DNA of 64,000 bases from a bacterium (GTDB taxonomy: Bacteria > Acidobacteriota > Thermoanaerobaculia > Multivoradales > JAHEKO01): NCBI GenBank assembly GCA_024224155.1, contig JAAENP010000050.1, positions 1-64,000 on the forward strand, given 5' to 3'. This document shows, in pieces, positions 1 through 64,000 of this stretch. The stretch's first letter is position 1; every line of letters starts with the position of its first letter. The notes below the pieces were generated by a model, which saw nothing but the letters and a program-made list of their open reading frames with translations, ran no database searches and had not been told where the DNA came from. Position numbers and translations under genes: made by a program.

Positions 1-513
1 TCTTGGACGGGCTTTCTGACGCTTGCGGCGCTAACGATGAGCCCGGCTGCGGCTCTCGCCGCCGACAGCGGCTTTGCGAACAACAACGGCGCCAGCGTTT
101 TCTTCAGTGACGAGCCCAGTCTTCTGAGGAAGTTCCCGACTCTGGAGTCGGTCGTGCCGGTGCCATCGATCGCCGACGTTTCCGGCCGGACGGTCATACC
201 AATTTCCTGCCGGGTCCGGGCCGAGGACAGCGGCGGACCGGTCAAGGGTGCAAGGGGCACCTATCGCGCCGAGCTTCTCGTGCTGGATCGGGGTACCGGG
301 ATGTCCGAGATCTTCCCTCTCAAATCGGGCACGTTCAGGACCAAGACGAATGGCGTCAGTCGGTTCAAGATCGAGATCCCGACGGCGATTTTCGCCGGTG
401 GTTTCGAATCGGGAGGCGTATCTGCGTGGTCCTACGCCCGCACCGCCTTCAAGAAGAAGACGAAGGGCACCTTCGGTGCGCTGGACTGCGACGTTACCGT
501 CATGAAGAACTAG
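1..513 (+). CDS. Secreted protein, 5' end outside the window
   Basis: The reading frame is open from base 1, so the gene starts left of the window. An internal ATG at 37 is possible but cuts through what looks like a signal peptide (hydrophobic stretch FLTLAAL, then AAALAADS). The mature part has no domain I recognise. Near its end it carries GGFESGGVSAWSYA, which resembles the GFESGDTSAWS motif of the secreted protein at 58894-59595. It ends in a short basic tail. It converges with the CreD-like gene; a small AACTAG/CTAGTT hairpin (508-526) lies at the stop codon. I assign no function; an exported structural or surface protein is the most I can infer. Confidence 0.7.
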   Translation, partial: SWTGFLTLAALTMSPAAALAADSGFANNNGASVFFSDEPSLLRKFPTLESVVPVPSIADVSGRTVIPISCRVRAEDSGGPVKGARGTYRAELLVLDRGTGMSEIFPLKSGTFRTKTNGVSRFKIEIPTAIFAGGFESGGVSAWSYARTAFKKKTKGTFGALDCDVTVMKN

Positions 514-526
514 ACGGCGCCTAGTT
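508..526. terminator. Small hairpin between convergent genes
   Basis: AACTAG (508-513) pairs with CTAGTT (521-526) around a 7-base loop, exactly between two convergent genes. There is no clear T-run on either side, so a role as a bidirectional terminator is only a guess. Confidence 0.25.
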
Positions 527-554
527 GTGGATGGCGGCCCTGGGAAGCCGCGGT

Positions 555-1835
555 TTAGGGTCTGGTAACGGACGCCTCGAGCGGGCTCTCGCCGGAATCG
601 AAGACCCGGTTCCAGTCGACCTTGGCGGTGAACTGCATGAGCACGAACAGGGTGATGATCGAGCCGGTCGTCACCGCCAGCCCGGTCAGGCCTTCGAAGA
701 AGAAGGCGTAGCTGAAGAGCACCAGGAACACGAGCTGGGCGGAGCCGGCGTAGCGCAGAGCGCTCCGTAAGCCGCAGATCAGCCTCAGGTAGCTGAGGAC
801 CAGGCCCAGGCTGACCACGGCCGCCGTGGCGAACGCCAGATGGATGTTGAGGTGGTCGACCAGGTAGGCCATGAGCAGATGAAAGGAGAAAAACGCGGCC
901 GAGAGAAAGAAGAAGTGCATCGGGTGAAGCTCGAGGTGTTTGAGCGCGCCCAGCATGATCAGGACGGTGATGAAGAATAGGAGCGAGACCGGCGCGAAGA
1001 AGGTAATGCGAGCGGTGAGCGGTCCCGGGTTGAGCTTGTTCGGGACGTCCAGCCCGATGTGCTGGCCACTGACCAGGTTGTCGAACGACCACTCGAGTCG
1101 CCAGCCGTCTCCGGTCGGGCTCTTTCGAGTCGGCGAGAGTGCCCCGGCGGGAAAGTCGATGCCGCCGAAGTCGGTGATCATCGCGAGGTTGAAGTCACGT
1201 ATCTGGCCCACGCTCGAGTCGCCGAAACGATAGCTCCAGGTGTCCAGGCCGCGCGAGCGGTAGCGGATCTCGATCGGAACGGTTTTGCCGGGTTTGGGCA
1301 CGAAGCGAGCCGAGACGCCTTGGGCCAGGTTGTTCACCTGGGAGATGTCCTCGCCGCCGAAGCTGAGCGAGAAATCGTCATAGATCGCGGTCGGCGACGG
1401 AAACTGAAAGTCGACCGTTACGGACTTGGCTTTGAGGCTCGGAATCCTGACCATGTAAACGGCCTTGAAGTCGACGGTGTAGGTGTCATGCCAGAGGAGT
1501 CCCTTTCTGCGGTGATCGACATTCAGCCGAACGTCGACCGAGCTCGAGCTGATGGTCAGGGGTATGCAAACCTCCTTCTCCCTCTTTACCCGTTTCGTGA
1601 CCTCCTTGCCCGACTCGTCCTTCTGGGTCACTTGTTCCGAGACCTCGTGCAGGCGGTTGTGAAATACCTTCGGCGCCATCTGGCTGTGTTGGCCTCCCCA
1701 CAGCGAGGCGACCTGCTGCCCGCCCTCGATCTTGGATTGGTTGGTCCGGGTCGCGACCGAAGCGCCCAGGATGAACCAGGCGACCGCGGTCGAGGCGAAA
1801 ATGAAGAGAATGGCAAACAGGCGGCGAGCGGTCAT
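555..1835 (-). CDS. CreD-family inner membrane protein
   Basis: The product has 426 residues. It starts with one N-terminal membrane segment (LFAILFIFASTAVAWFILG), followed by a large extracytoplasmic beta-rich region (about residues 30-280). It ends in a run of about six hydrophobic helices, the last followed by KVDWNRVF. This layout and the final W motif match the CreD (Cet) family, whose biochemical role is poorly known and is linked in enterobacteria to the CreBC regulon and envelope stress. The ATG at 1835 is chosen because the longer frame upstream overlaps the isoprenyl transferase and lacks coding character. It lies 38 bases after that gene on the same strand and probably shares its transcript. 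No creBC genes are nearby, so regulation likely differs; the winged-helix gene upstream is a candidate regulator. Confidence 0.75.
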   Translation of the reverse strand: MTARRLFAILFIFASTAVAWFILGASVATRTNQSKIEGGQQVASLWGGQHSQMAPKVFHNRLHEVSEQVTQKDESGKEVTKRVKREKEVCIPLTISSSSVDVRLNVDHRRKGLLWHDTYTVDFKAVYMVRIPSLKAKSVTVDFQFPSPTAIYDDFSLSFGGEDISQVNNLAQGVSARFVPKPGKTVPIEIRYRSRGLDTWSYRFGDSSVGQIRDFNLAMITDFGGIDFPAGALSPTRKSPTGDGWRLEWSFDNLVSGQHIGLDVPNKLNPGPLTARITFFAPVSLLFFITVLIMLGALKHLELHPMHFFFLSAAFFSFHLLMAYLVDHLNIHLAFATAAVVSLGLVLSYLRLICGLRSALRYAGSAQLVFLVLFSYAFFFEGLTGLAVTTGSIITLFVLMQFTAKVDWNRVFDSGESPLEASVTRP

Positions 1836-1873
1836 GTCTTGTCCCTTCGACGTGATTCCAGGGCTGTGAAGGT

Positions 1874-2608
1874 TCAGGAGGCCAGAGCCGGCAGGCGTCC
1901 GAAGCGCCGATTCCGGTTGTGGAAATCCTCCACCGCGGTGGCGAGCTGTTCCGGGCCGAAGTCCGGCCAGAGAACGGGAAGGAAGAGCAGCTCGGCGTAC
2001 GCCGATTCCCAGAGCAGGAAGTCCGAGAGCCGCTGCTCGCCGCTGGTGCGGATAAGGAGGTCTACCGGCGGCACACCCGCCACCGAGTGGGTCACGCGCT
2101 CGATACGGCAGGTGAGATCCGACACCGGATCCGGTACCGGACCGATCGCGGCCTGGGTTCCCAGACGGGAAGCCGCGGCAATCGCCCAACGAGCGGAGTA
2201 GTCGACGGCGAGGCGCAGAAGTAGCGACGAGCAAGCCCGGGTAGCCCGCTCGGAGCTCTCGATGGCGCTCACGATCGAGGGGCGGAGCCGGTCTCGGCGG
2301 CCGATGACGTTGAGCCGGACGTCGTTCTCGACCAGGCGGTCGCGTTCGCGAGACAGGAAGTCCTCGAACAGGTACATCAAGGCTCGGACCTCGCTCGACG
2401 GTCGCTGCCAGTTGTCGGCCGAGAACGCGTACAGGGTGAGTACGTCGATTCCGAGCTCGCCGGCGGCTTCGACCGTGCGGCGCACGGCCTCCGCTCCCTG
2501 TCGGTGGCCGGCGGTGCGTCGGAGGCCGTGTTGAGCGGCCCAGCGGCCGTTTCCGTCCATGATGATGCCGACATGGAGCGGGTCGTGTTTTGGCAGTGTA
2601 CTTTGCAT
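1874..2608 (-). CDS. uppS: Isoprenyl transferase (undecaprenyl diphosphate synthase family)
   Basis: This cis-prenyltransferase family adds isopentenyl diphosphate units to farnesyl diphosphate to make the C55 lipid carrier for peptidoglycan and O-antigen. The signature GIIMDGNGRWAAQHG near residue 20 holds the catalytic Asp and the diphosphate-binding Gly/Asn/Arg. TLYAFSADNWQRP and DLLIRTSGEQRLSDFLLWES, with the IPP-binding arginine, are also clear. The length of 244 residues is usual. The ATG at 2608 sits inside a 17-bp dyad (2600-2616); GTG at 2611 is an alternative. The gene follows the winged-helix gene by 26 bases. The core assignment is safe, but whether the product chain is C55 cannot be read from sequence. 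Confidence 0.9.
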   Translation of the reverse strand: MQSTLPKHDPLHVGIIMDGNGRWAAQHGLRRTAGHRQGAEAVRRTVEAAGELGIDVLTLYAFSADNWQRPSSEVRALMYLFEDFLSRERDRLVENDVRLNVIGRRDRLRPSIVSAIESSERATRACSSLLLRLAVDYSARWAIAAASRLGTQAAIGPVPDPVSDLTCRIERVTHSVAGVPPVDLLIRTSGEQRLSDFLLWESAYAELLFLPVLWPDFGPEQLATAVEDFHNRNRRFGRLPALAS

Positions 2609-2616
2609 CACAAAGT
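2600..2616. promoter_or_regulatory. Operator-like dyad ACTTTG-N5-CAAAGT over the uppS start
   Basis: ACTTTGCATCACAAAGT is a perfect 6-bp inverted repeat with a 5-base spacer. It covers the uppS start codon (CAT at 2606-2608 on this strand). A near-identical site lies at 3712-3728 before the membrane protein/regulator pair. Two matching dyads around one winged-helix gene suggest its binding sites. Confidence 0.6.
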
Positions 2617-2634
2617 CAGACTCCAAAAAAAGAG

Positions 2635-3057
2635 TTACTCGCCACGGGTGGCGTGGATGATCGCCTCCATGTGCGCGAGGTATCGCTCGAGTCCACGCCG
2701 GCCCTTCGAGGTGATCCGAAACTCGGTCTTGGGCGTTCGCTTGACGAAGCTCTTCTTGCAGCTCAAATAGCCCGCGTCCTCGAGCTTGCGAGCGTGGACG
2801 CTCAGGTTGCCGTCGCTGGTCTCGAGCAGCTCCTTGAGCTCGGAGAAGGTCATGGAGCGGTTCACGGACAGTGCGCTCAGGATACCGAGCCGGATACGCT
2901 CGTAGACCAGGCGATCGAACTCGCGGGCACTGGAATCGGAGAGATAGCCGGCCACTGTCGCCAGCCGCCGCTTGCGCGAGGGCGGGCCGGTTTCAGCGGC
3001 GGCCGTGGCTTCCGGCACCGCCGACGCCCCGGTTCGGGCTGCGGCCGCCTTAGCCAC
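2635..3057 (-). CDS. Winged-helix transcriptional regulator (HTH_34-like)
   Basis: This 140-residue protein has an Ala-rich N-terminal tail (about 35 residues). The remainder is a compact winged helix: RIRLGILSALSVNRSMTF, then SELKELLETSDGNLSVHARKL as the helix-turn-helix, then a wing ending FRITSKGRRGLERYLAHME. This is the ArsR/MarR-like winged-helix family that usually sits next to a small membrane protein. The start is GTG, and the first eight bases overlap the end of the upstream membrane-protein gene (3050-3057), which implies translational coupling. The likely target is the ACTTTG-N5-CAAAGT dyad found on both sides of the pair. No sensor residues are evident; the membrane partner may carry the signal. 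Confidence 0.8.
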   Translation of the reverse strand: MAKAAAARTGASAVPEATAAAETGPPSRKRRLATVAGYLSDSSAREFDRLVYERIRLGILSALSVNRSMTFSELKELLETSDGNLSVHARKLEDAGYLSCKKSFVKRTPKTEFRITSKGRRGLERYLAHMEAIIHATRGE

Positions 3058-3670
3058 CGTAGCTCCGAGCGATGATGAACCCGAACACGAGGTGAAGCCC
3101 GCCGAAGCCCGCCGCGAGCAGCGGATTGGCCCAGGCCGGAGAGCTCGAAAGTGCCACCGCGCCGAGGAGGATGAAGCAGACTCCCATGACCGGCACGGGA
3201 CGAACCGAAAAGGCCCCGCCGGAGACCACCGCGACGCCGTAGAGCAGCAGCCAGGTTCCCGGTACCAGGTCGGCGCGACCGCTCCGGAGCAGGACGAAGG
3301 ACAGCATGGCCGCTGCCAGGAGTGCAGGGCTCAGGTTGAGCAGGAATCTCCGGCCCACGCCGCTCGCGAGCTTCTGCCCCAGAGCCGCGGCCTTGTGCCG
3401 CATGAAGACGCCACCGATCGCGGCCGCCACTAGCGCATCCAGCACCCAGATCTGAAACCAGTCTTCCGGGGAGTTGTGAACCACGATCGCCGCGACGATC
3501 GCGGAAAGCCCCATCGCCATACCACCGCGCCCGGGAACCGAGGTGAACGAGCCCGCGGATTCCATCGCCGAGCGAATGTAGGCGAGGTGGTCGAGTGCGC
3601 GGTCGCTCAGGGCGTCCGGCCGGGGCGCGGGGGCGCCGGTCGGGGTTGCCGTGGCCGCTGGCTCGCTCAT
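3050..3670 (-). CDS. Small integral membrane protein, partner of the winged-helix regulator
   Basis: The product has 206 residues, with a Pro/Ala-rich cytoplasmic N-terminus (about 45 residues) and about six hydrophobic segments from residue 50 on (for example MAMGLSAIVAAIVVHN, ALLAAAMLSFVLL, LLLYGVAVVSGG). It ends in RSYGG. Small membrane proteins of this type are commonly found beside winged-helix regulators of the HTH_34 type; their function is unknown. The ATG at 3670 is chosen because the upstream extension runs into the dyad at 3712-3728. Its stop overlaps the regulator start. Signal relay to, or sequestration of, the regulator is an inference from gene order only. Confidence 0.7.
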   Translation of the reverse strand: MSEPAATATPTGAPAPRPDALSDRALDHLAYIRSAMESAGSFTSVPGRGGMAMGLSAIVAAIVVHNSPEDWFQIWVLDALVAAAIGGVFMRHKAAALGQKLASGVGRRFLLNLSPALLAAAMLSFVLLRSGRADLVPGTWLLLYGVAVVSGGAFSVRPVPVMGVCFILLGAVALSSSPAWANPLLAAGFGGLHLVFGFIIARSYGG

Positions 3671-3705
3671 GATCGCGAGGACTGTACGCTCCGGGCCCTT
3701 GGTTG

Positions 3706-4098
3706 TCAAGTACTTTGTATTACAGAGTCATCATCGCGATGCGCCAGCTCTGGCGAGAAGGCGGGCAGACAGATGGCGTAGTACTCGGCTTCTTCGTCGA
3801 ACGGGTTGCCGAAGTGAACGCGAACGCCGGCGGGTGTCCAGATTGCTTCCCCGGTGGAGACGTCGACCTGGTCGCCGTCGACCTCGACCCGCACCCGGCC
3901 CCGCAAGACCACGGTCAGCTCGCCGAACTCGGGCGTTTGCGGCGGCTCGCCCCAACCGGGAGGGACCACCATTCGTGCCAGGCTCAGTTCCTCGGTGCCG
4001 GTGTGGACGCGACCGATCATCTCCTTGATCTGCTTACCGCCGGGTACTGGAATCATCGTGCCCGTCGTGACATGTAAATAGCGCTTGTCGTCTGCCAT
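3706..4098 (-). CDS. Cupin-domain protein
   Basis: The protein has 130 residues and is a single small beta-barrel (cupin-2 type). PPGWGEPPQTPEFGELTVVLRGRVRVEVDGD matches cupin motif 1 in layout but lacks the usual two histidines; Glu and Thr occupy part of the site. WTPAGVRVHFGNP gives motif 2 with one His. Metal binding is therefore doubtful, and the protein could be a binding rather than catalytic cupin. It precedes the membrane protein/regulator pair by 35 bases on the same strand. The dyad at 3712-3728 overlaps its last codons, so the downstream pair can be controlled separately. Confidence 0.7.
   Translation of the reverse strand: MADDKRYLHVTTGTMIPVPGGKQIKEMIGRVHTGTEELSLARMVVPPGWGEPPQTPEFGELTVVLRGRVRVEVDGDQVDVSTGEAIWTPAGVRVHFGNPFDEEAEYYAICLPAFSPELAHRDDDSVIQST
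3712..3728. promoter_or_regulatory. Operator-like dyad ACTTTG-N5-CAGAGT before the membrane protein/regulator pair
   Basis: ACTTTGTATTACAGAGT differs from the site at 2600-2616 mainly in the spacer and one arm base. It lies 42 bases upstream of the membrane-protein ATG, where an autoregulatory operator would be expected, inside the 3' end of the cupin gene. Confidence 0.55.
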
Positions 4099-4199
4099 GG
4101 GTGCTTTTCTAGCACAGCTCGTTCACGTAAACTGCCCAACCTCCCGATCGCATCGACCGTAACTACGGTTCGATCGCACCACCTGAAAGGAAGAAAAGC

Positions 4200-5756
4200 A
4201 TGAGACGACTTCTGAGAAGTGCTGCCTTTGCGCTCGGTGCTGCCGCGCTGGCGGCGGCTCTGCCTGCGCAGGATCTGGCGAACTTCGAGAAAAACCTCAC
4301 CCAGTACACCCTGGACAACGGCCTGACGTTTCTCATCTATGAGCGGCCCGCTGCGCCCGTGGTGTCGTTCTACACCTACGTCAACGCGGGCTCGGCCCAG
4401 GAGGTCGCCGGCATCACGGGTCTGGCCCACATGTTCGAGCACATGGCCTTCAAGGGCACGAGCCGGATCGGAACCAAGGACATCGACGCCGAGCGCGCCG
4501 CGCTCGCCGAAGTCGACAAGGCCTATCAGGCCTACGACCCTTCTCGCCGCGAGCTCGGGGCCGACCCGGAGGAGATCGCCCGGCTCGAAAAGGCCTGGAA
4601 AGAAGCCCGCGACCGGGCGACCGAGATGTTGCAGCGCGACGAGTTCAGCGAGATCATCGACCGCGCCGGCGGCGTCGGGCTCAACGCGTCGACCGCCTCC
4701 GACAAGACCGACTATTACTACTCGCTTCCCGCCAACAAGGTCGAGCTCTGGGCCTACTTGGAATCCGAGCGTTTTCTGGATCCGGTGCTGAGAGAGTTCT
4801 ACACCGAGCGCGACGTGGTGATGGAGGAGCGGCGGCTGCGAACCGACAGCCAGCCGATCGGACGGCTAATCGAGCAGATGCTCGCGACGGCGTTCATCGC
4901 CCATCCCTACGGTTACCCCACGATCGGCTACATGAGCGACCTCCAGTCGTTCTCGCGCGAAGACGCCCAGGCCTTTTATGACAGGTACTACGTGCCGAGC
5001 AACATGACGATCGCGATCGTCGGTGCGGTCAAAGCCGAGGAGCTCGTGCCGATGCTCGAGAGGTACTTCGGCCGTCTTCCGGCCGGAGAGAAGCCGCCGG
5101 CGCTACGCACCGTCGAGCCCGCGCAGATTGCCGAGCGCGTGATCAAGATGCCGGATGCGGCACAGCCGCTCTACGTCGAAGGCTATCTGCGACCTGCGGT
5201 GACCGATCCCGATGACGCCGTCTACGATGCGATCGTTGACGTTCTGTCCACGGGCCGGACGTCGCGGCTGTACCGCAACCTGGTTCGAGATCGGAAGATT
5301 GCGGCCCAGACCGGCGCGTTCAACGGTTTCCCCGGCAACAAGTATCAGAACCTCATGGTGGTCTTCGCATTCCCCACGCCCGATCATTCCAACGAGGAAG
5401 TCCAAGCCGCGATCCGTGACGAGATCGAGCGGCTCAAGACCGAGCTCATCAGCGACGAGGAGCTGGCCATGGTCAAGACCCGCGCCAAGGCGGGCCTGGT
5501 CCGCTCGCTCGCGAGCAACACCGGTATCGGTCAGCAGCTTGCCGCCTATCAGGTCCTGTTTGGGGATTGGCGCGAGCTGTTTCGCAGCGTCGATCGCATC
5601 GAAGAAGTCACCAAGGAAGACATCCGGCGTGTGGCTCGCGAAGCCTTCAAGCCCGTGAACCGGACGGTTGCAATGATCGTCAATGCCCCGGTCGCCGAAA
5701 CCGCCGAAACCGCTGAAACCGCCGAGCTCGGCAACGCCGACTCGAACGAGGGCTAG
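4200..5756 (+). CDS. M16 zinc protease, catalytic subunit
   Basis: A signal peptide (LRSAAFALGAAALAAALPAQ) leads a pitrilysin-family protein of 518 residues, so it acts in the periplasm or at the outer membrane. The inverted zinc motif HMFEH is at residues 77-81. The downstream glutamate region DVVMEERRLRTDSQP supplies the third ligand. The M16 C-terminal domain follows (about residues 230-480). The tail is a short ETAETAETAE repeat. A good ribosome site (AAAGGAAG) precedes the ATG. The next gene starts 4 bases after the stop and encodes the non-catalytic partner. In M16 pairs of this kind the two proteins form a clam-shell that degrades peptides. Confidence 0.9.
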   Translation: MRRLLRSAAFALGAAALAAALPAQDLANFEKNLTQYTLDNGLTFLIYERPAAPVVSFYTYVNAGSAQEVAGITGLAHMFEHMAFKGTSRIGTKDIDAERAALAEVDKAYQAYDPSRRELGADPEEIARLEKAWKEARDRATEMLQRDEFSEIIDRAGGVGLNASTASDKTDYYYSLPANKVELWAYLESERFLDPVLREFYTERDVVMEERRLRTDSQPIGRLIEQMLATAFIAHPYGYPTIGYMSDLQSFSREDAQAFYDRYYVPSNMTIAIVGAVKAEELVPMLERYFGRLPAGEKPPALRTVEPAQIAERVIKMPDAAQPLYVEGYLRPAVTDPDDAVYDAIVDVLSTGRTSRLYRNLVRDRKIAAQTGAFNGFPGNKYQNLMVVFAFPTPDHSNEEVQAAIRDEIERLKTELISDEELAMVKTRAKAGLVRSLASNTGIGQQLAAYQVLFGDWRELFRSVDRIEEVTKEDIRRVAREAFKPVNRTVAMIVNAPVAETAETAETAELGNADSNEG

Positions 5757-5760
5757 GAAG

Positions 5761-7944
5761 ATGAAGAGCATGTACATGAGAGACACGAGATCATCTGTAT
5801 TCACCGGCTTCGCGCCGCCGGCCGGATTGGCGCTCGTCGCCTTGCTGGCTCCGCTGGCTCTGACGCCCCCGGTCGCGGCTCAGGTGCAGGACTATCGGGA
5901 CATCGAATACCCCGAGCTCCAGGCCTTTGACATTCCGCGCCCGGAGACCTTCGAGCTCGCCAACGGCCTCAAGGTCTTCCTGCTCGAAGACGACGAGCTA
6001 CCCTTGATTCGAGTTGTGGCTCGGATCCGTACCGGATCGGTCTATGAGCCCAAGGACAAGACCGGCCTGGCCGGTTTGATGGGCGCGGTGCAGCGCACCG
6101 GTGGAACCCGCGACATGACCGGCGACGAGATCGACGACTTTCTCGAGGCCCGGGCGGCATCGGTTGAGACCAATGTCGCAGCCACGGTCGGATTCGCCTC
6201 GATGGACTGTCTGTCCGGCGACTTCGACGAGGTTCTGCCGGTGTTTCACGATGTTCTCAGATACCCGGTCTTCGATCAGGACAAGCTCGAGATCGCCAAA
6301 GCCCAGACCCGGGCTCAGATCGCCCGCCGCAACGACAATGTGCTGGCGATTACCCCGCGAGAGTTCTCGAGGCTTGTCTACGGTTCCGAAGCGCCGATGT
6401 CGCGATTGACCGAGTACGCGACCGTGGCCGCGGTGGACCGAGGGGGCCTCTCCGAATGGCACGGGCGCTTCTACCACCCCAACAACGTCTACCTGGGCGT
6501 TGTGGGTGATTTCGACAGCGCCGGCATGAAGCAGAAACTCCAGGACACGTTCGGAGACTGGCCCGAGGGTCCGCCCTTTGACGAGCTCGAGATTCCGTAT
6601 CGCAAGGACCAAGAAGCGGGTGTCTACTTCATCGAAAAGAGCGATGTCACCCAGGCCAATGTCCGCCTTGGACATCTCGGGATCACGGTCGACGACCCGG
6701 ACTTCTTCTCTCTCCAGGTCATGAACGAGGTCTTGAGCGGCGGATTCTCCGGCCGGCTGTTGCGCAATATCCGCACCGAGAAGGGACTCGCCTACAGCGC
6801 CGGCGGGAGCGTCGGCTCGTCGTTCGCCTATCCCGGGGTCACGGGTTTCGGCCTGCAGACCAAGTCGGAGACCATGGGCGAGGCCGTGGACGCGCTCTAC
6901 GAAGAGCTGGAGGGAATGATCTCGAACCCGGCGACCGAGGAAGAGCTCGCTCGGGCCAAGGACACGATTCTCAACTCCTTCATCTTCAATTACGCCTCCA
7001 AGGGTCAGGTCCTGGAGCAGCAGATGCTCTATGACTACTATGGCCTGCCGGTCGACTTTCTCGAGACCTATCGTTCGAACATCGAGAAGGTATCGGTCGC
7101 GGATGTGGCGCGCGTGGCGGAGGCCCATCTCCACCCCGACAAGGCCACGCTGCTGGTCGTCGGTCGCGCCGAAGATTTCGATCGCCCGCTGTCGAGCTTC
7201 GGCGAGGTGAGCGATATCGATATCTCGATCCCCAGTCCGCCCGATCGCACCGCCGCGGTCGAGGTTACCGAGGACGACATGACGGCCGGCCGGGAGGTCT
7301 TCAGCCGCATGGTCTCGGCCCTCGGGGGTGAGAACTCGGCGGCTCTCGAGGCTCTGCGCACCAGCACCAGCCTGAACGTGACCATGCAGGGGCAGCAGAT
7401 GACCCTGGCTCAGACCTTTCTGGTGGTCTTTCCGGACCGGCTCTACCTCACGATTCAGACGCCGGTCGGCATGCAGGAAGTCGTGGTGACCGGCGGCGAG
7501 GGTTTCGTTCGCATGGGGGGCCGCTCCCAGCCCCTCCCGGCCGAGCAGGTCGAGCGTCAGGTGCGCGAGCTCGGCCGCGAGCTGTTCTCGCTGCTGCGCA
7601 ATCATCGCTCGGAAGACCTCGAAGTCGCGCTGGTCGGGAGTGAGGAGATCGAAGGGCACGAAGTCCAGACGGTTCTGGTCTCGTCGCCAACGTTCGCGAC
7701 CCGGCTTTGGATCGATAGCGAGGGCCGGCTCGTCAAGCAGATGTACCAGGGAACCCATCCGGCGACCGGTGCACCCGGCGAGTACGAGGTCGTGTTCTCG
7801 GACTACCGCAGCGTCGGGGAATACACCTTGCCGCACAAGCGAGTCACCAAGATCGACGGAGACGAGTTTGCGACCGCGACGGTCGAATCCTTCGAAATCA
7901 ATCCGCCGGTCGATATGATGGTGTTCGAGAAGCCCGCAGCGTGA
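5761..7944 (+). CDS. M16 protease-like partner subunit without zinc motif, with extra C-terminal domain
   Basis: The product has 727 residues with a signal peptide ending PPVAAQ. It has the M16 fold: EYPELQAFDIPRPETFELANGLKVFLLEDDE, then TGLAGLMGAVQRTGG where active members have HxxEH. The zinc ligands are thus absent and this is the structural half of the heterodimer. The C-terminal M16 domain contains SGRLLRNIRTEKGLAYSAGG. About 190 further residues (roughly 540-727) form an added beta-rich domain (LNVTMQGQQMTLAQTFLVVFPDRLYLTIQTPVG), reminiscent of outer-membrane lipoprotein-carrier folds. The ATG at 5761 follows the partner gene by 4 bases, and the longer frame upstream is out of register with its signal peptide. 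Confidence 0.85.
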   Translation: MKSMYMRDTRSSVFTGFAPPAGLALVALLAPLALTPPVAAQVQDYRDIEYPELQAFDIPRPETFELANGLKVFLLEDDELPLIRVVARIRTGSVYEPKDKTGLAGLMGAVQRTGGTRDMTGDEIDDFLEARAASVETNVAATVGFASMDCLSGDFDEVLPVFHDVLRYPVFDQDKLEIAKAQTRAQIARRNDNVLAITPREFSRLVYGSEAPMSRLTEYATVAAVDRGGLSEWHGRFYHPNNVYLGVVGDFDSAGMKQKLQDTFGDWPEGPPFDELEIPYRKDQEAGVYFIEKSDVTQANVRLGHLGITVDDPDFFSLQVMNEVLSGGFSGRLLRNIRTEKGLAYSAGGSVGSSFAYPGVTGFGLQTKSETMGEAVDALYEELEGMISNPATEEELARAKDTILNSFIFNYASKGQVLEQQMLYDYYGLPVDFLETYRSNIEKVSVADVARVAEAHLHPDKATLLVVGRAEDFDRPLSSFGEVSDIDISIPSPPDRTAAVEVTEDDMTAGREVFSRMVSALGGENSAALEALRTSTSLNVTMQGQQMTLAQTFLVVFPDRLYLTIQTPVGMQEVVVTGGEGFVRMGGRSQPLPAEQVERQVRELGRELFSLLRNHRSEDLEVALVGSEEIEGHEVQTVLVSSPTFATRLWIDSEGRLVKQMYQGTHPATGAPGEYEVVFSDYRSVGEYTLPHKRVTKIDGDEFATATVESFEINPPVDMMVFEKPAA

Positions 7945-8269
7945 GATTCGAATTAATGAAGTTTTGACAGGAAAGAGCCTTTCCTACAGGGGTAACTTCG
8001 ACATTCAATGAAGTTTCGGCGATTCGTTTTTTTGAATTTTTCAAGCGGTCTTCGAGAGTCGCAGAAACCCACCCGAACGAGGGTTGATCTGGACAGGCCT
8101 ATTTGGTTAGCGTTTCGCAATCGGAAGTGTGCTGTCTCGCCAACTTTTCCGAATTGATGTTGGTTTATCTCGTTACAAGATCGACACGGTGCCGTGCGCC
8201 GTGGGTCATGACGTTGAACCCGAACTTTCAACCCTCGGTCTAATTCTTAGTGGGAGGATTCTAGAAGTT
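7945..8269. promoter_or_regulatory. AT-richer leader before the TonB receptor
   Basis: This 325-base gap is noticeably more A/T-rich than its neighbours, with runs such as TTTTTTTGAATTTTTC near 8027. It holds a short GGAAAG/CTTTCC hairpin (about 7971-7985) and a repeated AATGAAGTTT (7955 and 8009). These fit a promoter and long 5' leader for the receptor. I cannot assign -35/-10 boxes with certainty. A ribosome site GGGAGGA lies at 8252-8258. I see no gene in it. Confidence 0.4.
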
Positions 8270-11200
8270 ATGAAACGAACAACGCTTCTTACTTTTGCCC
8301 TGGCCCTTGCGCTGGTGGTGTCGCTCACCCTGACGCCCACCGCCACGGCACAGGAGACGACCGCCACGATCCGTGGAACCGTCGTGGACGCCGATGACGA
8401 GCCGATCGCCGAAGCTAGGATCCAGGTTCTGGACACGCGTACAGGCAACATCAAGAGTCTCACCTCCAACGCGGACGGCCTCTTCCTGGCGACGCGCCTG
8501 TCGCCGGGCGGGCCCTACATCGTCATCGTCAACGATCTGGAGACCGTCGAGGTCCCGAATCTCGCGGTGGCCGAGATCTACAACCTCAGGATCAAGGTGG
8601 ACCCCGAGGTGATCACGGAGATGGTGACCGTCACCGCCTCTCGCGACTTCGTCGAAGTGGCCACGGGTCCGGCGGCGACCTTCGATAGTTTCAAGCTGGA
8701 GACTACGGTCGCCTTCAACCGGGACATCCAAGACGCCTACGGCATCGACCCGCGGGTCAACATCGACAACGGCGAACGTGGCTTCGAGGTCAACTGCGCC
8801 GGCAAGCATCCTCGCTTCAATAGCGTGACGCTGGACGGGGTGGGACAGAACGACCGCTTCGGCCTGAACACCAACGGCTACTCGACGGCCACCGGGATGC
8901 CCTTCCCCTACGACGCCATCGCCCAGTTGGCGGTCGAGCTGGCGCCCGCGGACGTCACCTACGGCGGATTCTCGGCCTGCACCATCAACGCGGTGACCAA
9001 GTCCGGCACCAACGAGTTCAAAGGCAACCTGTTTTACGAGTACACCGACGAGAGTCTAAAGGGGGACTCGCTGGGCGGCGAATCGGGTGACTTCAGCTCG
9101 CCGCCTTTCGAATCGACCAAGACCGGGTTCACGCTGGGTGGCCGCCTCATGGCGGACAAGCTTCACTTCTTCGCGGCCTACGAGACCACCGAGTCGCCGC
9201 GCTTCCTCGCCCATGGCTACGCGGGCTCGGGCAACGGCGTCGAGCGCGATTGGCTCAGCCAGGCGGATTACGACCGCATCGTCTCGATCGCAAACAGCCT
9301 CTACGGCTACGATCCGGGCGGCCTGCCGGGGGATGGCTCCCAGGAGGAAGACAAGCAGATGCTGAAGCTCGACTGGAACGCCGCCGATCGCCACAATCTG
9401 TCGCTGATCTACAATTTCTACGACGGCTTCCAGGCCCGCGGCTCGGACAGTGACAACAACGAGTTCGAGTTCCCGAACCACTTTTACACCAAGGGCGCCG
9501 AGTCGACGACCACCACGGCCCGGCTCTCCTCGCAGTGGGGCGACGCCCTTTCGACCGAGCTCTTTCTCAGCAACAACACGATGGACGATTCTCAGGTCAC
9601 TGTTGGCCCCCCGGACTTCGGCGACTTCCAGATCAGCATCGGCGGCCGCACCGGCACGGTCTACCTGGGAGCGGACGACTCGCGTCAGGCCAACTCCCTG
9701 GCCACCGACACGGATTACGCTAAGTTGTCGGCACAGCTCCTCAGGGGGCGTAACGTCTTCACGGCGGGATACGAGATCGAGAAGAACGATATCTTCAACA
9801 TTTTCGTGCAGCACTCCCGCGGCGGCGAGTGGGACTTCTTCGACAGCTCGGTCGGCAATCCCGCCTTCTGTGCAGATCTCACGGCGCAGGGGCGGTTCGA
9901 TGATCCAGCGTGCGGGGTCTCGGGCATCGATCGCTTCGAGCTCGGCCGGCCCAGCCGCGTCTACTACGGCAGTGGCGGCGGGACCAACGTTGCCAATGAC
10001 GCCGCGGCGAGCTTCGGGAACACGCTCAACTCGATCTACCTGCAGGACGAGATCTTCTTCGACGAGCGCAATCTGACGGTGGCGGCGGGTCTGCGCTACG
10101 AGTTCTTCACCAGCAGCGACAATCCCACCTTCAATCAGGCCTTTACCGACGCCAACGGCGGGCTGCGCAACGATTCGAACCTCGATGGCCTGAGCCTGCT
10201 GATGCCCCGCCTGGGCGTTATCTGGGGCCCGAAGCCGCAGATGTCGGTGCGCGCCAGCCTTGGCCGCTTCTCTGGTGGCAACCCCAATGTCTGGGTCTCC
10301 AACGCCTGGAGTAATGACGGCGTGACCAACGTGCAGACGCGTCTCGACAATTTCGATAGGGGCTCGGTGTTCGACGGCACGATCCCCTTGACCGGCCCCA
10401 ATCCGGGCAGAGACGTTCCCCAGACGCTCTTCGACCAGGTCGCCGGCACCACCGCCGCCGACGCCGCCCGCAGCAGGCTGGTGCTGATCGATCCGAACTA
10501 CGAGCAGCCGTTCGAGGATAAGTTCTCGCTCGGCCTCACCTATCGCTTCAACAGCGGCTACCAGGCCGACTTCGACTACCTCCACACCGAGCTCGAGGAC
10601 TCCGCTATCTACGTCGACCTCTCCCAGACCATCGTCGGGACGACACTGGCCGGAGCACCGATCTACGACTTTACGAACGGTTCGGACAACCTCATGCTGA
10701 CCAACTCGGGCTTCGGCGCCTCCGCCGACATCCTCTCGCTCCTGGTCACGAAGCGCTGGGACAACGGCCTCGACGTCTCGCTCGGCTACGCCAACATAGA
10801 CGGCAAGGACGTCAGCCCGATGACATCCTTTGTCGCGCTCTCGAACTTCGAAAACCTGGCCACGAGCGACATCAACAACCCGCGGCCCGCGAAATCCAAC
10901 TACGTGGTGCCGCACCGTTTCACCGTTCGGGCGAGTCTCGGCCGGGAGTTCTTCGGCAGCTACGAGACGCGCTTCACCCTGTTCGGCTATCTCCAGGAGG
11001 GCCAGCCGCAGAGCTTCGCCATGAACGGCGGCGATCTGGAGGGTGACGGCTTCTTCGGCCGCCACCTGCTCTACGTACCGACCGGCACCGACGACCCCAA
11101 CGTGGTCTTCGCCGACTCCTTCCAGACGCAGGAGTTCTTCGACTGGGTCCAACGGCAGGGTTTCGGGCCCGGCTTCCTGCCCCGCAACGGCACCCACACC

Positions 11201-11491
11201 CGCTGGAGCAATCGCGTCGACATCGGCGTCCACCAGGACTTTGCCCTCGGCTTCGCCAGGGTGAACGGCAGAGCTTTCGTCAAGATTTACAACTTTGGGA
11301 ACTTCCTCAACGACGACTGGGGCAAGGTCTACGACGCCTTCTTCTTCACCCCCGAGGTGGTCGATACGGATGTCAACGCGGCGGGGCAGTACGTCTTCAC
11401 GGACTTCAACGAGAGCAATGCCACCATCGACAACCTCCTGGAGTTCCGGTCGCTCTGGGAAATGCGCTGGGGAGTCGAGATCCGTTTCTAA
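8270..11491 (+). CDS. TonB-dependent outer membrane receptor, Oar-like, with carboxypeptidase-regulatory domain
   Basis: The product has 1073 residues. The signal peptide ends PTATAQE. Residues 28-110 are a carboxypeptidase-regulatory-like beta sandwich (TATIRGTVVDADDEPIAEARIQV). A plug domain follows (NRDIQDAYGIDPRVNIDN and FNSVTLDGVGQNDRFGLNTNG). The rest is a large beta barrel ending MRWGVEIRF, whose terminal Phe is typical of the outer-membrane insertion signal. Oar-like receptors take up large substrates such as peptides or glycans; the substrate here is unknown. The gene stands alone with its own leader and a strong terminator. The protease pair just upstream would suit peptide scavenging, but that link is inference. 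Confidence 0.9.
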   Translation: MKRTTLLTFALALALVVSLTLTPTATAQETTATIRGTVVDADDEPIAEARIQVLDTRTGNIKSLTSNADGLFLATRLSPGGPYIVIVNDLETVEVPNLAVAEIYNLRIKVDPEVITEMVTVTASRDFVEVATGPAATFDSFKLETTVAFNRDIQDAYGIDPRVNIDNGERGFEVNCAGKHPRFNSVTLDGVGQNDRFGLNTNGYSTATGMPFPYDAIAQLAVELAPADVTYGGFSACTINAVTKSGTNEFKGNLFYEYTDESLKGDSLGGESGDFSSPPFESTKTGFTLGGRLMADKLHFFAAYETTESPRFLAHGYAGSGNGVERDWLSQADYDRIVSIANSLYGYDPGGLPGDGSQEEDKQMLKLDWNAADRHNLSLIYNFYDGFQARGSDSDNNEFEFPNHFYTKGAESTTTTARLSSQWGDALSTELFLSNNTMDDSQVTVGPPDFGDFQISIGGRTGTVYLGADDSRQANSLATDTDYAKLSAQLLRGRNVFTAGYEIEKNDIFNIFVQHSRGGEWDFFDSSVGNPAFCADLTAQGRFDDPACGVSGIDRFELGRPSRVYYGSGGGTNVANDAAASFGNTLNSIYLQDEIFFDERNLTVAAGLRYEFFTSSDNPTFNQAFTDANGGLRNDSNLDGLSLLMPRLGVIWGPKPQMSVRASLGRFSGGNPNVWVSNAWSNDGVTNVQTRLDNFDRGSVFDGTIPLTGPNPGRDVPQTLFDQVAGTTAADAARSRLVLIDPNYEQPFEDKFSLGLTYRFNSGYQADFDYLHTELEDSAIYVDLSQTIVGTTLAGAPIYDFTNGSDNLMLTNSGFGASADILSLLVTKRWDNGLDVSLGYANIDGKDVSPMTSFVALSNFENLATSDINNPRPAKSNYVVPHRFTVRASLGREFFGSYETRFTLFGYLQEGQPQSFAMNGGDLEGDGFFGRHLLYVPTGTDDPNVVFADSFQTQEFFDWVQRQGFGPGFLPRNGTHTRWSNRVDIGVHQDFALGFARVNGRAFVKIYNFGNFLNDDWGKVYDAFFFTPEVVDTDVNAAGQYVFTDFNESNATIDNLLEFRSLWEMRWGVEIRF

Positions 11492-11529
11492 AGTCTGCGC
11501 CGGTCCTTCCTGGACCGCACGGCATGGGC

Positions 11530-11560
11530 CAAGGGCCGCGCTTCGGGGCGGCCCTTTTTC
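11530..11560 (+). terminator. Rho-independent terminator of the TonB receptor gene
   Basis: AGGGCCGC (11532-11539) pairs perfectly with GCGGCCCT (11548-11555) around an 8-base loop and runs into TTTTT. Confidence 0.85.
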
Positions 11561-11580
11561 TTTCTTCTTCCGCTGTTTTT

Positions 11581-11760
11581 CGGTGACAGGCTACTCATTT
11601 CCTGGGGAGCATGGGTTTTGTGGCGATGTCGTCTCGGGGAATGAGTAGCCTGTTACCGCTTCTTCGGCTGAGAGGCGCGCTTCTTTCGCTGTCATCCCGA
11701 GCGTAGCGAGGGATCCCTCGCATCAGCGTCCCTCGGAGGGCTCCCCTCGTAAGGCCCCGA
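11581..11760. repeat. Long imperfect hairpin and GAGCGTAGCGAGGGATCC-type dispersed repeat
   Basis: GGTGACAGGCTACTCATTTCC near 11581 is inverted as GGAATGAGTAGCCTGTTACC ending near 11659, giving a long stem with a loop of about 40 bases. It is followed by TCATCCCGAGCGTAGCGAGGGATCCCTCG, which has the look of a repeat found between genes in many bacterial genomes. The stretch 11492-11813 holds only the terminator and these repeats. Confidence 0.55.
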
Positions 11761-11813
11761 GCAGGCGGGGCGACGCCGTCGTCGGCGTTGCTCGGCAGCA
11801 TAGAATCCGTTTC

Positions 11814-12767
11814 ATGCTGGGTCTTTGGCTCGAAGACCTGAAGCTCTCGCTTCGGGAGGATCTTGCGGTCCCAGAACCACCCGCCGGCGAGGCCTTGGTG
11901 CGAGTTCTCCGGGCAGGCATCTGCAATACCGATCTTGAGCTCCTACGCGGCTATTATCCGTTCTCCGGCGTTCCGGGCCATGAGTTCGTTGGAGAAGTGG
12001 TGGGAGGAGCACCTGGGCTGATCGGCAAGCGCGTGGTCGGCGAGATCAACGCCTCCTGCGGAACTTGTACGGCGTGTGCCGCGGGCCGGTCGAGCCATTG
12101 TGAGAACCGCACCGTGCTCGGCATCGTGGGACGCAACGGTGCCTTCGCCGAGTATCTGACTCTGCCGATCGGGAACCTCCACGTCGTGCCGGATGCCGTG
12201 CCCACCGACGTCGCCACTTTCACCGAGCCGCTGGCCGCGGCACTCGAGATCCAGGAGCAGGTGAGGATCTCCTCCGCAGATCGGGTGCTGGTTGCCGGAA
12301 TCGGCAAGCTCGGCACCCTGATCGCCCAGATCCTGGCGCTCACCGGTTGCGATCTGGTGGCGGTAAATCGCAGACCCGAGAAGCGAGCCCTGCTCGAGGG
12401 TCGTGGAATCGAGGTCATCGGCCCCGAGGATGTCGCCGCGGGAAGCTTCGACGTCGCGGTCGAGTGCACCGGCAATTCGGCGGGTTTCGAGATGGCGAGA
12501 CGGGCTCTGCGTCCGCGAGGCACCCTGGTCATGAAATCGACCTACGCCGGCAAGCTTGCTATCGACGTCTCGAGCCTGGTGGTCGACGAGATCACACTGA
12601 TCGGCTCGCGCTGCGGGCCCTTCGCGCCCGCGCTCGAGCTGTTGGCGGCAGGTAGGGTCGACGTCGAGTCGCTGATCGAGCAACGGTTTCCGCTCGCCGA
12701 TGGCTTGACGGCCTTTGAGAGAGCCGCCCAGCCCGGCGTCTTGAAGGTGCTTCTGGATATCGCGTAG
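11814..12767 (+). CDS. Zinc-dependent alcohol dehydrogenase-like (MDR) oxidoreductase
   Basis: This 317-residue medium-chain dehydrogenase oxidises or reduces an alcohol/carbonyl pair with NAD(P). AGICNTDLELLRGYY carries the catalytic zinc Cys and GHEFVGEVV the His-Glu pair. The structural zinc cysteines are in SCGTCTACAAGRSSHCENR. The nucleotide fold has VLVAGIGKLGTLIAQI, close to the GxGxxG pattern. It is somewhat shorter than the family average of about 340-350 residues. The ATG has no obvious ribosome site. It stands alone between a terminator and valS. The substrate cannot be predicted. Confidence 0.85.
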   Translation: MLGLWLEDLKLSLREDLAVPEPPAGEALVRVLRAGICNTDLELLRGYYPFSGVPGHEFVGEVVGGAPGLIGKRVVGEINASCGTCTACAAGRSSHCENRTVLGIVGRNGAFAEYLTLPIGNLHVVPDAVPTDVATFTEPLAAALEIQEQVRISSADRVLVAGIGKLGTLIAQILALTGCDLVAVNRRPEKRALLEGRGIEVIGPEDVAAGSFDVAVECTGNSAGFEMARRALRPRGTLVMKSTYAGKLAIDVSSLVVDEITLIGSRCGPFAPALELLAAGRVDVESLIEQRFPLADGLTAFERAAQPGVLKVLLDIA

Positions 12768-12797
12768 AGGAGAAAGCGAAGACGGCTTTCGAGAGGG

Positions 12798-12823
12798 TGT
12801 AGCGGTTGACCTCCGTGTCGACC
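12798..12823. repeat. Dispersed palindromic repeat, copy 1
   Basis: TGTAGCGGTTGACCTCCGTG followed by TCGACC matches copies at 31214, 35502 and, inverted, 36893. It lies between the dehydrogenase gene and valS. Confidence 0.7.
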
Positions 12824-12999
12824 GAGTTCCCGGTGCTTCATTGAGACTAGCGCCCTACGTCCGCGCTTCGGTGGCGAGCGGCAGGCCGAAGCGCGGCTTC
12901 GAAAACCGGTCGGGAGGGGACACCAAGGAATGGTGTCCCCGAATGCTTTGCTAGACTTCCGCGGCCTCGCGAACACCACGCGAAAGAGAGTCCCCCCGA

Positions 13000-15588
13000 T
13001 TGAGCCAGCACGATCCAGAGCAGATCCCGAAGAAGCCGTCTCTCGAAGGGCTGGAGGACAAATGGTGCGAGCGCTGGGAGGCCGATGGCGCCTACCGGTT
13101 TGATCGCGAGGCTTCCCGGGACGAGGTCTACTCGATCGACACGCCACCGCCGACGGTGAGCGGCTCTCTTCATGTCGGCCACGTCTTCTCCTACACCCAG
13201 ACCGACGCCATTGCTCGTTTCCAGCGCATGCGCGGCCGTAAGGTCTTCTATCCGATGGGCTGGGACGACAACGGACTGCCCACCGAGCGCAGGGTGCAGA
13301 ACTACTACGGCGTCCGCTGCGAGCCGAGCCTGCCCTACGACAAGGACTTCGCTCCGCCCGAGAAGCCGGGCAAACGGCTCGAGCCGGTCTCGCGCCGGAA
13401 CTTCGTCGATCTTTGCCTCGAGCTCACCGAGATCGACGAGCAGGCCTTCGAGAACCTATGGCGCCACCTCGGTCTTTCGATCGACTGGTCGCTGACCTAC
13501 ACGACCATTGGAGAGATCGCGCAGCGGGTCTCGCAAAGGGCCTTTGCACGCATGCTGGAGAAGGGACTGACGTACCAGGTCGAAGCGCCGACTCTCTGGG
13601 ACGTGGATTTCCATACCGCGGTGGCCCAGGCCGAGATCGAGGACCGAGAGACCGCGGGCGCCTATCACCGGTTGGCGTTCCACCACGGTGAGGAGGTCGT
13701 GGCCATCGAAACCACGCGTCCCGAGTTGATCCCCGCGTGCGTGGCGCTGGTCGCGCACCCGGAAGACGAGCGCTACCGGCCCCTCTTCGGCCAGCAGGTC
13801 ACGACCCCACTCTTCGGCGTTCGCGTTCCGGTGCTGCCGCACGAGCTGGCCGAGCCCGACAAGGGCAGCGGCATCGCGATGATCTGCACATTCGGTGACG
13901 CCACCGACATCGTCTGGTGGCGGGAACTCAAGCTGCCGGTGCGCGCGACCGTGAGCCGAAAGGGAACGCTCGCGCCGATTCCCTGGGGCGAACCAGGTTG
14001 GGAGTCGGAGGATCCGGAACGGGCGCGGCGGTGCTACGCCGAGCTCGAAGGCCTCTATACCAAGAAGGCTCAGAAACGCATCGTCGAGCAGCTCACCGAG
14101 TCCGGCGACCTGCTGGCCGATCCCAAACCGATCACTCATCCGGTCAAGTTCTACGAGAAGGGCGACCGGCCGCTCGAGATCGTGACCAGCCGGCAGTGGT
14201 TCGTGAAGACACTGGAATACCAGAGCGAGCTTCTGGACCGCGGCGAACAGATCGCCTGGCATCCGCCCTACATGAAGTCCCGCTACTCGGCTTGGGTCGA
14301 GGGCTTGAACAGCGATTGGTGCATCAGCCGCCAGCGTTTCTTCGGCGTCCCGTTTCCGGTGTGGTACCCGGTCGACGAGGAGGGTGAGCCCGACTACGGC
14401 TCACCGATCGTGGCGGCCGAGGACGCGATGCCGGTTGATCCGTCGAGCGAGCCTGCGCCGGGTTTCTCGGAGGCAGACCGGAGCAAGCCGGGAGGTTTTG
14501 TCGGCGATCCGGACGTGATGGACACCTGGGCGACGAGCTCGCTCTCGCCGCAAGTCGCCGGGGGCTGGTGCGAGCCGGATGGGGTCTTCGACCGCATCTT
14601 CCCCATGGACCTGAGGCCGCAGGCGCACGAGATCATCCGCACCTGGCTGTTCTCGACGGTCGTGCGCTCGCACTTCGAGCACGACTCGTTACCCTGGACC
14701 AACGCGGCGATCTCGGGATGGGTGCTGGATCCGGATCGCAAGAAGATGTCCAAGTCCAAGGGCAACGTGGTCACGCCCATGGACCTTCTGGAACGCTACG
14801 GCTCGGACGGCGTCCGCTATTGGGCCACCAGTGCTCGCATGGGGGTCGACACCGCGTTCGATGAGGGCCAGCTGCGCATCGGCCGCAAGCTGGCGATCAA
14901 GGTGCTCAATGCGGCCAAGTTCGTGCTTTCGCGCAGCGGTCCGACCGGCGAGGTACGCTGCGCGCTCGACCGGTCGATGCTGCTCGCTCTGGCCGAGGTC
15001 GTCGAGGCCACGACCCGGGATCTCGAGCGATACGATCAGGCTCGGGCTCTCGAGCGCAGCGAAGCCTTCTTCTGGGGTTTCTGCGACAACTATCTCGAGC
15101 TGGTCAAGAGCCGCTCCTACGGCAACGAGGGCGAGGCCGCGGCGGCTTCGGCAAATCGTGCTCTGCTCAGCGCCCTGGCGGTGCAGCTCAAGCTGCTGGC
15201 TCCGTTTCTGCCTTTCACCACCGAGGAGGTCTGGTCCTGGTGGCGGGAAGGGTCGGTGCACGCCTCGGGCTGGCCGGACGCGGGCGAGCTCAGAGCGCTC
15301 GCCGCCGCTGGCGCAGCTGGCTCTGATAGCGCCGGCGAGGCGCGGCCGCTTTCCCTCGAGGTCGCGGCGGCGGCGCTCGCCGAGGTGCGGCGAGCCAAGA
15401 CCGAGGCGAAGGTGTCGCTGCGCGCGGAGGTCGAGGAGGTGACCGTGCGCGACACGCAGGCGCGCCTCGACGCGCTCGACGAGGTCCGGGCGGACCTCAT
15501 GGCCGCGGGCAAGATCGCGAAGCTGAACCTGGAAGCGGCGAGTACTCCCGAAGTGAGCGTTCGTCTCGCGCCAGCTCCGGCGGGTTGA
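13000..15588 (+). CDS. valS: Valine--tRNA ligase (type 2)
   Basis: Charges tRNA-Val with valine in the cytoplasm, with editing of misacylated threonine. The ATP-site motif appears as GSLHVGHV near residue 55, with the lineage motif PMGWDDNGLPTERRVQN just after. The KMSKS loop is KKMSKSKGN near residue 585. The editing domain spans about residues 190-420. The C-terminal anticodon-binding helices and short coiled tail complete 862 residues. The NGLPTERRVQN stretch marks the archaeal/actinobacterial type-2 subgroup rather than the E. coli type. The start is TTG, 12 bases after a GAAAGAGAG purine run. No T-box leader is visible. Confidence 0.95.
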   Translation: MSQHDPEQIPKKPSLEGLEDKWCERWEADGAYRFDREASRDEVYSIDTPPPTVSGSLHVGHVFSYTQTDAIARFQRMRGRKVFYPMGWDDNGLPTERRVQNYYGVRCEPSLPYDKDFAPPEKPGKRLEPVSRRNFVDLCLELTEIDEQAFENLWRHLGLSIDWSLTYTTIGEIAQRVSQRAFARMLEKGLTYQVEAPTLWDVDFHTAVAQAEIEDRETAGAYHRLAFHHGEEVVAIETTRPELIPACVALVAHPEDERYRPLFGQQVTTPLFGVRVPVLPHELAEPDKGSGIAMICTFGDATDIVWWRELKLPVRATVSRKGTLAPIPWGEPGWESEDPERARRCYAELEGLYTKKAQKRIVEQLTESGDLLADPKPITHPVKFYEKGDRPLEIVTSRQWFVKTLEYQSELLDRGEQIAWHPPYMKSRYSAWVEGLNSDWCISRQRFFGVPFPVWYPVDEEGEPDYGSPIVAAEDAMPVDPSSEPAPGFSEADRSKPGGFVGDPDVMDTWATSSLSPQVAGGWCEPDGVFDRIFPMDLRPQAHEIIRTWLFSTVVRSHFEHDSLPWTNAAISGWVLDPDRKKMSKSKGNVVTPMDLLERYGSDGVRYWATSARMGVDTAFDEGQLRIGRKLAIKVLNAAKFVLSRSGPTGEVRCALDRSMLLALAEVVEATTRDLERYDQARALERSEAFFWGFCDNYLELVKSRSYGNEGEAAAASANRALLSALAVQLKLLAPFLPFTTEEVWSWWREGSVHASGWPDAGELRALAAAGAAGSDSAGEARPLSLEVAAAALAEVRRAKTEAKVSLRAEVEEVTVRDTQARLDALDEVRADLMAAGKIAKLNLEAASTPEVSVRLAPAPAG

Positions 15589-15607
15589 ACAGAGGTGGGA
15601 CGAGTCT

Positions 15608-16702
15608 CTACTCGTCGCCCAGCGACACACCCATCTCGCGGATCGTGCAGATGACATCGCCGTCGAGCGGCACCGTCTTCATGCGCCGGGTGGCGTCGGC
15701 GAGCGGCACCGTACGCACGATCGGCGGATCGAGCGCGACCATGACCGAGCTCTTGCCTTCGGCGATCACTCGCACGGCGGCCGCGCCGAAGCGCGAGGCC
15801 AGAATACGGTCGTAGGAGGTGGGCGACCCACCGCGCTGAATATGGCCGAGGACCACGGACCGGGTCTCCTTGCCGGTCCGCTCCTGGATTTCCTGTGCCA
15901 CTCGTTCGGCCACGCCACCCAGAAGCACTTCCCGACCCTTTTCCTGTTCTCCCTTGATGGTCATCTCGCCGCCGACGGGAGTCGCACCCTCGGCGACCAC
16001 CACCAGGCTGAAACGGCGGCCGCGCGCTTCGCGCCGGAGGACCTTTTCGCACACGATGTCGATGTCGTAGGGGATCTCGGGCATCAGAATGGCATCGGCG
16101 CCGCCCGCGAGACCGGCGTAGAGGGCGATCCACCCGGCATAACGGCCCATGACCTCGATGGTGAAAACTCGCTCGTGGGCCTCGGCGGTCGAGTGCAAGC
16201 GGCCGATGGCCTCCGTGGCGACCATCACCGCGGTGTCGAAGCCGAAGGTGACCACGGTGCCGTCGAGATCGTTGTCGATGGTTTTTGGAACTCCGACAAC
16301 GGGCATCCCCTTTTCACAGAGCTGATTTGCGATCGCCATCGAGCCGTCGCCGCCGATGGCGATGAGGGCGTCCAGCCCGAGCTTGTGGAAATTCTCGACC
16401 ACCTGGTCGGAGCGGTCGATGGTCTCGACCCGGCCGTTGCCAAGCTCGATGGGGTAGTCGAACGGATTACCACGATTGCTAGTGCCCAGGATGGTCCCAC
16501 CGAGATGGGCGATGCCGCGGACCGAATCGTGGTCCAGGGGCTTGGTCAAATGGGTGTCCAGGAGCCCTTGATAGCCGCGGCAGATTCCGAGCACGTCCCA
16601 GCCGCGACTCTCGGCGGAGAGAACAGCGGCCCGAATGACGGCGTTGAGGCCCGGCGCGTCGCCGCCACCGGTGTTGATCGCGATGCGCTTGGTGTCGGTC
16701 AT
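15608..16702 (-). CDS. pfkA: 6-phosphofructokinase, group III type
   Basis: Phosphorylates fructose 6-phosphate to the 1,6-bisphosphate in glycolysis. The 364 residues contain NTGGGDAPGLNAVIR at the nucleotide site, IGGDGSM, PKTIDNDLDGT with the catalytic Asp, MGRYAGWIALYAG and HIQRGG. In this family GGDGS with Gly favours ATP, while GGDD favours pyrophosphate; PKTIDND with Lys is the pyrophosphate/group III form, and classical ATP enzymes have PGTIDND. The mixture places it with the actinobacterial-like group III enzymes that use ATP but often lack classical allosteric control. The DinB-like gene lies 4 bases upstream on the same strand. Confidence 0.9.
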   Translation of the reverse strand: MTDTKRIAINTGGGDAPGLNAVIRAAVLSAESRGWDVLGICRGYQGLLDTHLTKPLDHDSVRGIAHLGGTILGTSNRGNPFDYPIELGNGRVETIDRSDQVVENFHKLGLDALIAIGGDGSMAIANQLCEKGMPVVGVPKTIDNDLDGTVVTFGFDTAVMVATEAIGRLHSTAEAHERVFTIEVMGRYAGWIALYAGLAGGADAILMPEIPYDIDIVCEKVLRREARGRRFSLVVVAEGATPVGGEMTIKGEQEKGREVLLGGVAERVAQEIQERTGKETRSVVLGHIQRGGSPTSYDRILASRFGAAAVRVIAEGKSSVMVALDPPIVRTVPLADATRRMKTVPLDGDVICTIREMGVSLGDE

Positions 16703-16706
16703 CAGA

Positions 16707-17246
16707 TCACTCCTCTTGATGCCGGGTGTAGAAGTCGAATGCCTCGTGCTCGGAAGTGAGCGTCTTCACGATGTAGAGGATCTGTCCCGTGTGATAGCTC
16801 ATGTGCTCGACGGCATGGAAGATCGCGCCGCGGACATCGATCTCGTAGCTCTGGATTGCGAGACTCTCGGCCAGAGTTGCATCTGGAACATCTTCTATGA
16901 GGGCGCGGCAGTCGGTGACGGTTGCGGTGATGAGTCGCATGAGCTCACTACTGCCGTGCGTGCGATCGGCGGCAAACTCCTTGCCGCGCTCCCGGCTCAC
17001 GACGCGCTTGCCGAGACCGCTCGATATCCACAGCGAGAGATTGCCGTGGAGGTGCAGAATCAGATTGCCGACGCTGAGTGCGTTCTTGTGTGGGCGCCAC
17101 CAAACCAGCTGTTCCGGGAGTCTGTCCGTGGCCAGCCGGATCTTGTCCAGATACTCACCGAGATAGCGGCTGGCCAGCATCTGCCACGAGGCCGACGTTC
17201 CTTGCGCCAGTGCAGTCAGAGGCTCCTGATCTTCGCTCGGGCTCAT
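16707..17246 (-). CDS. DinB-like (DUF1572) protein
   Basis: The product has 179 residues, a four-helix bundle of the DinB/YfiT superfamily. Metal-site candidates are His in LILHLHGNLSLWI and the pair in HAVEHMSYHTGQILYI. Family members are often thiol-dependent metal enzymes of detoxification, though this subgroup is uncharacterised. It precedes the phosphofructokinase by 4 bases and is probably co-transcribed; a functional link is not evident. Confidence 0.75.
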   Translation of the reverse strand: MSPSEDQEPLTALAQGTSASWQMLASRYLGEYLDKIRLATDRLPEQLVWWRPHKNALSVGNLILHLHGNLSLWISSGLGKRVVSRERGKEFAADRTHGSSELMRLITATVTDCRALIEDVPDATLAESLAIQSYEIDVRGAIFHAVEHMSYHTGQILYIVKTLTSEHEAFDFYTRHQEE

Positions 17247-17280
17247 TCCGAGAGAATATCCAATTCAGGAATAGCCCGTT

Positions 17281-18948
17281 TCAGTCAACGTAACCGAGCG
17301 CCTTCAGATGCTGACGCTGGACTTCGGCTTCCTCGGGCGTGAGGAGCGTGGGCTGATCTGCCGGTGCCGAGCCTTGTTGCTGTCCCCGGGGGAGAATCAC
17401 CGGATTCGTCCAGAAAGCGAACTTGGTCGGCTCGGCTTCGGTGGTAGCTCCAACTCGCTCGATCGAAAGACAGAGGTCGACCCAGCGAAAGGCTTGTTCG
17501 TCGAGCCCCACCGCTCTCTCCTCCCAGTTGCTTCGCGTCATGTCGAGAGTCTCGTCAACGAGGACCTCCTCGGTGGGCGGATCGGTGCCGGAGAGCGTCA
17601 GCCGAAAACGCGCGCTGTAGTTGGCGTGTCCGGCTCCGCGCGCTCCACGCCGGTTGATGCCGTAGCCGAGCAGAACTTCCGCTTCGGCGGGGACCAGCAC
17701 CTTGCGGCAGCTGTTCTTCTCCCGCAAGGCTCGGCGCTCGGCGCCGTCGATCCGCACTTCAGCGATTGCGCCTTTGCGCGCGTAGACATAGGTCCGTGGG
17801 TCGACGTGGCGATAGTCGGCTCGAGGCCTGACCGGCCGCGGGTCGGGCTTTGCCCGAGCCACGAGCTCCGGGCAGTGGTCGTAGGCTATGCGACTCGGCC
17901 GATTGGGCTCGAAAGGCGGCGCCCATTCCCAGACGGTCCGGCCAGCGCGATTGATCTCGAAGGCCCGCCTGCCACGCGTCGAGCTGATCAGGACGTTGCC
18001 GTTGGGGAGGGGTTGCTCGATTCCTCCCGTCGGACTGTAGAAGCCCTCGGCGTCGTAACTCCAGACGACGGCCTTGTCGGAGGGGTCGATCTCGAGAATC
18101 CGGCTCTGCCGGTAGACGTGTGTGCTGGCATAGCCGTTGTCGAAGAGCACGATGTTGCCGGCCCGGGGAAACCCTTTGGCGATCATCAGAGCCTCGTGCT
18201 GGCGGTCCAGTTCGTGGCTATACGTCCAGACGACTTCCTTGGTAGCGCGGTCGATCAGGAAGATGGCGTTCATGTTGCGAGCGCTGATCAGCAGGTTGCC
18301 CGGGCGGAATCTCGAATCGCCGCCGTCGAACCACTTGTTGGGTGGCAGCTCCTGAATCGAGTTGAGGTGTGTGATCTCCGCCGAGGCCGTCTCGAGAGCG
18401 TAGTAGGCATCCAGATGCTCACCCGACTTCCATTCCCAGACGGTGTCGCCCGCTCGGTTGATCTCTAGAATGTCGTCGGTCCGCTCTCCCCCTCGGAGAA
18501 TGAGGACCATGGTGTTGCCGTTGGCCCGGCGGATGAGGTCGTGGTGGGGGATGGCGTTCTCGATCGGCACCTCCCAGACCAGTTCACCGTTCCAGTCGTA
18601 CTCGACGATTGCCCGGCCCAGAGCGAGACCGAGGAGGGAACAGTCGGGAAGCAGCCGGACCCTCGACTTGACTCGTGCCTCGGTCCAGGAGTGCAGCACC
18701 TTCCCGTTCATGTCGAGAAGCATCGGAATCCGCCGTCCGTAGAGCGCCAACGTGTAGCCGTTCCAGGCCCGTGCCGGATCGTAGATCTTCACCCAATTCG
18801 CGGGATCCTCACCGGCGAGAAACTCGGGCGCGCCAACCGCGTCGGCGGGCGGGCTGCGGTCGGCCGGCGACGAGCAAGCAAGCCAGCCAGCCGAGATCAA
18901 GGCAAGTCCGAAAGCGACCACCGGTCGCGCTGAATTCCGATGACTCAT
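17281..18948 (-). CDS. Arylsulfotransferase-like (ASST) lipoprotein with LKALGYV tail
   Basis: The product has 555 residues. The N-terminus is a lipoprotein signal (ALISAGWLACSS, lipobox LAC). The body is a WD-like propeller with repeated blades (EINRAGDTVWEWKSGEH, EIDPSDKAVVWSYDAEG, EINRAGRTVWEWAPPFE), as in bacterial arylsulfate sulfotransferases. HHDLIRRANGNTMVLI may carry the catalytic His of ASST. It ends LTPEEAEVQRQHLKALGYVD; this short helical LKALGYV ending also occurs in many secreted sulfatase-like proteins. The ATG at 18948 is chosen for its signal peptide. Sulfotransfer between phenols is the family activity, but the substrate here is unknown. Confidence 0.75.
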   Translation of the reverse strand: MSHRNSARPVVAFGLALISAGWLACSSPADRSPPADAVGAPEFLAGEDPANWVKIYDPARAWNGYTLALYGRRIPMLLDMNGKVLHSWTEARVKSRVRLLPDCSLLGLALGRAIVEYDWNGELVWEVPIENAIPHHDLIRRANGNTMVLILRGGERTDDILEINRAGDTVWEWKSGEHLDAYYALETASAEITHLNSIQELPPNKWFDGGDSRFRPGNLLISARNMNAIFLIDRATKEVVWTYSHELDRQHEALMIAKGFPRAGNIVLFDNGYASTHVYRQSRILEIDPSDKAVVWSYDAEGFYSPTGGIEQPLPNGNVLISSTRGRRAFEINRAGRTVWEWAPPFEPNRPSRIAYDHCPELVARAKPDPRPVRPRADYRHVDPRTYVYARKGAIAEVRIDGAERRALREKNSCRKVLVPAEAEVLLGYGINRRGARGAGHANYSARFRLTLSGTDPPTEEVLVDETLDMTRSNWEERAVGLDEQAFRWVDLCLSIERVGATTEAEPTKFAFWTNPVILPRGQQQGSAPADQPTLLTPEEAEVQRQHLKALGYVD

Positions 18949-19057
18949 GGGCTCGATTCGTCCCGCGTCTCGACGTTTTCCGAGCTGTCGATGGGCGGAG
19001 CAGCGGCAGCCTAGCGCAATCGCCTCTCGGACCCGCGGTTGGTATCTAATAGGCCGC

Positions 19058-19636
19058 GTGATCGGAGCCGACGATTCAGCCAGCACCGCGTTCTCTTTCC
19101 GTCCGTGGGTGCGCTCCGCCTGCCGCAAGGCCATGCTCTGGGGGATCGGCGTGTTGGCGATTCTGGGCGGCGTCACCTGGCTTCTCCAAGAGCCCGGAAG
19201 GAAGCCCCTCGGCCGGGCCTTCGGCGTGCTGGTGTTCTACGCCCTCTTGTTCTTGGTGACTCTGCTCAAGATCTGGTGGACCGCTACACGCTCTCCCGCC
19301 GTAGTGCTCGGGGAGAAAGCCCTCTCGTATCAGCTGCTGCAACATTTCCGGCCCAAATCGCTGCCGCTCGGGGAGATCGTGTCGTGCGGAATGGTGCGTT
19401 CCGGAAGCGAGAGCCTTCGTTTCGTTCGGCTGGAGCCGTCGGGCCGGGCGAGGGAGTTTTTTCTGAATCTGGCGGTCGTCGATGGCCGCAACGAGTTCCT
19501 GCATCTGCTGGGTCGCAGTCTCGAAGACCGCGGCCTCGAGATAACCGGGGGACCGGTCAGGCGCTGGCTCAAGCCCGGCTACGACGAGCAGTTTTGGCAA
19601 CTCGAGAGAGAGGGGGGAGATTCAGGTGCCGGCTAG
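19058..19636 (+). CDS. Small membrane protein with a PH-like cytoplasmic domain
   Basis: The product has about 192 residues from GTG at 19058; an ATG at 19132 is an alternative start. Two close membrane helices (LWGIGVLAILGGVTWLL and AFGVLVFYALLFLVTLLKIWW) are followed by a soluble domain of about 120 residues that looks beta-rich (SPAVVLGEKALSYQLLQHFRP). This fits the bacterial PH-like layout, but no named family is recognised. It diverges from the arylsulfotransferase gene and its stop overlaps the stop of the convergent kinase gene by 4 bases. Confidence 0.55.
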   Translation: MIGADDSASTAFSFRPWVRSACRKAMLWGIGVLAILGGVTWLLQEPGRKPLGRAFGVLVFYALLFLVTLLKIWWTATRSPAVVLGEKALSYQLLQHFRPKSLPLGEIVSCGMVRSGSESLRFVRLEPSGRAREFFLNLAVVDGRNEFLHLLGRSLEDRGLEITGGPVRRWLKPGYDEQFWQLEREGGDSGAG

Positions 19637-21078
19637 AAAGGTCCGACTTCGGCCGCGTCGAGGCTGAGCCGCACGAAGCGCCGCCAGCGGCGGCGAATCT
19701 CGGCAGCCTTCGAGACCGACCACCTTGGACGTATTCGCCGTCGAGTCTTCGGTCGATGCTCGAGGGCGCGGCTGTTGCCAAGAGCTCCGGCCGCGGCCAA
19801 CCGGGCGATTCCGGCGAGACCGGTCTCTTCGTGCTCCGACACCTCGACTTGGAGCTGACCGGCGTCTGCGAGTAGGGCGACCAACCCGTTCAATCGCGTC
19901 AACTTGCCGCTGACGCGGAGAAGGCGCGTCGGCACCCCTGCTCGCGTCAAGGCCTCGATGCAGTCGAGAACGCGCATGGCGAGCGCGAACAGGGTGGCGG
20001 CGATCAGGTCGTCGGCGCTCGTCTCCGGATTGATCGCGGCGAAGATTGCTCGCGCCCCGGGCTTCCACCAGGGCGTAGCCAGGCCCGCGAAGGCGGGCAG
20101 AACCGCGGGCAGCGCGCCGGGCTCGATCTTGCGCTCACTCCAGTCCCGGATCCGCTTCTTGGTGATCCGGAAGATCCAGTCGACCGAGCTGCCGGCACTA
20201 TTGACCGAGCCTTCGGCCTGGAATCTCTGCGCTCGGCTCGTGGTCGCGAGGGCGGCGGACAAAACGCCGGCTCCACGCTTCGGCCGGGTCCCGGTCGAAG
20301 CCAGAACAAATGCTCCGGTGCCGAAATGGGCGGCGGTAACTCCCGGCCGCCAGCCGCCATGGCCGAGGAGCGCGGCCTGCTGATCGCCGGCCACCGCGGT
20401 CAGGGCAATGTCGCGGTAGAAGCCGCGCATCGCCGCGCTCGGCACGATGGCAGGCAACGCCGCCGGCGGAACGCCGAAGAGGCGGCAGAGATCGCGATCG
20501 AAGGCGCCACGGTCGAGGTGGAAGCAGAGTGTCCGTCCGGCATGGCCGGGCTCGGTGAGATCCCTGCCGACCAGGCGGCGAACGAGAAACGCGTCGAGGG
20601 TTCCGGCCACGATCTCGCCTTGGGCGGCCTTGCGCTGGCCGCCGGGGATCCGTCCGAGCAGATGATTCAGCTTGAGTGCCGCGTAATGTGGAGAGAGCGG
20701 CAAGCCGGTACGCCGCCGAATCATCCGGTCGTGATGAGCGAGCCGTACGGCCCGTCGTGCCTGGCTGCGGTCCTGCCAGGAAAGAGCCTCGGTAAGGGGC
20801 TCGCCCGATTCCCGGTCCCAGACGAGACAGGTCGAGCGTTGACAGGTCAGTCCGATCCCGGCAACCGAGGCCTCGGGTGCTTTGGTGAGAAGTCGGTTCA
20901 GAACGCGGGTGACGCCTTCGGCAAGAGCCTCCGGGTCGTGAACGACGGAGTCACCGGACACGACACGTTGGACGCGCGCCCTCGCCTCCAGCACGGCGTC
21001 TCCTTGCTCGGAAATCAAAGCGCCCTTGGTGGAGGTCGAGCCCTGATCGACGGCGGCCCACAGTACTTGTTTCTTCAC
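19633..21078 (-). CDS. FGGY-family carbohydrate kinase, glycerol-kinase-like
   Basis: The product has 481 residues. N-terminal FGGY motif AAVDQGSTSTKGALI binds the phosphate. SWQDRSQARR marks the substrate region, and AVAGDQQAALLGHG and FGTGAFVLASTG match the adenosine-binding half of glycerol kinases. The gene overlaps the glycerophosphodiesterase upstream by 4 bases (ATGA), a strong coupling signal. Together they would release glycerol 3-phosphate from phospholipid head groups and phosphorylate glycerol. The C-terminus is unusually basic (RRRIRPRW...RRRWRRFVR). It could also act on another polyol; no glpF or glpD is present. Confidence 0.8.
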   Translation of the reverse strand: MKKQVLWAAVDQGSTSTKGALISEQGDAVLEARARVQRVVSGDSVVHDPEALAEGVTRVLNRLLTKAPEASVAGIGLTCQRSTCLVWDRESGEPLTEALSWQDRSQARRAVRLAHHDRMIRRRTGLPLSPHYAALKLNHLLGRIPGGQRKAAQGEIVAGTLDAFLVRRLVGRDLTEPGHAGRTLCFHLDRGAFDRDLCRLFGVPPAALPAIVPSAAMRGFYRDIALTAVAGDQQAALLGHGGWRPGVTAAHFGTGAFVLASTGTRPKRGAGVLSAALATTSRAQRFQAEGSVNSAGSSVDWIFRITKKRIRDWSERKIEPGALPAVLPAFAGLATPWWKPGARAIFAAINPETSADDLIAATLFALAMRVLDCIEALTRAGVPTRLLRVSGKLTRLNGLVALLADAGQLQVEVSEHEETGLAGIARLAAAGALGNSRALEHRPKTRRRIRPRWSVSKAAEIRRRWRRFVRLSLDAAEVGPF

Positions 21079-21797
21079 CGGCCCCTGAAGTGGTCGACGA
21101 GCCTCGCCGGCAGGTCGGTGAAGAATCCCGAGACCCCGTCTTTCAACAGCCGCTCGGCCTCGTGGGGCTCGTTGACCGTGTAGGCCAGAACCCGGTCGAA
21201 CCCGGCGGCGCTTGCCCGCTCGATGAAGTGCTCGGTTACCAGGCGACGGTGACAGTGCAGGCTGAAGGCGCCGAGCTCGCCGCCGGCCTCGAGAAGCTCG
21301 CCCGGCTGGTAGCGCTCGATGGGCGCCAGCGGCAGACCCGCTGCGAGCTTGCGAAGCGCCCGCAGGAGCTCCCAGTCGAAGCTCGAAACCAGAATCGGTG
21401 ATCGACCGTCGAGCTCCTGGATGACCTTTCGCGCGAGCCTGTCTCTCCGGGCGCGACGCCGCTTGACCTCTACGTTGAGTGGCACGTCCTCGGGGATCAC
21501 CGCCAACGCCTCGCTCAGAGTCGGGATTTTCGAGCCGTCGGGAGCGATCGTGATCTCGGTCACCACCTCACCGGCTGTCTCCTCGACGGCCTCGGCTCGG
21601 CCGGCGAGTCGTTCCAGGGTCCAGTCGTGGAAGCAGACCAGCTCGCCGTCCCGGGTCATCTGAACGTCGAGCTCGATCATGTCGGCCCTCGCCTCCAAGC
21701 CACGCCGGAAGGATGCCAGTGTGTTCTCGCAGGCCTCCCCAGCGGCCCCGCGATGACCGACGATCCAGGGCGTACGCGAAAACTCGAGATTCGACAC
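21075..21797 (-). CDS. Glycerophosphodiester phosphodiesterase
   Basis: Hydrolyses glycerophosphodiesters to glycerol 3-phosphate and an alcohol. The GDPD signature is complete: WIVGHRGAAGEACENTLASF (first catalytic His/Arg), MIELDVQMTRDGELVCFHDWTLER (Glu, Asp and second His), then VPLNVEVKRRRAR and FDRVLAYTVNEPHEAERLL for the barrel C-terminus. At 240 residues with no signal peptide it is a cytoplasmic form. The start is taken as GTG at 21797, since longer options cross into the divergent peptidase gene. Coupled to the kinase by a 4-base overlap. Confidence 0.85.
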   Translation of the reverse strand: MSNLEFSRTPWIVGHRGAAGEACENTLASFRRGLEARADMIELDVQMTRDGELVCFHDWTLERLAGRAEAVEETAGEVVTEITIAPDGSKIPTLSEALAVIPEDVPLNVEVKRRRARRDRLARKVIQELDGRSPILVSSFDWELLRALRKLAAGLPLAPIERYQPGELLEAGGELGAFSLHCHRRLVTEHFIERASAAGFDRVLAYTVNEPHEAERLLKDGVSGFFTDLPARLVDHFRGR

Positions 21798-21855
21798 GAT
21801 GTCTGCCGATCTTAGCCGAGGGGGCCAGTACAATGCTCTGCCAGGATCGCCAACC

Positions 21856-22854
21856 ATGTCGAGAGATTCCATCGCGCCGCTGCCGGAGCTTTCGCCGCGG
21901 CTCGCCGTGGAGGGATTCTCGATCGGTCACGGCACCGACACGGACGGCATGACCGGTGTCACCGTGATTCTCTGCCCCGAGGGCGTGGTCGCCGCCGCCG
22001 AGGTCCGGGGCACGGCTACCAGCACGCGGCAGTTCGACGCGCTGACTCGCGCCAATCACGTCGGCTCCCGGGCGCACGCGCTGGTGTTGGCGGGCGGCAG
22101 CGCGTTCGGGCTCTCGGCGGCCGACGAGGTCGGTCGTTGGCTCGCTCGACACGGTCACGGCCTGGCTACCGATGTCGGACCGGTGCCTTCGGTTCCGACC
22201 GCGATTCTGTTCGATCTTGGCTTCGGCGACCCCGAGGCGAGACCGACCCCGGAGCTGGTTCGCTCCGCTGTGGAGAACGCCGCGTCGGGCGACATCGCGT
22301 GTGGCAGTGTCGGGGCCGGGACCGGCGCAACGGTCGGCAAGGCCCTTGGCCGGTCCCAGGCCATGAAGGGTGGGTTCGGCTTCGCCGGCTGCACCACGAG
22401 CGGTGGCATTTCGGTCGCCGCCGCGGTGGCCGTCAACGCCTTCGGTGATGTGCGCGACGCGGAGTCGGGAACGATCCTCGCCGGCTGCCGGGCTACTCCC
22501 GAGTCCCACGAGTTGGTGGGCGCGGATCGGGTCTTCGCTTCGCTGACTCCGGAAGACGGGACTCGCTGGCAGGGTAATACCACCCTGGCGGTCGTCTTGA
22601 CCGACGCCATTCTGGACAAGGTCTCGGCGCGGAAGGTGACCGAGATGGCCTTCGGCGGTCTCTACAGGACGTTGGTGCCCGCCCTGACGATTTTCGACGG
22701 CGACCTGCTGGTGACTCTTGCCTCGGCCAGGAAGCCTGCCCACACCCACCAGATCGGCGTGCTTGCCGAGCGCGCAGTCGCGCACGCGGTGGTGACCGCG
22801 GTGCGTCAGGCCGACGGATTCTCGATCCTGCCGGCCGCGCGGGACCTCCGCTAG
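21856..22854 (+). CDS. P1-family (DmpA/NylC-like) aminopeptidase or amidase
   Basis: The product has 332 residues. Ntn-type hydrolase of family P1/S58 that cleaves itself before a Thr or Ser, which becomes the nucleophile. The autocleavage site fits GNTTLAVVLTDA near residue 240. LVLAGGSAFGLSAADEVGRWL and GSVGAGTGATVGKALG are family signatures. Members act on D-amino-acid or beta-peptides or on nylon oligomers; the substrate is unknown here. No signal peptide. Divergent from the phosphodiesterase, with 58 bases between start codons. Confidence 0.85.
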   Translation: MSRDSIAPLPELSPRLAVEGFSIGHGTDTDGMTGVTVILCPEGVVAAAEVRGTATSTRQFDALTRANHVGSRAHALVLAGGSAFGLSAADEVGRWLARHGHGLATDVGPVPSVPTAILFDLGFGDPEARPTPELVRSAVENAASGDIACGSVGAGTGATVGKALGRSQAMKGGFGFAGCTTSGGISVAAAVAVNAFGDVRDAESGTILAGCRATPESHELVGADRVFASLTPEDGTRWQGNTTLAVVLTDAILDKVSARKVTEMAFGGLYRTLVPALTIFDGDLLVTLASARKPAHTHQIGVLAERAVAHAVVTAVRQADGFSILPAARDLR

Positions 22855-22928
22855 CAGAATCGTCCGCAAGAAAGCTCCATTGCGTCGTTATCGCGCCGGG
22901 CATACGATCGGCCCGATATCCCGACTGG

Positions 22929-24689
22929 GTGCCGATCGAATCCAACGTGCCTGTAAAGAGACTTCTCCTGGATTCCAGATACCGTTACGGAGTACTGGGT
23001 CTTGGCGTTCTTCTGGTCGTCTTGGCGTGGTGGTTGCCGCAGGGAGCGCCGAGCGCCGGGTTGGTACCTGTGGAGGTGCTGCTGGCGACGCTGGGATTCG
23101 GGGCCTTGGGCGCGGCCTACGGTTCACGCTCCGGGCGCGGCCTGGGTTTGGGCGCGGTGGCGCTGCCTCCGCTTCTCCATTTCGTCGGTAGCCGGTTCGC
23201 GGCTCCGGCAGCACTGGCGTTTCTGGCCATCGCTTCCCTGATCTCGGTGGGGCGCTCACCGAGCCACGCTCGAGCCGGCGGCGCCCTCGGCAGGGGCAGC
23301 GGCGCCGGCGAACGTCCATCCGACGAATGGGCCGAGCTTCTGGGTGTCCGGTTGATCGCGGTGATCGTTGCCGGAGTCGCCTGGCTGGCCGTCTTCGCGC
23401 CAAAGGGTGACAGCGTCTTTCGCGCCGGCCTCGCCGCGGGAGGCTTCTACTTTCTGGTGATTGCGATCGCCGAGGTGATTCGCTGGAGCACGGGTGATCG
23501 CGAGCTGCGGCAGGATGCCTTCAACCGCGATCTGGCTTACGAGATCGGTGCCTGGTTGGTCGGGGTCCTCTCTGTGGTGGTTTTCCTGGGCAGTGGCCGG
23601 GGAGCGGGCATTGGCCTCCTCGGAGCGGTAGCGGTGCTGGCGCTCGAGCTGGCCCGCCTCGATCGCGAGCGCGGGGTGGCGATCGAGGGCGCGCACGCCA
23701 TGCAGGAGGTTCATCTGGCCGGTCACCGGATCATCTTTGGAGAATCCGAGCCCCTGGCCATTGCCAGGCAGATCTTCGGTGAGTGCCGGCGCCTGGTCAC
23801 GTTCAGCTGGTTCCAGCTCGCTCTGCTGGACGCCAACGGAGAAGAGCAGAGTTGGTTCTCCGGGCCCGATGGCTGGGTTCGCGAGGGCGAGCCCGAGCCT
23901 CCGCCGCGGCCGGCGGCCTTACCCGGGATTCACCGGCGCGTCAGCTGGCAGATCGTCGAGCGCGAGTTGGCCGTGCCGGGCCGCCGGTTGGGCGTCATCC
24001 GGATGTGGTGCGATCCCCGGCAGCAGCGTCCGGGAGCCACCGGATGGCTCGACGCCTTGCTTCCTCAGATGGCCTCTTCGGTCCACAGCGTGGTGCTCGA
24101 TCGGGAAGCGCGCCAGGATCCGCTCACCGGCCTGGCCGATCGCCGCGCGTTGGAAGAGCGTCTGTTGAACGTCTACGGCCAAGCGGTCGAATCGGGTCAG
24201 CCGATGGCGGTGATCATGTGCGACCTGGACAAGTTCAAGCGGATCAACGATCTCTACGGCCATGCGACCGGGGATCAGGCTCTCATGGCTGTCGCCGCGG
24301 TGCTCGAGGGCCACCGGCGCGAGAAGGACCTGTGCTGTCGCTACGGAGGGGAGGAGTTCGCCGTGGTCCTGGAGGAGACCGAGGGTCATACCGCGTTGCA
24401 GGTGGCGGAGCGCCTGAGAGAAGCGGTCGAGAGCCTGGCGTTCAAGCCCCACGGTAGGAGAATCAAGCTGCAGCTGAGCGCCGGGGTCGCGGCCTTTCCC
24501 GAGCTGCACGTCAAAGAGGCGGGGACGCTACTCGAGCTGGCCGACGAGGCGCTCTACAAAGCGAAGAAATCGGGGAGGAACCGCTGCCTGCTTGCCCTGG
24601 GTAGCGCGAGCTTCGAGACCGTGGACGGCGAGATCATGAGCGCGACCGACAAACCGGCGCAGCCGTCGATTCCGACCCTCTTTGCCTAG
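22929..24689 (+). CDS. Membrane-bound diguanylate cyclase (GGDEF) with GAF-like region
   Basis: Makes cyclic-di-GMP from two GTP. Of 586 residues, about 1-240 form seven or eight hydrophobic segments (for example YGVLGLGVLLVVLAWWLP, LIAVIVAGVAWLAVFA). A GAF-like soluble segment follows (ARQIFGECRRLVTFSWFQLALLD). The GGDEF domain starts at QDPLTGLADRRALEERL and has the active loop CRYGGEEFAVVLEE. REKD stands five residues before GGEEF, matching the RxxD inhibitory site, so product inhibition is expected. The start is GTG at 22929; GTG at 22947 is possible. The gene stands alone. With the HD-GYP and PilZ genes it makes c-di-GMP signalling well represented in this window. Confidence 0.85.
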   Translation: MPIESNVPVKRLLLDSRYRYGVLGLGVLLVVLAWWLPQGAPSAGLVPVEVLLATLGFGALGAAYGSRSGRGLGLGAVALPPLLHFVGSRFAAPAALAFLAIASLISVGRSPSHARAGGALGRGSGAGERPSDEWAELLGVRLIAVIVAGVAWLAVFAPKGDSVFRAGLAAGGFYFLVIAIAEVIRWSTGDRELRQDAFNRDLAYEIGAWLVGVLSVVVFLGSGRGAGIGLLGAVAVLALELARLDRERGVAIEGAHAMQEVHLAGHRIIFGESEPLAIARQIFGECRRLVTFSWFQLALLDANGEEQSWFSGPDGWVREGEPEPPPRPAALPGIHRRVSWQIVERELAVPGRRLGVIRMWCDPRQQRPGATGWLDALLPQMASSVHSVVLDREARQDPLTGLADRRALEERLLNVYGQAVESGQPMAVIMCDLDKFKRINDLYGHATGDQALMAVAAVLEGHRREKDLCCRYGGEEFAVVLEETEGHTALQVAERLREAVESLAFKPHGRRIKLQLSAGVAAFPELHVKEAGTLLELADEALYKAKKSGRNRCLLALGSASFETVDGEIMSATDKPAQPSIPTLFA

Positions 24690-24707
24690 AGGTCCGGGCC
24701 TAGAGGA

Positions 24708-25730
24708 CTAGACCAACGGCCACAGGGGCACGAGAAGGTCCGGAAGAGAGAGCCGGGCCGCCGGCTCGACGTTGCCGAGCGTGTCGGCCGGGGCCTTGCG
24801 GCTCCGGAGCTCGCGCCATTCTTCGCGATTCGATTGAATCGCTTCGTCCAGCCAGTCGGGTTTGAGCTCGCCGTCGAGATCGTCCAATAGGTCGAGCGGC
24901 AGGAAGAAAAGGTCCTCGACCGAAGCCAGATGGCCCCGTCTCACGGCTCGATCTCCGAGTGCCAGCAACGAGGGGCGCAGGAGGTCGAGGAGGTGGCGGT
25001 AGTACTCGCGAAAGCCGCCACGGAGACGATCGGCGGGGCAGTCGATCTCGACGGGCACCGAGCTCCCGGGATCAAGTGGCGGCCTGGAGTCGTTCCAGGA
25101 GGCCGCGATCGGATCGGGCAAGCCGAGTCGCGACAGGTCCGGCCGGGCATCTTTCAGGAATCGGGCCGCCTCGGGGCTCTGAGCCGGGTCGACGTGCTGG
25201 CCGCCGGTTCGCAAACGGCGTCGGTCGAGCGCTGCGATGAGGTCTCCCAAGAGCGCGTCTCCCAGCGGCGGTAGAAGCTCGGACAACCGCACTCGAGGAT
25301 CCTGGGTGCGAGCCGGGCTCGTTCGGTTCGGCGAGAGCCATCGGCCGGCCGCCGAGTTCTTGGTGCTCAGACGCCGGCGATGAAACCAGAGGGCGCCGCG
25401 GAGCCGCCTGGGCAGTGGCGCCACCGCGGCGCCGCCGGGATGCAGGAGAGCGCCGAGGATCTCCTCTGAGCCGGGAGCCGTGCCGAGGGAGTCCGACAGC
25501 GAGGGCCGGTCGAAGTACAGCCTCAGGGCTACGAACCGAGTGGGAGGAGCTTCGGGTGTCGGCAGGCCCAACTGGTAGAGGGCGTAGCGTAGCGAGGTGT
25601 GAACCGAATGGCGCAGGAGCGTCGCGCCGAGGTGAGAAAGCGGCGGCAGCGGGCCGGGCAGAAGCAGGCTTCGGTCTGCGCGGATTTCGGGGACTGGCTC
25701 CAATCTGGGTCGTCTATCTTTCCGCGCCAA
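24708..25730 (-). CDS. PEP-synthase-like middle-domain protein, orphan
   Basis: The product has about 340 residues, starting TTG at 25730 just after the trkH stop; TTG at 25703 is also possible. The C-terminal half (LRGGFREYYRHLLDLLRPSL, then HLASVEDLFFLPLDLLDDLDG) matches the helical region that precedes the phosphohistidine domain in PEP synthase and rifampicin phosphotransferase-like proteins. VALRLYFDRPSL also fits their middle domain. There is no ATP-grasp domain before it and no TSH swivelling domain after it. It is therefore a stand-alone fragment of that architecture: either a decayed gene or a reduced protein. It follows trkH closely and may share its transcript. Confidence 0.5.
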   Translation of the reverse strand: MARKDRRPRLEPVPEIRADRSLLLPGPLPPLSHLGATLLRHSVHTSLRYALYQLGLPTPEAPPTRFVALRLYFDRPSLSDSLGTAPGSEEILGALLHPGGAAVAPLPRRLRGALWFHRRRLSTKNSAAGRWLSPNRTSPARTQDPRVRLSELLPPLGDALLGDLIAALDRRRLRTGGQHVDPAQSPEAARFLKDARPDLSRLGLPDPIAASWNDSRPPLDPGSSVPVEIDCPADRLRGGFREYYRHLLDLLRPSLLALGDRAVRRGHLASVEDLFFLPLDLLDDLDGELKPDWLDEAIQSNREEWRELRSRKAPADTLGNVEPAARLSLPDLLVPLWPLV

Positions 25731-25735
25731 TCCCG

Positions 25736-27181
25736 CTACGGTCGCCAGAAGGCGCGCGTGAACAGAGCAGCGATGGCGTACACCTCCAACCTTCCGAACC
25801 ACATCAGGAGCACCATCAACAGCTTGTCGGGGGCACTGAAGAATGCGAAGTTGGCGGTCGGACCTACGGCCTTCAAGCCTGGACCGATATTGCCGATCGT
25901 GGCCGCCGAGGCGGTGGCGGTGGTGATGAGATCCGGCCCCCCGATGCTCAGGGCCAGGGCACCGAAAGCCCAGATACTGATGTAGAGGATAAAGAAGCCC
26001 GCGACGCTTCGCACCACCGTTTCTGGCACGCGCTTGCCGCCGACGAAAACCGACAGGACCGTATTGGGGCTGAAGATCAGGCGCACCTCCCGGAGCGCGG
26101 ACTTGAGACCGATCACCATGCGCATGATCTTCATGGAGCCCGCGGTCGAGCCGGCGCAGCCGCCGATGAACATCAGAGTGACCAGCATGATCCGAGACAG
26201 CACCGGCCAGGTGTCGAAATCGGCGCTTGCGTAGCCGGTGGTGGTCGACAGCGACAAGACCTGGAACAGACCATCGCGCGAAGCCTCGGTGACGCTGTCG
26301 TAGGCCCGATGGCGCATCAGGTCCCAGCTCACGATGGCCGACGCGGCCAGGGCGATGCCCACGTAGACTCGAAACTCCGCGTCTCTGAGCAGATTCCAGC
26401 CGCGGTTCTGCCAGACGCGGTAGTAGAGAGAAAAATTCGCGCCGGCGACGAACATGAACGCGATGATGATGATCTCGATCAGCGGCGAGTTGAATGCCGC
26501 CACCGAGGCGTTTCTGGGCGAAAAGCCCCCGGTGGAAAGCGTCGAGAAGGTGTGGGTCAGGGAGTCGTAGAGATCCATGCCCGCGAGGCTCAGCAGCAGC
26601 GTCTGAATCGCGGTCAGGGCAAGATAGATCTTCCACAGGATCTTGGCGGTGGTGTGGATTCGCGGTTGCAGCGCTTCGGCGGACGGGCCGGGTACCTCCA
26701 TCTTGTAGAGGAATCGCGCACCCGGTCCGAGCTCGGGCAAGAGAGCGACAAACAGAACGATGATGCCCATGCCGCCCAACCATTGGGTGAAGCAACGCCA
26801 GAACAGGATGCCGCGGCCGGCGCTTTCAATGTCGGTCAAGATGGAAGCGCCGGTGGTGGTAAAACCGGAAGCGGACTCGAACAGCGCGTCCACCGGGCTC
26901 GCGATGGTGGCGGTCATCAGGTACGGGATCGCGCCCACGATCGAAGCCAGGATCCAGCCTCCGGCGACGATCAGAATGCCCTCGCGCCGGTAGGCCTCCG
27001 AACGCTCGCCGTAGAGGATCAATGCGGCGCCGAGGACGGCCGCCAGGATTGCCGAGACCCCGAAAGCCTGGGCCGCCGCCCACTCCTTGTAGAGCAGCGA
27101 GCAGGCGAGAGGAGCCAGCTCTGCCAGCGCCACGAGCATGACCAGGCGTCCGAGAAAGAAGGCTGCGGAGCGGAAGTTCAC
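25736..27181 (-). CDS. trkH: Trk-type potassium uptake protein, membrane subunit
   Basis: Potassium translocating subunit in the inner membrane, 481 residues. The four pore loops are visible: SGFTTTGAS, STLSTGGFSPRN, SLSTTTGYASADFD and SAATIGNIGPGL. Their Gly residues form the selectivity filter. IGGCAGSTAGSMKIMR is the intramembrane loop typical of the family. The start is GTG at 27181; an upstream extension lacks coding character. It lies 10 bases after trkA, forming an operon of gate and pore. Confidence 0.93.
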   Translation of the reverse strand: MNFRSAAFFLGRLVMLVALAELAPLACSLLYKEWAAAQAFGVSAILAAVLGAALILYGERSEAYRREGILIVAGGWILASIVGAIPYLMTATIASPVDALFESASGFTTTGASILTDIESAGRGILFWRCFTQWLGGMGIIVLFVALLPELGPGARFLYKMEVPGPSAEALQPRIHTTAKILWKIYLALTAIQTLLLSLAGMDLYDSLTHTFSTLSTGGFSPRNASVAAFNSPLIEIIIIAFMFVAGANFSLYYRVWQNRGWNLLRDAEFRVYVGIALAASAIVSWDLMRHRAYDSVTEASRDGLFQVLSLSTTTGYASADFDTWPVLSRIMLVTLMFIGGCAGSTAGSMKIMRMVIGLKSALREVRLIFSPNTVLSVFVGGKRVPETVVRSVAGFFILYISIWAFGALALSIGGPDLITTATASAATIGNIGPGLKAVGPTANFAFFSAPDKLLMVLLMWFGRLEVYAIAALFTRAFWRP

Positions 27182-27191
27182 GGCGCGTAGG

Positions 27192-28568
27192 CTACGTATT
27201 GCCCTGGCCGGGGAACAGGAGGCGGACGGTTCCGAGCTCTTCTTCGCGAACAAAGAGAATCACCAGGTCGCCGACCTCGAGCCGGTCTTTGCCGCGCGGT
27301 ACGAAAACCCGATGGCCGCGAACCACGGCGCCGACGATGAAGCCTCGGGGGGCGTCCATCTCGGCCAGGGTGACTCCCGCGGCCGGGCTTGCCGGGGCCA
27401 GGCGGCGCTCGAGGACCTGCGCCGCGCCGCGCTGGAGCGAGACGATGTTGGCCGAAAAGCCGCTGTCGATGTAGTCCCGAATGCGCTCGGCGGCAACGGC
27501 GCGCGGCGAGAACACGTCGTGAAGGTTCAGCCGGCTCCAGAGTTTCGAGGTCTCGGCGCGCTGAACCAGTGCCAAGACCTGCGGCACTTCCAGCTCCTGC
27601 GCCAGCAGACAAGCCATCAGGTTGTCCTCGTCTTCGCCGGTGAGCGCGGCGAACGTGTGGGCGTCGTCGACGCGCTCGGCCTTCAAGAGCTGAAGGTCCT
27701 TGGCGTCGCCGTGGACGACCTCGAGGTCGGGAAACTCGGCGGCCAGCTGCTTAGCGCGCGGCCGGTCGTGTTCGATGATCTTGACCTTGGCGCCCACGCG
27801 CAGCAGCATTCGGGCCACTGTGTGACCGGTAGCCCCACCGCCGGCGATGACCACCGGGCCGATGACCTCGCGACCGCTGCTGACCATCTTCTCGGCCTGA
27901 CCGATGGCGTCCGTGGTGCCGAGGATCAGGGCCTCGTCGCCGGCATCGGCGCGGTCATCCCCCGAGGGAATGACGAGCTCTTCGCCGTGGAAGAAAGCCA
28001 CGACCAGGGTGTTGTTGGGCAGCTTGAGCTCGCGCAGAGGTTTCTGAGTCAACGGCGAGTCCTTGTCCAGGTGGATCTTGCGCAACTGGACTTTCCCCTC
28101 GGCGAGGTACTCGACCGCGACCGTGCTGTGGCCCCGAATCGTGTTGAGGATTCGGGTCGTCGTCAAAAGCTGGGTAGAAAGCAGTAGATCGACGCCGAAG
28201 AGCTCCTCGAACAGCCGGCGGTCGGCGATCACTTCCTGGGCCTCGCCGACCCGCACGATGGTCCGGGCCGCGCCCATATGCTTGGCGATGTGCGCCGCGG
28301 CCAGGTTGGCTTCGTCGGAAGAGGAGACCGCGATGAACAGATCCGCCGAGCCGACGTCGGCCAACGTCAGGACCGGGGGGTGGGCGCCGTTGCCTCCGAC
28401 CATGAGCACGTCGAGCTCCTCGTCGATGCGCTCGAGCTTGGCCGGATCGGTGTCGATCACAGTGATGTCATGGCCTTGCCTGGACAGGGTGCGGGCAAGG
28501 TGGAAGCCGACCTCGCCGGCGCCCATCACCACGTACCTGTGCGGTCCCTTTGCTCGGTTGGAAGCCAT
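27192..28568 (-). CDS. trkA: Trk system potassium uptake protein TrkA
   Basis: Cytoplasmic nucleotide-binding ring that gates TrkH. The 458 residues hold two RCK/TrkA-N Rossmann domains (YVVMGAGEVGFHLARTL with GxGxxG; second VVIAGGGATGHTVARMLL), each followed by a TrkA-C domain (EGKVQLRKIHLDKDSPL; DAPRGFIVGAVVRGHRVFV). The ATG at 28568 was preferred over GTG at 28583. The gene overlaps only shadow frames of the divergent efflux operon. Confidence 0.93.
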   Translation of the reverse strand: MASNRAKGPHRYVVMGAGEVGFHLARTLSRQGHDITVIDTDPAKLERIDEELDVLMVGGNGAHPPVLTLADVGSADLFIAVSSSDEANLAAAHIAKHMGAARTIVRVGEAQEVIADRRLFEELFGVDLLLSTQLLTTTRILNTIRGHSTVAVEYLAEGKVQLRKIHLDKDSPLTQKPLRELKLPNNTLVVAFFHGEELVIPSGDDRADAGDEALILGTTDAIGQAEKMVSSGREVIGPVVIAGGGATGHTVARMLLRVGAKVKIIEHDRPRAKQLAAEFPDLEVVHGDAKDLQLLKAERVDDAHTFAALTGEDEDNLMACLLAQELEVPQVLALVQRAETSKLWSRLNLHDVFSPRAVAAERIRDYIDSGFSANIVSLQRGAAQVLERRLAPASPAAGVTLAEMDAPRGFIVGAVVRGHRVFVPRGKDRLEVGDLVILFVREEELGTVRLLFPGQGNT

Positions 28569-28726
28569 TCTGGGGCGAGCCACGACGATTCGTGGCTGTG
28601 CAGATACTACCTGAGGGCGGTGAAACTAACGACGATCCGATCGAAGGAGTCGAGCGGGGTCGCGCTTCGTTGGCCGACCTGTTATCGTCCCGTTTCGACC
28701 AACCTTACGAGAGGCTCAGGACGTCT

Positions 28727-31138
28727 ATGTGTGCGAGCGGACGAGGACATCGGGCGGTCTTGATCGTGCTTGTGGCTCTGTTGGTGGCCGTTTCTGCGGC
28801 CGCGCAGCCGTTCCGAATCGGCGTGGTCGTGGACGGGCCTTGGGAGCTCAACGAAGCAGTCAAGGAGCTCACGATCCGTGAGGTCATGGCGCTGACCGAG
28901 GGCGAGTTCGAAGTCAGCTTTCCGGAAGACGCCTACTTCGTCGGCGACTGGACCCTGGCGACGGCCTTGGACAACATCAACCGCCTGCTCGATGACCCCG
29001 AGGTCGACTTGGTGATCACCTGGGGTCTGATCGCCTCGCACTCCATCTGCTGTCTGGGGGAGCTGACCAAGCCGGTGGTCGCGCCGGTGGTCATCGACGC
29101 GAGCCTCCAGGGCCTGCCCTTCGAGTTTGGCTCGAGCGGCATCCACAACCTGAGCTATGTGGCGCTACCGGACACTCTGGCGCAGGAGCTCGCGACCTTC
29201 CGGGAGATCGTTCCATTCCAGCAGGTCGGCATCCTGGCGACGGCGCCGTTGCTCGAGTCGGTCCCGGAGCTGGTCGATCGAACGCGTATCAGTCTGGCCG
29301 GAAGCGGAGTCGGTTTCGAGTACATTCCGACGAGAGAGTCGGCCGATGAAGTCTTGGCGGCGATCTCGCCCGAGACGGATGCCATCTACGCCTGGCCTCT
29401 GTTTCAGTTCTCGCAGCTCGAGTACCGGCGTCTGATCGATGGGCTGATCGAGCGCAAGCTGCCGGTGTTCTCGGGGTTGGGTGGTGGCGACGTTGAAGCC
29501 GGGATGCTGGCTTCGGCCGGCTCACCGGAATTCTTCCCGAAGCTCGCCCGAAGAGTCGCGTTGAATGTTCAACGAATTCTTCTGGGCGAGGACCCCGCGG
29601 ATATTCCGGTGAGTTTCAGCGTCCGCGACAACCTGGTGATCAACATGGCGACGGCGCGGGCTATCGACGTGTCGCCACGTTGGGAAGTTTTGATCGAAGC
29701 CGAGCTTCTGCACGCCGAGGACATCGAAGGCGCCTACGAGCTATCGCTCGACAAGGCGGTTCGGGAGGCGGTCGAGCTCAATCTGGATCTTCTGGCGCGC
29801 CGGCGCGTGGTTGCCGCCGGTGCCGAAGAGGTCGCCATCGCGCGCGCCTCGCTACGGCCCCGGCTCGACCTGTCTGCGACGTCGGTGACAATCGACGACG
29901 ACCGCGCCGCGGCGAGCCTGGGCAGCCAGTCCGAGCGGACGATCACGGGCTCGGCCGAGCTGACCCAGCTTCTGTACTCCGAGCCGGCGTTGGCCAACTT
30001 GAACATCCAGAAGCGACTTCAGGAAGGGCGCGAGTACGACCTCAAGAGCCTGAGACTCGACATCGCGCTCGACGCCGCCACGACCTATCTCAACCTCATG
30101 CGCGCCAAGGCGCTGGAACGGGTGCAGCGCAACAACGTCGAGCGCACGCGCTCCAATCTGGACCAGGCCCAGGACCGACGCAGCATCGGGGTCGCCGCGG
30201 CCGGCGAGGTTTTGCGTTGGCAAAGCGAGCGCGCAACCGCGCGGAAGTCTCTGGTCGAAGCGGTCGGCGACCGCCGCGCCGCCGAGATCGCGGTCAACCG
30301 GTTGCTGCGTCGCCGGTTGGAGTCTCTGTTCGTTACCGAGGCAGTGCCCCTGGACTCGCCGAGATTCCTGACCGGCCAGGGGCGCTTTCGGGTGTTCATC
30401 CATACGCCCAAAGGCTTCGGCGTATTTCGAGATTTCATCGTGCTCGAGGGTCTGGGGCGAGCCCCCGAGCTTCAGCTGATCGACGCGGGCATCGCGGCGC
30501 AGGAGCGGCTCGTGGCATCGGCGAAGCGCGCCTTCTGGTCCCCGACCGTGGCGCTCCAGGCCGCGCTGGACGAGATTCTGAGCCGCGGCGGGGTCGGCTC
30601 GTCCGGCTTCGAGCTTGGCGGGGCCTTGCCGTTCGAGCTGCCGCGGGCGGACGATTCGAGCTGGAGCCTGGCCGTCAACGCAACTCTGCCGCTTTTCACG
30701 GGAGGCCTGCTTGGTGCGGAGAAGATACAGGCCGAGATCGATCTCGAGCGGCTGCGGCTCGAGCGGACGGCGGCGGAGGAGCGAATCGAGCAGCGCATCA
30801 GAACGGCACTGGAAAGGACCCGAGCCTCCTTCGTCGGCATCGGTCTGGCCAACCAGGCGGCCGAGGCCGGGCGCGCCAATCTCGAGCTGGTGGAGGACTC
30901 GTACTCGCGTGGTGTCGCTTCGTTGCTCGATCTTCTCGACGCCCAGACCGCGGCACTCAACGCCGAAGAACAGGCGGCCAACGCCCTCTACGACTTCATG
31001 ATCGATTGGCTGGAGGGTCAGCGTTCCGCCAACCTGCTCGACTTCTTCTCCGACGACGACTTTCGCCGGGATTTTTTCGATCGACTGGACGCCTACGTGG
31101 CGCTGCAGGGGATCTCGTTGCCGGCGGGGACGCAGTAG
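28727..31138 (+). CDS. Fusion of ABC substrate-binding protein (ABC_sub_bind) with TolC-type outer membrane factor
   Basis: One 803-residue protein joins two exported modules. A signal peptide (VLIVLVALLVAVSAAAQP) is followed by a PF04392-like periplasmic binding domain (about residues 25-340; DLVITWGLIASHSICCLGEL, KPVVAPVVIDASLQG, YAWPLFQFSQLEYRRLIDGL). From residue 345 on it is a TolC/OMF protein with two long coiled repeats (REAVELNLDLLARRRVV, ALDAATTYLNLMRAKALERV, and SYSRGVASLLDLLDAQTAAL at the end). The membrane fusion protein and RND pump follow, so this supplies the exit duct. The binding domain may sample ligand for the pump; that is inference. The ATG at 28727 is chosen for the signal peptide. 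Confidence 0.85.
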   Translation: MCASGRGHRAVLIVLVALLVAVSAAAQPFRIGVVVDGPWELNEAVKELTIREVMALTEGEFEVSFPEDAYFVGDWTLATALDNINRLLDDPEVDLVITWGLIASHSICCLGELTKPVVAPVVIDASLQGLPFEFGSSGIHNLSYVALPDTLAQELATFREIVPFQQVGILATAPLLESVPELVDRTRISLAGSGVGFEYIPTRESADEVLAAISPETDAIYAWPLFQFSQLEYRRLIDGLIERKLPVFSGLGGGDVEAGMLASAGSPEFFPKLARRVALNVQRILLGEDPADIPVSFSVRDNLVINMATARAIDVSPRWEVLIEAELLHAEDIEGAYELSLDKAVREAVELNLDLLARRRVVAAGAEEVAIARASLRPRLDLSATSVTIDDDRAAASLGSQSERTITGSAELTQLLYSEPALANLNIQKRLQEGREYDLKSLRLDIALDAATTYLNLMRAKALERVQRNNVERTRSNLDQAQDRRSIGVAAAGEVLRWQSERATARKSLVEAVGDRRAAEIAVNRLLRRRLESLFVTEAVPLDSPRFLTGQGRFRVFIHTPKGFGVFRDFIVLEGLGRAPELQLIDAGIAAQERLVASAKRAFWSPTVALQAALDEILSRGGVGSSGFELGGALPFELPRADDSSWSLAVNATLPLFTGGLLGAEKIQAEIDLERLRLERTAAEERIEQRIRTALERTRASFVGIGLANQAAEAGRANLELVEDSYSRGVASLLDLLDAQTAALNAEEQAANALYDFMIDWLEGQRSANLLDFFSDDDFRRDFFDRLDAYVALQGISLPAGTQ

Positions 31139-31213
31139 GCAACTGCACCGAGGAAACACCATGACGATGTTGAAAGATGGGGATACTCACTCGCTCAAGA
31201 CCGGTCGGGAGGA

Positions 31214-31288
31214 TGTAGCGGTCGACCTCCGTGTCGACCGGAATCCACCGCCCGGAAGGGACGGTCGAGACAGAGCTCGACCGCTACA
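31214..31288. repeat. Dispersed palindromic repeat, copy 2 (full-length, 75 bp)
   Basis: TGTAGCGGTCGACCTCCGTG plus TCGACCG at the left is inverted at the right as CGGTCGAGACAGAGCTCGAC plus CGCTACA (24 of 27 positions pair). The body between is about 20 bases. It ends one base before the preferred start codon of the membrane fusion protein. Confidence 0.8.
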
Positions 31289-31289
31289 A

Positions 31290-32402
31290 ATGTTCACGGA
31301 GCTAGGCGTCATAGCTCTAGCGGCTGTCGCGACGCTCCTTATCGCCTGCCAGGAGCCGCCACCGGTCGAGACCGTTCTGCGTCCGGTTCGCTACGAACAG
31401 GTCTCGACCAGCCAGGAAGCGCGGCTGCGGACATTCGCCGGAGTCGCTCGGGCGGGTGTCGAGTCGAACTTGAGCTTCCGAGTCGCCGGTACGGTAGATC
31501 GGGTCGCGGTTACAGTCGGTCAGCAGGTGCGCCGCGGTCAGCTTCTGGCGCGCATGGACCCGACCGACTACGAGCTAAGAGTCCAGGAAGCGGTGGCGGG
31601 CCTTGCTCAAGCCGAGGCGGCTTCGCGAAACGCCGAAGCCGACTACGAGCGCGTGCGCGGCCTTTACGAAAACAACAACGCCTCCCGGCGCGAGCTCGAT
31701 GGCGCCCGGGCCAGCAGCGAGTCCAGCCTCGCGCAAGTACAGGCGGCCCAGAAGCGGCTCGAGCAGGCCCGCCAGCAGGTTTCCTACGCCACTCTGCGGG
31801 CTCCGGTCGGCGGCACGGTCGCGGCGGTCAATGTCGAGGTCAACGAGAACGTCAACGCCGGCCAGAAGGTCATTCTCCTGACCGCGGGCTCTGATACCGA
31901 GGTCGAGGTGGCTCTGCCCGAGGCGGTGATCTCCGCCGTCGAGCTCGGACAGACCGTCGAAGTGCGCTTCGACGCTTTGCCCGGACGGACCTTTGACGCC
32001 CAAGTCACCGAGGCGGGCGTCGCGGCGGTGGGCACCGCGACCACCTTCCCGGTTACGGCCCAACTCACGGAATCCGATCCGGATATCCGCTCCGGCATGG
32101 CTGCCGAGGTCGCTTTCCGGTTTTCGACCGCGGCAACTCAGGGACGGCTGCTGGTGTCACCGGTCGCGGTCGGCGAGGATCGGGAGGGGCGGTTCGTCTT
32201 CGTCCTGAAGCTCGCACAGAAGGGGAGCGAGGCGGAAACTCTCACTGCTCGAGTGGAACGTCGTGCGGTGACCATAGGCGAGCTCACCGGTGACGGGCTG
32301 GAGATCCGAAGCGGTCTCGCGGACGGTGAGTTGGTGGTCACCGCCGGTGTGCGCCGGCTGTCGGACGGAGAGCAGGTCAAGGTCGTGGAGATCCCTTCGT
32401 GA
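31290..32402 (+). CDS. RND efflux membrane fusion (adaptor) lipoprotein
   Basis: Periplasmic adaptor joining the RND pump to the TolC-type protein. From ATG at 31290 the product has 370 residues and begins with a lipoprotein signal (LGVIALAAVATLLIACQ). The barrel-sandwich halves are SFRVAGTVDRVAVTVGQQVR and LRAPVGGTVAAVNVEVNEN, with a long coiled-coil hairpin between them (about 75-150) and a beta-barrel and membrane-proximal domain after. ATG at 31161 opens the same frame with a good ribosome site, but the added 43 residues are encoded mostly by the dispersed repeat, so I prefer the later start. The stop overlaps the pump start by 4 bases. Confidence 0.85.
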   Translation: MFTELGVIALAAVATLLIACQEPPPVETVLRPVRYEQVSTSQEARLRTFAGVARAGVESNLSFRVAGTVDRVAVTVGQQVRRGQLLARMDPTDYELRVQEAVAGLAQAEAASRNAEADYERVRGLYENNNASRRELDGARASSESSLAQVQAAQKRLEQARQQVSYATLRAPVGGTVAAVNVEVNENVNAGQKVILLTAGSDTEVEVALPEAVISAVELGQTVEVRFDALPGRTFDAQVTEAGVAAVGTATTFPVTAQLTESDPDIRSGMAAEVAFRFSTAATQGRLLVSPVAVGEDREGRFVFVLKLAQKGSEAETLTARVERRAVTIGELTGDGLEIRSGLADGELVVTAGVRRLSDGEQVKVVEIPS

Positions 32403-35400
32403 ATCTGACCCGAGCGGCGATCGAGAAGAACCGCATCACGTTCGTGGTGCTGGCGGTGCTCGCGGTAGCGGGCATCCAGGCCTATCTCGGGATGCCACAG
32501 TCGGAAGACCCCGGGTTCACCATCCGCACCGCGATGGTGATCACTTACTTTCCGGGAGCCAGTCCCGAGCGCGTCGAGCAGCTGGTCACCGACAAGCTGG
32601 AGAAGGCGATTCAGGAGATTCCCCAGGTCGACGTAATCAACAGCCAGTCCAAGAACGGAGTCTCGATCATCATCGTCGACATTCAAGAACGCTACAAGGT
32701 GATGCGGCCGATCTGGGACGACCTGAGGCGCAAGGTCAGCCGGGCCGCGGGCGAGCTCCCGGATGGCGTCATCGGGCCCAATGTCAACGACGAATTCGGT
32801 GACGTGTTCGGCACGGTGGTCAACCTGACCGGCGACGGCTACAGCTACGCCGAGATCAAAGACGTCGCCGACGAGGTGCGCGACGAGCTCCTGCTCATCG
32901 AGGAGGTCGCCAAGGTCGAGATCCACGGCGAGCAGGAAGAGCGGGTCTTTGTCGAGTACAACAACGCCCGGCTGGCCGAGTTGGGTCTGTCGCCGGGCCA
33001 GCTCAAGAACATTCTCGAGAGCCGCAACATCATCAACCCCGGCGGCCAGGTTCGGACCCTGAACGAGGAGATCGTTCTCGAGCCGTCAGGCAACTTCGAG
33101 TCGGTCGCCGACCTGGCGCGCACCATCATCAGCCTGCCGGGTCGCGACGAGTTGATCTATCTCGAGGATGTCGCCGAGATCAGCCGTGGCTACGTCGATC
33201 CGCCGAGTCGCAAGATGCGAGCCAGCGGCGAACCGGGTCTGGCGCTGGCGGTTTCGATGCGCGAGGGCGGCAATATTCTGGTTCTCGGCGAGGAGGTCAA
33301 GAAGACCATCGCCCATGCCCAGGAAAGCTATCCGCACGGCGTCGAATTCGAGTTCACCCAGTTTCAGGCCGGCGAGGTCGAGAAGAAGGTCGATGGCTTC
33401 GTCGGCAATCTGGTGCAGGCCGTGGCCATCGTGATGCTGGTGATGTTGGCGAGCCTGGGGCTTCGCACCGGACTGGTCGTGGCCAGCCTGATCCCGATGG
33501 CGATCGTCATGGCTTTCATATTCATGTCTTTGTTCGACGTCGGCATCAACACGATGTCGCTGGCGGCGCTGATGATCGCTCTCGGGCTGCTGGTCGACAA
33601 CGCCATCGTCATGTCGGAATCGATCATGGTGCAGATCTCCGAGGGGAAACCGCCGAAGGAGGCCGCTATCGCTGCGGCCGCCGAGCTCAAGACCCCGCTC
33701 CTGGTGTCGTCGTTGACGACCGCGGCCGCCTTCCTGCCGATCTACCTGGCGAAGTCGGCGGTGGGTGAGTACACGGCGGCGCTGTTTCAGGTGGTAACGA
33801 TCACCCTGCTGTGCTCATGGGTTTTGGCCCTGACCATGATTCCGCTCTTTTGCGTCATGTTTCTCAAGGTGAAGCCGAGAGGGGAAGGTGCCTTCGACAC
33901 ACCGTTCTATAGGGGATATCGGTCGGGGCTGCTGGCGAGTCTGCGCCGGCCCTGGGTGTCGGTCGCGGTGGTTGCGTTGGTCTTCTTCGGTGTTATGCAG
34001 CTCTTCGGTCTGGTGCCGGCAATCTTCTTCCCTCCCAACGAGCGGCCGTCGTTGACAGCCGAGCTGTTCTTGCCGACCGGGACGCCGTTGGCGCGTACGG
34101 AGGAAGTGGTCCTCGAGGTCGAGACGTTCATCAAGTACAACCTGGTTGCCACGCCCGAGGAGATCGAGGTCGGAGAGGACGGGGTCACCAACTGGGCGAC
34201 CTTCATCGGCGAGGGCGCCCCGCGCTTCTTTCTTTCCTACGGCCCCGAGCAGGCCAGTCCGGAGTACGCCATCCTGGTGATCAATGCCTCATCGCGGGAG
34301 TACATCGACGTTGCGGTCGAGAAGCTCCGTGTCTTCTGCCGCCGGTTTCCGGGACTCAAGGCCAAGATCGAGCCGCTCCCCTTGGGACCCCCAGCGGGCG
34401 ATCCGATCGAGGTTCGGGTGTCGGGGCGAGACGCCGACCTGATCTTCCGCCTGGTCGATCAGGTCAAGAGCCGCCTCGTCGAAGTGGAGGGACCGCGAAA
34501 CATCTCCGATGACTGGGGCGCGCGTTCGAAAAAACTGTTGGTCAAGATCAACCAGGCCCGGGCACAGCGCGCGGGTGTTACCAATCAGGATGTCGCGGTT
34601 TCGCTGCAGACGGTGCTCTCGGGGATCACCACCACCGAGTACCGCGAGGCCGACAAGATCATCCCGGTGACTCTGCGCTCGGTCGGCGCCGACCGGCTGA
34701 ACCTGCAGAAGCTGGACAGCCTGAACGTGTTCTCGCAGGCGACCGGCCTTTCGGTTCCACTCAAGCAGGTAGCCGACCTGGAAGTGGCCTGGCAGCCGGC
34801 CAACATCCGCCGCCGAGATCGGCTGCGGACGGTTACCGTTGCCACCGATCTCGAGCCGGGTTTCACCGCGATCGCGGTCAACGAGGAGTTGGTGCCGCTT
34901 CTCGATCAGGACAGTGCCAGCTGGCCCCTGGGCTATTCCTACGAGATCGGTGGTGAGGACGAAGCTTCGCAGGAAGCCAACGCTTCGATCGGCGAGCAGC
35001 TTCCGGTCGCGGCGCTCATCATCATTCTGCTCCTGGTGAGCCAGTTCAACTCGATTCGCCGACCGCTGATCATCCTCATCACGATTCCGTTGGGCCTGAT
35101 CGGAGTGGTGATCGGTCTCCTGGTCATGCGCTCCTACTTCGGCTTCATGACGTTGCTGGGCATCGTGTCGCTGGCCGGCATCGTCATCAACAACGCCATT
35201 GTGTTGCTTGACCGGATCGAGATCGAGATCTCCGAGAATGGCCTCACGCCGCGGCGAGCCATTGTCGAGTCGGCCCAGCGGCGGATGCGTCCGATTCTCT
35301 TGACGACGTTCACCACGCTGGGCGGCCTGATCCCCCTATACATCGGCGGCGGCGTCATGTACCGACCGATGGCGGTCGCGATCATGTTCGGGCTGGTCTT

Positions 35401-35482
35401 CGCCACCGCGTTGACACTGGGCGTCGTCCCGATTCTCTACTCGCTGTTCTTCAAGGTCCGCTTCAAGGACTTCGTATATTGA
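32399..35482 (+). CDS. RND efflux transporter permease (AcrB/HAE1 family)
   Basis: Proton-driven inner membrane pump, 1027 residues. It has 12 membrane segments and two large periplasmic loops. AALMIALGLLVDNAIVMSES holds the conserved Asp-Asn of helix 4 used in proton relay; the second half repeats the plan (GIVSLAGIVINNAIVLLDRI). GEQLPVAALIIILLLVSQF is helix 8. The start is GTG at 32399, overlapping the adaptor stop by 4 bases. The sequence lacks obvious heavy-metal (HME) signatures; substrates are unknown. Confidence 0.9.
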   Translation: MNLTRAAIEKNRITFVVLAVLAVAGIQAYLGMPQSEDPGFTIRTAMVITYFPGASPERVEQLVTDKLEKAIQEIPQVDVINSQSKNGVSIIIVDIQERYKVMRPIWDDLRRKVSRAAGELPDGVIGPNVNDEFGDVFGTVVNLTGDGYSYAEIKDVADEVRDELLLIEEVAKVEIHGEQEERVFVEYNNARLAELGLSPGQLKNILESRNIINPGGQVRTLNEEIVLEPSGNFESVADLARTIISLPGRDELIYLEDVAEISRGYVDPPSRKMRASGEPGLALAVSMREGGNILVLGEEVKKTIAHAQESYPHGVEFEFTQFQAGEVEKKVDGFVGNLVQAVAIVMLVMLASLGLRTGLVVASLIPMAIVMAFIFMSLFDVGINTMSLAALMIALGLLVDNAIVMSESIMVQISEGKPPKEAAIAAAAELKTPLLVSSLTTAAAFLPIYLAKSAVGEYTAALFQVVTITLLCSWVLALTMIPLFCVMFLKVKPRGEGAFDTPFYRGYRSGLLASLRRPWVSVAVVALVFFGVMQLFGLVPAIFFPPNERPSLTAELFLPTGTPLARTEEVVLEVETFIKYNLVATPEEIEVGEDGVTNWATFIGEGAPRFFLSYGPEQASPEYAILVINASSREYIDVAVEKLRVFCRRFPGLKAKIEPLPLGPPAGDPIEVRVSGRDADLIFRLVDQVKSRLVEVEGPRNISDDWGARSKKLLVKINQARAQRAGVTNQDVAVSLQTVLSGITTTEYREADKIIPVTLRSVGADRLNLQKLDSLNVFSQATGLSVPLKQVADLEVAWQPANIRRRDRLRTVTVATDLEPGFTAIAVNEELVPLLDQDSASWPLGYSYEIGGEDEASQEANASIGEQLPVAALIIILLLVSQFNSIRRPLIILITIPLGLIGVVIGLLVMRSYFGFMTLLGIVSLAGIVINNAIVLLDRIEIEISENGLTPRRAIVESAQRRMRPILLTTFTTLGGLIPLYIGGGVMYRPMAVAIMFGLVFATALTLGVVPILYSLFFKVRFKDFVY

Positions 35483-35501
35483 GCGCAACGACGCGTACCG
35501 A

Positions 35502-35528
35502 TGTAGCGGTCGACCTCCGTGTCGACCG
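35502..35528. repeat. Dispersed palindromic repeat, copy 3
   Basis: TGTAGCGGTCGACCTCCGTG plus TCGACCG, followed by TCTTCCGGTCGACCG as a reduced inverted partner. It lies between the RND pump gene and the channel gene. Confidence 0.75.
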
Positions 35529-35571
35529 TCTTCCGGTCGACCGTCTTATCCATGGTTAGGTTCTCAACCCG

Positions 35572-36276
35572 ATGTTCAAGCGCCTGCTAGCACCCGGCAA
35601 GCTGCTGCCCTTGTTGATCTCACTGGTGGCGCTCTTCGTGCTATACCCGATCATGGTGGAGCTCGAGCGGGTGCGATTCTTTCGCTTTGGCATGGTCATG
35701 GTGCTGATCCTTGCCGTTTACTCCATCGGTGGAAGCCGGTGGCATCTGTGGGCGGCGGCTCTTCTCGGTGCACCAGCCGGAGTTGCTCAGATCGCGGCGT
35801 TCGCCGAACCGCAGGGATCGGCGCCGCTGGTCGCAACCATGCTCGGACTCGCTTTCTTGATCTTCACGACCGTGGTTGTTTTCACGTCGGTTCTGAGATC
35901 CGGCCCGGTGACCGGCGACAAGATCGCCGGTGCGATCGCCGTCTATCTCTTACTGGGCCTGATCTGGGCGCTCCTCTACGGCCTTGTGGCAATTATCGAT
36001 CCGGCGTCGTTTCGATTGCCGGCCGACCTGGTCTTCGATACGGGAATACCGGGTAGCGAGTACGCTTTCATCTATTACAGCTTCGTCACCTTGACGACAC
36101 TCGGCTACGGCGAGATCTCACCGGCAAATCACTGGAGCCAGACGTTTGCCTGGATGGAGGCCGTCACCGGGCAACTGTTTTTGGCGATACTCATCGCTCG
36201 GATGGTCGGGCTGCACATTGCTCATCCGGGAGTTCTGAAGGAAACACGACGAACTGTTAGGAGGCTCGCGGAATGA
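35572..36276 (+). CDS. Ion-channel (potassium-channel-type) membrane protein
   Basis: The product has 234 residues and about six hydrophobic segments. The last third has the pore plan: helix, YYSFVTLTTLGYGEISPANH with the TLGYGE filter, and the closing helix MEAVTGQLFLAILIARMVG. The N-terminal segments (LLPLLISLVALFVLYPIMV and others) make it more than a two-helix channel. No RCK domain is attached, but trkA lies about 7 kb away. The last four bases overlap the start of the decayed gene downstream. Confidence 0.8.
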   Translation: MFKRLLAPGKLLPLLISLVALFVLYPIMVELERVRFFRFGMVMVLILAVYSIGGSRWHLWAAALLGAPAGVAQIAAFAEPQGSAPLVATMLGLAFLIFTTVVVFTSVLRSGPVTGDKIAGAIAVYLLLGLIWALLYGLVAIIDPASFRLPADLVFDTGIPGSEYAFIYYSFVTLTTLGYGEISPANHWSQTFAWMEAVTGQLFLAILIARMVGLHIAHPGVLKETRRTVRRLAE

Positions 36277-36695
36277 GAATCACGAAAGCTGTTGTCGTGG
36301 TAGCCGTGGCGTTCGTCGCAATCGGCCTTTTGACTTCTACTGAGGCGGAGGCCAAGAAGAAGAAACAGCAGACGCTCTCGGGTTTTCTCGGCGACCACTC
36401 GGATCTCGAACCGAGTGCCGATAAGAAGGACCTTCTCGTGTATCGGAAGTCGGAAGGAGTACTGGAAAGGCTATCGCGAGTTCATTCTCGACCAGCCGCT
36501 GGTCTATTTCCACTCCGAGGCGAAAAAACGAGGGCATTGACCCGAACGACCTCAAGATGCTGTCGTAGCAACCAAAGAGCCCCGGCGCATGGGTGGCGTC
36601 ATCAAGGGATCGAAAGAGTGGGGAGACGTCAAAGCCGCTTTCAAGTCGTGGGCGAAGAACTTCCGCAAGAAGCTCGACCAGGCGCATTCGGACTG
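36273..36695 (+). pseudogene. Decayed DUF3313-family protein
   Basis: The start (ATG 36273) encodes an intact signal peptide and LSGFLGDHSDLEPSADKKD, then LLVYRKSEG, the usual N-terminus of DUF3313. The frame then shifts: the next piece, YWKGYREFILDQPLVYFHSE, is in another frame (about 36458-36530). After the A6 run at 36524-36529 a further shift gives GIDPNDLKMLS and a stop near 36570. The family C-terminus survives in a later piece (KEWGDVKAAFKSWAKNFRKK) ending TGA at 36695. The central part is missing. Two frameshifts plus a deletion make a functional product unlikely. Its function was unknown in any case; the intact family are exported proteins. Confidence 0.7.
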
Positions 36696-36730
36696 ACCTG
36701 ACGGCCGGCGCGCGAAGCCACACCCGCGTC

Positions 36731-36918
36731 GTAGCGGTCGAGTTCACGGAAGTCGATCGTTACAACCACTTGCGGTTGTGTGTCTGAGGGGCCGGCCGCG
36801 TGCCTCTTGCGAGCGAGGCCCTGCGAGCGAGAAGAGCGCACCGGCGGCCTACTATCGGTTCGAATCACCGCGGAGAAACTTCGAGGGATTCCGGTCGACA
36901 CGGAGTTCAACCGCTACA
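36731..36918. repeat. Dispersed repeat pair (copies 4 and 5) in inverted orientation
   Basis: GTAGCGGTCGAGTTCACGGA then AGTCGATCGTTAC (36731-36763) is a compact palindromic copy. GGTCGACACGGAGTTCAACC then GCTACA (36893-36918) is an inverted copy, identical in pattern to copy 1. They could bound one element of about 188 bases or be two independent insertions. Nothing else is seen in 36696-36944. Confidence 0.6.
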
Positions 36919-36944
36919 GAGCGCGGGTCGCACTCGCCCCGCCC

Positions 36945-38411
36945 CTACGCCTGCACGAAGCCGCGCGCGAACTCGATGAAGGCTTCGGCGTCGGCGAAGT
37001 TGGACGCGATTCCCAGAGACACGCGCACCGCGCCGCTGCCCTTGCCCTGAACGCAGTTTCTGAAGTCGTCGTAGCTCATGCGCTCGGGCGAGCTGCGAAA
37101 GCAGGCGGTGAGCTCGCTCTTTGAGATCTCGAGCGCCACCTCGCCCGCGCCCGGATTGCAGAAGCAACCGGTGCGAATCGAGATCTGCCGTTCGTTGGCT
37201 AGCTTCTGAACCTCGTCCTGGTCGATGATCTCGCCGTCGGCGTCGACGAGGTTGAGCGCCAGGGTCGCGCCGCGGCGCTCCAGGCAACCCGGTCCGTAGA
37301 GCCGGATCAGGCGCTTGCCGTTCGGGTGGCGCATCTCGAGCAGCCGATCGATCATCCAGCCGGCCAGGGGCTTCAGGCGTTTCTGGATTCGCTCGTAACC
37401 GAGCGAGTCGAGAAAATCGAGCCCCAGCTCGACCGCCGGGATGTTCGAGTAGTCGAGGGTGCCGTCTTCGAAGGCCTGCGCCCCTGGCGCCAGGTAGTGG
37501 CGGTCGGCCTTGACCGAGGCGACCGAGATCGTGCCACCGGCGAACCAGGGCCGGTGGAGTTTGTAGAGCGCCTGCCAGCGGGCAATGAGCGCTCCGACAC
37601 CGGTCGGATGGCCGAACATCTTGTAGAACGACAGCGCTACATAGTCGGGATGCCACTGCCCCAGGTCCAGCCGGTTGGTCGGAACGAACGCGGCAGCGTC
37701 GAGGAGCACATCCCAGCCCCGTTCTTGAGCCTTCTCGATCCATTCCAGAGGATGGAGAACACCGGAGAAATTCGACTGCGCCGGAAAGGCGAACAGGTTG
37801 TGCCCTCCCGGTCGAGCCCGATCCAGGTAGTCGTCGATCCGCCCCTCGTCGACCTGCATGTCGGGCGGCACGATCGGAATGTAGGTGGTCCGGGCGCCGT
37901 GCGCGCGGTCGAACTCGCGGATGCCGTTGACCGAGTTGTGGTTGTCGAAGGTGAGCAGAAACTGATCACCGGCCTCGAACGGGTAGGATTCGCCGACCAG
38001 CTTCAAGGCGTGACTGGCGTTGGCCGTGAAGATAACGCCGTACTCGTCGGGCGAAGCGTTGAAGAAGTCGAGGATCCGGCGGCGACAGCGCTCGACCCGG
38101 TCGGTGGTATCGAGCGAGCTCGGATTCGAGGAGTGGGGGTTACCCAGAACGTGCGAGAGCAGGAAGTCGGAGTGTTGGCGCACCTGGGCTTCCGAGTAGA
38201 GGCCGCCGCCGGTGTAGTCCAGGTAGACGTGGCGCTGGCGGTCCAGCCGCGCGAACTCGCGTGCCCTCAGCTCATCGAAAACCACGGTGTCGCGATACCC
38301 CGGGTTGTCCTCGAGAAACCGCTCGAACGCGCCTCGATCCGACCCACCGGAGGTCGATGAGCCTGTAGTGGCAGATTGCCCGGAGGGCGGGCTTTTGACT
38401 TGGGATTCCAT
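36945..38411 (-). CDS. Class V aminotransferase (cysteine desulfurase / MoCo-sulfurase-like)
   Basis: PLP enzyme of 488 residues. ATG at 38411 gives a low-complexity Ser/Gly/Pro-rich N-terminus of about 45 residues, then VYLDYTGGGLYSEAQVRQHSD, which opens the fold. The Schiff-base lysine is in SFYKMFGHPTGVGALI. ISIRTGCFCNPGAGEVAL near the C-terminus matches the loop of molybdenum-cofactor-sulfurase-like and SufS-like enzymes, with candidate catalytic Cys residues. The family usually takes sulfur from cysteine; the acceptor is unknown. No Fe-S or MOSC genes lie next to it, so it stands alone. Confidence 0.85.
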   Translation of the reverse strand: MESQVKSPPSGQSATTGSSTSGGSDRGAFERFLEDNPGYRDTVVFDELRAREFARLDRQRHVYLDYTGGGLYSEAQVRQHSDFLLSHVLGNPHSSNPSSLDTTDRVERCRRRILDFFNASPDEYGVIFTANASHALKLVGESYPFEAGDQFLLTFDNHNSVNGIREFDRAHGARTTYIPIVPPDMQVDEGRIDDYLDRARPGGHNLFAFPAQSNFSGVLHPLEWIEKAQERGWDVLLDAAAFVPTNRLDLGQWHPDYVALSFYKMFGHPTGVGALIARWQALYKLHRPWFAGGTISVASVKADRHYLAPGAQAFEDGTLDYSNIPAVELGLDFLDSLGYERIQKRLKPLAGWMIDRLLEMRHPNGKRLIRLYGPGCLERRGATLALNLVDADGEIIDQDEVQKLANERQISIRTGCFCNPGAGEVALEISKSELTACFRSSPERMSYDDFRNCVQGKGSGAVRVSLGIASNFADAEAFIEFARGFVQA

Positions 38412-38511
38412 TGGCGCGGGCTCGGGCTGAGGGCTGATTCTACTAGCCGGGTCGCTGTGATGCAGCTTACTTCCATCCCGCGCTCCGGATGCTAGGTTGT
38501 GGCTGGCCGTC

Positions 38512-39336
38512 ATGAACCCGCCGACGATGGATTGCCCGAAATGCGGCCGCACGGTGCCGGAAGCCAGCGAATGCGTGGCCTGCGGCGTGGTGTTCGCGAA
38601 GATTCGGACGCGCGAAGAGCCGAGCACGCCCCATCAGAGCGAACCGGCCCGAGGGTTCCGGTTGGAGCCAATCCTGGGTGTCGTGATTCTGCTGGCGCTC
38701 GGTACCCTGGCTGCTCTGCAGTGGGTCGAAGGCCGGGTCGATGATCTGGAAGCTCCGCCGGAGCCGGTACCGAGCCTTCGCCCGGAGATCCCGCGCGATT
38801 CCGCGGCCGATCGCTCGTCGGAACGTGTGTCTCGGCAGAGGCCTTCCGCGCCCGTGCCGGCTCCAGTCGCGGCCCTGCCGGTCCCCGAGCCGGCCCCCAA
38901 ACCGGTGGTCGAGCCGCCGAAGCCGCGCTGGGTCGATCCCGATTCGAGCTGGTTCCAGGGCGCAGCCGGGTTCAACCGGGGACTCGAGCGGGCGCGAACC
39001 AAGAACCAGGCCGTCCTGGTGTACTTCTACGCCGACTGGTGCGGCTACTGCCGGCAGCTCGAGTCGGAGCTCCTGAGCCGCGCCGTGGTCCAGGAGTACA
39101 CGAAGTACCTGGTCAAGATCAAGGTCAACCCAGAGAAGGGTGCCGCCGAGCGAGCCCTGGCGAATCGGTACGGCGTGACCGGCTATCCGTCGGTCTTCGT
39201 CCACCCCGCCGGCCTCGGCGGGGCCAAGAAGATCCGCGGCATGACCAAGAAAAGCGGCGAGTGGCGGGTGCTCTCGCCGCGAGGCTACGTCGACAATCTC
39301 GCCGCGGCTGCCGGCGAGCGCTTCGGCCCGTCTTGA
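38512..39336 (+). CDS. Zinc-ribbon, transmembrane, thioredoxin-fold protein
   Basis: The product has 274 residues from ATG at 38512 (MDC start at 38527 possible). It opens with a CPKCG...CVACG zinc ribbon (about residues 6-25), then a membrane helix (LEPILGVVILLALGTLAAL), a Pro-rich linker of about 80 residues and a thioredoxin domain with YADWCGYCRQLESEL. The orientation with a cytoplasmic ribbon and periplasmic thioredoxin is inferred. It probably reduces or shuffles periplasmic disulfides. It diverges from the aminotransferase gene and precedes the tRNA cluster. Confidence 0.8.
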   Translation: MNPPTMDCPKCGRTVPEASECVACGVVFAKIRTREEPSTPHQSEPARGFRLEPILGVVILLALGTLAALQWVEGRVDDLEAPPEPVPSLRPEIPRDSAADRSSERVSRQRPSAPVPAPVAALPVPEPAPKPVVEPPKPRWVDPDSSWFQGAAGFNRGLERARTKNQAVLVYFYADWCGYCRQLESELLSRAVVQEYTKYLVKIKVNPEKGAAERALANRYGVTGYPSVFVHPAGLGGAKKIRGMTKKSGEWRVLSPRGYVDNLAAAAGERFGPS

Positions 39337-39373
39337 GCTTTCGAGCGCCCTCCCGTAGACTGCCGGGCTCTGA

Positions 39374-39447
39374 CGGGGCGTGGCGCAGCCTGGTAGCGCA
39401 CCTGCTTTGGGAGCAGGGGGTCCCGAGTTCAAATCTCGGCGCCCCGA
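39374..39447 (+). tRNA. tRNA-Pro (TGG)
   Basis: Cloverleaf with acceptor CGGGGCG/CGCCCCG. Anticodon stem CCTGC/GCAGG and loop TTTGGGA give anticodon TGG. T arm CCGAG-TTCAAAT-CTCGG. Confidence 0.93.
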
Positions 39448-39498
39448 TATGAGAGGAACACTGGTCGCAGGTTTGCGGCCTTGCGGTTCCGAGTGAGG

Positions 39499-39572
39499 CT
39501 GCCTGTAGCTCAGCTGGATAGAGCAGCGGCCTTCTAAGCCGCGGGTCGGGGGTTCGAATCCCTCCAGGCAGG
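39499..39572 (+). tRNA. tRNA-Arg (TCT)
   Basis: Acceptor CTGCCTG/CAGGCAG, D stem GCTC, anticodon stem GCGGC/GCCGC with loop CTTCTAA, anticodon TCT. CCA is encoded at 39573-39575. Confidence 0.92.
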
Positions 39573-39592
39573 CCAGTTTTTTGACAACTGTG

Positions 39593-39665
39593 GTGAGCGT
39601 AGCTCAATCGGTAGAGCGCTTGATTGTGGTTCAAGTGGTTGGGGGTTCAAGTCCCCTCGCTCACC
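39593..39665 (+). tRNA. tRNA-His (GTG)
   Basis: Acceptor GTGAGCG/CGCTCAC. Anticodon stem CTTGA/TCAAG, loop TTGTGGT, anticodon GTG. The base before the acceptor is G, as tRNA-His needs at -1. CCA is encoded (39666-39668). Confidence 0.93.
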
Positions 39666-39683
39666 CCATTTCTTCTTTGAAGG

Positions 39684-39757
39684 GCGCCCTTAGCTCAGCT
39701 GGATAGAGCGACAGCCTCCGGAGCTGTAGGTCAGAGGTTCGAATCCTCTAGGGCGCG
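39684..39757 (+). tRNA. tRNA-Arg (CCG), integration site
   Basis: Acceptor GCGCCCT/AGGGCGC, anticodon stem ACAGC/GCTGT, loop CTCCGGA, anticodon CCG. CCA is encoded at 39758-39760. Its 3' part (39710-39756) is repeated exactly at 47469-47515, marking it as the attachment site of a genomic island. Confidence 0.92.
39710..39756 (+). repeat. Left attachment repeat (attL), within tRNA-Arg(CCG)
   Basis: 47-bp direct repeat, from the anticodon arm to the acceptor end, identical at 47469-47515. The tRNA gene itself stays intact. Confidence 0.85.
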
Positions 39758-39848
39758 CCACGATTCCCCAACAAAACACTAAGTGTAGGTCGTCAGAATA
39801 TTCCGGACACTCGGGGTCGATTTCTAAGAGACGGTTCATAGTTTCAAC

Positions 39849-40832
39849 CTAGGCGGCTTTGACAGCCCGGTACTCCCTCTTTCTGCGCTGCATCGTCAGC
39901 CGCTTGATCCTGGCCCTCTCGGACAGCACCTGTCGGTATCGGCCACAGTAGACGTCTGCGGGCGTGACGTTCTCGAGCGACTCGTGGTAGCGCTCGTGGT
40001 TGTAGTAGGCAACGAAGTCTCGGATGGCCTGCTCGAGCTGCCACGGGAAGTGGTAGTGCTCGAGCTTGACCACGTTCTTCATCGAGCGGTGGTAACGCTC
40101 GATCTTGCCCTGGGTCTGGGGGTGATAGGGCCTCCCGCGAGTGTGCGTCATGCCTCGCTCGGCCAGATACTCCCCCAGATCCTTCGAGACGTAGGCTGGC
40201 CCGTTGTCGCTGAGTAGGCGTGGCCGGTGCCGTACCTTCACGCTTTCGACTCCCGTGCGTTCGAGCGCCTCATCGAGCGTCGCCATCACATCCTCCGCTC
40301 CCATCGTCGGGCTCAGTTGCCAGGCGATCAGATAGCGCGAGTAATCGTCCATCACCGTTGAGAGGTAGTACCAGCCCCCGCCGATCACCCGCAGGTAGGT
40401 GAAGTCGGTCTGCCAGAGTTCGTGCACGCGCCGGCTCGGCTGCGCGAAGCGATCAGAGGCCGACAGCAGCACGTAGGCCGGGCTGGTGATCAGGTCATAG
40501 GCCTTCAGAATGCGGTAAACGCTCGATTCCGACAGGAAGTAGCGCCTCTCATCCGTGAAGTGCCAGGCCAGCTCCCGGGCCGAGAGCTCCGTGCGCTCCA
40601 AGGCAAGCTCGACCACCTCCTCACGGATCTCTTGCGAGATCTTGTTCCAGCGGGCCCGCGGTGGGGGCCTGCGGTCTTCCAGCCCCTCGGGGCCACCGTC
40701 CAGGTACCGCTGGTACCAGCCGTAGAAGGTGCTCGGCGCGATCCCCAGCTGGCGCAACGTCGAGCGCACCGGAAGGTCCGATTGCTCGACCAGACGGATC
40801 ATCTCCAGCTTCTCGGAGCCAGAGCGCCTCAC
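39849..40832 (-). CDS. IS3-family transposase OrfB (DDE integrase core)
   Basis: The product has 327 residues. An N-terminal helix-turn-helix (RQLGIAPSTFYGWYQRYLDG) and HTH_21-like helices lead into an rve integrase core: WQTDFTYLRVIGGGWYYLSTVMDDYSR (first Asp), LLSDNGPAYVSKDL (second Asp) and HPQTQGKIERYHRSMKN (Glu). The catalytic triad is intact. Its start overlaps the end of orfA by 4 bases (40829-40832) rather than showing a clear slippery -1 frameshift. It looks recently active. Confidence 0.9.
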   Translation of the reverse strand: MRRSGSEKLEMIRLVEQSDLPVRSTLRQLGIAPSTFYGWYQRYLDGGPEGLEDRRPPPRARWNKISQEIREEVVELALERTELSARELAWHFTDERRYFLSESSVYRILKAYDLITSPAYVLLSASDRFAQPSRRVHELWQTDFTYLRVIGGGWYYLSTVMDDYSRYLIAWQLSPTMGAEDVMATLDEALERTGVESVKVRHRPRLLSDNGPAYVSKDLGEYLAERGMTHTRGRPYHPQTQGKIERYHRSMKNVVKLEHYHFPWQLEQAIRDFVAYYNHERYHESLENVTPADVYCGRYRQVLSERARIKRLTMQRRKREYRAVKAA

Positions 40833-41197
40833 AAAGCGACCTCCTCGCCAAGACCCGTCAGACTTTTTTTGAGCACCCGATTCTTCAGCGTCATCTCCGC
40901 AACGACCTCTTTCAGCTCGCGGTTCTCCGAGCGCAGCGCCTTGACCTCGTTACCCGTCGCTTCGCGCACTGTGTCCCCGTTGAGGCGCTTCTTCCCCGCT
41001 TCGAGAAAGTCCTTGCTCCACCGGTAGTACAGATTCGATGCGATGCCCTCTCGTCGGCACAACTCGGCTACGCTGAGCTCGCCACGCAAACCCTCGAGAA
41101 CGATCCGAATCTTCTCTTCAGCCGAAAATCGGCGGCGGGCCCGCCGCCTGATCTCACGGACTGCCGCTTCGCTGGACTGCTTCTTCTTTCTTGGCAT
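40829..41197 (-). CDS. IS3-family transposase OrfA
   Basis: The product has 122 residues. A helix-turn-helix of the Tnp_1 type (RRFSAEEKIRIVLEGLRGELSVAELCRREG, then SNLYYRWSKDFLEAG) is followed by a leucine-zipper-like coil (VKALRSENRELKEVVAEMTLKNRVLKKSL). It binds the inverted repeats and partners OrfB. Confidence 0.88.
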   Translation of the reverse strand: MPRKKKQSSEAAVREIRRRARRRFSAEEKIRIVLEGLRGELSVAELCRREGIASNLYYRWSKDFLEAGKKRLNGDTVREATGNEVKALRSENRELKEVVAEMTLKNRVLKKSLTGLGEEVAL

Positions 41198-41284
41198 TCG
41201 ACACTCTCCTGGGCCTGACTCTAGACCCCAAAGTGTCTCTTAGATCGAAACCCTAATGTGTCCGACTTCTGCTGACCGGAAACA

Positions 41285-41494
41285 CTGTACCCACTCATCG
41301 GTAAGACGGTTTGTACCTCACGCGGGACAGGACAACTCCTACAGGTGCTGGGGCGAGCCGCAGCCGTGGCGCTGGAAGATCGTCGGGACGTAACGTATCT
41401 TCCGTGGCAGGACGTGGCCCCGGTGGGATCACGAAGAAACAGAAGGTAGGAAAAGAACGGTCACTACCGTCACACCGTCACTGGAGACTATGTA
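41285..41494. other. Gap between IS element and HNH gene
   Basis: About 210 bases with no gene I can support; an open frame across it has no coding features. It may include the phage-side promoter. Confidence 0.4.
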
Positions 41495-41944
41495 GTGGGA
41501 GCCTTTCCAACCCCGTGTCCGTTTCCTGGCTGTGGAGTCGCGACGCGCGAGCGTTTCTGTGAGAAGCATGAACGATCGCGCCCGTCAGGCCGCCGTAGAC
41601 CCAGCGCACGCAAGGCGCTGCACAAAGGCGGAGCCGGCTACGGCGCTTCGCACGACCGTTGGCGCAAGCTCGCCCTAGCTGCCGACCTTGTCTGCCACTG
41701 GAAACTAGACGACGGCTCGCTGTGTCTCAACCCGTCCGTTATTGCCGATCATGTTGTTCCAGTGAGCGTTGCCCCCGAGCTGAGGTACGAACCGACCAAC
41801 TCTCAAGGCCTCTGTGTCGCGTGCCACAACCGGAAGACATCCGAGGAGAGGCGTGGGATCTACCGCAGCACGCGAACGAATCGAGTCGAGAGGTACCAGC
41901 GCCCCCAACATTCTGAGCAGACTGTCCCGGATGCAACGGCGTGA
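41495..41944 (+). CDS. HNH endonuclease, phage type
   Basis: The product has 149 residues, starting GTG at 41495. Zinc-binding cysteine pairs at both ends (CPFPGCG and CVACHNRKT) surround the HNH core IADHVVPVS...NSQGLCVACHNRKT, where His and Asn bind metal. Placed immediately before the terminase small subunit, it matches the HNH gene that assists packaging in many cos-type phages. The basic N-terminus (RPSGRRRPSARKALHKGG) likely binds DNA. Confidence 0.85.
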   Translation: MGAFPTPCPFPGCGVATRERFCEKHERSRPSGRRRPSARKALHKGGAGYGASHDRWRKLALAADLVCHWKLDDGSLCLNPSVIADHVVPVSVAPELRYEPTNSQGLCVACHNRKTSEERRGIYRSTRTNRVERYQRPQHSEQTVPDATA

Positions 41945-41988
41945 GGCCTTGTTTCAACGTCCGCACATTTGGGTAGAAAGGTAACACT

Positions 41989-42447
41989 ATGCCGCGGGGA
42001 CCGAAAAAGACGCCGGCAGCACTTAGGATCGTGAAGGGCACGAACAAGAACGACCCTGGCCGCGAGAATCCCGACACACCTCTGCCCGTTGGCGAGTTAG
42101 GCGAACCACCGGACCACCTGTCCGACTGTGCGAAAGAACTCTGGCTCGAGATGGCGCCGTATTGGGGCGAGGTCTACCACCGGCATCAGTTCGAGGATCT
42201 TTGTACCGCCCGCGCGGACATGGAGCACTTCTACGCGATTTGTGAAGACGAAGGCTGGTTCTACGTCTCCGACAAGGGCAACAAGCTACGTCACCCGGCC
42301 GCGATTCAGTTCGAGTCAAACCGTGCGTTTGCGAATCGGGTCGCGTCTGAGTTCGGGCTCAACCCTACGGCCAAGAACAAGATCCACGCGCCGAAACCGG
42401 CAAGGCCCAGCCCCGCCGACAAATTCCGCTCAAAGGGCAGAACATAG
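41989..42447 (+). CDS. Phage terminase small subunit, P27 family
   Basis: The product has 152 residues. MPRGPKKTPAALRIVKGTNK, P-rich NPDTPLPVGELGEPPDHL, and the helical middle (AKELWLEMAPYWGEVYHRHQ... DLCTARADMEHFYAICED) match P27-type small terminases that recognise phage DNA ends. The C-terminus LNPTAKNKIHAPKPARPSPA is also typical. A large subunit and portal would be expected next but are absent, so the packaging module is cut off here. Confidence 0.88.
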   Translation: MPRGPKKTPAALRIVKGTNKNDPGRENPDTPLPVGELGEPPDHLSDCAKELWLEMAPYWGEVYHRHQFEDLCTARADMEHFYAICEDEGWFYVSDKGNKLRHPAAIQFESNRAFANRVASEFGLNPTAKNKIHAPKPARPSPADKFRSKGRT

Positions 42448-42458
42448 GAGAACGCGCG

Positions 42459-42686
42459 ATGGCCGAGTACCCACTTGACAGCTACCTCGAAGCCTTCGAC
42501 CGCGCGGCGGAGTCGGCAACGGTTCGCGAACCCTTACGTGATTCCAGGCAAGAAGGACGGCGACGCTTCCTCTGCGCCGAGGAGCTAGAGAGGCTTGGAA
42601 AGGACAGCCACCCCGATCTTGAACTGGCATGCATTCTGGTCGATACTGGGAGCCGACGGCTGACGCGAACAGGTTCCGGGCGGTAG
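42459..42686 (+). CDS. Small protein or chimeric remnant after the terminase gene
   Basis: 75 residues from an ATG with a good ribosome site (ATAGGAG), 11 bases after the terminase gene, so the start is probably native to the phage module. From about residue 30 the sequence DSRQEGRRRFLCAEELERLG... resembles the segment where the catalytic domain of a tyrosine recombinase begins (RFLT.EEI..L), but it ends early. I read it as a truncated gene fused to unrelated sequence. Confidence 0.4.
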   Translation: MAEYPLDSYLEAFDRAAESATVREPLRDSRQEGRRRFLCAEELERLGKDSHPDLELACILVDTGSRRLTRTGSGR

Positions 42687-42992
42687 GGTCCCCCGAGCAC
42701 TTCAAACGCCGTGCGCTACACGCCCAGTTGGCTCGTGTTGCGCCGCTAACAGCGTGCTGGCTGATCGGAATGCTATCGTTGAAGTTAGCTCCGCCCCAGG
42801 GCCCCAGGGCTCCAGGGGGACTGGAGGGCTTACTAACTGTAATATCGCGTGCACTGCCAAACCTGTTGACCGTCTGAGACACTGCTTGGTAGCCTAGATT
42901 GTCCGACTCTAGTAGACGATGAGAATGTGCAGGATTCCCCTTTTTCCTAGGGCATCGGCACGCATCTGGCAGGCTTCTCGAGGCTAAGAGCG
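42687..42992. other. Gap with no gene (306 bases)
   Basis: No frame is convincing. It includes short CCAGGGCCCCAGGGCTCCAGG-like repetition near 42797-42823 and an A/T-richer tail that probably holds the promoter of the following three-gene operon. Confidence 0.4.
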
Positions 42993-43721
42993 ATGGCAAA
43001 GACACGATTTGTGCCCCCGGTGCCACAAGGACTCAAGTTCATTGGGTCGGTCAGCGAGAAAGATCTCGAGGTGCTGCTGAAAGCGGTTCGAGGATCTGAT
43101 GCATATGACATCAACTTCAAGCGACTCTCCGACCTAGCGAGCAAACTAGAAGGCGAACCGAAGGTCCGGACACTGTCCCACGCGATGAGTGCGCTCGAGT
43201 TCTTCTACTTCGACGGACGAGAGTGGGTAGAAGAGGGAGAGACTTTCGAAGAGGTGATCACGGAATTCCTCAGCTTTACGGGCTTGAGTGAGCAGCTTGG
43301 CGACGACCCAAAAGAGGGCACTCAGCGTCTGCTGGCTTTGCTTACCGAGAACCCAACGTTAGAGCGCAAGCGCAGGCTCCGTTGGTTGCGAACTGGAATT
43401 CTGAATACCGCAGTTAGGTTTGCGTCCTTTGTAGATTTGAGACCGAGGTTTGATAAGAACCGTAAACAGGTTGAGGAGTTCGTCCCCTGCGTGATCCTGC
43501 AAATCGTGACTGAGACAGAATCGGATGGTGAAAACACTCACGTTATACAGCTGAGCAAAGCTGGGCTGACTAAGCTGAAGAGAACCATCGAGGACATAGA
43601 CAGGAAGCTGCATGTGCTGAGCGAAGACCAGCGAGTTGCGGGCAGTTTGTCCGAGACCGTCGGCGACCCAGCCGAACCCGGCGACTCGCCTACCGGCACA
43701 GCGGCAAAGGCTGGAGCTTGA
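42993..43721 (+). CDS. Unrecognised protein, first gene of a three-gene island operon
   Basis: The product has 242 residues with no signal peptide or membrane helix. It begins FVPPVPQGLKFIGSVSEKDLEVLLKAV and is mixed alpha/beta, with charged helical stretches (ERKRRLRWLRTGILNTAVRF, KLKRTIEDIDRKLHVLSEDQR) and a disordered Pro/Gly/Ala-rich tail. I recognise no domain. The next gene starts 2 bases after its stop. Codon use is more A/T-rich than the core genes, as expected for acquired DNA. Defence or phage-related accessory function is suggested by location only. Confidence 0.6.
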   Translation: MAKTRFVPPVPQGLKFIGSVSEKDLEVLLKAVRGSDAYDINFKRLSDLASKLEGEPKVRTLSHAMSALEFFYFDGREWVEEGETFEEVITEFLSFTGLSEQLGDDPKEGTQRLLALLTENPTLERKRRLRWLRTGILNTAVRFASFVDLRPRFDKNRKQVEEFVPCVILQIVTETESDGENTHVIQLSKAGLTKLKRTIEDIDRKLHVLSEDQRVAGSLSETVGDPAEPGDSPTGTAAKAGA

Positions 43722-43723
43722 TC

Positions 43724-44395
43724 ATGTCGACCAACCCAGACGTAGAGGAACTTGCGGTGTATGACAGACCGCCTAGAGCCAAGAGCTATGGCTCTCGCAA
43801 GCGTGCAACTGAGTATGTTGCGTGGCTTCAGGGGTGCAGTGCGGCTGCTCGGTACGACGAGGTCGAACCTACCGTCTTTTTCGACCTTCCTGAGACGAAC
43901 TATTTCCTCGCATCAGGCGAAAAAATCTCCTCGAAAACGGCGCATCAGGTGAGACCTCATACGTGGGACTCCGTGATCGACTTTTGGGTTGGTGAGAGAG
44001 CTGCTATCTCGCATGAACCACCCTCAGATGTCGGCGTATCTCGTGCCAAGCCGTTCATAGAGTCCTACGAGAGCGCTGCACAGGAACTCCGAAAGGAGCT
44101 TGCAACGTTGGAGAACGAAAAATGTCTTTCAAAGGCCTATGAAGAGCGGGAACTAATGGGTGCGTTGATCGGGCACGATTGGCTTGGTCTAAAGATTGTT
44201 TCCTTGCTTGCGGGTAAGCCTCGGCTCCAGGCTCTTGAGATTTCAGCTGCGTTAGACGTTGCGGTGAATAAGGTCGCCGCAGTACTCGCTCATCTGACTA
44301 GGTTCAAGGCCCTCGCGGTGGAAGCATCCGGGGCATTTGCTTGTACCGATCTGGGGATGTCAGTTTGTGCGAAGCTCGCGGACGCGACGGATTAG
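43724..44395 (+). CDS. Unrecognised protein with C-terminal winged-helix-like region
   Basis: The product has 223 residues from ATG at 43724 (a TTG at 43718 would overlap the previous stop). The middle is a coiled helix (ESAAQELRKELATLENEKCLSKAYEEREL). The C-terminus, KIVSLLAGKPRLQALEISAALDVAVNKVAAVLAHLTRFKALAVEA, has a helix-turn-helix plus wing layout as in MarR-like domains. It may bind nucleic acid or mediate assembly. Middle gene of the operon. Confidence 0.6.
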   Translation: MSTNPDVEELAVYDRPPRAKSYGSRKRATEYVAWLQGCSAAARYDEVEPTVFFDLPETNYFLASGEKISSKTAHQVRPHTWDSVIDFWVGERAAISHEPPSDVGVSRAKPFIESYESAAQELRKELATLENEKCLSKAYEERELMGALIGHDWLGLKIVSLLAGKPRLQALEISAALDVAVNKVAAVLAHLTRFKALAVEASGAFACTDLGMSVCAKLADATD

Positions 44396-44414
44396 AACCT
44401 CGGCGCGTTGAGAA

Positions 44415-44918
44415 ATGAGTTTCAATGAGGGATTCGAAGACCTCGACCATCGAATCACAAACCACAAGCTCAATGTCCTCGTCTGGGGACCCAGCAGTAA
44501 GGACCCAAGTCTTCTTGCCAAACGCGAGAAGATCAAAGACCAGATCGGAGGTCGGTTTCCCTATGCCGACGTTCGCTTCAGCGAAGACCCAGAACTAGAC
44601 AAGCTGATAGACGGCGCCGAGTTCTTGTCGGTGCCAGACAAAGAGCTGTTTCATCTTGGGGCCTGCGACACGTGCATCGTTCTGGATGCATCGAAGGGTG
44701 CAGGCGAAGAAATAGCCCACTTCTCGAGTTCAAAGTTCGCACCGCGCCTCTTCATCCTTACGAACGAAAAATACAAGGACGCATCGAGTTTTCCGGCGGC
44801 GTTAAGAGAGAACCAAAACCAGGTGTTCTATTCCGAGTCGGAGTTGTCGTCATGCAACCTCGTAGAAAGAGTGATCGTGCATCTGAAGAAAGAGGCTCTC
44901 CGTCAGATTGCGTGGTAG
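44415..44918 (+). CDS. Predicted nucleotide-binding (SLOG/deoxyribosyltransferase-like) protein
   Basis: The product has 167 residues. A first beta strand with LNVLVWGPS (residues 19-27), then KREKIKDQIGGRFPYADVRFSED, and a later ACDTCIVLDASKGAGEEIAHF (83-103) with a conserved-looking Ser and Glu. This arrangement is that of nucleoside 2-deoxyribosyltransferase/SLOG and some TIR-like folds, where the loop binds a nucleotide and the Glu acts in N-glycosidic cleavage. I cannot tell which; sequence similarity is by pattern only. As the last gene of an island operon it could be a sensor or an NAD-type effector. It starts 19 bases after the previous stop. Confidence 0.5.
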   Translation: MSFNEGFEDLDHRITNHKLNVLVWGPSSKDPSLLAKREKIKDQIGGRFPYADVRFSEDPELDKLIDGAEFLSVPDKELFHLGACDTCIVLDASKGAGEEIAHFSSSKFAPRLFILTNEKYKDASSFPAALRENQNQVFYSESELSSCNLVERVIVHLKKEALRQIAW

Positions 44919-44977
44919 GCAAACGATGCCGAACACTCCCTGTACGTGAGTGCGCCTGAGTAGAAAGGCCAAGAGCT

Positions 44978-45220
44978 TTACAACCGGATCATCCAGCGGT
45001 CAGCCAGGAGCAGCAACACCAGTTCGGCCAGAGCTTCTCTGTGGCCCTCGTCTACGGCGATTTCGGCCACCTTCCCGGCTTCCCGAGAGGCGATCTGCTG
45101 AGAGCGCAGCGCCTCGACTAGCACAGCTTGCAGCGCTCGAAGAAACTCGCGGGTGTCGTCAGAGCGGAGTCTCTTCCGGACTCGCTCAAGATCGGTAGAC
45201 TCGGAACCAGGGTCGGGCAT
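44978..45220 (-). CDS. Small helical hypothetical protein
   Basis: 80 residues with a strong ribosome site (AAAGGAG 8 bases before the ATG at 45220). Entirely helical and charged (DLERVRKRLRSDDTREFLRALQAVLVEAL), ending in a short hydrophobic stretch LAELVLLLLADRWMIRL. No family recognised. It is on the opposite strand to the three-gene operon and the TIR gene. Confidence 0.55.
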   Translation of the reverse strand: MPDPGSESTDLERVRKRLRSDDTREFLRALQAVLVEALRSQQIASREAGKVAEIAVDEGHREALAELVLLLLADRWMIRL

Positions 45221-45319
45221 TGGGCTTGCTCCTTTGCTCGGTCTAGGGGCTCGGCTGAGTTACCGCTCTGCCGGGTCCCGCTTGGTGATTGATCGGCCCC
45301 GGAAACGGGGCCGTTGCTT

Positions 45320-45570
45320 CTAACGTCTAAGCGGCTTTACCTCTCCCTTGGGGTTGCCGTCCATCGCAGCCGCAATCTCGCCCGAGATCCGGGTCGGCCT
45401 GGCGGCCCTGTGGTTTGGAGCGGCACCCGTTGTAGGCTCCAGTCAATGCCAGGAAAGAGCCGCCTGCCGCACAGGATCGGCGGCTAAATGCGCATAGCGC
45501 TGCGTTGTGGCTGCCTGGGTGTGGCCGAGCAGCTTGCCGATGATAGGCAGCGAGAGGCCCGCGCTGGGGC
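45320..45570 (-). pseudogene. Tyrosine recombinase C-terminal remnant, copy A
   Basis: Reading leftward, 45443-45560 encodes GLSLPIIGKLLGHTQAATTQ then RYAHLAADPVRQAA and a stop. The active-site region LLGHTQAATTQRYAHL of phage integrases, with the nucleophile Tyr, is intact. A further piece (45320-45400) encodes RISGEIAAAMDGNPKGEVKP and a stop, the usual tail. The catalytic N-terminal parts are missing. Related tails at 53.0, 54.3 and 55.1 kb have the same orientation. Confidence 0.7.
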
Positions 45571-45626
45571 CCATCCTGCCCGTTCGGGTGGCGCTTCTTT
45601 CGTCACACCGGACGTAATCTAAAGGT

Positions 45627-45699
45627 GCCTCGATAAAGGCACACCTGGGAAAACCCAGGGCCGCAAAGCCACGGCTTTCGGTCGCGAGGATGTAGACAG
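45627..45699 (+). ncRNA. Predicted GEMM (cyclic-di-GMP-I type) riboswitch, copy A
   Basis: The 48-base core 45627-45674 contains a GGCACACC strand, a CCTGG-GAAA tetraloop-type hairpin and the hallmark CCGCAAAGCCACGG. The core is 47/48 identical to the copy at 55301-55348. A following GGATGTAGAC fits the 3' half of the GEMM fold. The TIR gene starts 47 bases downstream of this span. The base that sets c-di-GMP versus cGAMP specificity cannot be fixed by hand; a rough alignment with the V. cholerae Vc2 aptamer suggests the c-di-GMP form. Confidence 0.65.
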
Positions 45700-45746
45700 A
45701 AAAGGGGACGTGCTTCCCGCGCGCTGGGTGCTCTCATTGGAGACCG

Positions 45747-47036
45747 ATGAGTGACATCTTCATCAGCTACGCGAAGGAGGACCGCGGCCGGGCTCGCGTG
45801 CTGGCGGCGGCTCTGGAAGGCTCCGGGTGGTCCGTGTTCTGGGACCGGACGATTCCGCCCGGCTTGACCTGGCACGACTACATTGGGCGGGAGATCCAGG
45901 AGGCCCGCTGTGTTCTGGTCGCGTGGTCCGAGTCCGCCATCCAGTCCAGCTGGGTGCTTGAAGAGGCGGGCGAAGCTCGGAAGCGAGGGGTTCTGGTTCC
46001 ACTCTTCCTTGAGGACGTCGAGCCGCCGCTAGGCTTCCGGAGCCTGCAGGCCGCGGATCTCTCGAAGTGGAGTGGCGACACCGAGGCGCCCGCCTTCCGG
46101 CAGCTCGTGGAGGGCGTGGAGCGTCTTCTGGGTTTTGCCGACGACGGCGGAACGGAAGCGGCGGAGCGAGAAGCGGTGCTGCCTTCGGCTGGAAGTCGGT
46201 GGAAAGCTGACGAGTTGCCCCGCGAGCGGAGTCCCTCGAGGGCGGCTTTCTTTCGCACGAGGTCGGGATTGGTCGTCGTGGGCGCCGTCCTTGTCGCCCT
46301 TGTGCTTGTGATCCAAAACTGGTGGCCAGAGACCGGGTCCGACAGCGACCACGACGAAGGCCCCGCCGTTGAGAGCGTCACCGGCGAGAAAGAGCCCCCG
46401 CTAGAGCTGACCAGCACCTTCGACAAAGGCGACGACGACGAAGGGTGGTGGACTTGGGGTGCTGGTTCGAGGCCGGTTACGCCATCGTCCGAGGAAGACT
46501 GCAGAAGCAAGATGGGCGGATGTCTGCATCTTGAAGATGAGTCTACCGACTTCTTCTACTTTCGGGCACCTCCGCATTGGGTGGGCGATGCGGACTGGAC
46601 CCGTTTCCACGCGGGAAGTCTGAACTACTGGCTAAGACGAAAGTGGAAATCGGAAAGAAACGGAAAATGGGTGGCGCATGTTACGCCACTCGCCAGTGAG
46701 ACGGAGAAGGAGGTCCCGGCTGACCTGATCATCGTGGGCTCGGGTGAACGCGGCAGCCTCGAGCTGCGCATCCCGATGCGGCCGCGAGAGGACTGGGGTG
46801 AGTACGCGGTTCCTCTGACGGAGGGCAAGATAGGGATTCAGAGCCCTGAAGGTGTCGTGGAGAGCCGTTGGGTTTGGATCAAGGGTGCCGAAAGGAGAGA
46901 CGCAACCGGTGATGATTTCGGTCGCGTGCTGGAGTCGGTCGACGACCTCAGAATCCGTGGCGAATACTGGTCCGGCCCTGACGAAGCCTGGCTGGACAGT
47001 GTGTCGATAGAGCCTGCCGTTTCACCGGGTCCGTAG
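45747..47036 (+). CDS. TIR-domain, transmembrane, laminin-B-like protein
   Basis: The product has 429 residues. Residues 1-130 are a TIR domain: DIFISYAKEDRGRARVLAAAL, FWDRTIPPGLTWHDYI, and SSWVLEEAGEA with a Glu (about residue 73) where NAD-hydrolysing TIR proteins have theirs. A basic linker precedes one membrane helix (LVVVGAVLVALVLVIQNWW, about 172-192). The outer part (215-425) is beta-rich: a STFDKGDDDEGWWTWG start, SLNYWLRRKWKSE, LIIVGSGERGSLELRI and YAVPLTEG resemble the laminin-B (IV) domain. So a cytoplasmic TIR would be tied to an extracytoplasmic binding domain. A ribosome site (GGAGA) and riboswitch precede it. Immune or surface-sensing effector is inference. Confidence 0.75.
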   Translation: MSDIFISYAKEDRGRARVLAAALEGSGWSVFWDRTIPPGLTWHDYIGREIQEARCVLVAWSESAIQSSWVLEEAGEARKRGVLVPLFLEDVEPPLGFRSLQAADLSKWSGDTEAPAFRQLVEGVERLLGFADDGGTEAAEREAVLPSAGSRWKADELPRERSPSRAAFFRTRSGLVVVGAVLVALVLVIQNWWPETGSDSDHDEGPAVESVTGEKEPPLELTSTFDKGDDDEGWWTWGAGSRPVTPSSEEDCRSKMGGCLHLEDESTDFFYFRAPPHWVGDADWTRFHAGSLNYWLRRKWKSERNGKWVAHVTPLASETEKEVPADLIIVGSGERGSLELRIPMRPREDWGEYAVPLTEGKIGIQSPEGVVESRWVWIKGAERRDATGDDFGRVLESVDDLRIRGEYWSGPDEAWLDSVSIEPAVSPGP

Positions 47037-47468
47037 CTGTCTTCGCACGGACCTAACCACTCTCCAGCGTGGGCGGGCTCCTGGATCGGAAGCTCGGGGC
47101 TCTTGCGGATCGCGCCACAGAAGGGCCGGTAGGACCCTTGGAGCCGCAGAGGACCTGGGCAAGCACATGATGTATGGGACCAGATCAGGACCCGTCGGGC
47201 CCCCGGCTGCGGGCTAGGGTACCCGCCCCCCCTCCCCTTGCCGACGCGGCCAAGCACGCGAGCCTGGCCGAGACTTCTTTACCTCTCAATTAGCGAGTGG
47301 CCTCGACGGTCTTTTCCAGCTCGGCTGCGCTGAGCTGCGCTCGGGAGCGCTTCTGACAAAAGCTCAGATAAAGGCGACCTTCAGAGGTTTGTCGGTGACC
47401 AAGTAGGTGACCGAAATACTCATGCTTTGCCTAAGCCTATGTAGAGCTTATGCTTAGCTGGCCGCCGA
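47037..47468. other. Intergenic tail of the island
   Basis: No gene is supported. It holds the 26-base repeat at 47156-47181, G/C-rich short palindromes (47200-47230) and an A/T-richer end (AGCCTATGTAGAGCTTATGC) just before the attachment repeat. Confidence 0.4.
47156..47181 (+). repeat. 26-base repeat TGGGCAAGCACATGAT...
   Basis: TGGGCAAGCACATGATGTAT plus GGGACC recurs with one mismatch at 53881-53906. A shorter match, GGGCAAGCACA, lies just after the gene ending at 56518. Each follows a gene that follows a recombinase tail. Confidence 0.6.
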
Positions 47469-47515
47469 GACAGCCTCCGGAGCTGTAGGTCAGAGGTTCG
47501 AATCCTCTAGGGCGC
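47469..47515 (+). repeat. Right attachment repeat (attR)
   Basis: Exact 47-bp copy of the 3' part of tRNA-Arg(CCG). The tRNA 5' half is absent upstream, so this is not a second tRNA gene. Confidence 0.85.
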
Positions 47516-47569
47516 ACCACGTTTATTCCTCCATACAAAGGGTTTAGCGATCCCGAGCTCGAAGGCAAG

Positions 47570-47625
47570 GAGGTCGACCGCTACATCGACACCTCTCTCG
47601 GTCAGCACGAAGGTTGACCGCTATA
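47570..47625. repeat. Dispersed repeat, degenerate copies 6
   Basis: GGAGGTCGACCGCTACA and GAAGGTTGACCGCTATA are inverted-orientation partial copies of the TGTAGCGGTCGACCTCC family, spaced by about 20 bases, just outside attR. Confidence 0.5.
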
Positions 47626-47679
47626 TGGGAACGGCCGTCAGGGGCGCCGGCCGCTTCAAACAGCGGCACGGCGAATCGA

Positions 47680-48810
47680 TCACCCGGCGTCGCGCAGCAC
47701 GATCTCGCCGACATCCATCGACAGGTTCGCGACCCAACGGTAGAGGTCGAGGTCCTCGAACCCTGTGGTGTTGTAGAGCAGAATGATGGTCACACGAGCA
47801 TCGATCATTCGCACGAGCAAGCCGCGGGATCCCGGAGCTCCACCGGCGTGCCAGACGAGTTTGTGCCTCTCCCCATGGATTCGGACGTGGTCGAGGATCC
47901 AGCCCAGTCCGCAGGTACCGCTGCCCCGAGTGAAAGCCTCCTCCAGGGTCTCCTGTGAGAGCACCCGCTCACCGTAGAGCGCCTGGTCCCACTTCAGGAG
48001 GTCGCGGGCCGTCGACAAGACGCCGCCGGAGGCGTAGGCCAGCGATGGATGAACGTAGAGAGCCTCCGTCGGCGGCTCCACCGTGATGTCGTCGTAGCCG
48101 ATCGCGCGGCGGTTGGCGAATGCTCGATCGTCGGGGTCGTAGCGGGTGCGCCTCATCTTGAGCGGTTTGAAGATCTTCTTCTTGAGGAATCGTCCGTAGG
48201 ACTTGCCGGTGGTCCGTTCGATGATGAGGCCCAACAGAATGTAGTTGGAGTTCGAGTAATCAACCTGGGTTCCCGGCTCGAAGAGGAGGGGTTCCCGGGC
48301 GAAGTAATCGAGAATCTCCTCCGGGTGGTGAAATCGATCGAAGCCTCCCTGGTCCTCCAAATACTGGATCAGGTCGGGGATCCCCGACTCCATCTGGAGC
48401 AGATGCCGAATGGTGACCGCTTCGCCTTCTCGGAGCTCGGGCACGTAGTCCACGACCTTGTCGTCCAGAGACAGCCGGCCGCGCTCCACGAGCCTCAGAA
48501 TGGCCGCAGCGGTGAAGGTCTTCGTCAGGTGTTGGATTCGAAACGCAGTCCGGGGCTCGTTCGGTTTCGCCTGGCTGGAGTCGGCCCAGCCGTAACTCCC
48601 CTCGAAGAGCACTCGGCCGTCCTTGGCGATGAGGGCGCTTCCCCAGGCGGGCTCGGAGTCGAACAAGGCGTCGATGTAAGCGGCCAGCTCACTCTGGATG
48701 GCCGCGCGGGTCCGCTCGGCTCCGAGCAGCGGGTGGGAAGCAGTTCCCAGCAGGACCGCCAGAGTCACTACCGGTGCCAGTAGGCTGTGGCGCCGCTTCG
48801 GTATGAGCAT
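47680..48810 (-). CDS. Beta-lactamase/PBP-fold serine hydrolase lacking the catalytic serine
   Basis: The product has 376 residues with a signal peptide (LLAPVVTLAVLLGTASHPLLGAE). The class C beta-lactamase/esterase fold is clear: TIRHLLQMESGIPDL, DYSNSNYILLGLIIERTTGKSYG (the YxN motif), and WHAGGAPGSRG (HxG motif). The SxxK motif reads FRIQHLTKTFTAAAIL, with His in place of the nucleophilic Ser before LTK. Unless this is a sequencing difference, it is a binding pseudoenzyme or uses another mechanism. ATG 48810 is preceded by AGGAGG-type sites. Its neighbour is the CocE-like hydrolase on the same strand. Confidence 0.75.
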   Translation of the reverse strand: MLIPKRRHSLLAPVVTLAVLLGTASHPLLGAERTRAAIQSELAAYIDALFDSEPAWGSALIAKDGRVLFEGSYGWADSSQAKPNEPRTAFRIQHLTKTFTAAAILRLVERGRLSLDDKVVDYVPELREGEAVTIRHLLQMESGIPDLIQYLEDQGGFDRFHHPEEILDYFAREPLLFEPGTQVDYSNSNYILLGLIIERTTGKSYGRFLKKKIFKPLKMRRTRYDPDDRAFANRRAIGYDDITVEPPTEALYVHPSLAYASGGVLSTARDLLKWDQALYGERVLSQETLEEAFTRGSGTCGLGWILDHVRIHGERHKLVWHAGGAPGSRGLLVRMIDARVTIILLYNTTGFEDLDLYRWVANLSMDVGEIVLRDAG

Positions 48811-48877
48811 CCTGTGCCTCCTTCCTCCTGGCCGGAGGGCGACTCGTTCACGGCTCTCCGGCCCGGAATCTCGTCTC

Positions 48878-50875
48878 TCAATAGGGAACGCGAGGAAGAG
48901 CGCCGCGGGCCGCATCTGGACCCTTGGGCTTCATCATCGGCAGCTCGACGTAGGAGCCATGCGCGGCGTCGCGGTAGACGGAGATCGTCGGCGCCTTGCG
49001 GCCCTTGCGGTCGGGGTAGAGGGCGTGGTTGAGCGCGTCGGCTCCGGCGATGGAGATCCGGATCCGGTGCCCGGCGTCGATGACGATGGCGGTACCCAAG
49101 AGATCGAAGACCAGCTCCACGGGTTCCGCCGGAAGCTGCTTGCGCACGTCCTTCTTGAAGGATCGGTGGAAGGGCAGGCCGAAGTTCTTCCACGGCGCTT
49201 TGGCCAAGGCGCGGTAGGAGGCGCGCTGGGCTCCTTCGGTGACGTAGTGGGCGTTGCTTGCGGCGTCGATCTCCTCGAGGTAGACGAAGAAGTCACCGTC
49301 CTTCTCGGTCGACGTCACCCACAGATGGACGACCGGATAGCCCACGATCGCGCGGGCCTTGGCGAAGGGCTCGGAGGTGTAGGTCAGGGCCTTCTCGTCC
49401 TCGCGAGTCCGCTCGTCGAAGAATGTGGTGCCGGGCCGGTCCTCCCGCTGCTGCCCGGCGCCGTTCATCCACCGGGAAAACGACCCCATGGTCGAGGAGT
49501 AGTCGACCCTGTAGCTGTCGGCCGCCCCGGAATCGCGGGGCCGCTTGGTGACCAGCCGGCCGTCGTTCGCCGAGGCCACCGTGCCGGAGGGTCCGGCCTC
49601 GAGAAAGAAGCGCTTCGGCTTGGCCTTCCGCGGCGGCCAGCGCTTCTCGGCCCGCCACCGGCGGCCGTCCTGGGCGTCGATCTCGTCGAGGCTTACGGGC
49701 AGCTCGGCCAGCGCCGGCACGGTCTTATTGCCCCGTATCAGGTAGTAGTGGACCGGCTTTTCGTCCATGATCCCGTTGTCGATGCCCTTCAGCCAGTAGT
49801 CGAACCAGCGGAGCGCTTCGTTGACGCGCACCGGGCCGCCGCCGCCGTCCTGGTGGGCCCAGGGCCCGATCATCATTTTCTGTGGGGCGCCTTTGAGATT
49901 CGCGTACGCCCACGCCTGCTGGGTGGTGTAGGTGTCGTACCAGCCGAGCCGGTTATAGACGGGGATACCGGCGGCCTTGATCGCGTCGAGGTTGTCGATC
50001 GAGCTCGCCACCTCCCAGGACCACACCGCGCCGTTCGGCCGAGTGATCGAGGCGTCGCGGTACTTTACGTTCTTTGGGAATCGATCGACCCAGAGGTTGT
50101 CGGCGTGCTCGGCGAGAGCGGCGTCGCGCATCGAACCGTCGGTGTCCGCGTCCACCGGAGCCGGCAAGCCGAGGCGGCCCGTGTCCATCCACCGCGTCAA
50201 CGTGCCGAGGAACTCGACAAAGCCCTCCTTGAAGGTGCCTCCGCGGAAGGCGAAGTCGAAGACGCTGGGGTCGGCCATCTCGGCGTAGACTGCCTCCAGG
50301 TGGGGCGGCGCCTGGGTGGCGGTCAGGAGCGCGTTGTTGCCCGAGTTGGAGTGGCCGAGCATGCCTATGTGGCCGTCGCTCCAGGGCTGCTCGGCCAACC
50401 ACTCGACGATGTGCCACGAGTCCGCGGTGGTGTCGGCGGCGTGGGGACCGTTGTTGACACCGAACGAGGCTCCGGTGCCCCGGGCGTTGGCGATGGCGAA
50501 GACGTAGCCGTGACGGATGAGCTCCTGGTAGAAGACCTCCTCTTCGACCGGGGTGATGATCTCGCCGTCCACCTCCAGAATGCGCAGATAGCGCGTGTAG
50601 AGAAGCAGCACCGGCAGCGGCTCCGAGGCCTCCCGGCCGGCCCGGGTGGGAACGAAGTAGAAGACGGCGATCTCGACACCGTCCGCCATCGGAACGTACT
50701 CCGAGTGGCGGCTCCAACCGTCGTAGGAGGCCTCGCTGTAGCCGCTGTAGCGGCCGAAGCTGGAGATCCTCTCCTGGCCCAGCGCCGCCGACGGAAGGGG
50801 AAGAGTTGCTAGAACCAGGCCGATGGTCGCCGCGAGAACCGGCCTCCTCGCGAAGTGGGGAACTCGGTATCTCAT
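48878..50875 (-). CDS. CocE/NonD-family hydrolase (X-Pro dipeptidyl-peptidase-like)
   Basis: Exported alpha/beta hydrolase of 665 residues with a signal peptide (PVLAATIGLVLATLPLPSAALGQ). The nucleophile elbow is GMLGHSNSGNNALL (GxSxxG), with FAIANARGTGASFG before it as the oxyanion region. The Asp and His of the triad fit GWYDTYTTQQAW and MMIGPWAHQDG. The C-terminal beta domain (about 440-665) is the S15/CocE type that caps the active site. Substrates may be acyl-peptides or esters. A ribosome site GGGAGG precedes the ATG. Confidence 0.85.
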   Translation of the reverse strand: MRYRVPHFARRPVLAATIGLVLATLPLPSAALGQERISSFGRYSGYSEASYDGWSRHSEYVPMADGVEIAVFYFVPTRAGREASEPLPVLLLYTRYLRILEVDGEIITPVEEEVFYQELIRHGYVFAIANARGTGASFGVNNGPHAADTTADSWHIVEWLAEQPWSDGHIGMLGHSNSGNNALLTATQAPPHLEAVYAEMADPSVFDFAFRGGTFKEGFVEFLGTLTRWMDTGRLGLPAPVDADTDGSMRDAALAEHADNLWVDRFPKNVKYRDASITRPNGAVWSWEVASSIDNLDAIKAAGIPVYNRLGWYDTYTTQQAWAYANLKGAPQKMMIGPWAHQDGGGGPVRVNEALRWFDYWLKGIDNGIMDEKPVHYYLIRGNKTVPALAELPVSLDEIDAQDGRRWRAEKRWPPRKAKPKRFFLEAGPSGTVASANDGRLVTKRPRDSGAADSYRVDYSSTMGSFSRWMNGAGQQREDRPGTTFFDERTREDEKALTYTSEPFAKARAIVGYPVVHLWVTSTEKDGDFFVYLEEIDAASNAHYVTEGAQRASYRALAKAPWKNFGLPFHRSFKKDVRKQLPAEPVELVFDLLGTAIVIDAGHRIRISIAGADALNHALYPDRKGRKAPTISVYRDAAHGSYVELPMMKPKGPDAARGALPRVPY

Positions 50876-51235
50876 GTTTGGTCCTCCCTTTTTCCGGTTT
50901 CACTCAGGCAACGCGACATCGCAAGCGACAAACCGCAGTGACCGGACAAGCACTCAGGTAGTCGCTGGCCGCTCGTTACGCCAGCCTGTGCGAGTACGTC
51001 CCAAGAGAAGAAGTTCAAGAGAAGAAGTTCCACCCGAATCGCATGATTCCGGTGTCGTGACCTTCCTGCGAGCGGAATCTTGGCTTTCGCGGAGCTGGTT
51101 AAAGAGAGACTTCCCGTCCGACCCGTGGTGTGGATGTGGCTAGCCTTCTTTAGAGGCCTTCCTTCGTAGCAGCGGACACGGCTTCGCCTGTCGTCCCCCT
51201 CGAACCACTGTACCGGGTATGAAGACCGGTTCTTC
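50876..51235. other. Intergenic stretch of 360 bases
   Basis: I see no gene. It includes a short tandem AAGAGAAGAAGTTC (about 51000-51027) and probably the promoter of the hydrolase gene. Confidence 0.4.
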
Positions 51236-52168
51236 CTACCCTGGCTCGAAGAGTGGATCGACGAACGGAGACGGCGGCGGAAAGGCCCCTTCGGGAAACG
51301 AAGCCGTTCCCGCTGCTCTCAACGTCTCACTGGCATCGAGATATGCTCCCAGAAACCAACCGTAAGCTTGCCAGAGGAGCCTTCGCTCGGTCTTCGAAGC
51401 GCAATGAGCGAAGGGCGCCGGCGAGTGCTTCGATTGGCGGGGCTTGTCGGCAGGGCGCTGTCTCAACACGGACGCGGCACCCAGCGGTTTGGTACCAGTT
51501 TGCACCCCCCGCTCGAGTGTCTCTGACTCGATCTCACGGAGGAGCTGCGCGATCAGAGCTTCTCTTTTCGAACCTGGCAGGTTCTGCAAGCACGGAAGCG
51601 GAGAGAGATGGACTCGCTCGGCCTCGACTAGTTCATCGAAAGAGAGCTCAACACCTCGTCTCCTGGCCACGAACTCCTTGGTTCGGTCAACCCAGATGCC
51701 CTCCAGGGTGTCCTCGCCCAGCTGAGCTTTCAAGGAGGAAACTCCAGGCCACTCCCGTGGGCTTGCGACGAGATTCTCTTTGGCCCCGTGGGCAAGGATG
51801 TAGCGAAGGCGCCCGATCTGGGCCCGCTCTTCCTGACTTACGAGAACCGCTTGATAGCGCCGGCTCCAGACCTTGTCCTTCCAGCCGGTGAGGCGAGCCA
51901 CTTCCTTGGCGAGGTTTCCATTGAGATAGCCCATGAAACGGGCAAGTTGGAGAGCCGATCTGACCGAAAGGAGCAGGTGGTAGTGGTTGGACATGAAGAT
52001 GAAGTCATGGATCTTGACTCCATAGACTCTTTGGGCACGGCCGAGAACGCCGAGTATGAGAGAGTTGAGCTGCGGGCTGGGGCGCAGGAGCAGGCGGCCC
52101 TGGATGGTGCGGGTCGTGACTTCGACGACGGAGCCTTCGGGTGGAATGAAACGGAGTCTTCGTGGCAT
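51236..52168 (-). CDS. REP-associated tyrosine transposase (HUH, Y1 type)
   Basis: The product has 310 residues from ATG 52168. The HUH motif appears as IFMSNHYHLLLSVRS. The Tyr nucleophile region (LARFMGYLNGNLAKEVARLTG, then KVWSRRYQAVLVSQEERAQI) matches the TnpA_REP family that acts on small palindromic repeats. The C-terminal extension (about 130 residues) has a helical PFAHCASKTERRLLWQAYG block of unknown role. It is flanked upstream by CCTTCCTCGG repeats that may be its substrate. Confidence 0.85.
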   Translation of the reverse strand: MPRRLRFIPPEGSVVEVTTRTIQGRLLLRPSPQLNSLILGVLGRAQRVYGVKIHDFIFMSNHYHLLLSVRSALQLARFMGYLNGNLAKEVARLTGWKDKVWSRRYQAVLVSQEERAQIGRLRYILAHGAKENLVASPREWPGVSSLKAQLGEDTLEGIWVDRTKEFVARRRGVELSFDELVEAERVHLSPLPCLQNLPGSKREALIAQLLREIESETLERGVQTGTKPLGAASVLRQRPADKPRQSKHSPAPFAHCASKTERRLLWQAYGWFLGAYLDASETLRAAGTASFPEGAFPPPSPFVDPLFEPG

Positions 52169-52209
52169 CTCATGAGTAAGAGACGCCGAATGGGATCTGT
52201 TTCTGGCGA

Positions 52210-52320
52210 AAATGGTGGAACCTTCCTCGGAGGAACCTTCCTCGGGAGGGCGAAAATGGGGGAAACTTCCTCGGAGAACCTTCCTCGGAACCTTCCTCGG
52301 GGTGAACCTTCCTCCTGGGG
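52210..52320. repeat. CCTTCCTCGG short tandem repeats beside the REP transposase
   Basis: GGAACCTTCCTCGGA, GGAACCTTCCTCGGG, GGAAACTTCCTCGGA, GAACCTTCCTCGGAACCTTC and GAACCTTCCTCCTG follow each other with small spacers. The GAGG/CCTC parts can pair, so each copy may be REP-like. Confidence 0.65.
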
Positions 52321-52457
52321 GGTCAAGGACACTCACGACCGAAACCCGACATTGAGGCTGCTTTCCTCCGGCAGATGAGATCAGTTGTTTCTTTCTGAAG
52401 AAGCAGTTCAAGCTCACCGGTGGTTAGATCAAGAACGCAGCCCTAGCTGCCTGACTC

Positions 52458-53000
52458 GTGTCGGTGAGTAGAATAGCCACAGTGATCCTCAACGACTCGC
52501 GGGGCGACGGGCTTCGGATCGTAACCGGCGTTCGTCGCAATCGATCCGCATGGTTGGTGATGACGCTGCTGCTGTTCTTGTGTGGTTGTTCGAAGTGGAA
52601 CTTCGGTCACCAGTTCCCGCTGCTGTTCGGTGGCCGATCGACCGTCGAGATTTCGGTCTCTTCCGACTTGAATCAGAACTCGCCACTGGCATTCGACCTC
52701 TTGGTCGTCTACGACCAGAAGCTGCTCGAGAGTCTCGAGAAGATGGACGCCGCCACCTGGTTCAAGAACCGCAAGCAGTTCCTCAAGGACCACAGCCACC
52801 AGAAGAAGGTCGAAGCCCATCACTGGGAGTGGGTGCCGGGGCAGCCGAAGCTAAAGCTCGCGCTCCACTTCAGAAAAAATGCTCGCGGCGGTGTGGCGTT
52901 CGGGAACTACCCGTCGGTGGGGGAGCACCGGATTCAGTTCAAGCCACACAAGCACATGCTCGTAACGCTCGGGGAGACGGACTTTACGCTAGTTCAGTAG
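52458..53000 (+). CDS. Lipoprotein resembling type VI secretion-associated proteins
   Basis: The product has 180 residues, start GTG at 52458 or 52464. A basic N-terminus and MTLLLFLCGCSKW give a lipobox LCGC. The mature part (STVEISVSSDLNQNSPLAFD, then LVVYDQKLLESLEKMDAATWFKNRKQFLK and EAHHWEWVPGQPKL) has the pattern I associate with small lipoproteins encoded with type VI secretion genes. No other secretion gene lies in the window. It is a stand-alone gene followed at once by a recombinase tail. Confidence 0.55.
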   Translation: MSVSRIATVILNDSRGDGLRIVTGVRRNRSAWLVMTLLLFLCGCSKWNFGHQFPLLFGGRSTVEISVSSDLNQNSPLAFDLLVVYDQKLLESLEKMDAATWFKNRKQFLKDHSHQKKVEAHHWEWVPGQPKLKLALHFRKNARGGVAFGNYPSVGEHRIQFKPHKHMLVTLGETDFTLVQ

Positions 53001-53110
53001 GGAAGATCGGTCTTCGAGATCGCCGCTTGCCGCACAGGATCGGCTGCCAGGTGCGCATAGCATTGCGTCGAGGCGGCCTGGGTGTGACCGAGTAGTATGC
53101 CGGGAATTCT
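52994..53110 (-). pseudogene. Tyrosine recombinase C-terminal remnant, copy B
   Basis: Reading leftward, GILLGHTQAASTQCYAHLAA then DPVRQAAISKTDLPY and a stop. It contains the nucleophile Tyr region only. The upstream part is cut at RIPGI. Confidence 0.65.
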
Positions 53111-53174
53111 ACCGGCAGAGTGCGTCCGGTAAACTGTTCGTGATGAAGATTGATGCTTTAAGGAGGACCAAAGA

Positions 53175-53621
53175 ATGAGAGCAGCCATCTCCCCCTGGAC
53201 GATGAGTGCGCTGGCACTGACAGGAGTGATCGCTGCCTGCTCCAAGGCGCCGGAGCCGTTGCAGGAAGCGAAACTCGAGACGAGTGCCGCTCATGGACAA
53301 GTGGAAAACGAAGCACCTCTAGCGGAACCGAACTCCGAAGGTTCCCTCCAGATAACGGATTTCATCCGGCTCTGGGTGGCATCAGCGGCTGGTGACGATG
53401 ATGTCTACGATATTCCTGAGAGGGCCGACAAGAACGTCGCGGGCGTGCTGACCACGTTTCACAAAGTCCACCAGACGAAGGAGAGTTCCTATGCTGTCTG
53501 CGTGGACTTCGAGGACGGCGAGAACACGTATGACGTGGATTTCTTTGTTAACCGAACGGCGGACGGGCTAGTGGTAGAGGACCACTATCTCCACCAGGTC
53601 AACGGTGAGTCCATCGAGTAG
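53175..53621 (+). CDS. Small acidic lipoprotein
   Basis: The product has 148 residues with a strong ribosome site (AAGGAGGA) and a lipoprotein signal (ALALTGVIAACSK). The mature part is acidic and looks like a cystatin/NTF2-sized alpha-beta fold (QITDFIRLWVASAAGDDDVYD, ESSYAVCVDFEDGENTYDVDFFVN). No named family. It lies between recombinase tails B and C and is followed by the 26-base repeat. Confidence 0.65.
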   Translation: MRAAISPWTMSALALTGVIAACSKAPEPLQEAKLETSAAHGQVENEAPLAEPNSEGSLQITDFIRLWVASAAGDDDVYDIPERADKNVAGVLTTFHKVHQTKESSYAVCVDFEDGENTYDVDFFVNRTADGLVVEDHYLHQVNGESIE

Positions 53622-53880
53622 GCTGCGTGCGGGCTCTACCCGCCTTCTGGCCCTCGCTCGTAAAACCTGAGCGCAGGTACCTAGTTCAAGTCCTCGCACA
53701 CCTCCGGGTTTACCCCGACTTCCTCAGCCAGCCGCTCGCGTAGCTTCGACACAGCCTCGCCCCGACTCTTGCCTAGGGTGAGCACGTTCGAGTGTTGCGG
53801 CACCCAAGCCTCGTACAGGTCTGCTAGCCCGCACTGGCCAGCCAGCCCAGGACGTAGTAGCTGGAGTTGACCCGGTTTCG

Positions 53881-53906
53881 TGGGCAAGCACATGATCTAT
53901 GGGACC
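53881..53906 (+). repeat. 26-base repeat, second copy
   Basis: TGGGCAAGCACATGATCTAT plus GGGACC, one mismatch to 47156-47181. Confidence 0.6.
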
Positions 53907-53922
53907 GTTTGAGACCGGGTGG

Positions 53923-53944
53923 GGTCCCTCGACCGGGACCTTTT
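53923..53944 (+). terminator. Terminator-like hairpin
   Basis: GGTCCC (53923-53928) pairs with GGGACC (53935-53940) and is followed by TTTT. It would end transcription of the lipoprotein gene. Confidence 0.5.
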
Positions 53945-54068
53945 GAATTGAAAGAGCATCTTGAGATGAGTGTAGAGATAAGCGACGAGCTGGAGTCCGC
54001 GTCAACGCGGATACAGGGTTGTCTTTTCTTGGTGAAGCAAAGCCTAGACAGAATGAGGATCTTTGGAT

Positions 54069-54252
54069 ATGCCCGAGCAATCAACGGGTGAGGGGCAAGG
54101 CCCGGAGCGACGAACCGGCAGGGATCGTCGCTCAGGCGAAGACCGGCGCAAGAGCAAGCGCGGATCAGAAACCTGTTCCCGTTCTCGATGTTCCTGGACC
54201 GCCGCAGCGGCGGAGATCGGCGGAGCGAGAACGACCGCCGCAAGAGCTGATC
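54069..54252 (+). pseudogene. Small RRxGxDRR-repeat protein, frameshifted
   Basis: From ATG 54069 the frame encodes GPERRTGRDRRSGEDRRKSK. The matching second half, FLDRRSGGDRRSENDRRKS plus stop, lies one frame over, ending near 54252. A single-base change near 54160 would join them. Such short Arg/Asp repeat proteins occur in environmental bacteria; their function is unknown. Confidence 0.4.
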
Positions 54253-54330
54253 GGGAGCCAGGTGCGCGTAGCGCTGCGTCGTCGCGGCCTGGGTGCGGCC
54301 GAGTAGCTCCAGTATTCGCGAGGGCGGATG
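54235..54330 (-). pseudogene. Tyrosine recombinase C-terminal remnant, copy C
   Basis: Reading leftward, RILELLGRTQAATTQRYAHL then APDQL; the frame then departs from the family. Only the Tyr-nucleophile block is left. Confidence 0.6.
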
Positions 54331-54352
54331 CGTTGCACCGGACACCACCGCG

Positions 54353-55036
54353 CTACTGCGGGTCGACGCGTTGGCGAATGTGCTCGCGCAGCTGCTGGCC
54401 GCTGTGGCCCTCGAAGGCGGTGAAGCGAAGCCCCATCCCCTGGATGCCCTCGGTTTCCTGAGAAGTGTGACGGATCACCTCGGCATCGCCGGAAATGGGC
54501 TCTGGATCACCCGGCCAGTTGAACGTGAACTTGACCCAAGTCTCGGGCGGCACGAGGTTGCTGGTCGCGACTTTCATTCCGGTCGCCGAGATGTCGCGCG
54601 TCTGGACCATTCGCAGCCCGCTGGGCTTGCCCTCCATGTTCACTTCGAGCCGCGCCATGATGCGCTGGTCGGTCCGCGGCGAGGTTCTGACGAACTGGAA
54701 ACACATCGACACCAGCTCGGATGTCGGAAGGCTTGCCGGCAGTACGGTCAGCCGGCCCGACTCGCCTTGCGACAGCACGCGATAGTCGTTTTCGCCGGCG
54801 ATGACCACTAGGCGAGGAAGTCCGGAAGCACTCAAGCCCGCGACCAACTCGTCGAAGGTCATGTCCTCTAGCGGAAGCACGATGACCAGGAGATCAATTC
54901 CGAGCGTCTCGTGCAACGCGCAAGCGGACGCCCAAGACGGCGAGCGCAAGATCCCGACCACTCGTGGGTCTACGCCGGTTGTAAGGCCTGCCTGAAGATC
55001 CTCGCCGGCGCCGACTGTGACGATCTTCTGTTTCAC
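54353..55036 (-). CDS. PilZ-domain protein with receiver-like N-terminus
   Basis: The product has 227 residues. About residues 1-110 have the alternating hydrophobic strands of a CheY-like fold (KIVTVGAGEDLQ, DLLVIVLPLEDMTFDELVAGL, RLVVIAGENDYRVL). The C-terminal PilZ domain has RIMAR (RxxxR) and TRDISATGMKVATSN (DxSxxG), the two c-di-GMP contacts, and ends with the family-like GMGLRFTAFEG. So it should bind c-di-GMP. Phosphorylation is unlikely, since the expected acidic cluster is not evident. It begins 4 bases after recombinase remnant D ends. Confidence 0.75.
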   Translation of the reverse strand: MKQKIVTVGAGEDLQAGLTTGVDPRVVGILRSPSWASACALHETLGIDLLVIVLPLEDMTFDELVAGLSASGLPRLVVIAGENDYRVLSQGESGRLTVLPASLPTSELVSMCFQFVRTSPRTDQRIMARLEVNMEGKPSGLRMVQTRDISATGMKVATSNLVPPETWVKFTFNWPGDPEPISGDAEVIRHTSQETEGIQGMGLRFTAFEGHSGQQLREHIRQRVDPQ

Positions 55037-55039
55037 GGA

Positions 55040-55246
55040 TCACGACGTTAGCAGCGGGCGTTCCAATGCGGCAAATACGGGAGTCTCAGAATCCGGCAGC
55101 GGAGCCGCGATCTCTCCCGAGATCCTGTCCGCTGCCTGCCTCACATGATCGGCGGCGAGGTGGGCATAGCGTTGCGTTGTCGCGGCCTGCGTGTGTGTCC
55201 GAGCAGCTTGCCGATGATCGGCAGCGAGAGGCCCGCGCCGGCTCAC
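55040..55246 (-). pseudogene. Tyrosine recombinase C-terminal remnant, copy D
   Basis: Reading leftward, TQAATTQRYAHLAADHVRQA then ADRISGEIAAPLPDSETPVF and a stop at 55040. One inserted base in the CACACAC run near 55196 puts the preceding GLSLPIIGKLLG part out of frame. It is the most complete of the four tails. Confidence 0.7.
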
Positions 55247-55295
55247 GGCCTGCCCCTTCGGGTGGTCCCTCTATCGTCACCTCAGGCGTAATCTG

Positions 55296-55389
55296 GAGAC
55301 GCCTCGATAACGGCACACCTGGGAAAACCCAGGGCCGCAAAGCCACGGGTCCTCGCTTCTCCGCGACGGTTGGCACCGAGCACCCGCCA
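55296..55389 (+). ncRNA. Predicted GEMM (cyclic-di-GMP-I type) riboswitch, copy D
   Basis: The core 55301-55348 is 47/48 identical to copy A, including CCGCAAAGCCACGG. It is followed by GGTCCTCGC-TTCT-CCGCGACGG, which can form the second helix, and by the hairpin at 55391-55437, a possible expression platform. It leads the secreted protein gene at 55466. Confidence 0.7.
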
Positions 55390-55390
55390 C

Positions 55391-55437
55391 GAAGACCCTA
55401 AGACCGTCCGGCTGCCGAAGGGCGGATGGGGGTCTTC
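55391..55437 (+). promoter_or_regulatory. Riboswitch expression-platform hairpin
   Basis: GAAGACCC (55391-55398) pairs with GGGTCTTC (55430-55437) around an inner CCGTCC/GGCGG helix, followed by only TT. It may act as a terminator or hide the ribosome site GGGAGG (55455-55460). Confidence 0.5.
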
Positions 55438-55465
55438 TTACCCACTTGCCGAAGGGAGGCAGAGG

Positions 55466-56518
55466 ATGGTGCGCAAAGTTCTTGTCGGTTCGGTCGCGTC
55501 GTTACTTTTGTTGTCGGCACCAACGATGGGCGCGGCGTTTCAATCTCCCGAGCCGGTTTCACCGGGGAGCCCCATTGCGGTAGGAACGACGGCCGAGAGC
55601 TGCCCGACCTTCAGCTGGAGCAGCGTTCCACGGGCCAGTGGCTACAGGCTTGTCATCTATCAGGTTTCCGCTGAAGGCGGCCTGGGTGGAGCTGTGGTTC
55701 GGCACAGCGTTTCGGCCGGTGTTTCTTCCTGGACGCCATCTTTGGAGCAGGGTCTGGCTCCCGGCGGGAGCTATGCCTGGATGATCGGAGCGGTGACGCC
55801 GAAGGGCGAGACGCTGTGGTCAGAACCCGCCCTGTTTCAGGTCGCCGCAACACCCTCACCACAGGAGATCGAACGAGCGTTAGCGGTTCTCGAGGCGGCG
55901 TACCGCGATCGACGTCCGCAAGAGGAAGACGAGGCTTCGCCGAGCGAGAGCCCGGTTGGCGAGGCCGCTCTTGAACCGGCCGGAGCGAGTTTGGTGCCCT
56001 TCCCGGATCTACTGCCCCGTCCGATGGTGCGGTTTGAAGGCGGGGTAGACGTGAAGCCGGACCGGGGCGGTACGCTGGTACTCGGTTCCCTTAGTAGTTT
56101 CAACCTGGCTTTCGACAACAACGAGATCATGGCCCGCAGGGCAGGCCAACCGTCCACTCTTCACCTCAACTGGGAGGGCGGAGCGATCAAGACGGGCGGT
56201 CCGCTGCTGACTCACGACGACGTCGATTTCATGGGCCACGACCTGTGGAACGTCGGCACGTTTGATCTCGGCCACACGCTCGTCGTCGAATCGCGCTGCG
56301 AGAACTTGACAAATTACTCAGTCGCGCTCTGTCCGTATCCATACAAGATCATCGGTGGTGGATGCGCTAGCCTCTACAACAACGAATTGCAGGAATTCGG
56401 AGGTCCCATCACCGGTAGCTATCCCCGTCTTGCACCCCAAGGATGGGTGTGCCACGTGGAACACCTCCGCTCCTGTGATTGGGTAAACGCCTTTGCGATC
56501 TGCGCCGACCTGCGCTGA
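55466..56518 (+). CDS. Secreted protein with fibronectin-like domain, riboswitch-controlled
   Basis: The product has 350 residues. Signal peptide LVGSVASLLLLSAPTMGAAF. Residues 30-125 look like a fibronectin-type-III sandwich (PVSPGSPIAVGTTAESCPTF, SWSSVPRASGYRLVIY, LAPGGSYAWMIGAVTPKGET). A short helix and acidic linker follow. The second half (RFEGGVDVKPDRGGTLVLGS, SFNLAFDNNEIMARR) has the look of a tail-fibre-like base leading to a Cys-rich C-terminus (CENLTNYSVALCPYPYKIIG, GWVCHVEHLRSCDWVNAFAI). This design suits a surface adhesin with a variable binding head. c-di-GMP control of an adhesin is a common logic. Confidence 0.7.
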   Translation: MVRKVLVGSVASLLLLSAPTMGAAFQSPEPVSPGSPIAVGTTAESCPTFSWSSVPRASGYRLVIYQVSAEGGLGGAVVRHSVSAGVSSWTPSLEQGLAPGGSYAWMIGAVTPKGETLWSEPALFQVAATPSPQEIERALAVLEAAYRDRRPQEEDEASPSESPVGEAALEPAGASLVPFPDLLPRPMVRFEGGVDVKPDRGGTLVLGSLSSFNLAFDNNEIMARRAGQPSTLHLNWEGGAIKTGGPLLTHDDVDFMGHDLWNVGTFDLGHTLVVESRCENLTNYSVALCPYPYKIIGGGCASLYNNELQEFGGPITGSYPRLAPQGWVCHVEHLRSCDWVNAFAICADLR

Positions 56519-56539
56519 GGCGGGCAAGCACACCCTGAC

Positions 56540-56653
56540 GCAGCTTTTCGCGCGTATCGCTTGCCGGCCAGCAAGGGCAGCTACTGGTCGAGCGATGCGT
56601 GGACGTGCATCGGGCCCAATGGCGTCATTCCCTGGCGTTCTTGTGCTTCTTGA
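56540..56653 (+). pseudogene. Orphan C-terminal coding piece
   Basis: One frame reads AFRAYRLPASKGSYWSSDAW then TCIGPNGVIPWRSCAS and a stop, with no start. Its Cys/Trp-rich style resembles the C-terminal head of the preceding secreted protein, so it may be the remnant of an alternative head. Confidence 0.4.
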
Positions 56654-56714
56654 CCGAACGTAGGACACTCATCCTGGCTTTTTCTCCCCCATAGCCAGCA
56701 CGAGCAACAAGACG

Positions 56715-57737
56715 ATGGCTCTATTCGAGAGACTCAAATCGGTCGCGCGGTTTGCAGAGTCAGTGAATACGCGCTACTTCGTCACGTCCAAGCTCAAGTG
56801 GCTTCTAGTGAGCACGACTGTTTCCTCGGTTCTGCTTGTTGGAGGATACGAAGTAACCAAGAACGTCCAGTACTATCGCTGGCGAGAGAACTTCGACAAC
56901 TATGGATGGTTCGACAAGGTCACGATACCTTCGCGAAATCCCGTCTTGATGTGGGAATACCGCTCCTACGGCAAGTATGTACATGCACGGATTAGGACGA
57001 ATCGCTATGGATTCAGAGACCGGGATTACAAGTCGACCAAGAAACCCTGCAACACCTTTCGGGTAGCGTTTGCGGGCGACTCCATCACCTTGGGACTGGG
57101 TATTCACCTAAGAGAGACGTTCGTTCGCCAGTTCGAGATGGAAGCGAGTCGGATGAAATCTCAGCCCAGGGTTCAAGCTCTCAATTTCGGCGTGGACGGC
57201 TACAACACGCCACAGATCCTCGAGGTGGTTCGAACGAAAGTGCTGCCCTTTTCGCCGGACAAGGTCGTCTATGTGATGTGTCTGAACGATTTTGATTTCG
57301 ACGAGTCTTCCGGCGAGAAGATCCTATATTTTCGAAAGCCAAAGAGCTTCTTTCTGTTGACGCTCGAGAAGGCTTTGCAAAGACTGCAGGGCGGCGATTT
57401 TCACCGGTTTCATTTCAAGAAAAACAAGATGGTGGTCTTCCAGAGTATTCTGGATATGAAAGAAATTCTGGAACCGAGGGGTATTGATTTTCAGGTGGTT
57501 CTGGTACCGGTCTTCCCTGACCGCCCGCTTACTTTTGACGATTACCCGCTCTTGGATGTGCACCAGGAAATCGGGGAGTTCTCGAAAGAGAAGGCCATTT
57601 CGCTGCTTGACCTGCGAGCAGCTTTTGCCGCGAGCGGAGGATTGCCCAGGGACTATGCCTTGGATGTGTGGCATCCGAACGTTAAGGGACATCGGTTCAT
57701 CGCCGAGCAGTTATTGTCTTCGGTTCTCTCGGACTAG
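56715..57737 (+). CDS. SGNH/GDSL-type hydrolase, membrane-anchored
   Basis: The product has 340 residues. One N-terminal membrane helix (LLVSTTVSSVLLVGGYEV). The SGNH blocks are visible: FRVAFAGDSITLGLGI (block I Ser), LNFGVDGYNTPQILEVV (block II), VVYVMCLNDFDFD (block III Asn) and ALDVWHPNVKGHRFIAEQLL (block V Asp/His). These enzymes usually remove or transfer acyl groups on sugars or lipids at the cell surface. The gene stands alone. Confidence 0.8.
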   Translation: MALFERLKSVARFAESVNTRYFVTSKLKWLLVSTTVSSVLLVGGYEVTKNVQYYRWRENFDNYGWFDKVTIPSRNPVLMWEYRSYGKYVHARIRTNRYGFRDRDYKSTKKPCNTFRVAFAGDSITLGLGIHLRETFVRQFEMEASRMKSQPRVQALNFGVDGYNTPQILEVVRTKVLPFSPDKVVYVMCLNDFDFDESSGEKILYFRKPKSFFLLTLEKALQRLQGGDFHRFHFKKNKMVVFQSILDMKEILEPRGIDFQVVLVPVFPDRPLTFDDYPLLDVHQEIGEFSKEKAISLLDLRAAFAASGGLPRDYALDVWHPNVKGHRFIAEQLLSSVLSD

Positions 57738-57862
57738 CGGACATCCGGGGGCGGCCTCGGTGGGAGCGTCGCGACACAAGAGAGGAGCAGCGCCGGGCGT
57801 CAGCCGAGGCTCTCTTCTGGCGGAAGAGGCCGACACTTCTCAGGGGCGGTCCGTGCGACTCT

Positions 57863-58699
57863 TCAGGGCTCGGTCTCGTGCTCTTCGTAGACCACCGCGT
57901 CGACACCCTGGCGCTCGATTCTGTCCTCGAAGATCTCGACGACGCGGTCGCGCCGTGACAGCAGCATCTTTATCTCGGCCTTGGTGAGACAGCCCTGCAT
58001 CGCGCCGGCGACCTCCTCCCTACTCAACTGCCGCAACCGCGCGAGCAGCGGCGCGTCGATCTTGAGCATGCTTTTCGGCTCCGGCGGGTTCTTGCGGCTG
58101 AGGAAGGCGCGGGTGAAGTCGATCAACCAGATCTTCCAGTCCTTGGTGATTAGGATGTTGCCCGCGTTGAGGTCGGCGTTGCAGACGAGCTGGGTGAAGA
58201 TCTGCCGGCGATAGATCTGATGGTTCCAGGCTTTCGGGTTCGGAGGTTGAATCCGTTTCTCGACCCGCTCCGCTTCCATCATCAGGACATCATCCACCCA
58301 CCAGGTTACGGCGGCCCGCTTGCCCCTTATCACGCGCTCTACCGAAACCGGTACCATTCGCAGTCCCAAGAGCCTGTCCAACCGGTAGGCCGCGATGTTG
58401 TACCGATAGCTGTCGCGAAAGTTGAGCTCGGTGCGCGGCCCGACCTTGGCCCTGCGCTTAATGATGTCGACCGTTTGAATGTGGGCGTCGTGGGTCACCG
58501 AGTCTCGTCTCAACGTGGCGCGACGCGAGCCGGTCACTCCGATCTCGAGTTCTACGATGTCGACGACCTGCGCCTTGAGGAGGAACTCTTCCTTCTGAGC
58601 GTCGGTCCAGTTCCCGGTCTGACTCGCACTCACCGCACCGGCCGCAAGAACTGCCGAAACGACAAGAACGCCCGGGTGCCAGGCCGCGCCGCCGTACAC
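57863..58699 (-). CDS. Exported kinase-fold (HipA/Fam20-like) protein
   Basis: The product has 278 residues from GTG 58699, which has a perfect AGGAGGT ribosome site 3 bases before it; longer starts lack one. A signal peptide (GVLVVSAVLAAGAVSASQ) is followed by about 100 residues and then kinase-like motifs: LVCNADLNAGNILITKDWKI with D...N of the catalytic loop, and WLIDFTRAFLSRK with the metal-binding Asp. YRYNIAAYRLDRLLGL fits the region before. Exported kinases of this fold exist in bacteria, but the target and phosphate donor outside the cytoplasm are unclear. Activity is unproven. Confidence 0.6.
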   Translation of the reverse strand: MYGGAAWHPGVLVVSAVLAAGAVSASQTGNWTDAQKEEFLLKAQVVDIVELEIGVTGSRRATLRRDSVTHDAHIQTVDIIKRRAKVGPRTELNFRDSYRYNIAAYRLDRLLGLRMVPVSVERVIRGKRAAVTWWVDDVLMMEAERVEKRIQPPNPKAWNHQIYRRQIFTQLVCNADLNAGNILITKDWKIWLIDFTRAFLSRKNPPEPKSMLKIDAPLLARLRQLSREEVAGAMQGCLTKAEIKMLLSRRDRVVEIFEDRIERQGVDAVVYEEHETEP

Positions 58700-58893
58700 G
58701 GACCTCCTCTTCCAGTTCCGCGATTCGCCCGACACTTTCTCGAGACCTCGGTGCCCGCTATACCAGCGGTATCCGGCCAGGCACACCCTGACAGACCTGC
58801 CCGACTTTCTTACCGCCTAAGGCGGGAGCGGTCAACCTTCGCAAGAGTGGTGAAAGGAAGTAACGGCGGCTCCGCCTCCCGGCTGGGAGCCCG

Positions 58894-59595
58894 CTAAGGA
58901 GAGAGCGTTCGGAAACTCTGGAAGTCGTCCAGGTAGAAGCTGCCGCTCTTGGCCGCGCCGGCCTTCTTCAGCAAGCCCAACCGTGCGGTGTCGATCGTGA
59001 GCCGGTCGTTGTCGAGGTTGTTCTTCTCGCCGCGAAGGCCGCCATCGGTAAAGAGTGCGGCGAGCCCCTGATCGAGCCCGTTGGTGCCGGCGCGTGCCCA
59101 GAGCACCGACACTGGGGTCCATTCGTTGCGGCGCACCTCTGCGCTGCCGATGAAACGGAATCGGCCGGTGTTCTCGCGCGCGAGGAGCCGCAGCTCGAAA
59201 CGGTCCTCTCCGACTTGCTCGAGCAAAAGACGAACGTGCGCGCCTTTGCCACCCCTTCCGAACAGCTGCAGGATGTCGACCCGCTTGTTGAAGAGCATTT
59301 CCCAGTTGTTGGGGCTGAAGAAGAAGTCGACCATGTAGGCATCTTCACGTCGGGGGATCTTGTCCTGGACGCCGGTCCGTCCGCGGCCGCTCAGGATCTC
59401 GAGGCCGAAGTTGCCGGTGCGGGCGGCATTCCCACTGACGTCGAGCCCTCTCGGCTTTCGGGCCTTGGACCAGGCCGATGTGTCGCCGGACTCGAACCCA
59501 TCGGCGAAGATCTGCTGGGCCTGTGCCGCCGTCGTGAGGAGAAGCGCGACGAGAAGAGCGCTGAGCGAGACGATGAGCATTTTGCGAGCGGACAT
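58894..59595 (-). CDS. Secreted protein with GFESGD motif
   Basis: The product has 233 residues with an AGGAGGT site before ATG 59595. The signal peptide (VSLSALLVALLLTTAAQAQQ) is followed at once by IFADGFESGDTSAWSKA. The rest is a beta-rich jelly-roll-like domain (FGLEILSGRGRTGVQDKIPR, YMVDFFFSPNNWEML, SGSFYLDDFQSFRTLSP) of the kind seen in carbohydrate-binding or lectin-like proteins. Function unassigned. The motif is shared with the protein at 1-513. Confidence 0.7.
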   Translation of the reverse strand: MSARKMLIVSLSALLVALLLTTAAQAQQIFADGFESGDTSAWSKARKPRGLDVSGNAARTGNFGLEILSGRGRTGVQDKIPRREDAYMVDFFFSPNNWEMLFNKRVDILQLFGRGGKGAHVRLLLEQVGEDRFELRLLARENTGRFRFIGSAEVRRNEWTPVSVLWARAGTNGLDQGLAALFTDGGLRGEKNNLDNDRLTIDTARLGLLKKAGAAKSGSFYLDDFQSFRTLSP

Positions 59596-59733
59596 GGTCA
59601 CCTCCTCGAGCTGGTTGGAAGGAGAAAATAGCATCCTGCCCGTTGGGGTGGTGCATCTCCGTAATGAAAGCCGTAAGTTTTGAAGTTGCCTCGAGTCGCC
59701 TCGTGTTTCCCGAGCTGCTTCCAGTCCGAACAA

Positions 59734-60318
59734 CTACTGGGTGCGCTGCCAGTCGCCCGTGGCGACGAAGTCCTCCATTTCGCGCCAGAGGGCTTCGAGA
59801 TCGCAGCGCATCACGATCAGGTCCTGCTTTGTGCCAGCGAGGTCCTTGACGTAATCCGGCAGCACGGTCTCCTGCCTGAACCCGAGCTTGCGGAAGATAC
59901 TGCGAGCCGCCTTCTGGGGCCTCATCATTCTGGCGACGATCTCCTCTAGCTTCGCGCTGCTCGCGCGCAGGAACAGCTCGCGCGCCATTCGGGTGCCGAG
60001 CCCCTTGCGCCGGTACTGGCGCGCGACGATCAAGCGCAGCTCGCCGACATGCTTTTTCCAGTCCTCGCCGAAGAGCTCCAGGGTGCCATCGGCCACGATC
60101 CGCTCGCCGGCCACCGCGACCAGCCGGATCGCGGTGCCCGATTCGGCCTCGCGAATTCTCCGCTCCAGGACCTCGCGGCTCCTGACGTCTCTGCGAAGAT
60201 AGGCTCGATCCTCTTCGGAGAGCGACTCGAAGAAGACGAGGGATGCGGCGAGATCCTCCCGGGTCATCTTACGGATGAGGACCTCGCTATGGTCTTTGAG
60301 CTTCACGGGCTTCTTCAT
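59734..60318 (-). CDS. GNAT-family N-acetyltransferase
   Basis: The product has 194 residues from ATG 60318. The acetyl-CoA loop is ELRLIVARQYRRKGLGTRMA, preceded by GERIVADGTLELFG and followed by RSIFRKLGFRQETVLPDY, the usual motif A and B. The substrate is unknown. Overlaps nothing; about 140 bases separate it from the secreted protein gene. Confidence 0.8.
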   Translation of the reverse strand: MKKPVKLKDHSEVLIRKMTREDLAASLVFFESLSEEDRAYLRRDVRSREVLERRIREAESGTAIRLVAVAGERIVADGTLELFGEDWKKHVGELRLIVARQYRRKGLGTRMARELFLRASSAKLEEIVARMMRPQKAARSIFRKLGFRQETVLPDYVKDLAGTKQDLIVMRCDLEALWREMEDFVATGDWQRTQ

Positions 60319-60445
60319 GGCGGCTCCTTCCGACACCCATCGTCGCGCTCGAACCAACGAGCTCCCGGGGCTCCGACCCCGGACCCTATGACGGGCCTGT
60401 GGTGGTATGGCGGGCACACCCCGGGGGTGGAATGTCGGAAAGAAA

Positions 60446-60832
60446 CTAGGCCGCGGCCGCTCTGCTCAGTTCGCTGTCGATGATCTCGCTCACCCTTTCC
60501 AAGGGCTCGCCCTCTAGGTCGAGGAACACCAGACCCGAGCGGTAGCGCTCGCTACTGTCTGCGAACCGCCTTGGCTCGCTCTTGACGACACTTGCCGCGA
60601 CCGAGACTTTGACGCGGTCTTGCGAGTCCTCGGGAGACAGCGAGAACCTCAGCTGCTCTACGATGCCGTTGGCCGGCAGCGGAACCGGCGTCAGGATCGC
60701 GGCACCCGCTCCGCTAATGTTCTCTATCGTTCCTCGACGCACGACCGTTGAGTCACGAAGCCGAAAACGAGCGGAGAGAGGTAGCGTCAGTCGACGAAAC
60801 TCGCGACGCTCGGCGGACGCGCTCACAGACAT
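60446..60832 (-). CDS. PilZ-domain protein
   Basis: 128 residues, essentially one PilZ domain: AERREFRRLTLPLSARFRLR with the RxxxR contact, and GTIENISGAGAAILTPVPL with NxSxxG. It should bind c-di-GMP. ATG 60832 has a GAGGAGG ribosome site. It lies just downstream of the HD-GYP gene on the same strand. Confidence 0.8.
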   Translation of the reverse strand: MSVSASAERREFRRLTLPLSARFRLRDSTVVRRGTIENISGAGAAILTPVPLPANGIVEQLRFSLSPEDSQDRVKVSVAASVVKSEPRRFADSSERYRSGLVFLDLEGEPLERVSEIIDSELSRAAAA

Positions 60833-60940
60833 TTGTCGCCTCCTCTCATCTGACCGGTTGCAACCGATTCTATCTTCATTCAAGAGGCCGAGTCGCGCCA
60901 ACACCCGAAAGGATAGGGCTTGGAGGGAGTGATAGATCCA

Positions 60941-62377
60941 TCAGATCGCGAAATAGGCTGGATTCAGGCCGTAGAGGTCGGGATCGACGCATCCGCGGAT
61001 GCTCTGATCCGCGGCCTCGGGTGTGGCGAGGTCGAGCAGGTAGGGCTCGGCCGGTTGCTGGCTCGGATCGGTCACAACGCGGACCGTGGGACGATCCGGG
61101 CGGTCCGGATCCGAGTTGGGTTTGACCACCACCGCCAATCGGTTCGACGCGAGCTCGACGGTCGAGCCCACCGGGAAGATGCCGATACAGTTTGTGAACG
61201 CCTTGGCCACGAGCGGATCGCAGTACTTGCCCGCCAGGCTGTGCATGGTCCGCAGCGCTTCGTCGGGCAGGCACTCTTCCTGATAGACACGCTTGGTCGT
61301 CATGGCGTCGAACAGATCGACTACGGCGATGATCCGGGCGAACAGATTCTGGCTCTTGAGCAGCCGGAGCTTCGGGTAGCCCTCTCCGGAGAAGCCGTGG
61401 TGATGCTGGAGCACGGCCAGCAATCGGGGCACGGCCCGCAGATCCCGCTGGAGCAGCGGAAACAGCGCCCGCGTGCCGTAGACAGTGTGATTCCCCATGA
61501 GCGCCCATTCCTTGGCGTTCAACTTTGCCGGCTTGTTGAGCACCTCCAGTGGGATGTTGAGCTTGCCGAGGTCGTGGTAGAGAGCGCTCAGGCCCAGCTC
61601 GGCCAGGTCCTGGCGAGACAATCCGAGCCGCTGACCGAAGGCAATTGCCAGCACACAGACGTTGACCATGTGGTTGAAGGTGTAGCGGTCGTGGTCTTTG
61701 ATCGCCGCCAGACCGAAAAGCGAGAAGCCCTCGGCCTCCTCGCCGCTCAGGTCCACCAGCTTCTGGACCAACCTTTTGGCTCTGCGTTGATTCAGCTGGC
61801 CGGGTGAGTCGAGGTCGGTGAAGGTCGTCTGGATGAAATCCAGAACCTCCTTATAGGTGTGGAGGGCTCGCTCGCGCAGGTTGGGGCGCTCCCTGTCGCT
61901 CGTGCCGCCCACCTCCGCTCGAGGGGGTAACAGCTCGATGTTGTCGATACCGGCGGCCTTCAAGCGTTGGTTGAGCTCGCTGGCCTCGGCCGCGCCGCCG
62001 GCTCGGACGCCGGCCAGTAGCGAAAGCAGGCCTCTCAGATCCCGGTTCGAGACCGTGTCCAGCAAGCGCATTCCGCCGAGTCCCTGCTTCTCGAACTCCG
62101 CCGAGACCAGGCTGTAGGCGTGGGCCGTTCGGAGCCGCTGCGGAATGCGCGTCCCATTCGCAAAGAGCCCCTGACCGAGCCGTTCCAGGGTAAAACCGTC
62201 CTCTGCCTCCACCAACGGCTGCAGGGCGGCGAGGAACTGTTGCATGGGCTCGCGGAAGACGGCGTTCGAGAGATCGTGAAAGTAGGAATTGCGAATCAGA
62301 GGAGCCAGCTGCCGAATGACCTCCAGGGCCTGCTTCAGGAAGTGCCGGCTGTCCCGATTGCGGCCTTCTGGAGCCAT
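60941..62377 (-). CDS. HD-GYP domain protein (c-di-GMP phosphodiesterase type)
   Basis: The product has 478 residues. The first 180 are helical with no named domain. The HD-GYP domain has DRYTFNHMVNVCVLAIAFGQ, ALYHDLGKLNIPLEVLNKP (HD), LQHHHGFSGEGYPKLRLL (HH...GYP) and IIAVVDLFDAMTTKR. The family cleaves c-di-GMP. The start codon overlaps the previous stop by one base (TGATG), so it is coupled to the HEAT-repeat gene. The C-terminal 80 residues (STVELASNRLAVVVKPNSDP) form a small beta domain. Confidence 0.88.
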   Translation of the reverse strand: MAPEGRNRDSRHFLKQALEVIRQLAPLIRNSYFHDLSNAVFREPMQQFLAALQPLVEAEDGFTLERLGQGLFANGTRIPQRLRTAHAYSLVSAEFEKQGLGGMRLLDTVSNRDLRGLLSLLAGVRAGGAAEASELNQRLKAAGIDNIELLPPRAEVGGTSDRERPNLRERALHTYKEVLDFIQTTFTDLDSPGQLNQRRAKRLVQKLVDLSGEEAEGFSLFGLAAIKDHDRYTFNHMVNVCVLAIAFGQRLGLSRQDLAELGLSALYHDLGKLNIPLEVLNKPAKLNAKEWALMGNHTVYGTRALFPLLQRDLRAVPRLLAVLQHHHGFSGEGYPKLRLLKSQNLFARIIAVVDLFDAMTTKRVYQEECLPDEALRTMHSLAGKYCDPLVAKAFTNCIGIFPVGSTVELASNRLAVVVKPNSDPDRPDRPTVRVVTDPSQQPAEPYLLDLATPEAADQSIRGCVDPDLYGLNPAYFAI

Positions 62378-64000
62378 CAGCGGTTCGCTCCCGTGAGCTC
62401 TTCGCGGCAGATTCCCTTGAGCATTCGGTTTCCGCTTGCGGCCTGCTGTTCCAGATAGGCCTGGGACGATGCCGATCCGACGGCGCTCACGCCATGCACG
62501 AGGGCTCGCACCAGCTCCTTCTTCTCACGGGTCGGAAACCACACTCGGCTTCTGGCCTGCAGCAGCTTGTCGAAGTCGGGCAAGATCGAATCTCCTCCGA
62601 GCCGACCGATTGCCGCCAGCTCCCGCCGGATCTCCTCCCAATCCAACTTCAGATTGCCGGGTTCCATCACCTGTTTCAACAACCGCGGTGCGAGAGCCCG
62701 ATTGCCGCTGCGAGCCAGACCGCTGATTGCCAGAGATTTTGTCTCCGGAGCACCTCTTTCGAAGAGCTTGAGCAGCAGCAGCTCGACTTTCTCCCCTCGG
62801 AAATGCCCCAGGATCAGCGCGCCCCGGCGGGCCAGCTCGGAGTCACCGGAGCTCAACAGGCGCTCGACCAGGGGGAAAGCACTGTCCTGAGGCAGGTGAT
62901 GCACCATGTGGAGCAACTCGTCGATGACCTCGCCTTCGCCGCCCGCGCGAAGAGCCGGCAGCCGGTTCATCAGATCTCTCGGGCCGCGTTCGCCGTGGAC
63001 CAGGACGGCGTCGGAGACGGCGCGGCGCAGACGAGAGAGCTGCAGGCTCCCGAGACTGTCGATCAACGTCGGCAGCGCGGCCTCGGGGAGCCCCGCCAGG
63101 AACCGTTGCGCTCGCTCGGCGAGCTCCAGGTGTCCATCGACGGCTTCCAGGAAACGGCCCAGCTGCTCCTCTCGGGCGCCCGCATGATGAACCTGCTCAA
63201 AAAGCTCCGTCACCGCGGGCTCGACCGCGAAGACCTCGCCGGCAAGCTCGCTCAGGCGCTCGAACGACTCCAGAAACTCCTCCGGCTTGCCGTGGGCGAG
63301 CCGCTCGTCCAGGATGTCCGCCAAGGCCGTCGCGACGATCTGTCGCTCCTCGGGGTCCGCCTCGAGCATCGCCAGTTCGACCGCCAGCTCGACCGCCATT
63401 GACGCCGGGTCGGCGCGACTCTCTTCGGCCAGCTCGTCGTGGAGCTTCTGAATCTCGGATTCCGACAGTTGCACGCTCTTCACCGGCAGGCTTGCGGAGG
63501 GTCGTACGTCCTGCAAGGTCACGGTCCCGCCGGCCTCTGCTGCAGTGGGATCCCGCTCCGAACTGCCCGGCTCGCCGGCTTCGCTGGCCGCGGTTGCTGC
63601 GCCTGCTCCGACCGCTCCAGCAACTCCGGTCGAGCCAGTCGACCAGCCGGTGCCCACCAGCCCTTCACCCGGCTCCTCGCCGGTCGCGCCGTCGGCCAGC
63701 TCGTCGATCACGAAGTAGTCGATCGACTCGAAGTCCTGGTCCCAGAGCAGGGTGGCGAGATCGTCCTCACCGCCCACCAGAACTCGCGCGCGGTTCAAGC
63801 ACGACACGAAGCGCCGAAGCTCGTCGAGCTCGAGTCCGCCTCGAAAGGAGAGACTGCGGATCCCGTCACGCGACAGGAGAAAAGCCAGACTCTCCTTGCG
63901 CTCTTGGTTCTCATAGACGACCTCGTCGCCGAAGAGAATCTGATGCTCGAGCACCTTGAGTTCGAGAGGTCCCTCTTCATCGAGCAACTGAGCGAGGCGG
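62377..64000 (-). CDS. HEAT-repeat-like protein, 5' end outside the window
   Basis: The frame is open to the right edge, so the first codons are missing; a TTG at 63987 is not necessarily the start. The N-terminal part (LKVLEHQILFGDEVVYENQE, SLAFLLSRDGIRSLSFRGGL) is followed by an Ala/Gly/Thr-rich linker (about residues 125-175 of the visible part). The rest is a run of helical repeats (VERLLSSGDSELARRGALIL, FERGAPETKSLAISGLARSG), as in HEAT/Armadillo solenoids that scaffold other proteins. It is translationally coupled to the HD-GYP gene, so the two probably work together. Confidence 0.75.
   Translation of the reverse strand, partial: RLAQLLDEEGPLELKVLEHQILFGDEVVYENQERKESLAFLLSRDGIRSLSFRGGLELDELRRFVSCLNRARVLVGGEDDLATLLWDQDFESIDYFVIDELADGATGEEPGEGLVGTGWSTGSTGVAGAVGAGAATAASEAGEPGSSERDPTAAEAGGTVTLQDVRPSASLPVKSVQLSESEIQKLHDELAEESRADPASMAVELAVELAMLEADPEERQIVATALADILDERLAHGKPEEFLESFERLSELAGEVFAVEPAVTELFEQVHHAGAREEQLGRFLEAVDGHLELAERAQRFLAGLPEAALPTLIDSLGSLQLSRLRRAVSDAVLVHGERGPRDLMNRLPALRAGGEGEVIDELLHMVHHLPQDSAFPLVERLLSSGDSELARRGALILGHFRGEKVELLLLKLFERGAPETKSLAISGLARSGNRALAPRLLKQVMEPGNLKLDWEEIRRELAAIGRLGGDSILPDFDKLLQARSRVWFPTREKKELVRALVHGVSAVGSASSQAYLEQQAASGNRMLKGICREELTGANR

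Follow-up and report, generated by a model that had tools for sequence, protein, structure and literature searches.

A class I substrate-binding domain fused to a TolC-type outer-membrane duct in Acidobacteriota and beyond

Efflux ducts of the outer membrane are usually seen as passive exits that are opened by their adaptor. In the window studied here (the whole 64,000-nucleotide stretch of bacterial DNA that was analysed), one gene of an efflux operon joins such a duct to a domain of a family of ABC substrate-binding proteins, which ordinarily capture nutrients for uptake. Is this truly a single protein, and what would a binding domain do on an exit duct?

One reading frame from signal peptide to duct

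The gene is a single open frame on the forward strand (window positions 28727-31138; 803 codons and a stop), giving one protein of 803 amino acids. Behind its signal peptide lies a class I substrate-binding domain (PF04392), which a short linker connects to a complete TolC-type duct (two PF02321 matches). The parts of the gene and the two pump genes that follow it are listed here with the evidence for each.

28718..28721, + strand: AGGA, possibly the ribosome-binding site, 5 bases upstream of the start codon (ATG at 28727; suggested by the sequence)
28727..28804, + strand: predicted signal peptide, residues 1-26 (from composition, by eye)
28805..29722, + strand: class I (PF04392-type) substrate-binding domain, residues 27-332 (Pfam; profile of 22 relatives)
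29711..29740, + strand: joint or linker, residues 329-338 (HAEDIEGAYE), leading on to the first TolC helix (23 aligned fused proteins)
29738..31138, + strand: TolC-type outer-membrane duct, residues 338-803 (PF02321 twice; TolC chains in the PDB)
31161..32402, + strand: RND periplasmic adaptor, or membrane fusion protein (TIGR01730, 233.7 bits against a cut-off of 94.9; PF16576)
32399..35482, + strand: RND permease (PF00873, E = 2e-157; nearest solved relatives MexK and TriC)

Both halves were recognized in the domain search that an earlier note on this DNA had proposed. PF04392 (ABC_sub_bind) matched residues 78-325 (E = 5.5e-7), scoring 29.6 bits with the full-length protein and 32.5 bits with the binding domain alone against a gathering score of 25.9, and PF02321 (OEP) matched twice (E = 1.8e-35, 122.9 bits, above the gathering score). 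Two OEP repeats exceeded the gathering score in all 22 relatives as well. The duct aligned with TolC chains in the PDB over residues 364-765, and an Asp like those of the TolC gate was found at residue 738 in 20 of 22 members and at residue 735 in 14 of 22; against TIGR01844 (type I secretion TolC) it scored 106.7 bits, below the curated cut-off of 225.15. A structure model of the full-length fusion, made from an alignment of only two rows, reached a pLDDT of 36.

Read by eye, the export signal consists of MCASGRGHRAVLIVLVALLVAVSAAA followed by Q (residues 1 to about 26), with a possible signal peptidase I cleavage site after VSAAA and no lipobox. It is the sole signal seen: inspection by eye found none before the duct part, and the joint of the window protein (residues 325-340) is free of hydrophobic stretches, which means that a duct started on its own would be left without a signal. 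The earlier note's claims that the binding domain and the duct share one frame and one signal peptide, and that the domain lies on the periplasmic side, are thus borne out.

A gap of 22 bases separates the fused gene from the adaptor gene downstream, and the latter shares 4 bases with the RND gene, so that the adaptor and RND permease of a tripartite RND system lie within the operon of the fused duct. The pump's closest matches among solved structures were MexK (20yy/9xwg, 8e-189) and TriC (6vej, 7e-178). In Pseudomonas aeruginosa, MexJK and TriABC use the TolC homologue OpmH. There are papers in which all three are considered together. An adaptor and a pump downstream had been predicted in the same note, and the same context recurs in relatives: the adaptor gene adjoins the fused gene in most, with a different gene order at two loci (L050 and L051). 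Regulators beside the operon are ordinary, with TetR at L041 and in Sulfuricurvum and Rrf2 at L045. Genes for TrkH and TrkA potassium uptake lie just upstream of the window operon (25736-28583, - strand), and an Ion_trans_2 channel gene (35572-36276, + strand) begins 90 bases past the RND gene, placing potassium-handling genes on both sides; upstream frames at L001 appear by eye, from their translated starts, to be the same two Trk genes.

Recurrence and descent of the fusion

Using tblastn, we found the same joint, with one frame covering both domains, in 22 of 396 sampled Acidobacteriota genomes from 14 families (the copy in G090 is truncated where its contig stops). When the binding domain by itself was used for a profile search, the same 22 genomes were returned and, at that strength, only three other proteins, all fusions to BON domains (SBP-BON proteins). 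A separate MAG (L001) carries the fusion at 66% identity. Across the 23 aligned fused proteins, the joint is of constant length (42-44 residues between two conserved flanking sites in 23 of 23), and none has a hydrophobic stretch there. This recurrence, with two of the 22 carrier genomes being single-contig assemblies, excludes chance, a missed stop and mis-assembly.

That the frame hides two separately translated proteins, or arose from a missed stop or an assembly artefact, is exceedingly improbable: in its favour there is solely the fact that both domains usually occur apart, whereas at 23 independent loci, among them the plasmid of a named cultured strain and the single-contig genomes, the frame runs through the joint uninterrupted, the joint spacing is conserved and the duct part has no signal peptide of its own. 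Two genes with a missed stop or an internal start, the outcome that the earlier note had set against its own reading, are not the case given 23 continuous homologues. Its description of such a fusion as unusual for efflux systems is fair, yet the fusion is a recurrent family rather than a one-off.

Beyond Acidobacteriota, where our sampling was sparse, the fusion was found at least on a plasmid of Sulfuricurvum kujiense (Campylobacterota; 31% identity over 92%). Two plasmids of Cetobacterium somerae (Fusobacteriota) encode TolC proteins of 726 and 723 residues (L092:8479-10659 and L093:8362-10533) with an N-domain of roughly 250 residues. The family profile recognizes one of these N-domains and the other barely, and Pfam sees OEP only; they seem to be a shortened, diverged form of the binding domain. 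No fusion was found in viral contigs and phages. Collectively, these findings show a genuine fusion of long standing that has been conserved across three phyla or more.

In a tree of the ducts, a quick one with several long branches, the fused ducts of the three phyla and one unfused relative (L060) group together (26 rows, SH-aLRT 100). A single clade of all fused ducts was not rejected (p-AU 0.55), a value compatible with one origin that gives no proof of it. The Sulfuricurvum protein falls inside the main Acidobacteriota group (support 97 for the 21-row group and 85 for the inner branch), a placement as would be expected after gene transfer. Among ducts that lack the fusion, this relative (L060:143-1699, - strand) stands closest to the fused family; it has a signal peptide and adjoins an HlyD-type adaptor, with a frame resembling, by eye, a FUSC-type exporter nearby on the opposite strand; it is either ancestor-like or a duct that has lost the domain.

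The pump partners differ among the relatives. Those of the RND type fall into two groups (52-88% and 25-38% identity to the window's pump), and the Sulfuricurvum plasmid has no RND pump at the locus, its partners being an HlyD adaptor, an RbbA-type ABC ATPase-permease and an ABC-2 permease (L032:7902-15158, where the fused duct and the RbbA-type ABC exporter are accompanied by two TetR genes). The binding domain therefore accompanies the duct rather than any one pump, being present beside two RND groups and one ABC exporter. The two halves also diverge in step (their identities correlate with r = 0.74), and dN/dS was 0.17-0.35 for the binding domain and 0.18-0.33 for the duct where measurable. 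The binding domain is thus under purifying selection and, as its in-step divergence with the duct also shows, maintained for a function.

A binding fold with a replaced pocket

The profile of 22 relatives matched solved PF04392 proteins (3lkv, E = 1.1e-12; 3lft, 6.2e-8; 6hni, 4.8e-7), and 9 of the 22 relatives matched PF04392 itself at E 0.01. A model of the binding domain, again from a two-row alignment (pLDDT 55), found 3lft near background level (Z 8.0, 96 residues, rmsd 2.7); the Foldseek and VIA-align matches of this weak model, likewise near background, include many class I binding folds.

The three solved proteins, 3lkv (VC_1101), 3lft (SP1069/TrpX) and 6hni (CD0873), bind Phe, Trp and Tyr (PMC6816091), and the amino-acid-binding residues of Streptococcus suis TrpX are T108, A127, T129, D152 and N233 (PMC9382623). 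In all three profile alignments, their counterparts in the window protein are L101, V121, I123, L147 and Q227. As a check on spacing, the same binding residues were found in each solved chain, with Ser in place of T129 in 6hni. The set T, A, T/S, D, N that TrpX and CD0873 use for amino acids is thus absent, with five of five positions replaced, and, to the extent that the alignment is reliable, an amino acid bound in the known manner is excluded. Among 22 members, four of the five pocket columns are hydrophobic in 17-22, and in the fifth Arg, Gln or His predominate. These columns are no more conserved than the remainder of the domain (mean entropy 2.43 versus 2.04 bits), which fits either differing ligands or none.

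Two controls bear on how this loss is to be read. Free PF04392 proteins of Acidobacteriota also vary at the five sites, so the hydrophobic replacements are no special evidence for a hydrophobic ligand, and the sibling SBP-BON proteins show the same replacements as the fused proteins; the loss is therefore a feature of the entire clade rather than of the fusion only. In the beta1-loop, Asp36 is kept in 22 and Gly37 in 21 of 23 proteins, a pattern suggesting that a cleft function may be retained. A Cys-Cys pair at residues 108-109 of the binding domain is common to the window protein, L001 and L040 and is not family-wide. The SBP-BON proteins, in which the same branch of the domain lacks a duct and is fused to BON domains (PF04972; L054:1438-3072, L055:2191-3840 and L094:2545-4194, all on the - strand), come from two genomes within a single Acidobacteriota family, and one of these genomes (G104) has the fused duct as well; the SBP-BON proteins suggest a second envelope use of the domain.

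A role for the domain at the duct

An importer's binding protein was rejected as an explanation: the gene lies beside those for an adaptor and an RND pump, with no importer genes next to it, and the fusion holds the sole PF04392 domain in the window's genome. In TolC, the N-terminal helix extends from the equator up to the outer membrane, and this is where TolC is bound by the lipoprotein YbjP, which was reported to have no allosteric or signalling role; the equatorial ring of TolC has been proposed to touch peptidoglycan (PMC13082787). In the fusion, the joint directly enters the part that aligns with this first helix, and since the helix starts at the equator, three binding domains would be expected around the equator of the duct.

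Our preferred reading, held tentatively, is that the domain is an accessory tethered to the duct of a MexK/TriC-like RND efflux pump, with a ligand or partner that is not an amino acid. After export, the duct would trimerize and hold three binding domains round its equatorial belt in the periplasm; by binding some non-amino-acid compound or partner in the periplasm, these would tune the assembly, opening or placement of the duct. The domain serves no importer and would probably not pass substrate directly to the inner-membrane pump. The unconserved pocket columns, the weakly recognizable Cetobacterium N-domain and the YbjP precedent without signalling all count against this reading. Its more specific form, in which the equatorial class I domains bind a periplasmic compound and so switch duct assembly or opening whatever pump is attached, is rather doubtful.

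Almost as likely as a tethered accessory is a structural collar: having lost ligand binding, the domain would serve at the duct's equator as a spacer, a stabilizer or a contact to the cell wall, much as an integral YbjP would. It would account for the replacement of all five canonical residues, the lack of special conservation in the pocket and the erosion of the Cetobacterium N-domain, and it has a parallel in YbjP, which sits at the equator without a signalling role, and in the proposed contact of the equatorial ring with peptidoglycan (PMC13082787). However, the pocket replacements are mostly hydrophobic rather than random, Asp36-Gly37 is kept, and a class I binding fold is elaborate for such a task.

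Less favoured, and in our view unlikely, is substrate capture and hand-off, in which the domain would catch substrate of the pump in the periplasm and pass it on to the adaptor or the RND pump. The domain is encoded together with both, hydrophobic pocket positions would suit drug-like substrates, and there is precedent for a binding domain joined to an efflux component in the CusF-CusB fusion of 22 organisms (PMC3548706). Yet the domain is kept with the duct even where the pump is an ABC exporter, and TolC geometry would place it near the equator, far from the RND substrate entrance. The predicted place thus speaks against the direct loading that the earlier note had entertained; sensing of substrate, its other suggestion, is possible.

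Returning to the tethered accessory, the conservation of a ligand-binding fold on the duct across different inner-membrane pumps suggests that, in some cases, a regulatory or placing module belongs to the duct itself. If the duct is indeed switched by a ligand, export would be under ligand control at the outer-membrane side, which raises a testable question: is efflux controlled by a ligand at the duct? Both halves belong to known families, and databases name such proteins 'TolC family protein' or 'ABC transporter substrate binding protein'; we found no description of the joint PF04392-duct architecture in the literature searched, which included few subscription journals and preprints.

Four known systems come closest. 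Like TolC/OpmH-type factors (PF02321), the window duct has two OEP repeats, gate-like Asp at 735/738 and an adjoining adaptor and MexK/TriC-like RND pump, but it differs from them in carrying about 300 extra periplasmic residues in front and in being the first gene of its own pump operon. The binding domain resembles VC_1101 (3lkv), SP1069/TrpX (3lft) and CD0873 (6hni) by a profile match over most of its length, the solved proteins having the class I fold; these are free or lipid-anchored, whereas the window domain is fused to an exit duct. CusB-CusF likewise joins a periplasmic substrate-carrier domain to one RND efflux part (PMC3548706), although there a metal chaperone sits on the adaptor and here a class I binding domain sits on the duct. 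YbjP-TolC shares the accessory at the TolC equator along the N-terminal helix (PMC13082787), a place that is predicted for the window fusion, but YbjP is a separate lipoprotein of a different fold (DUF3828).
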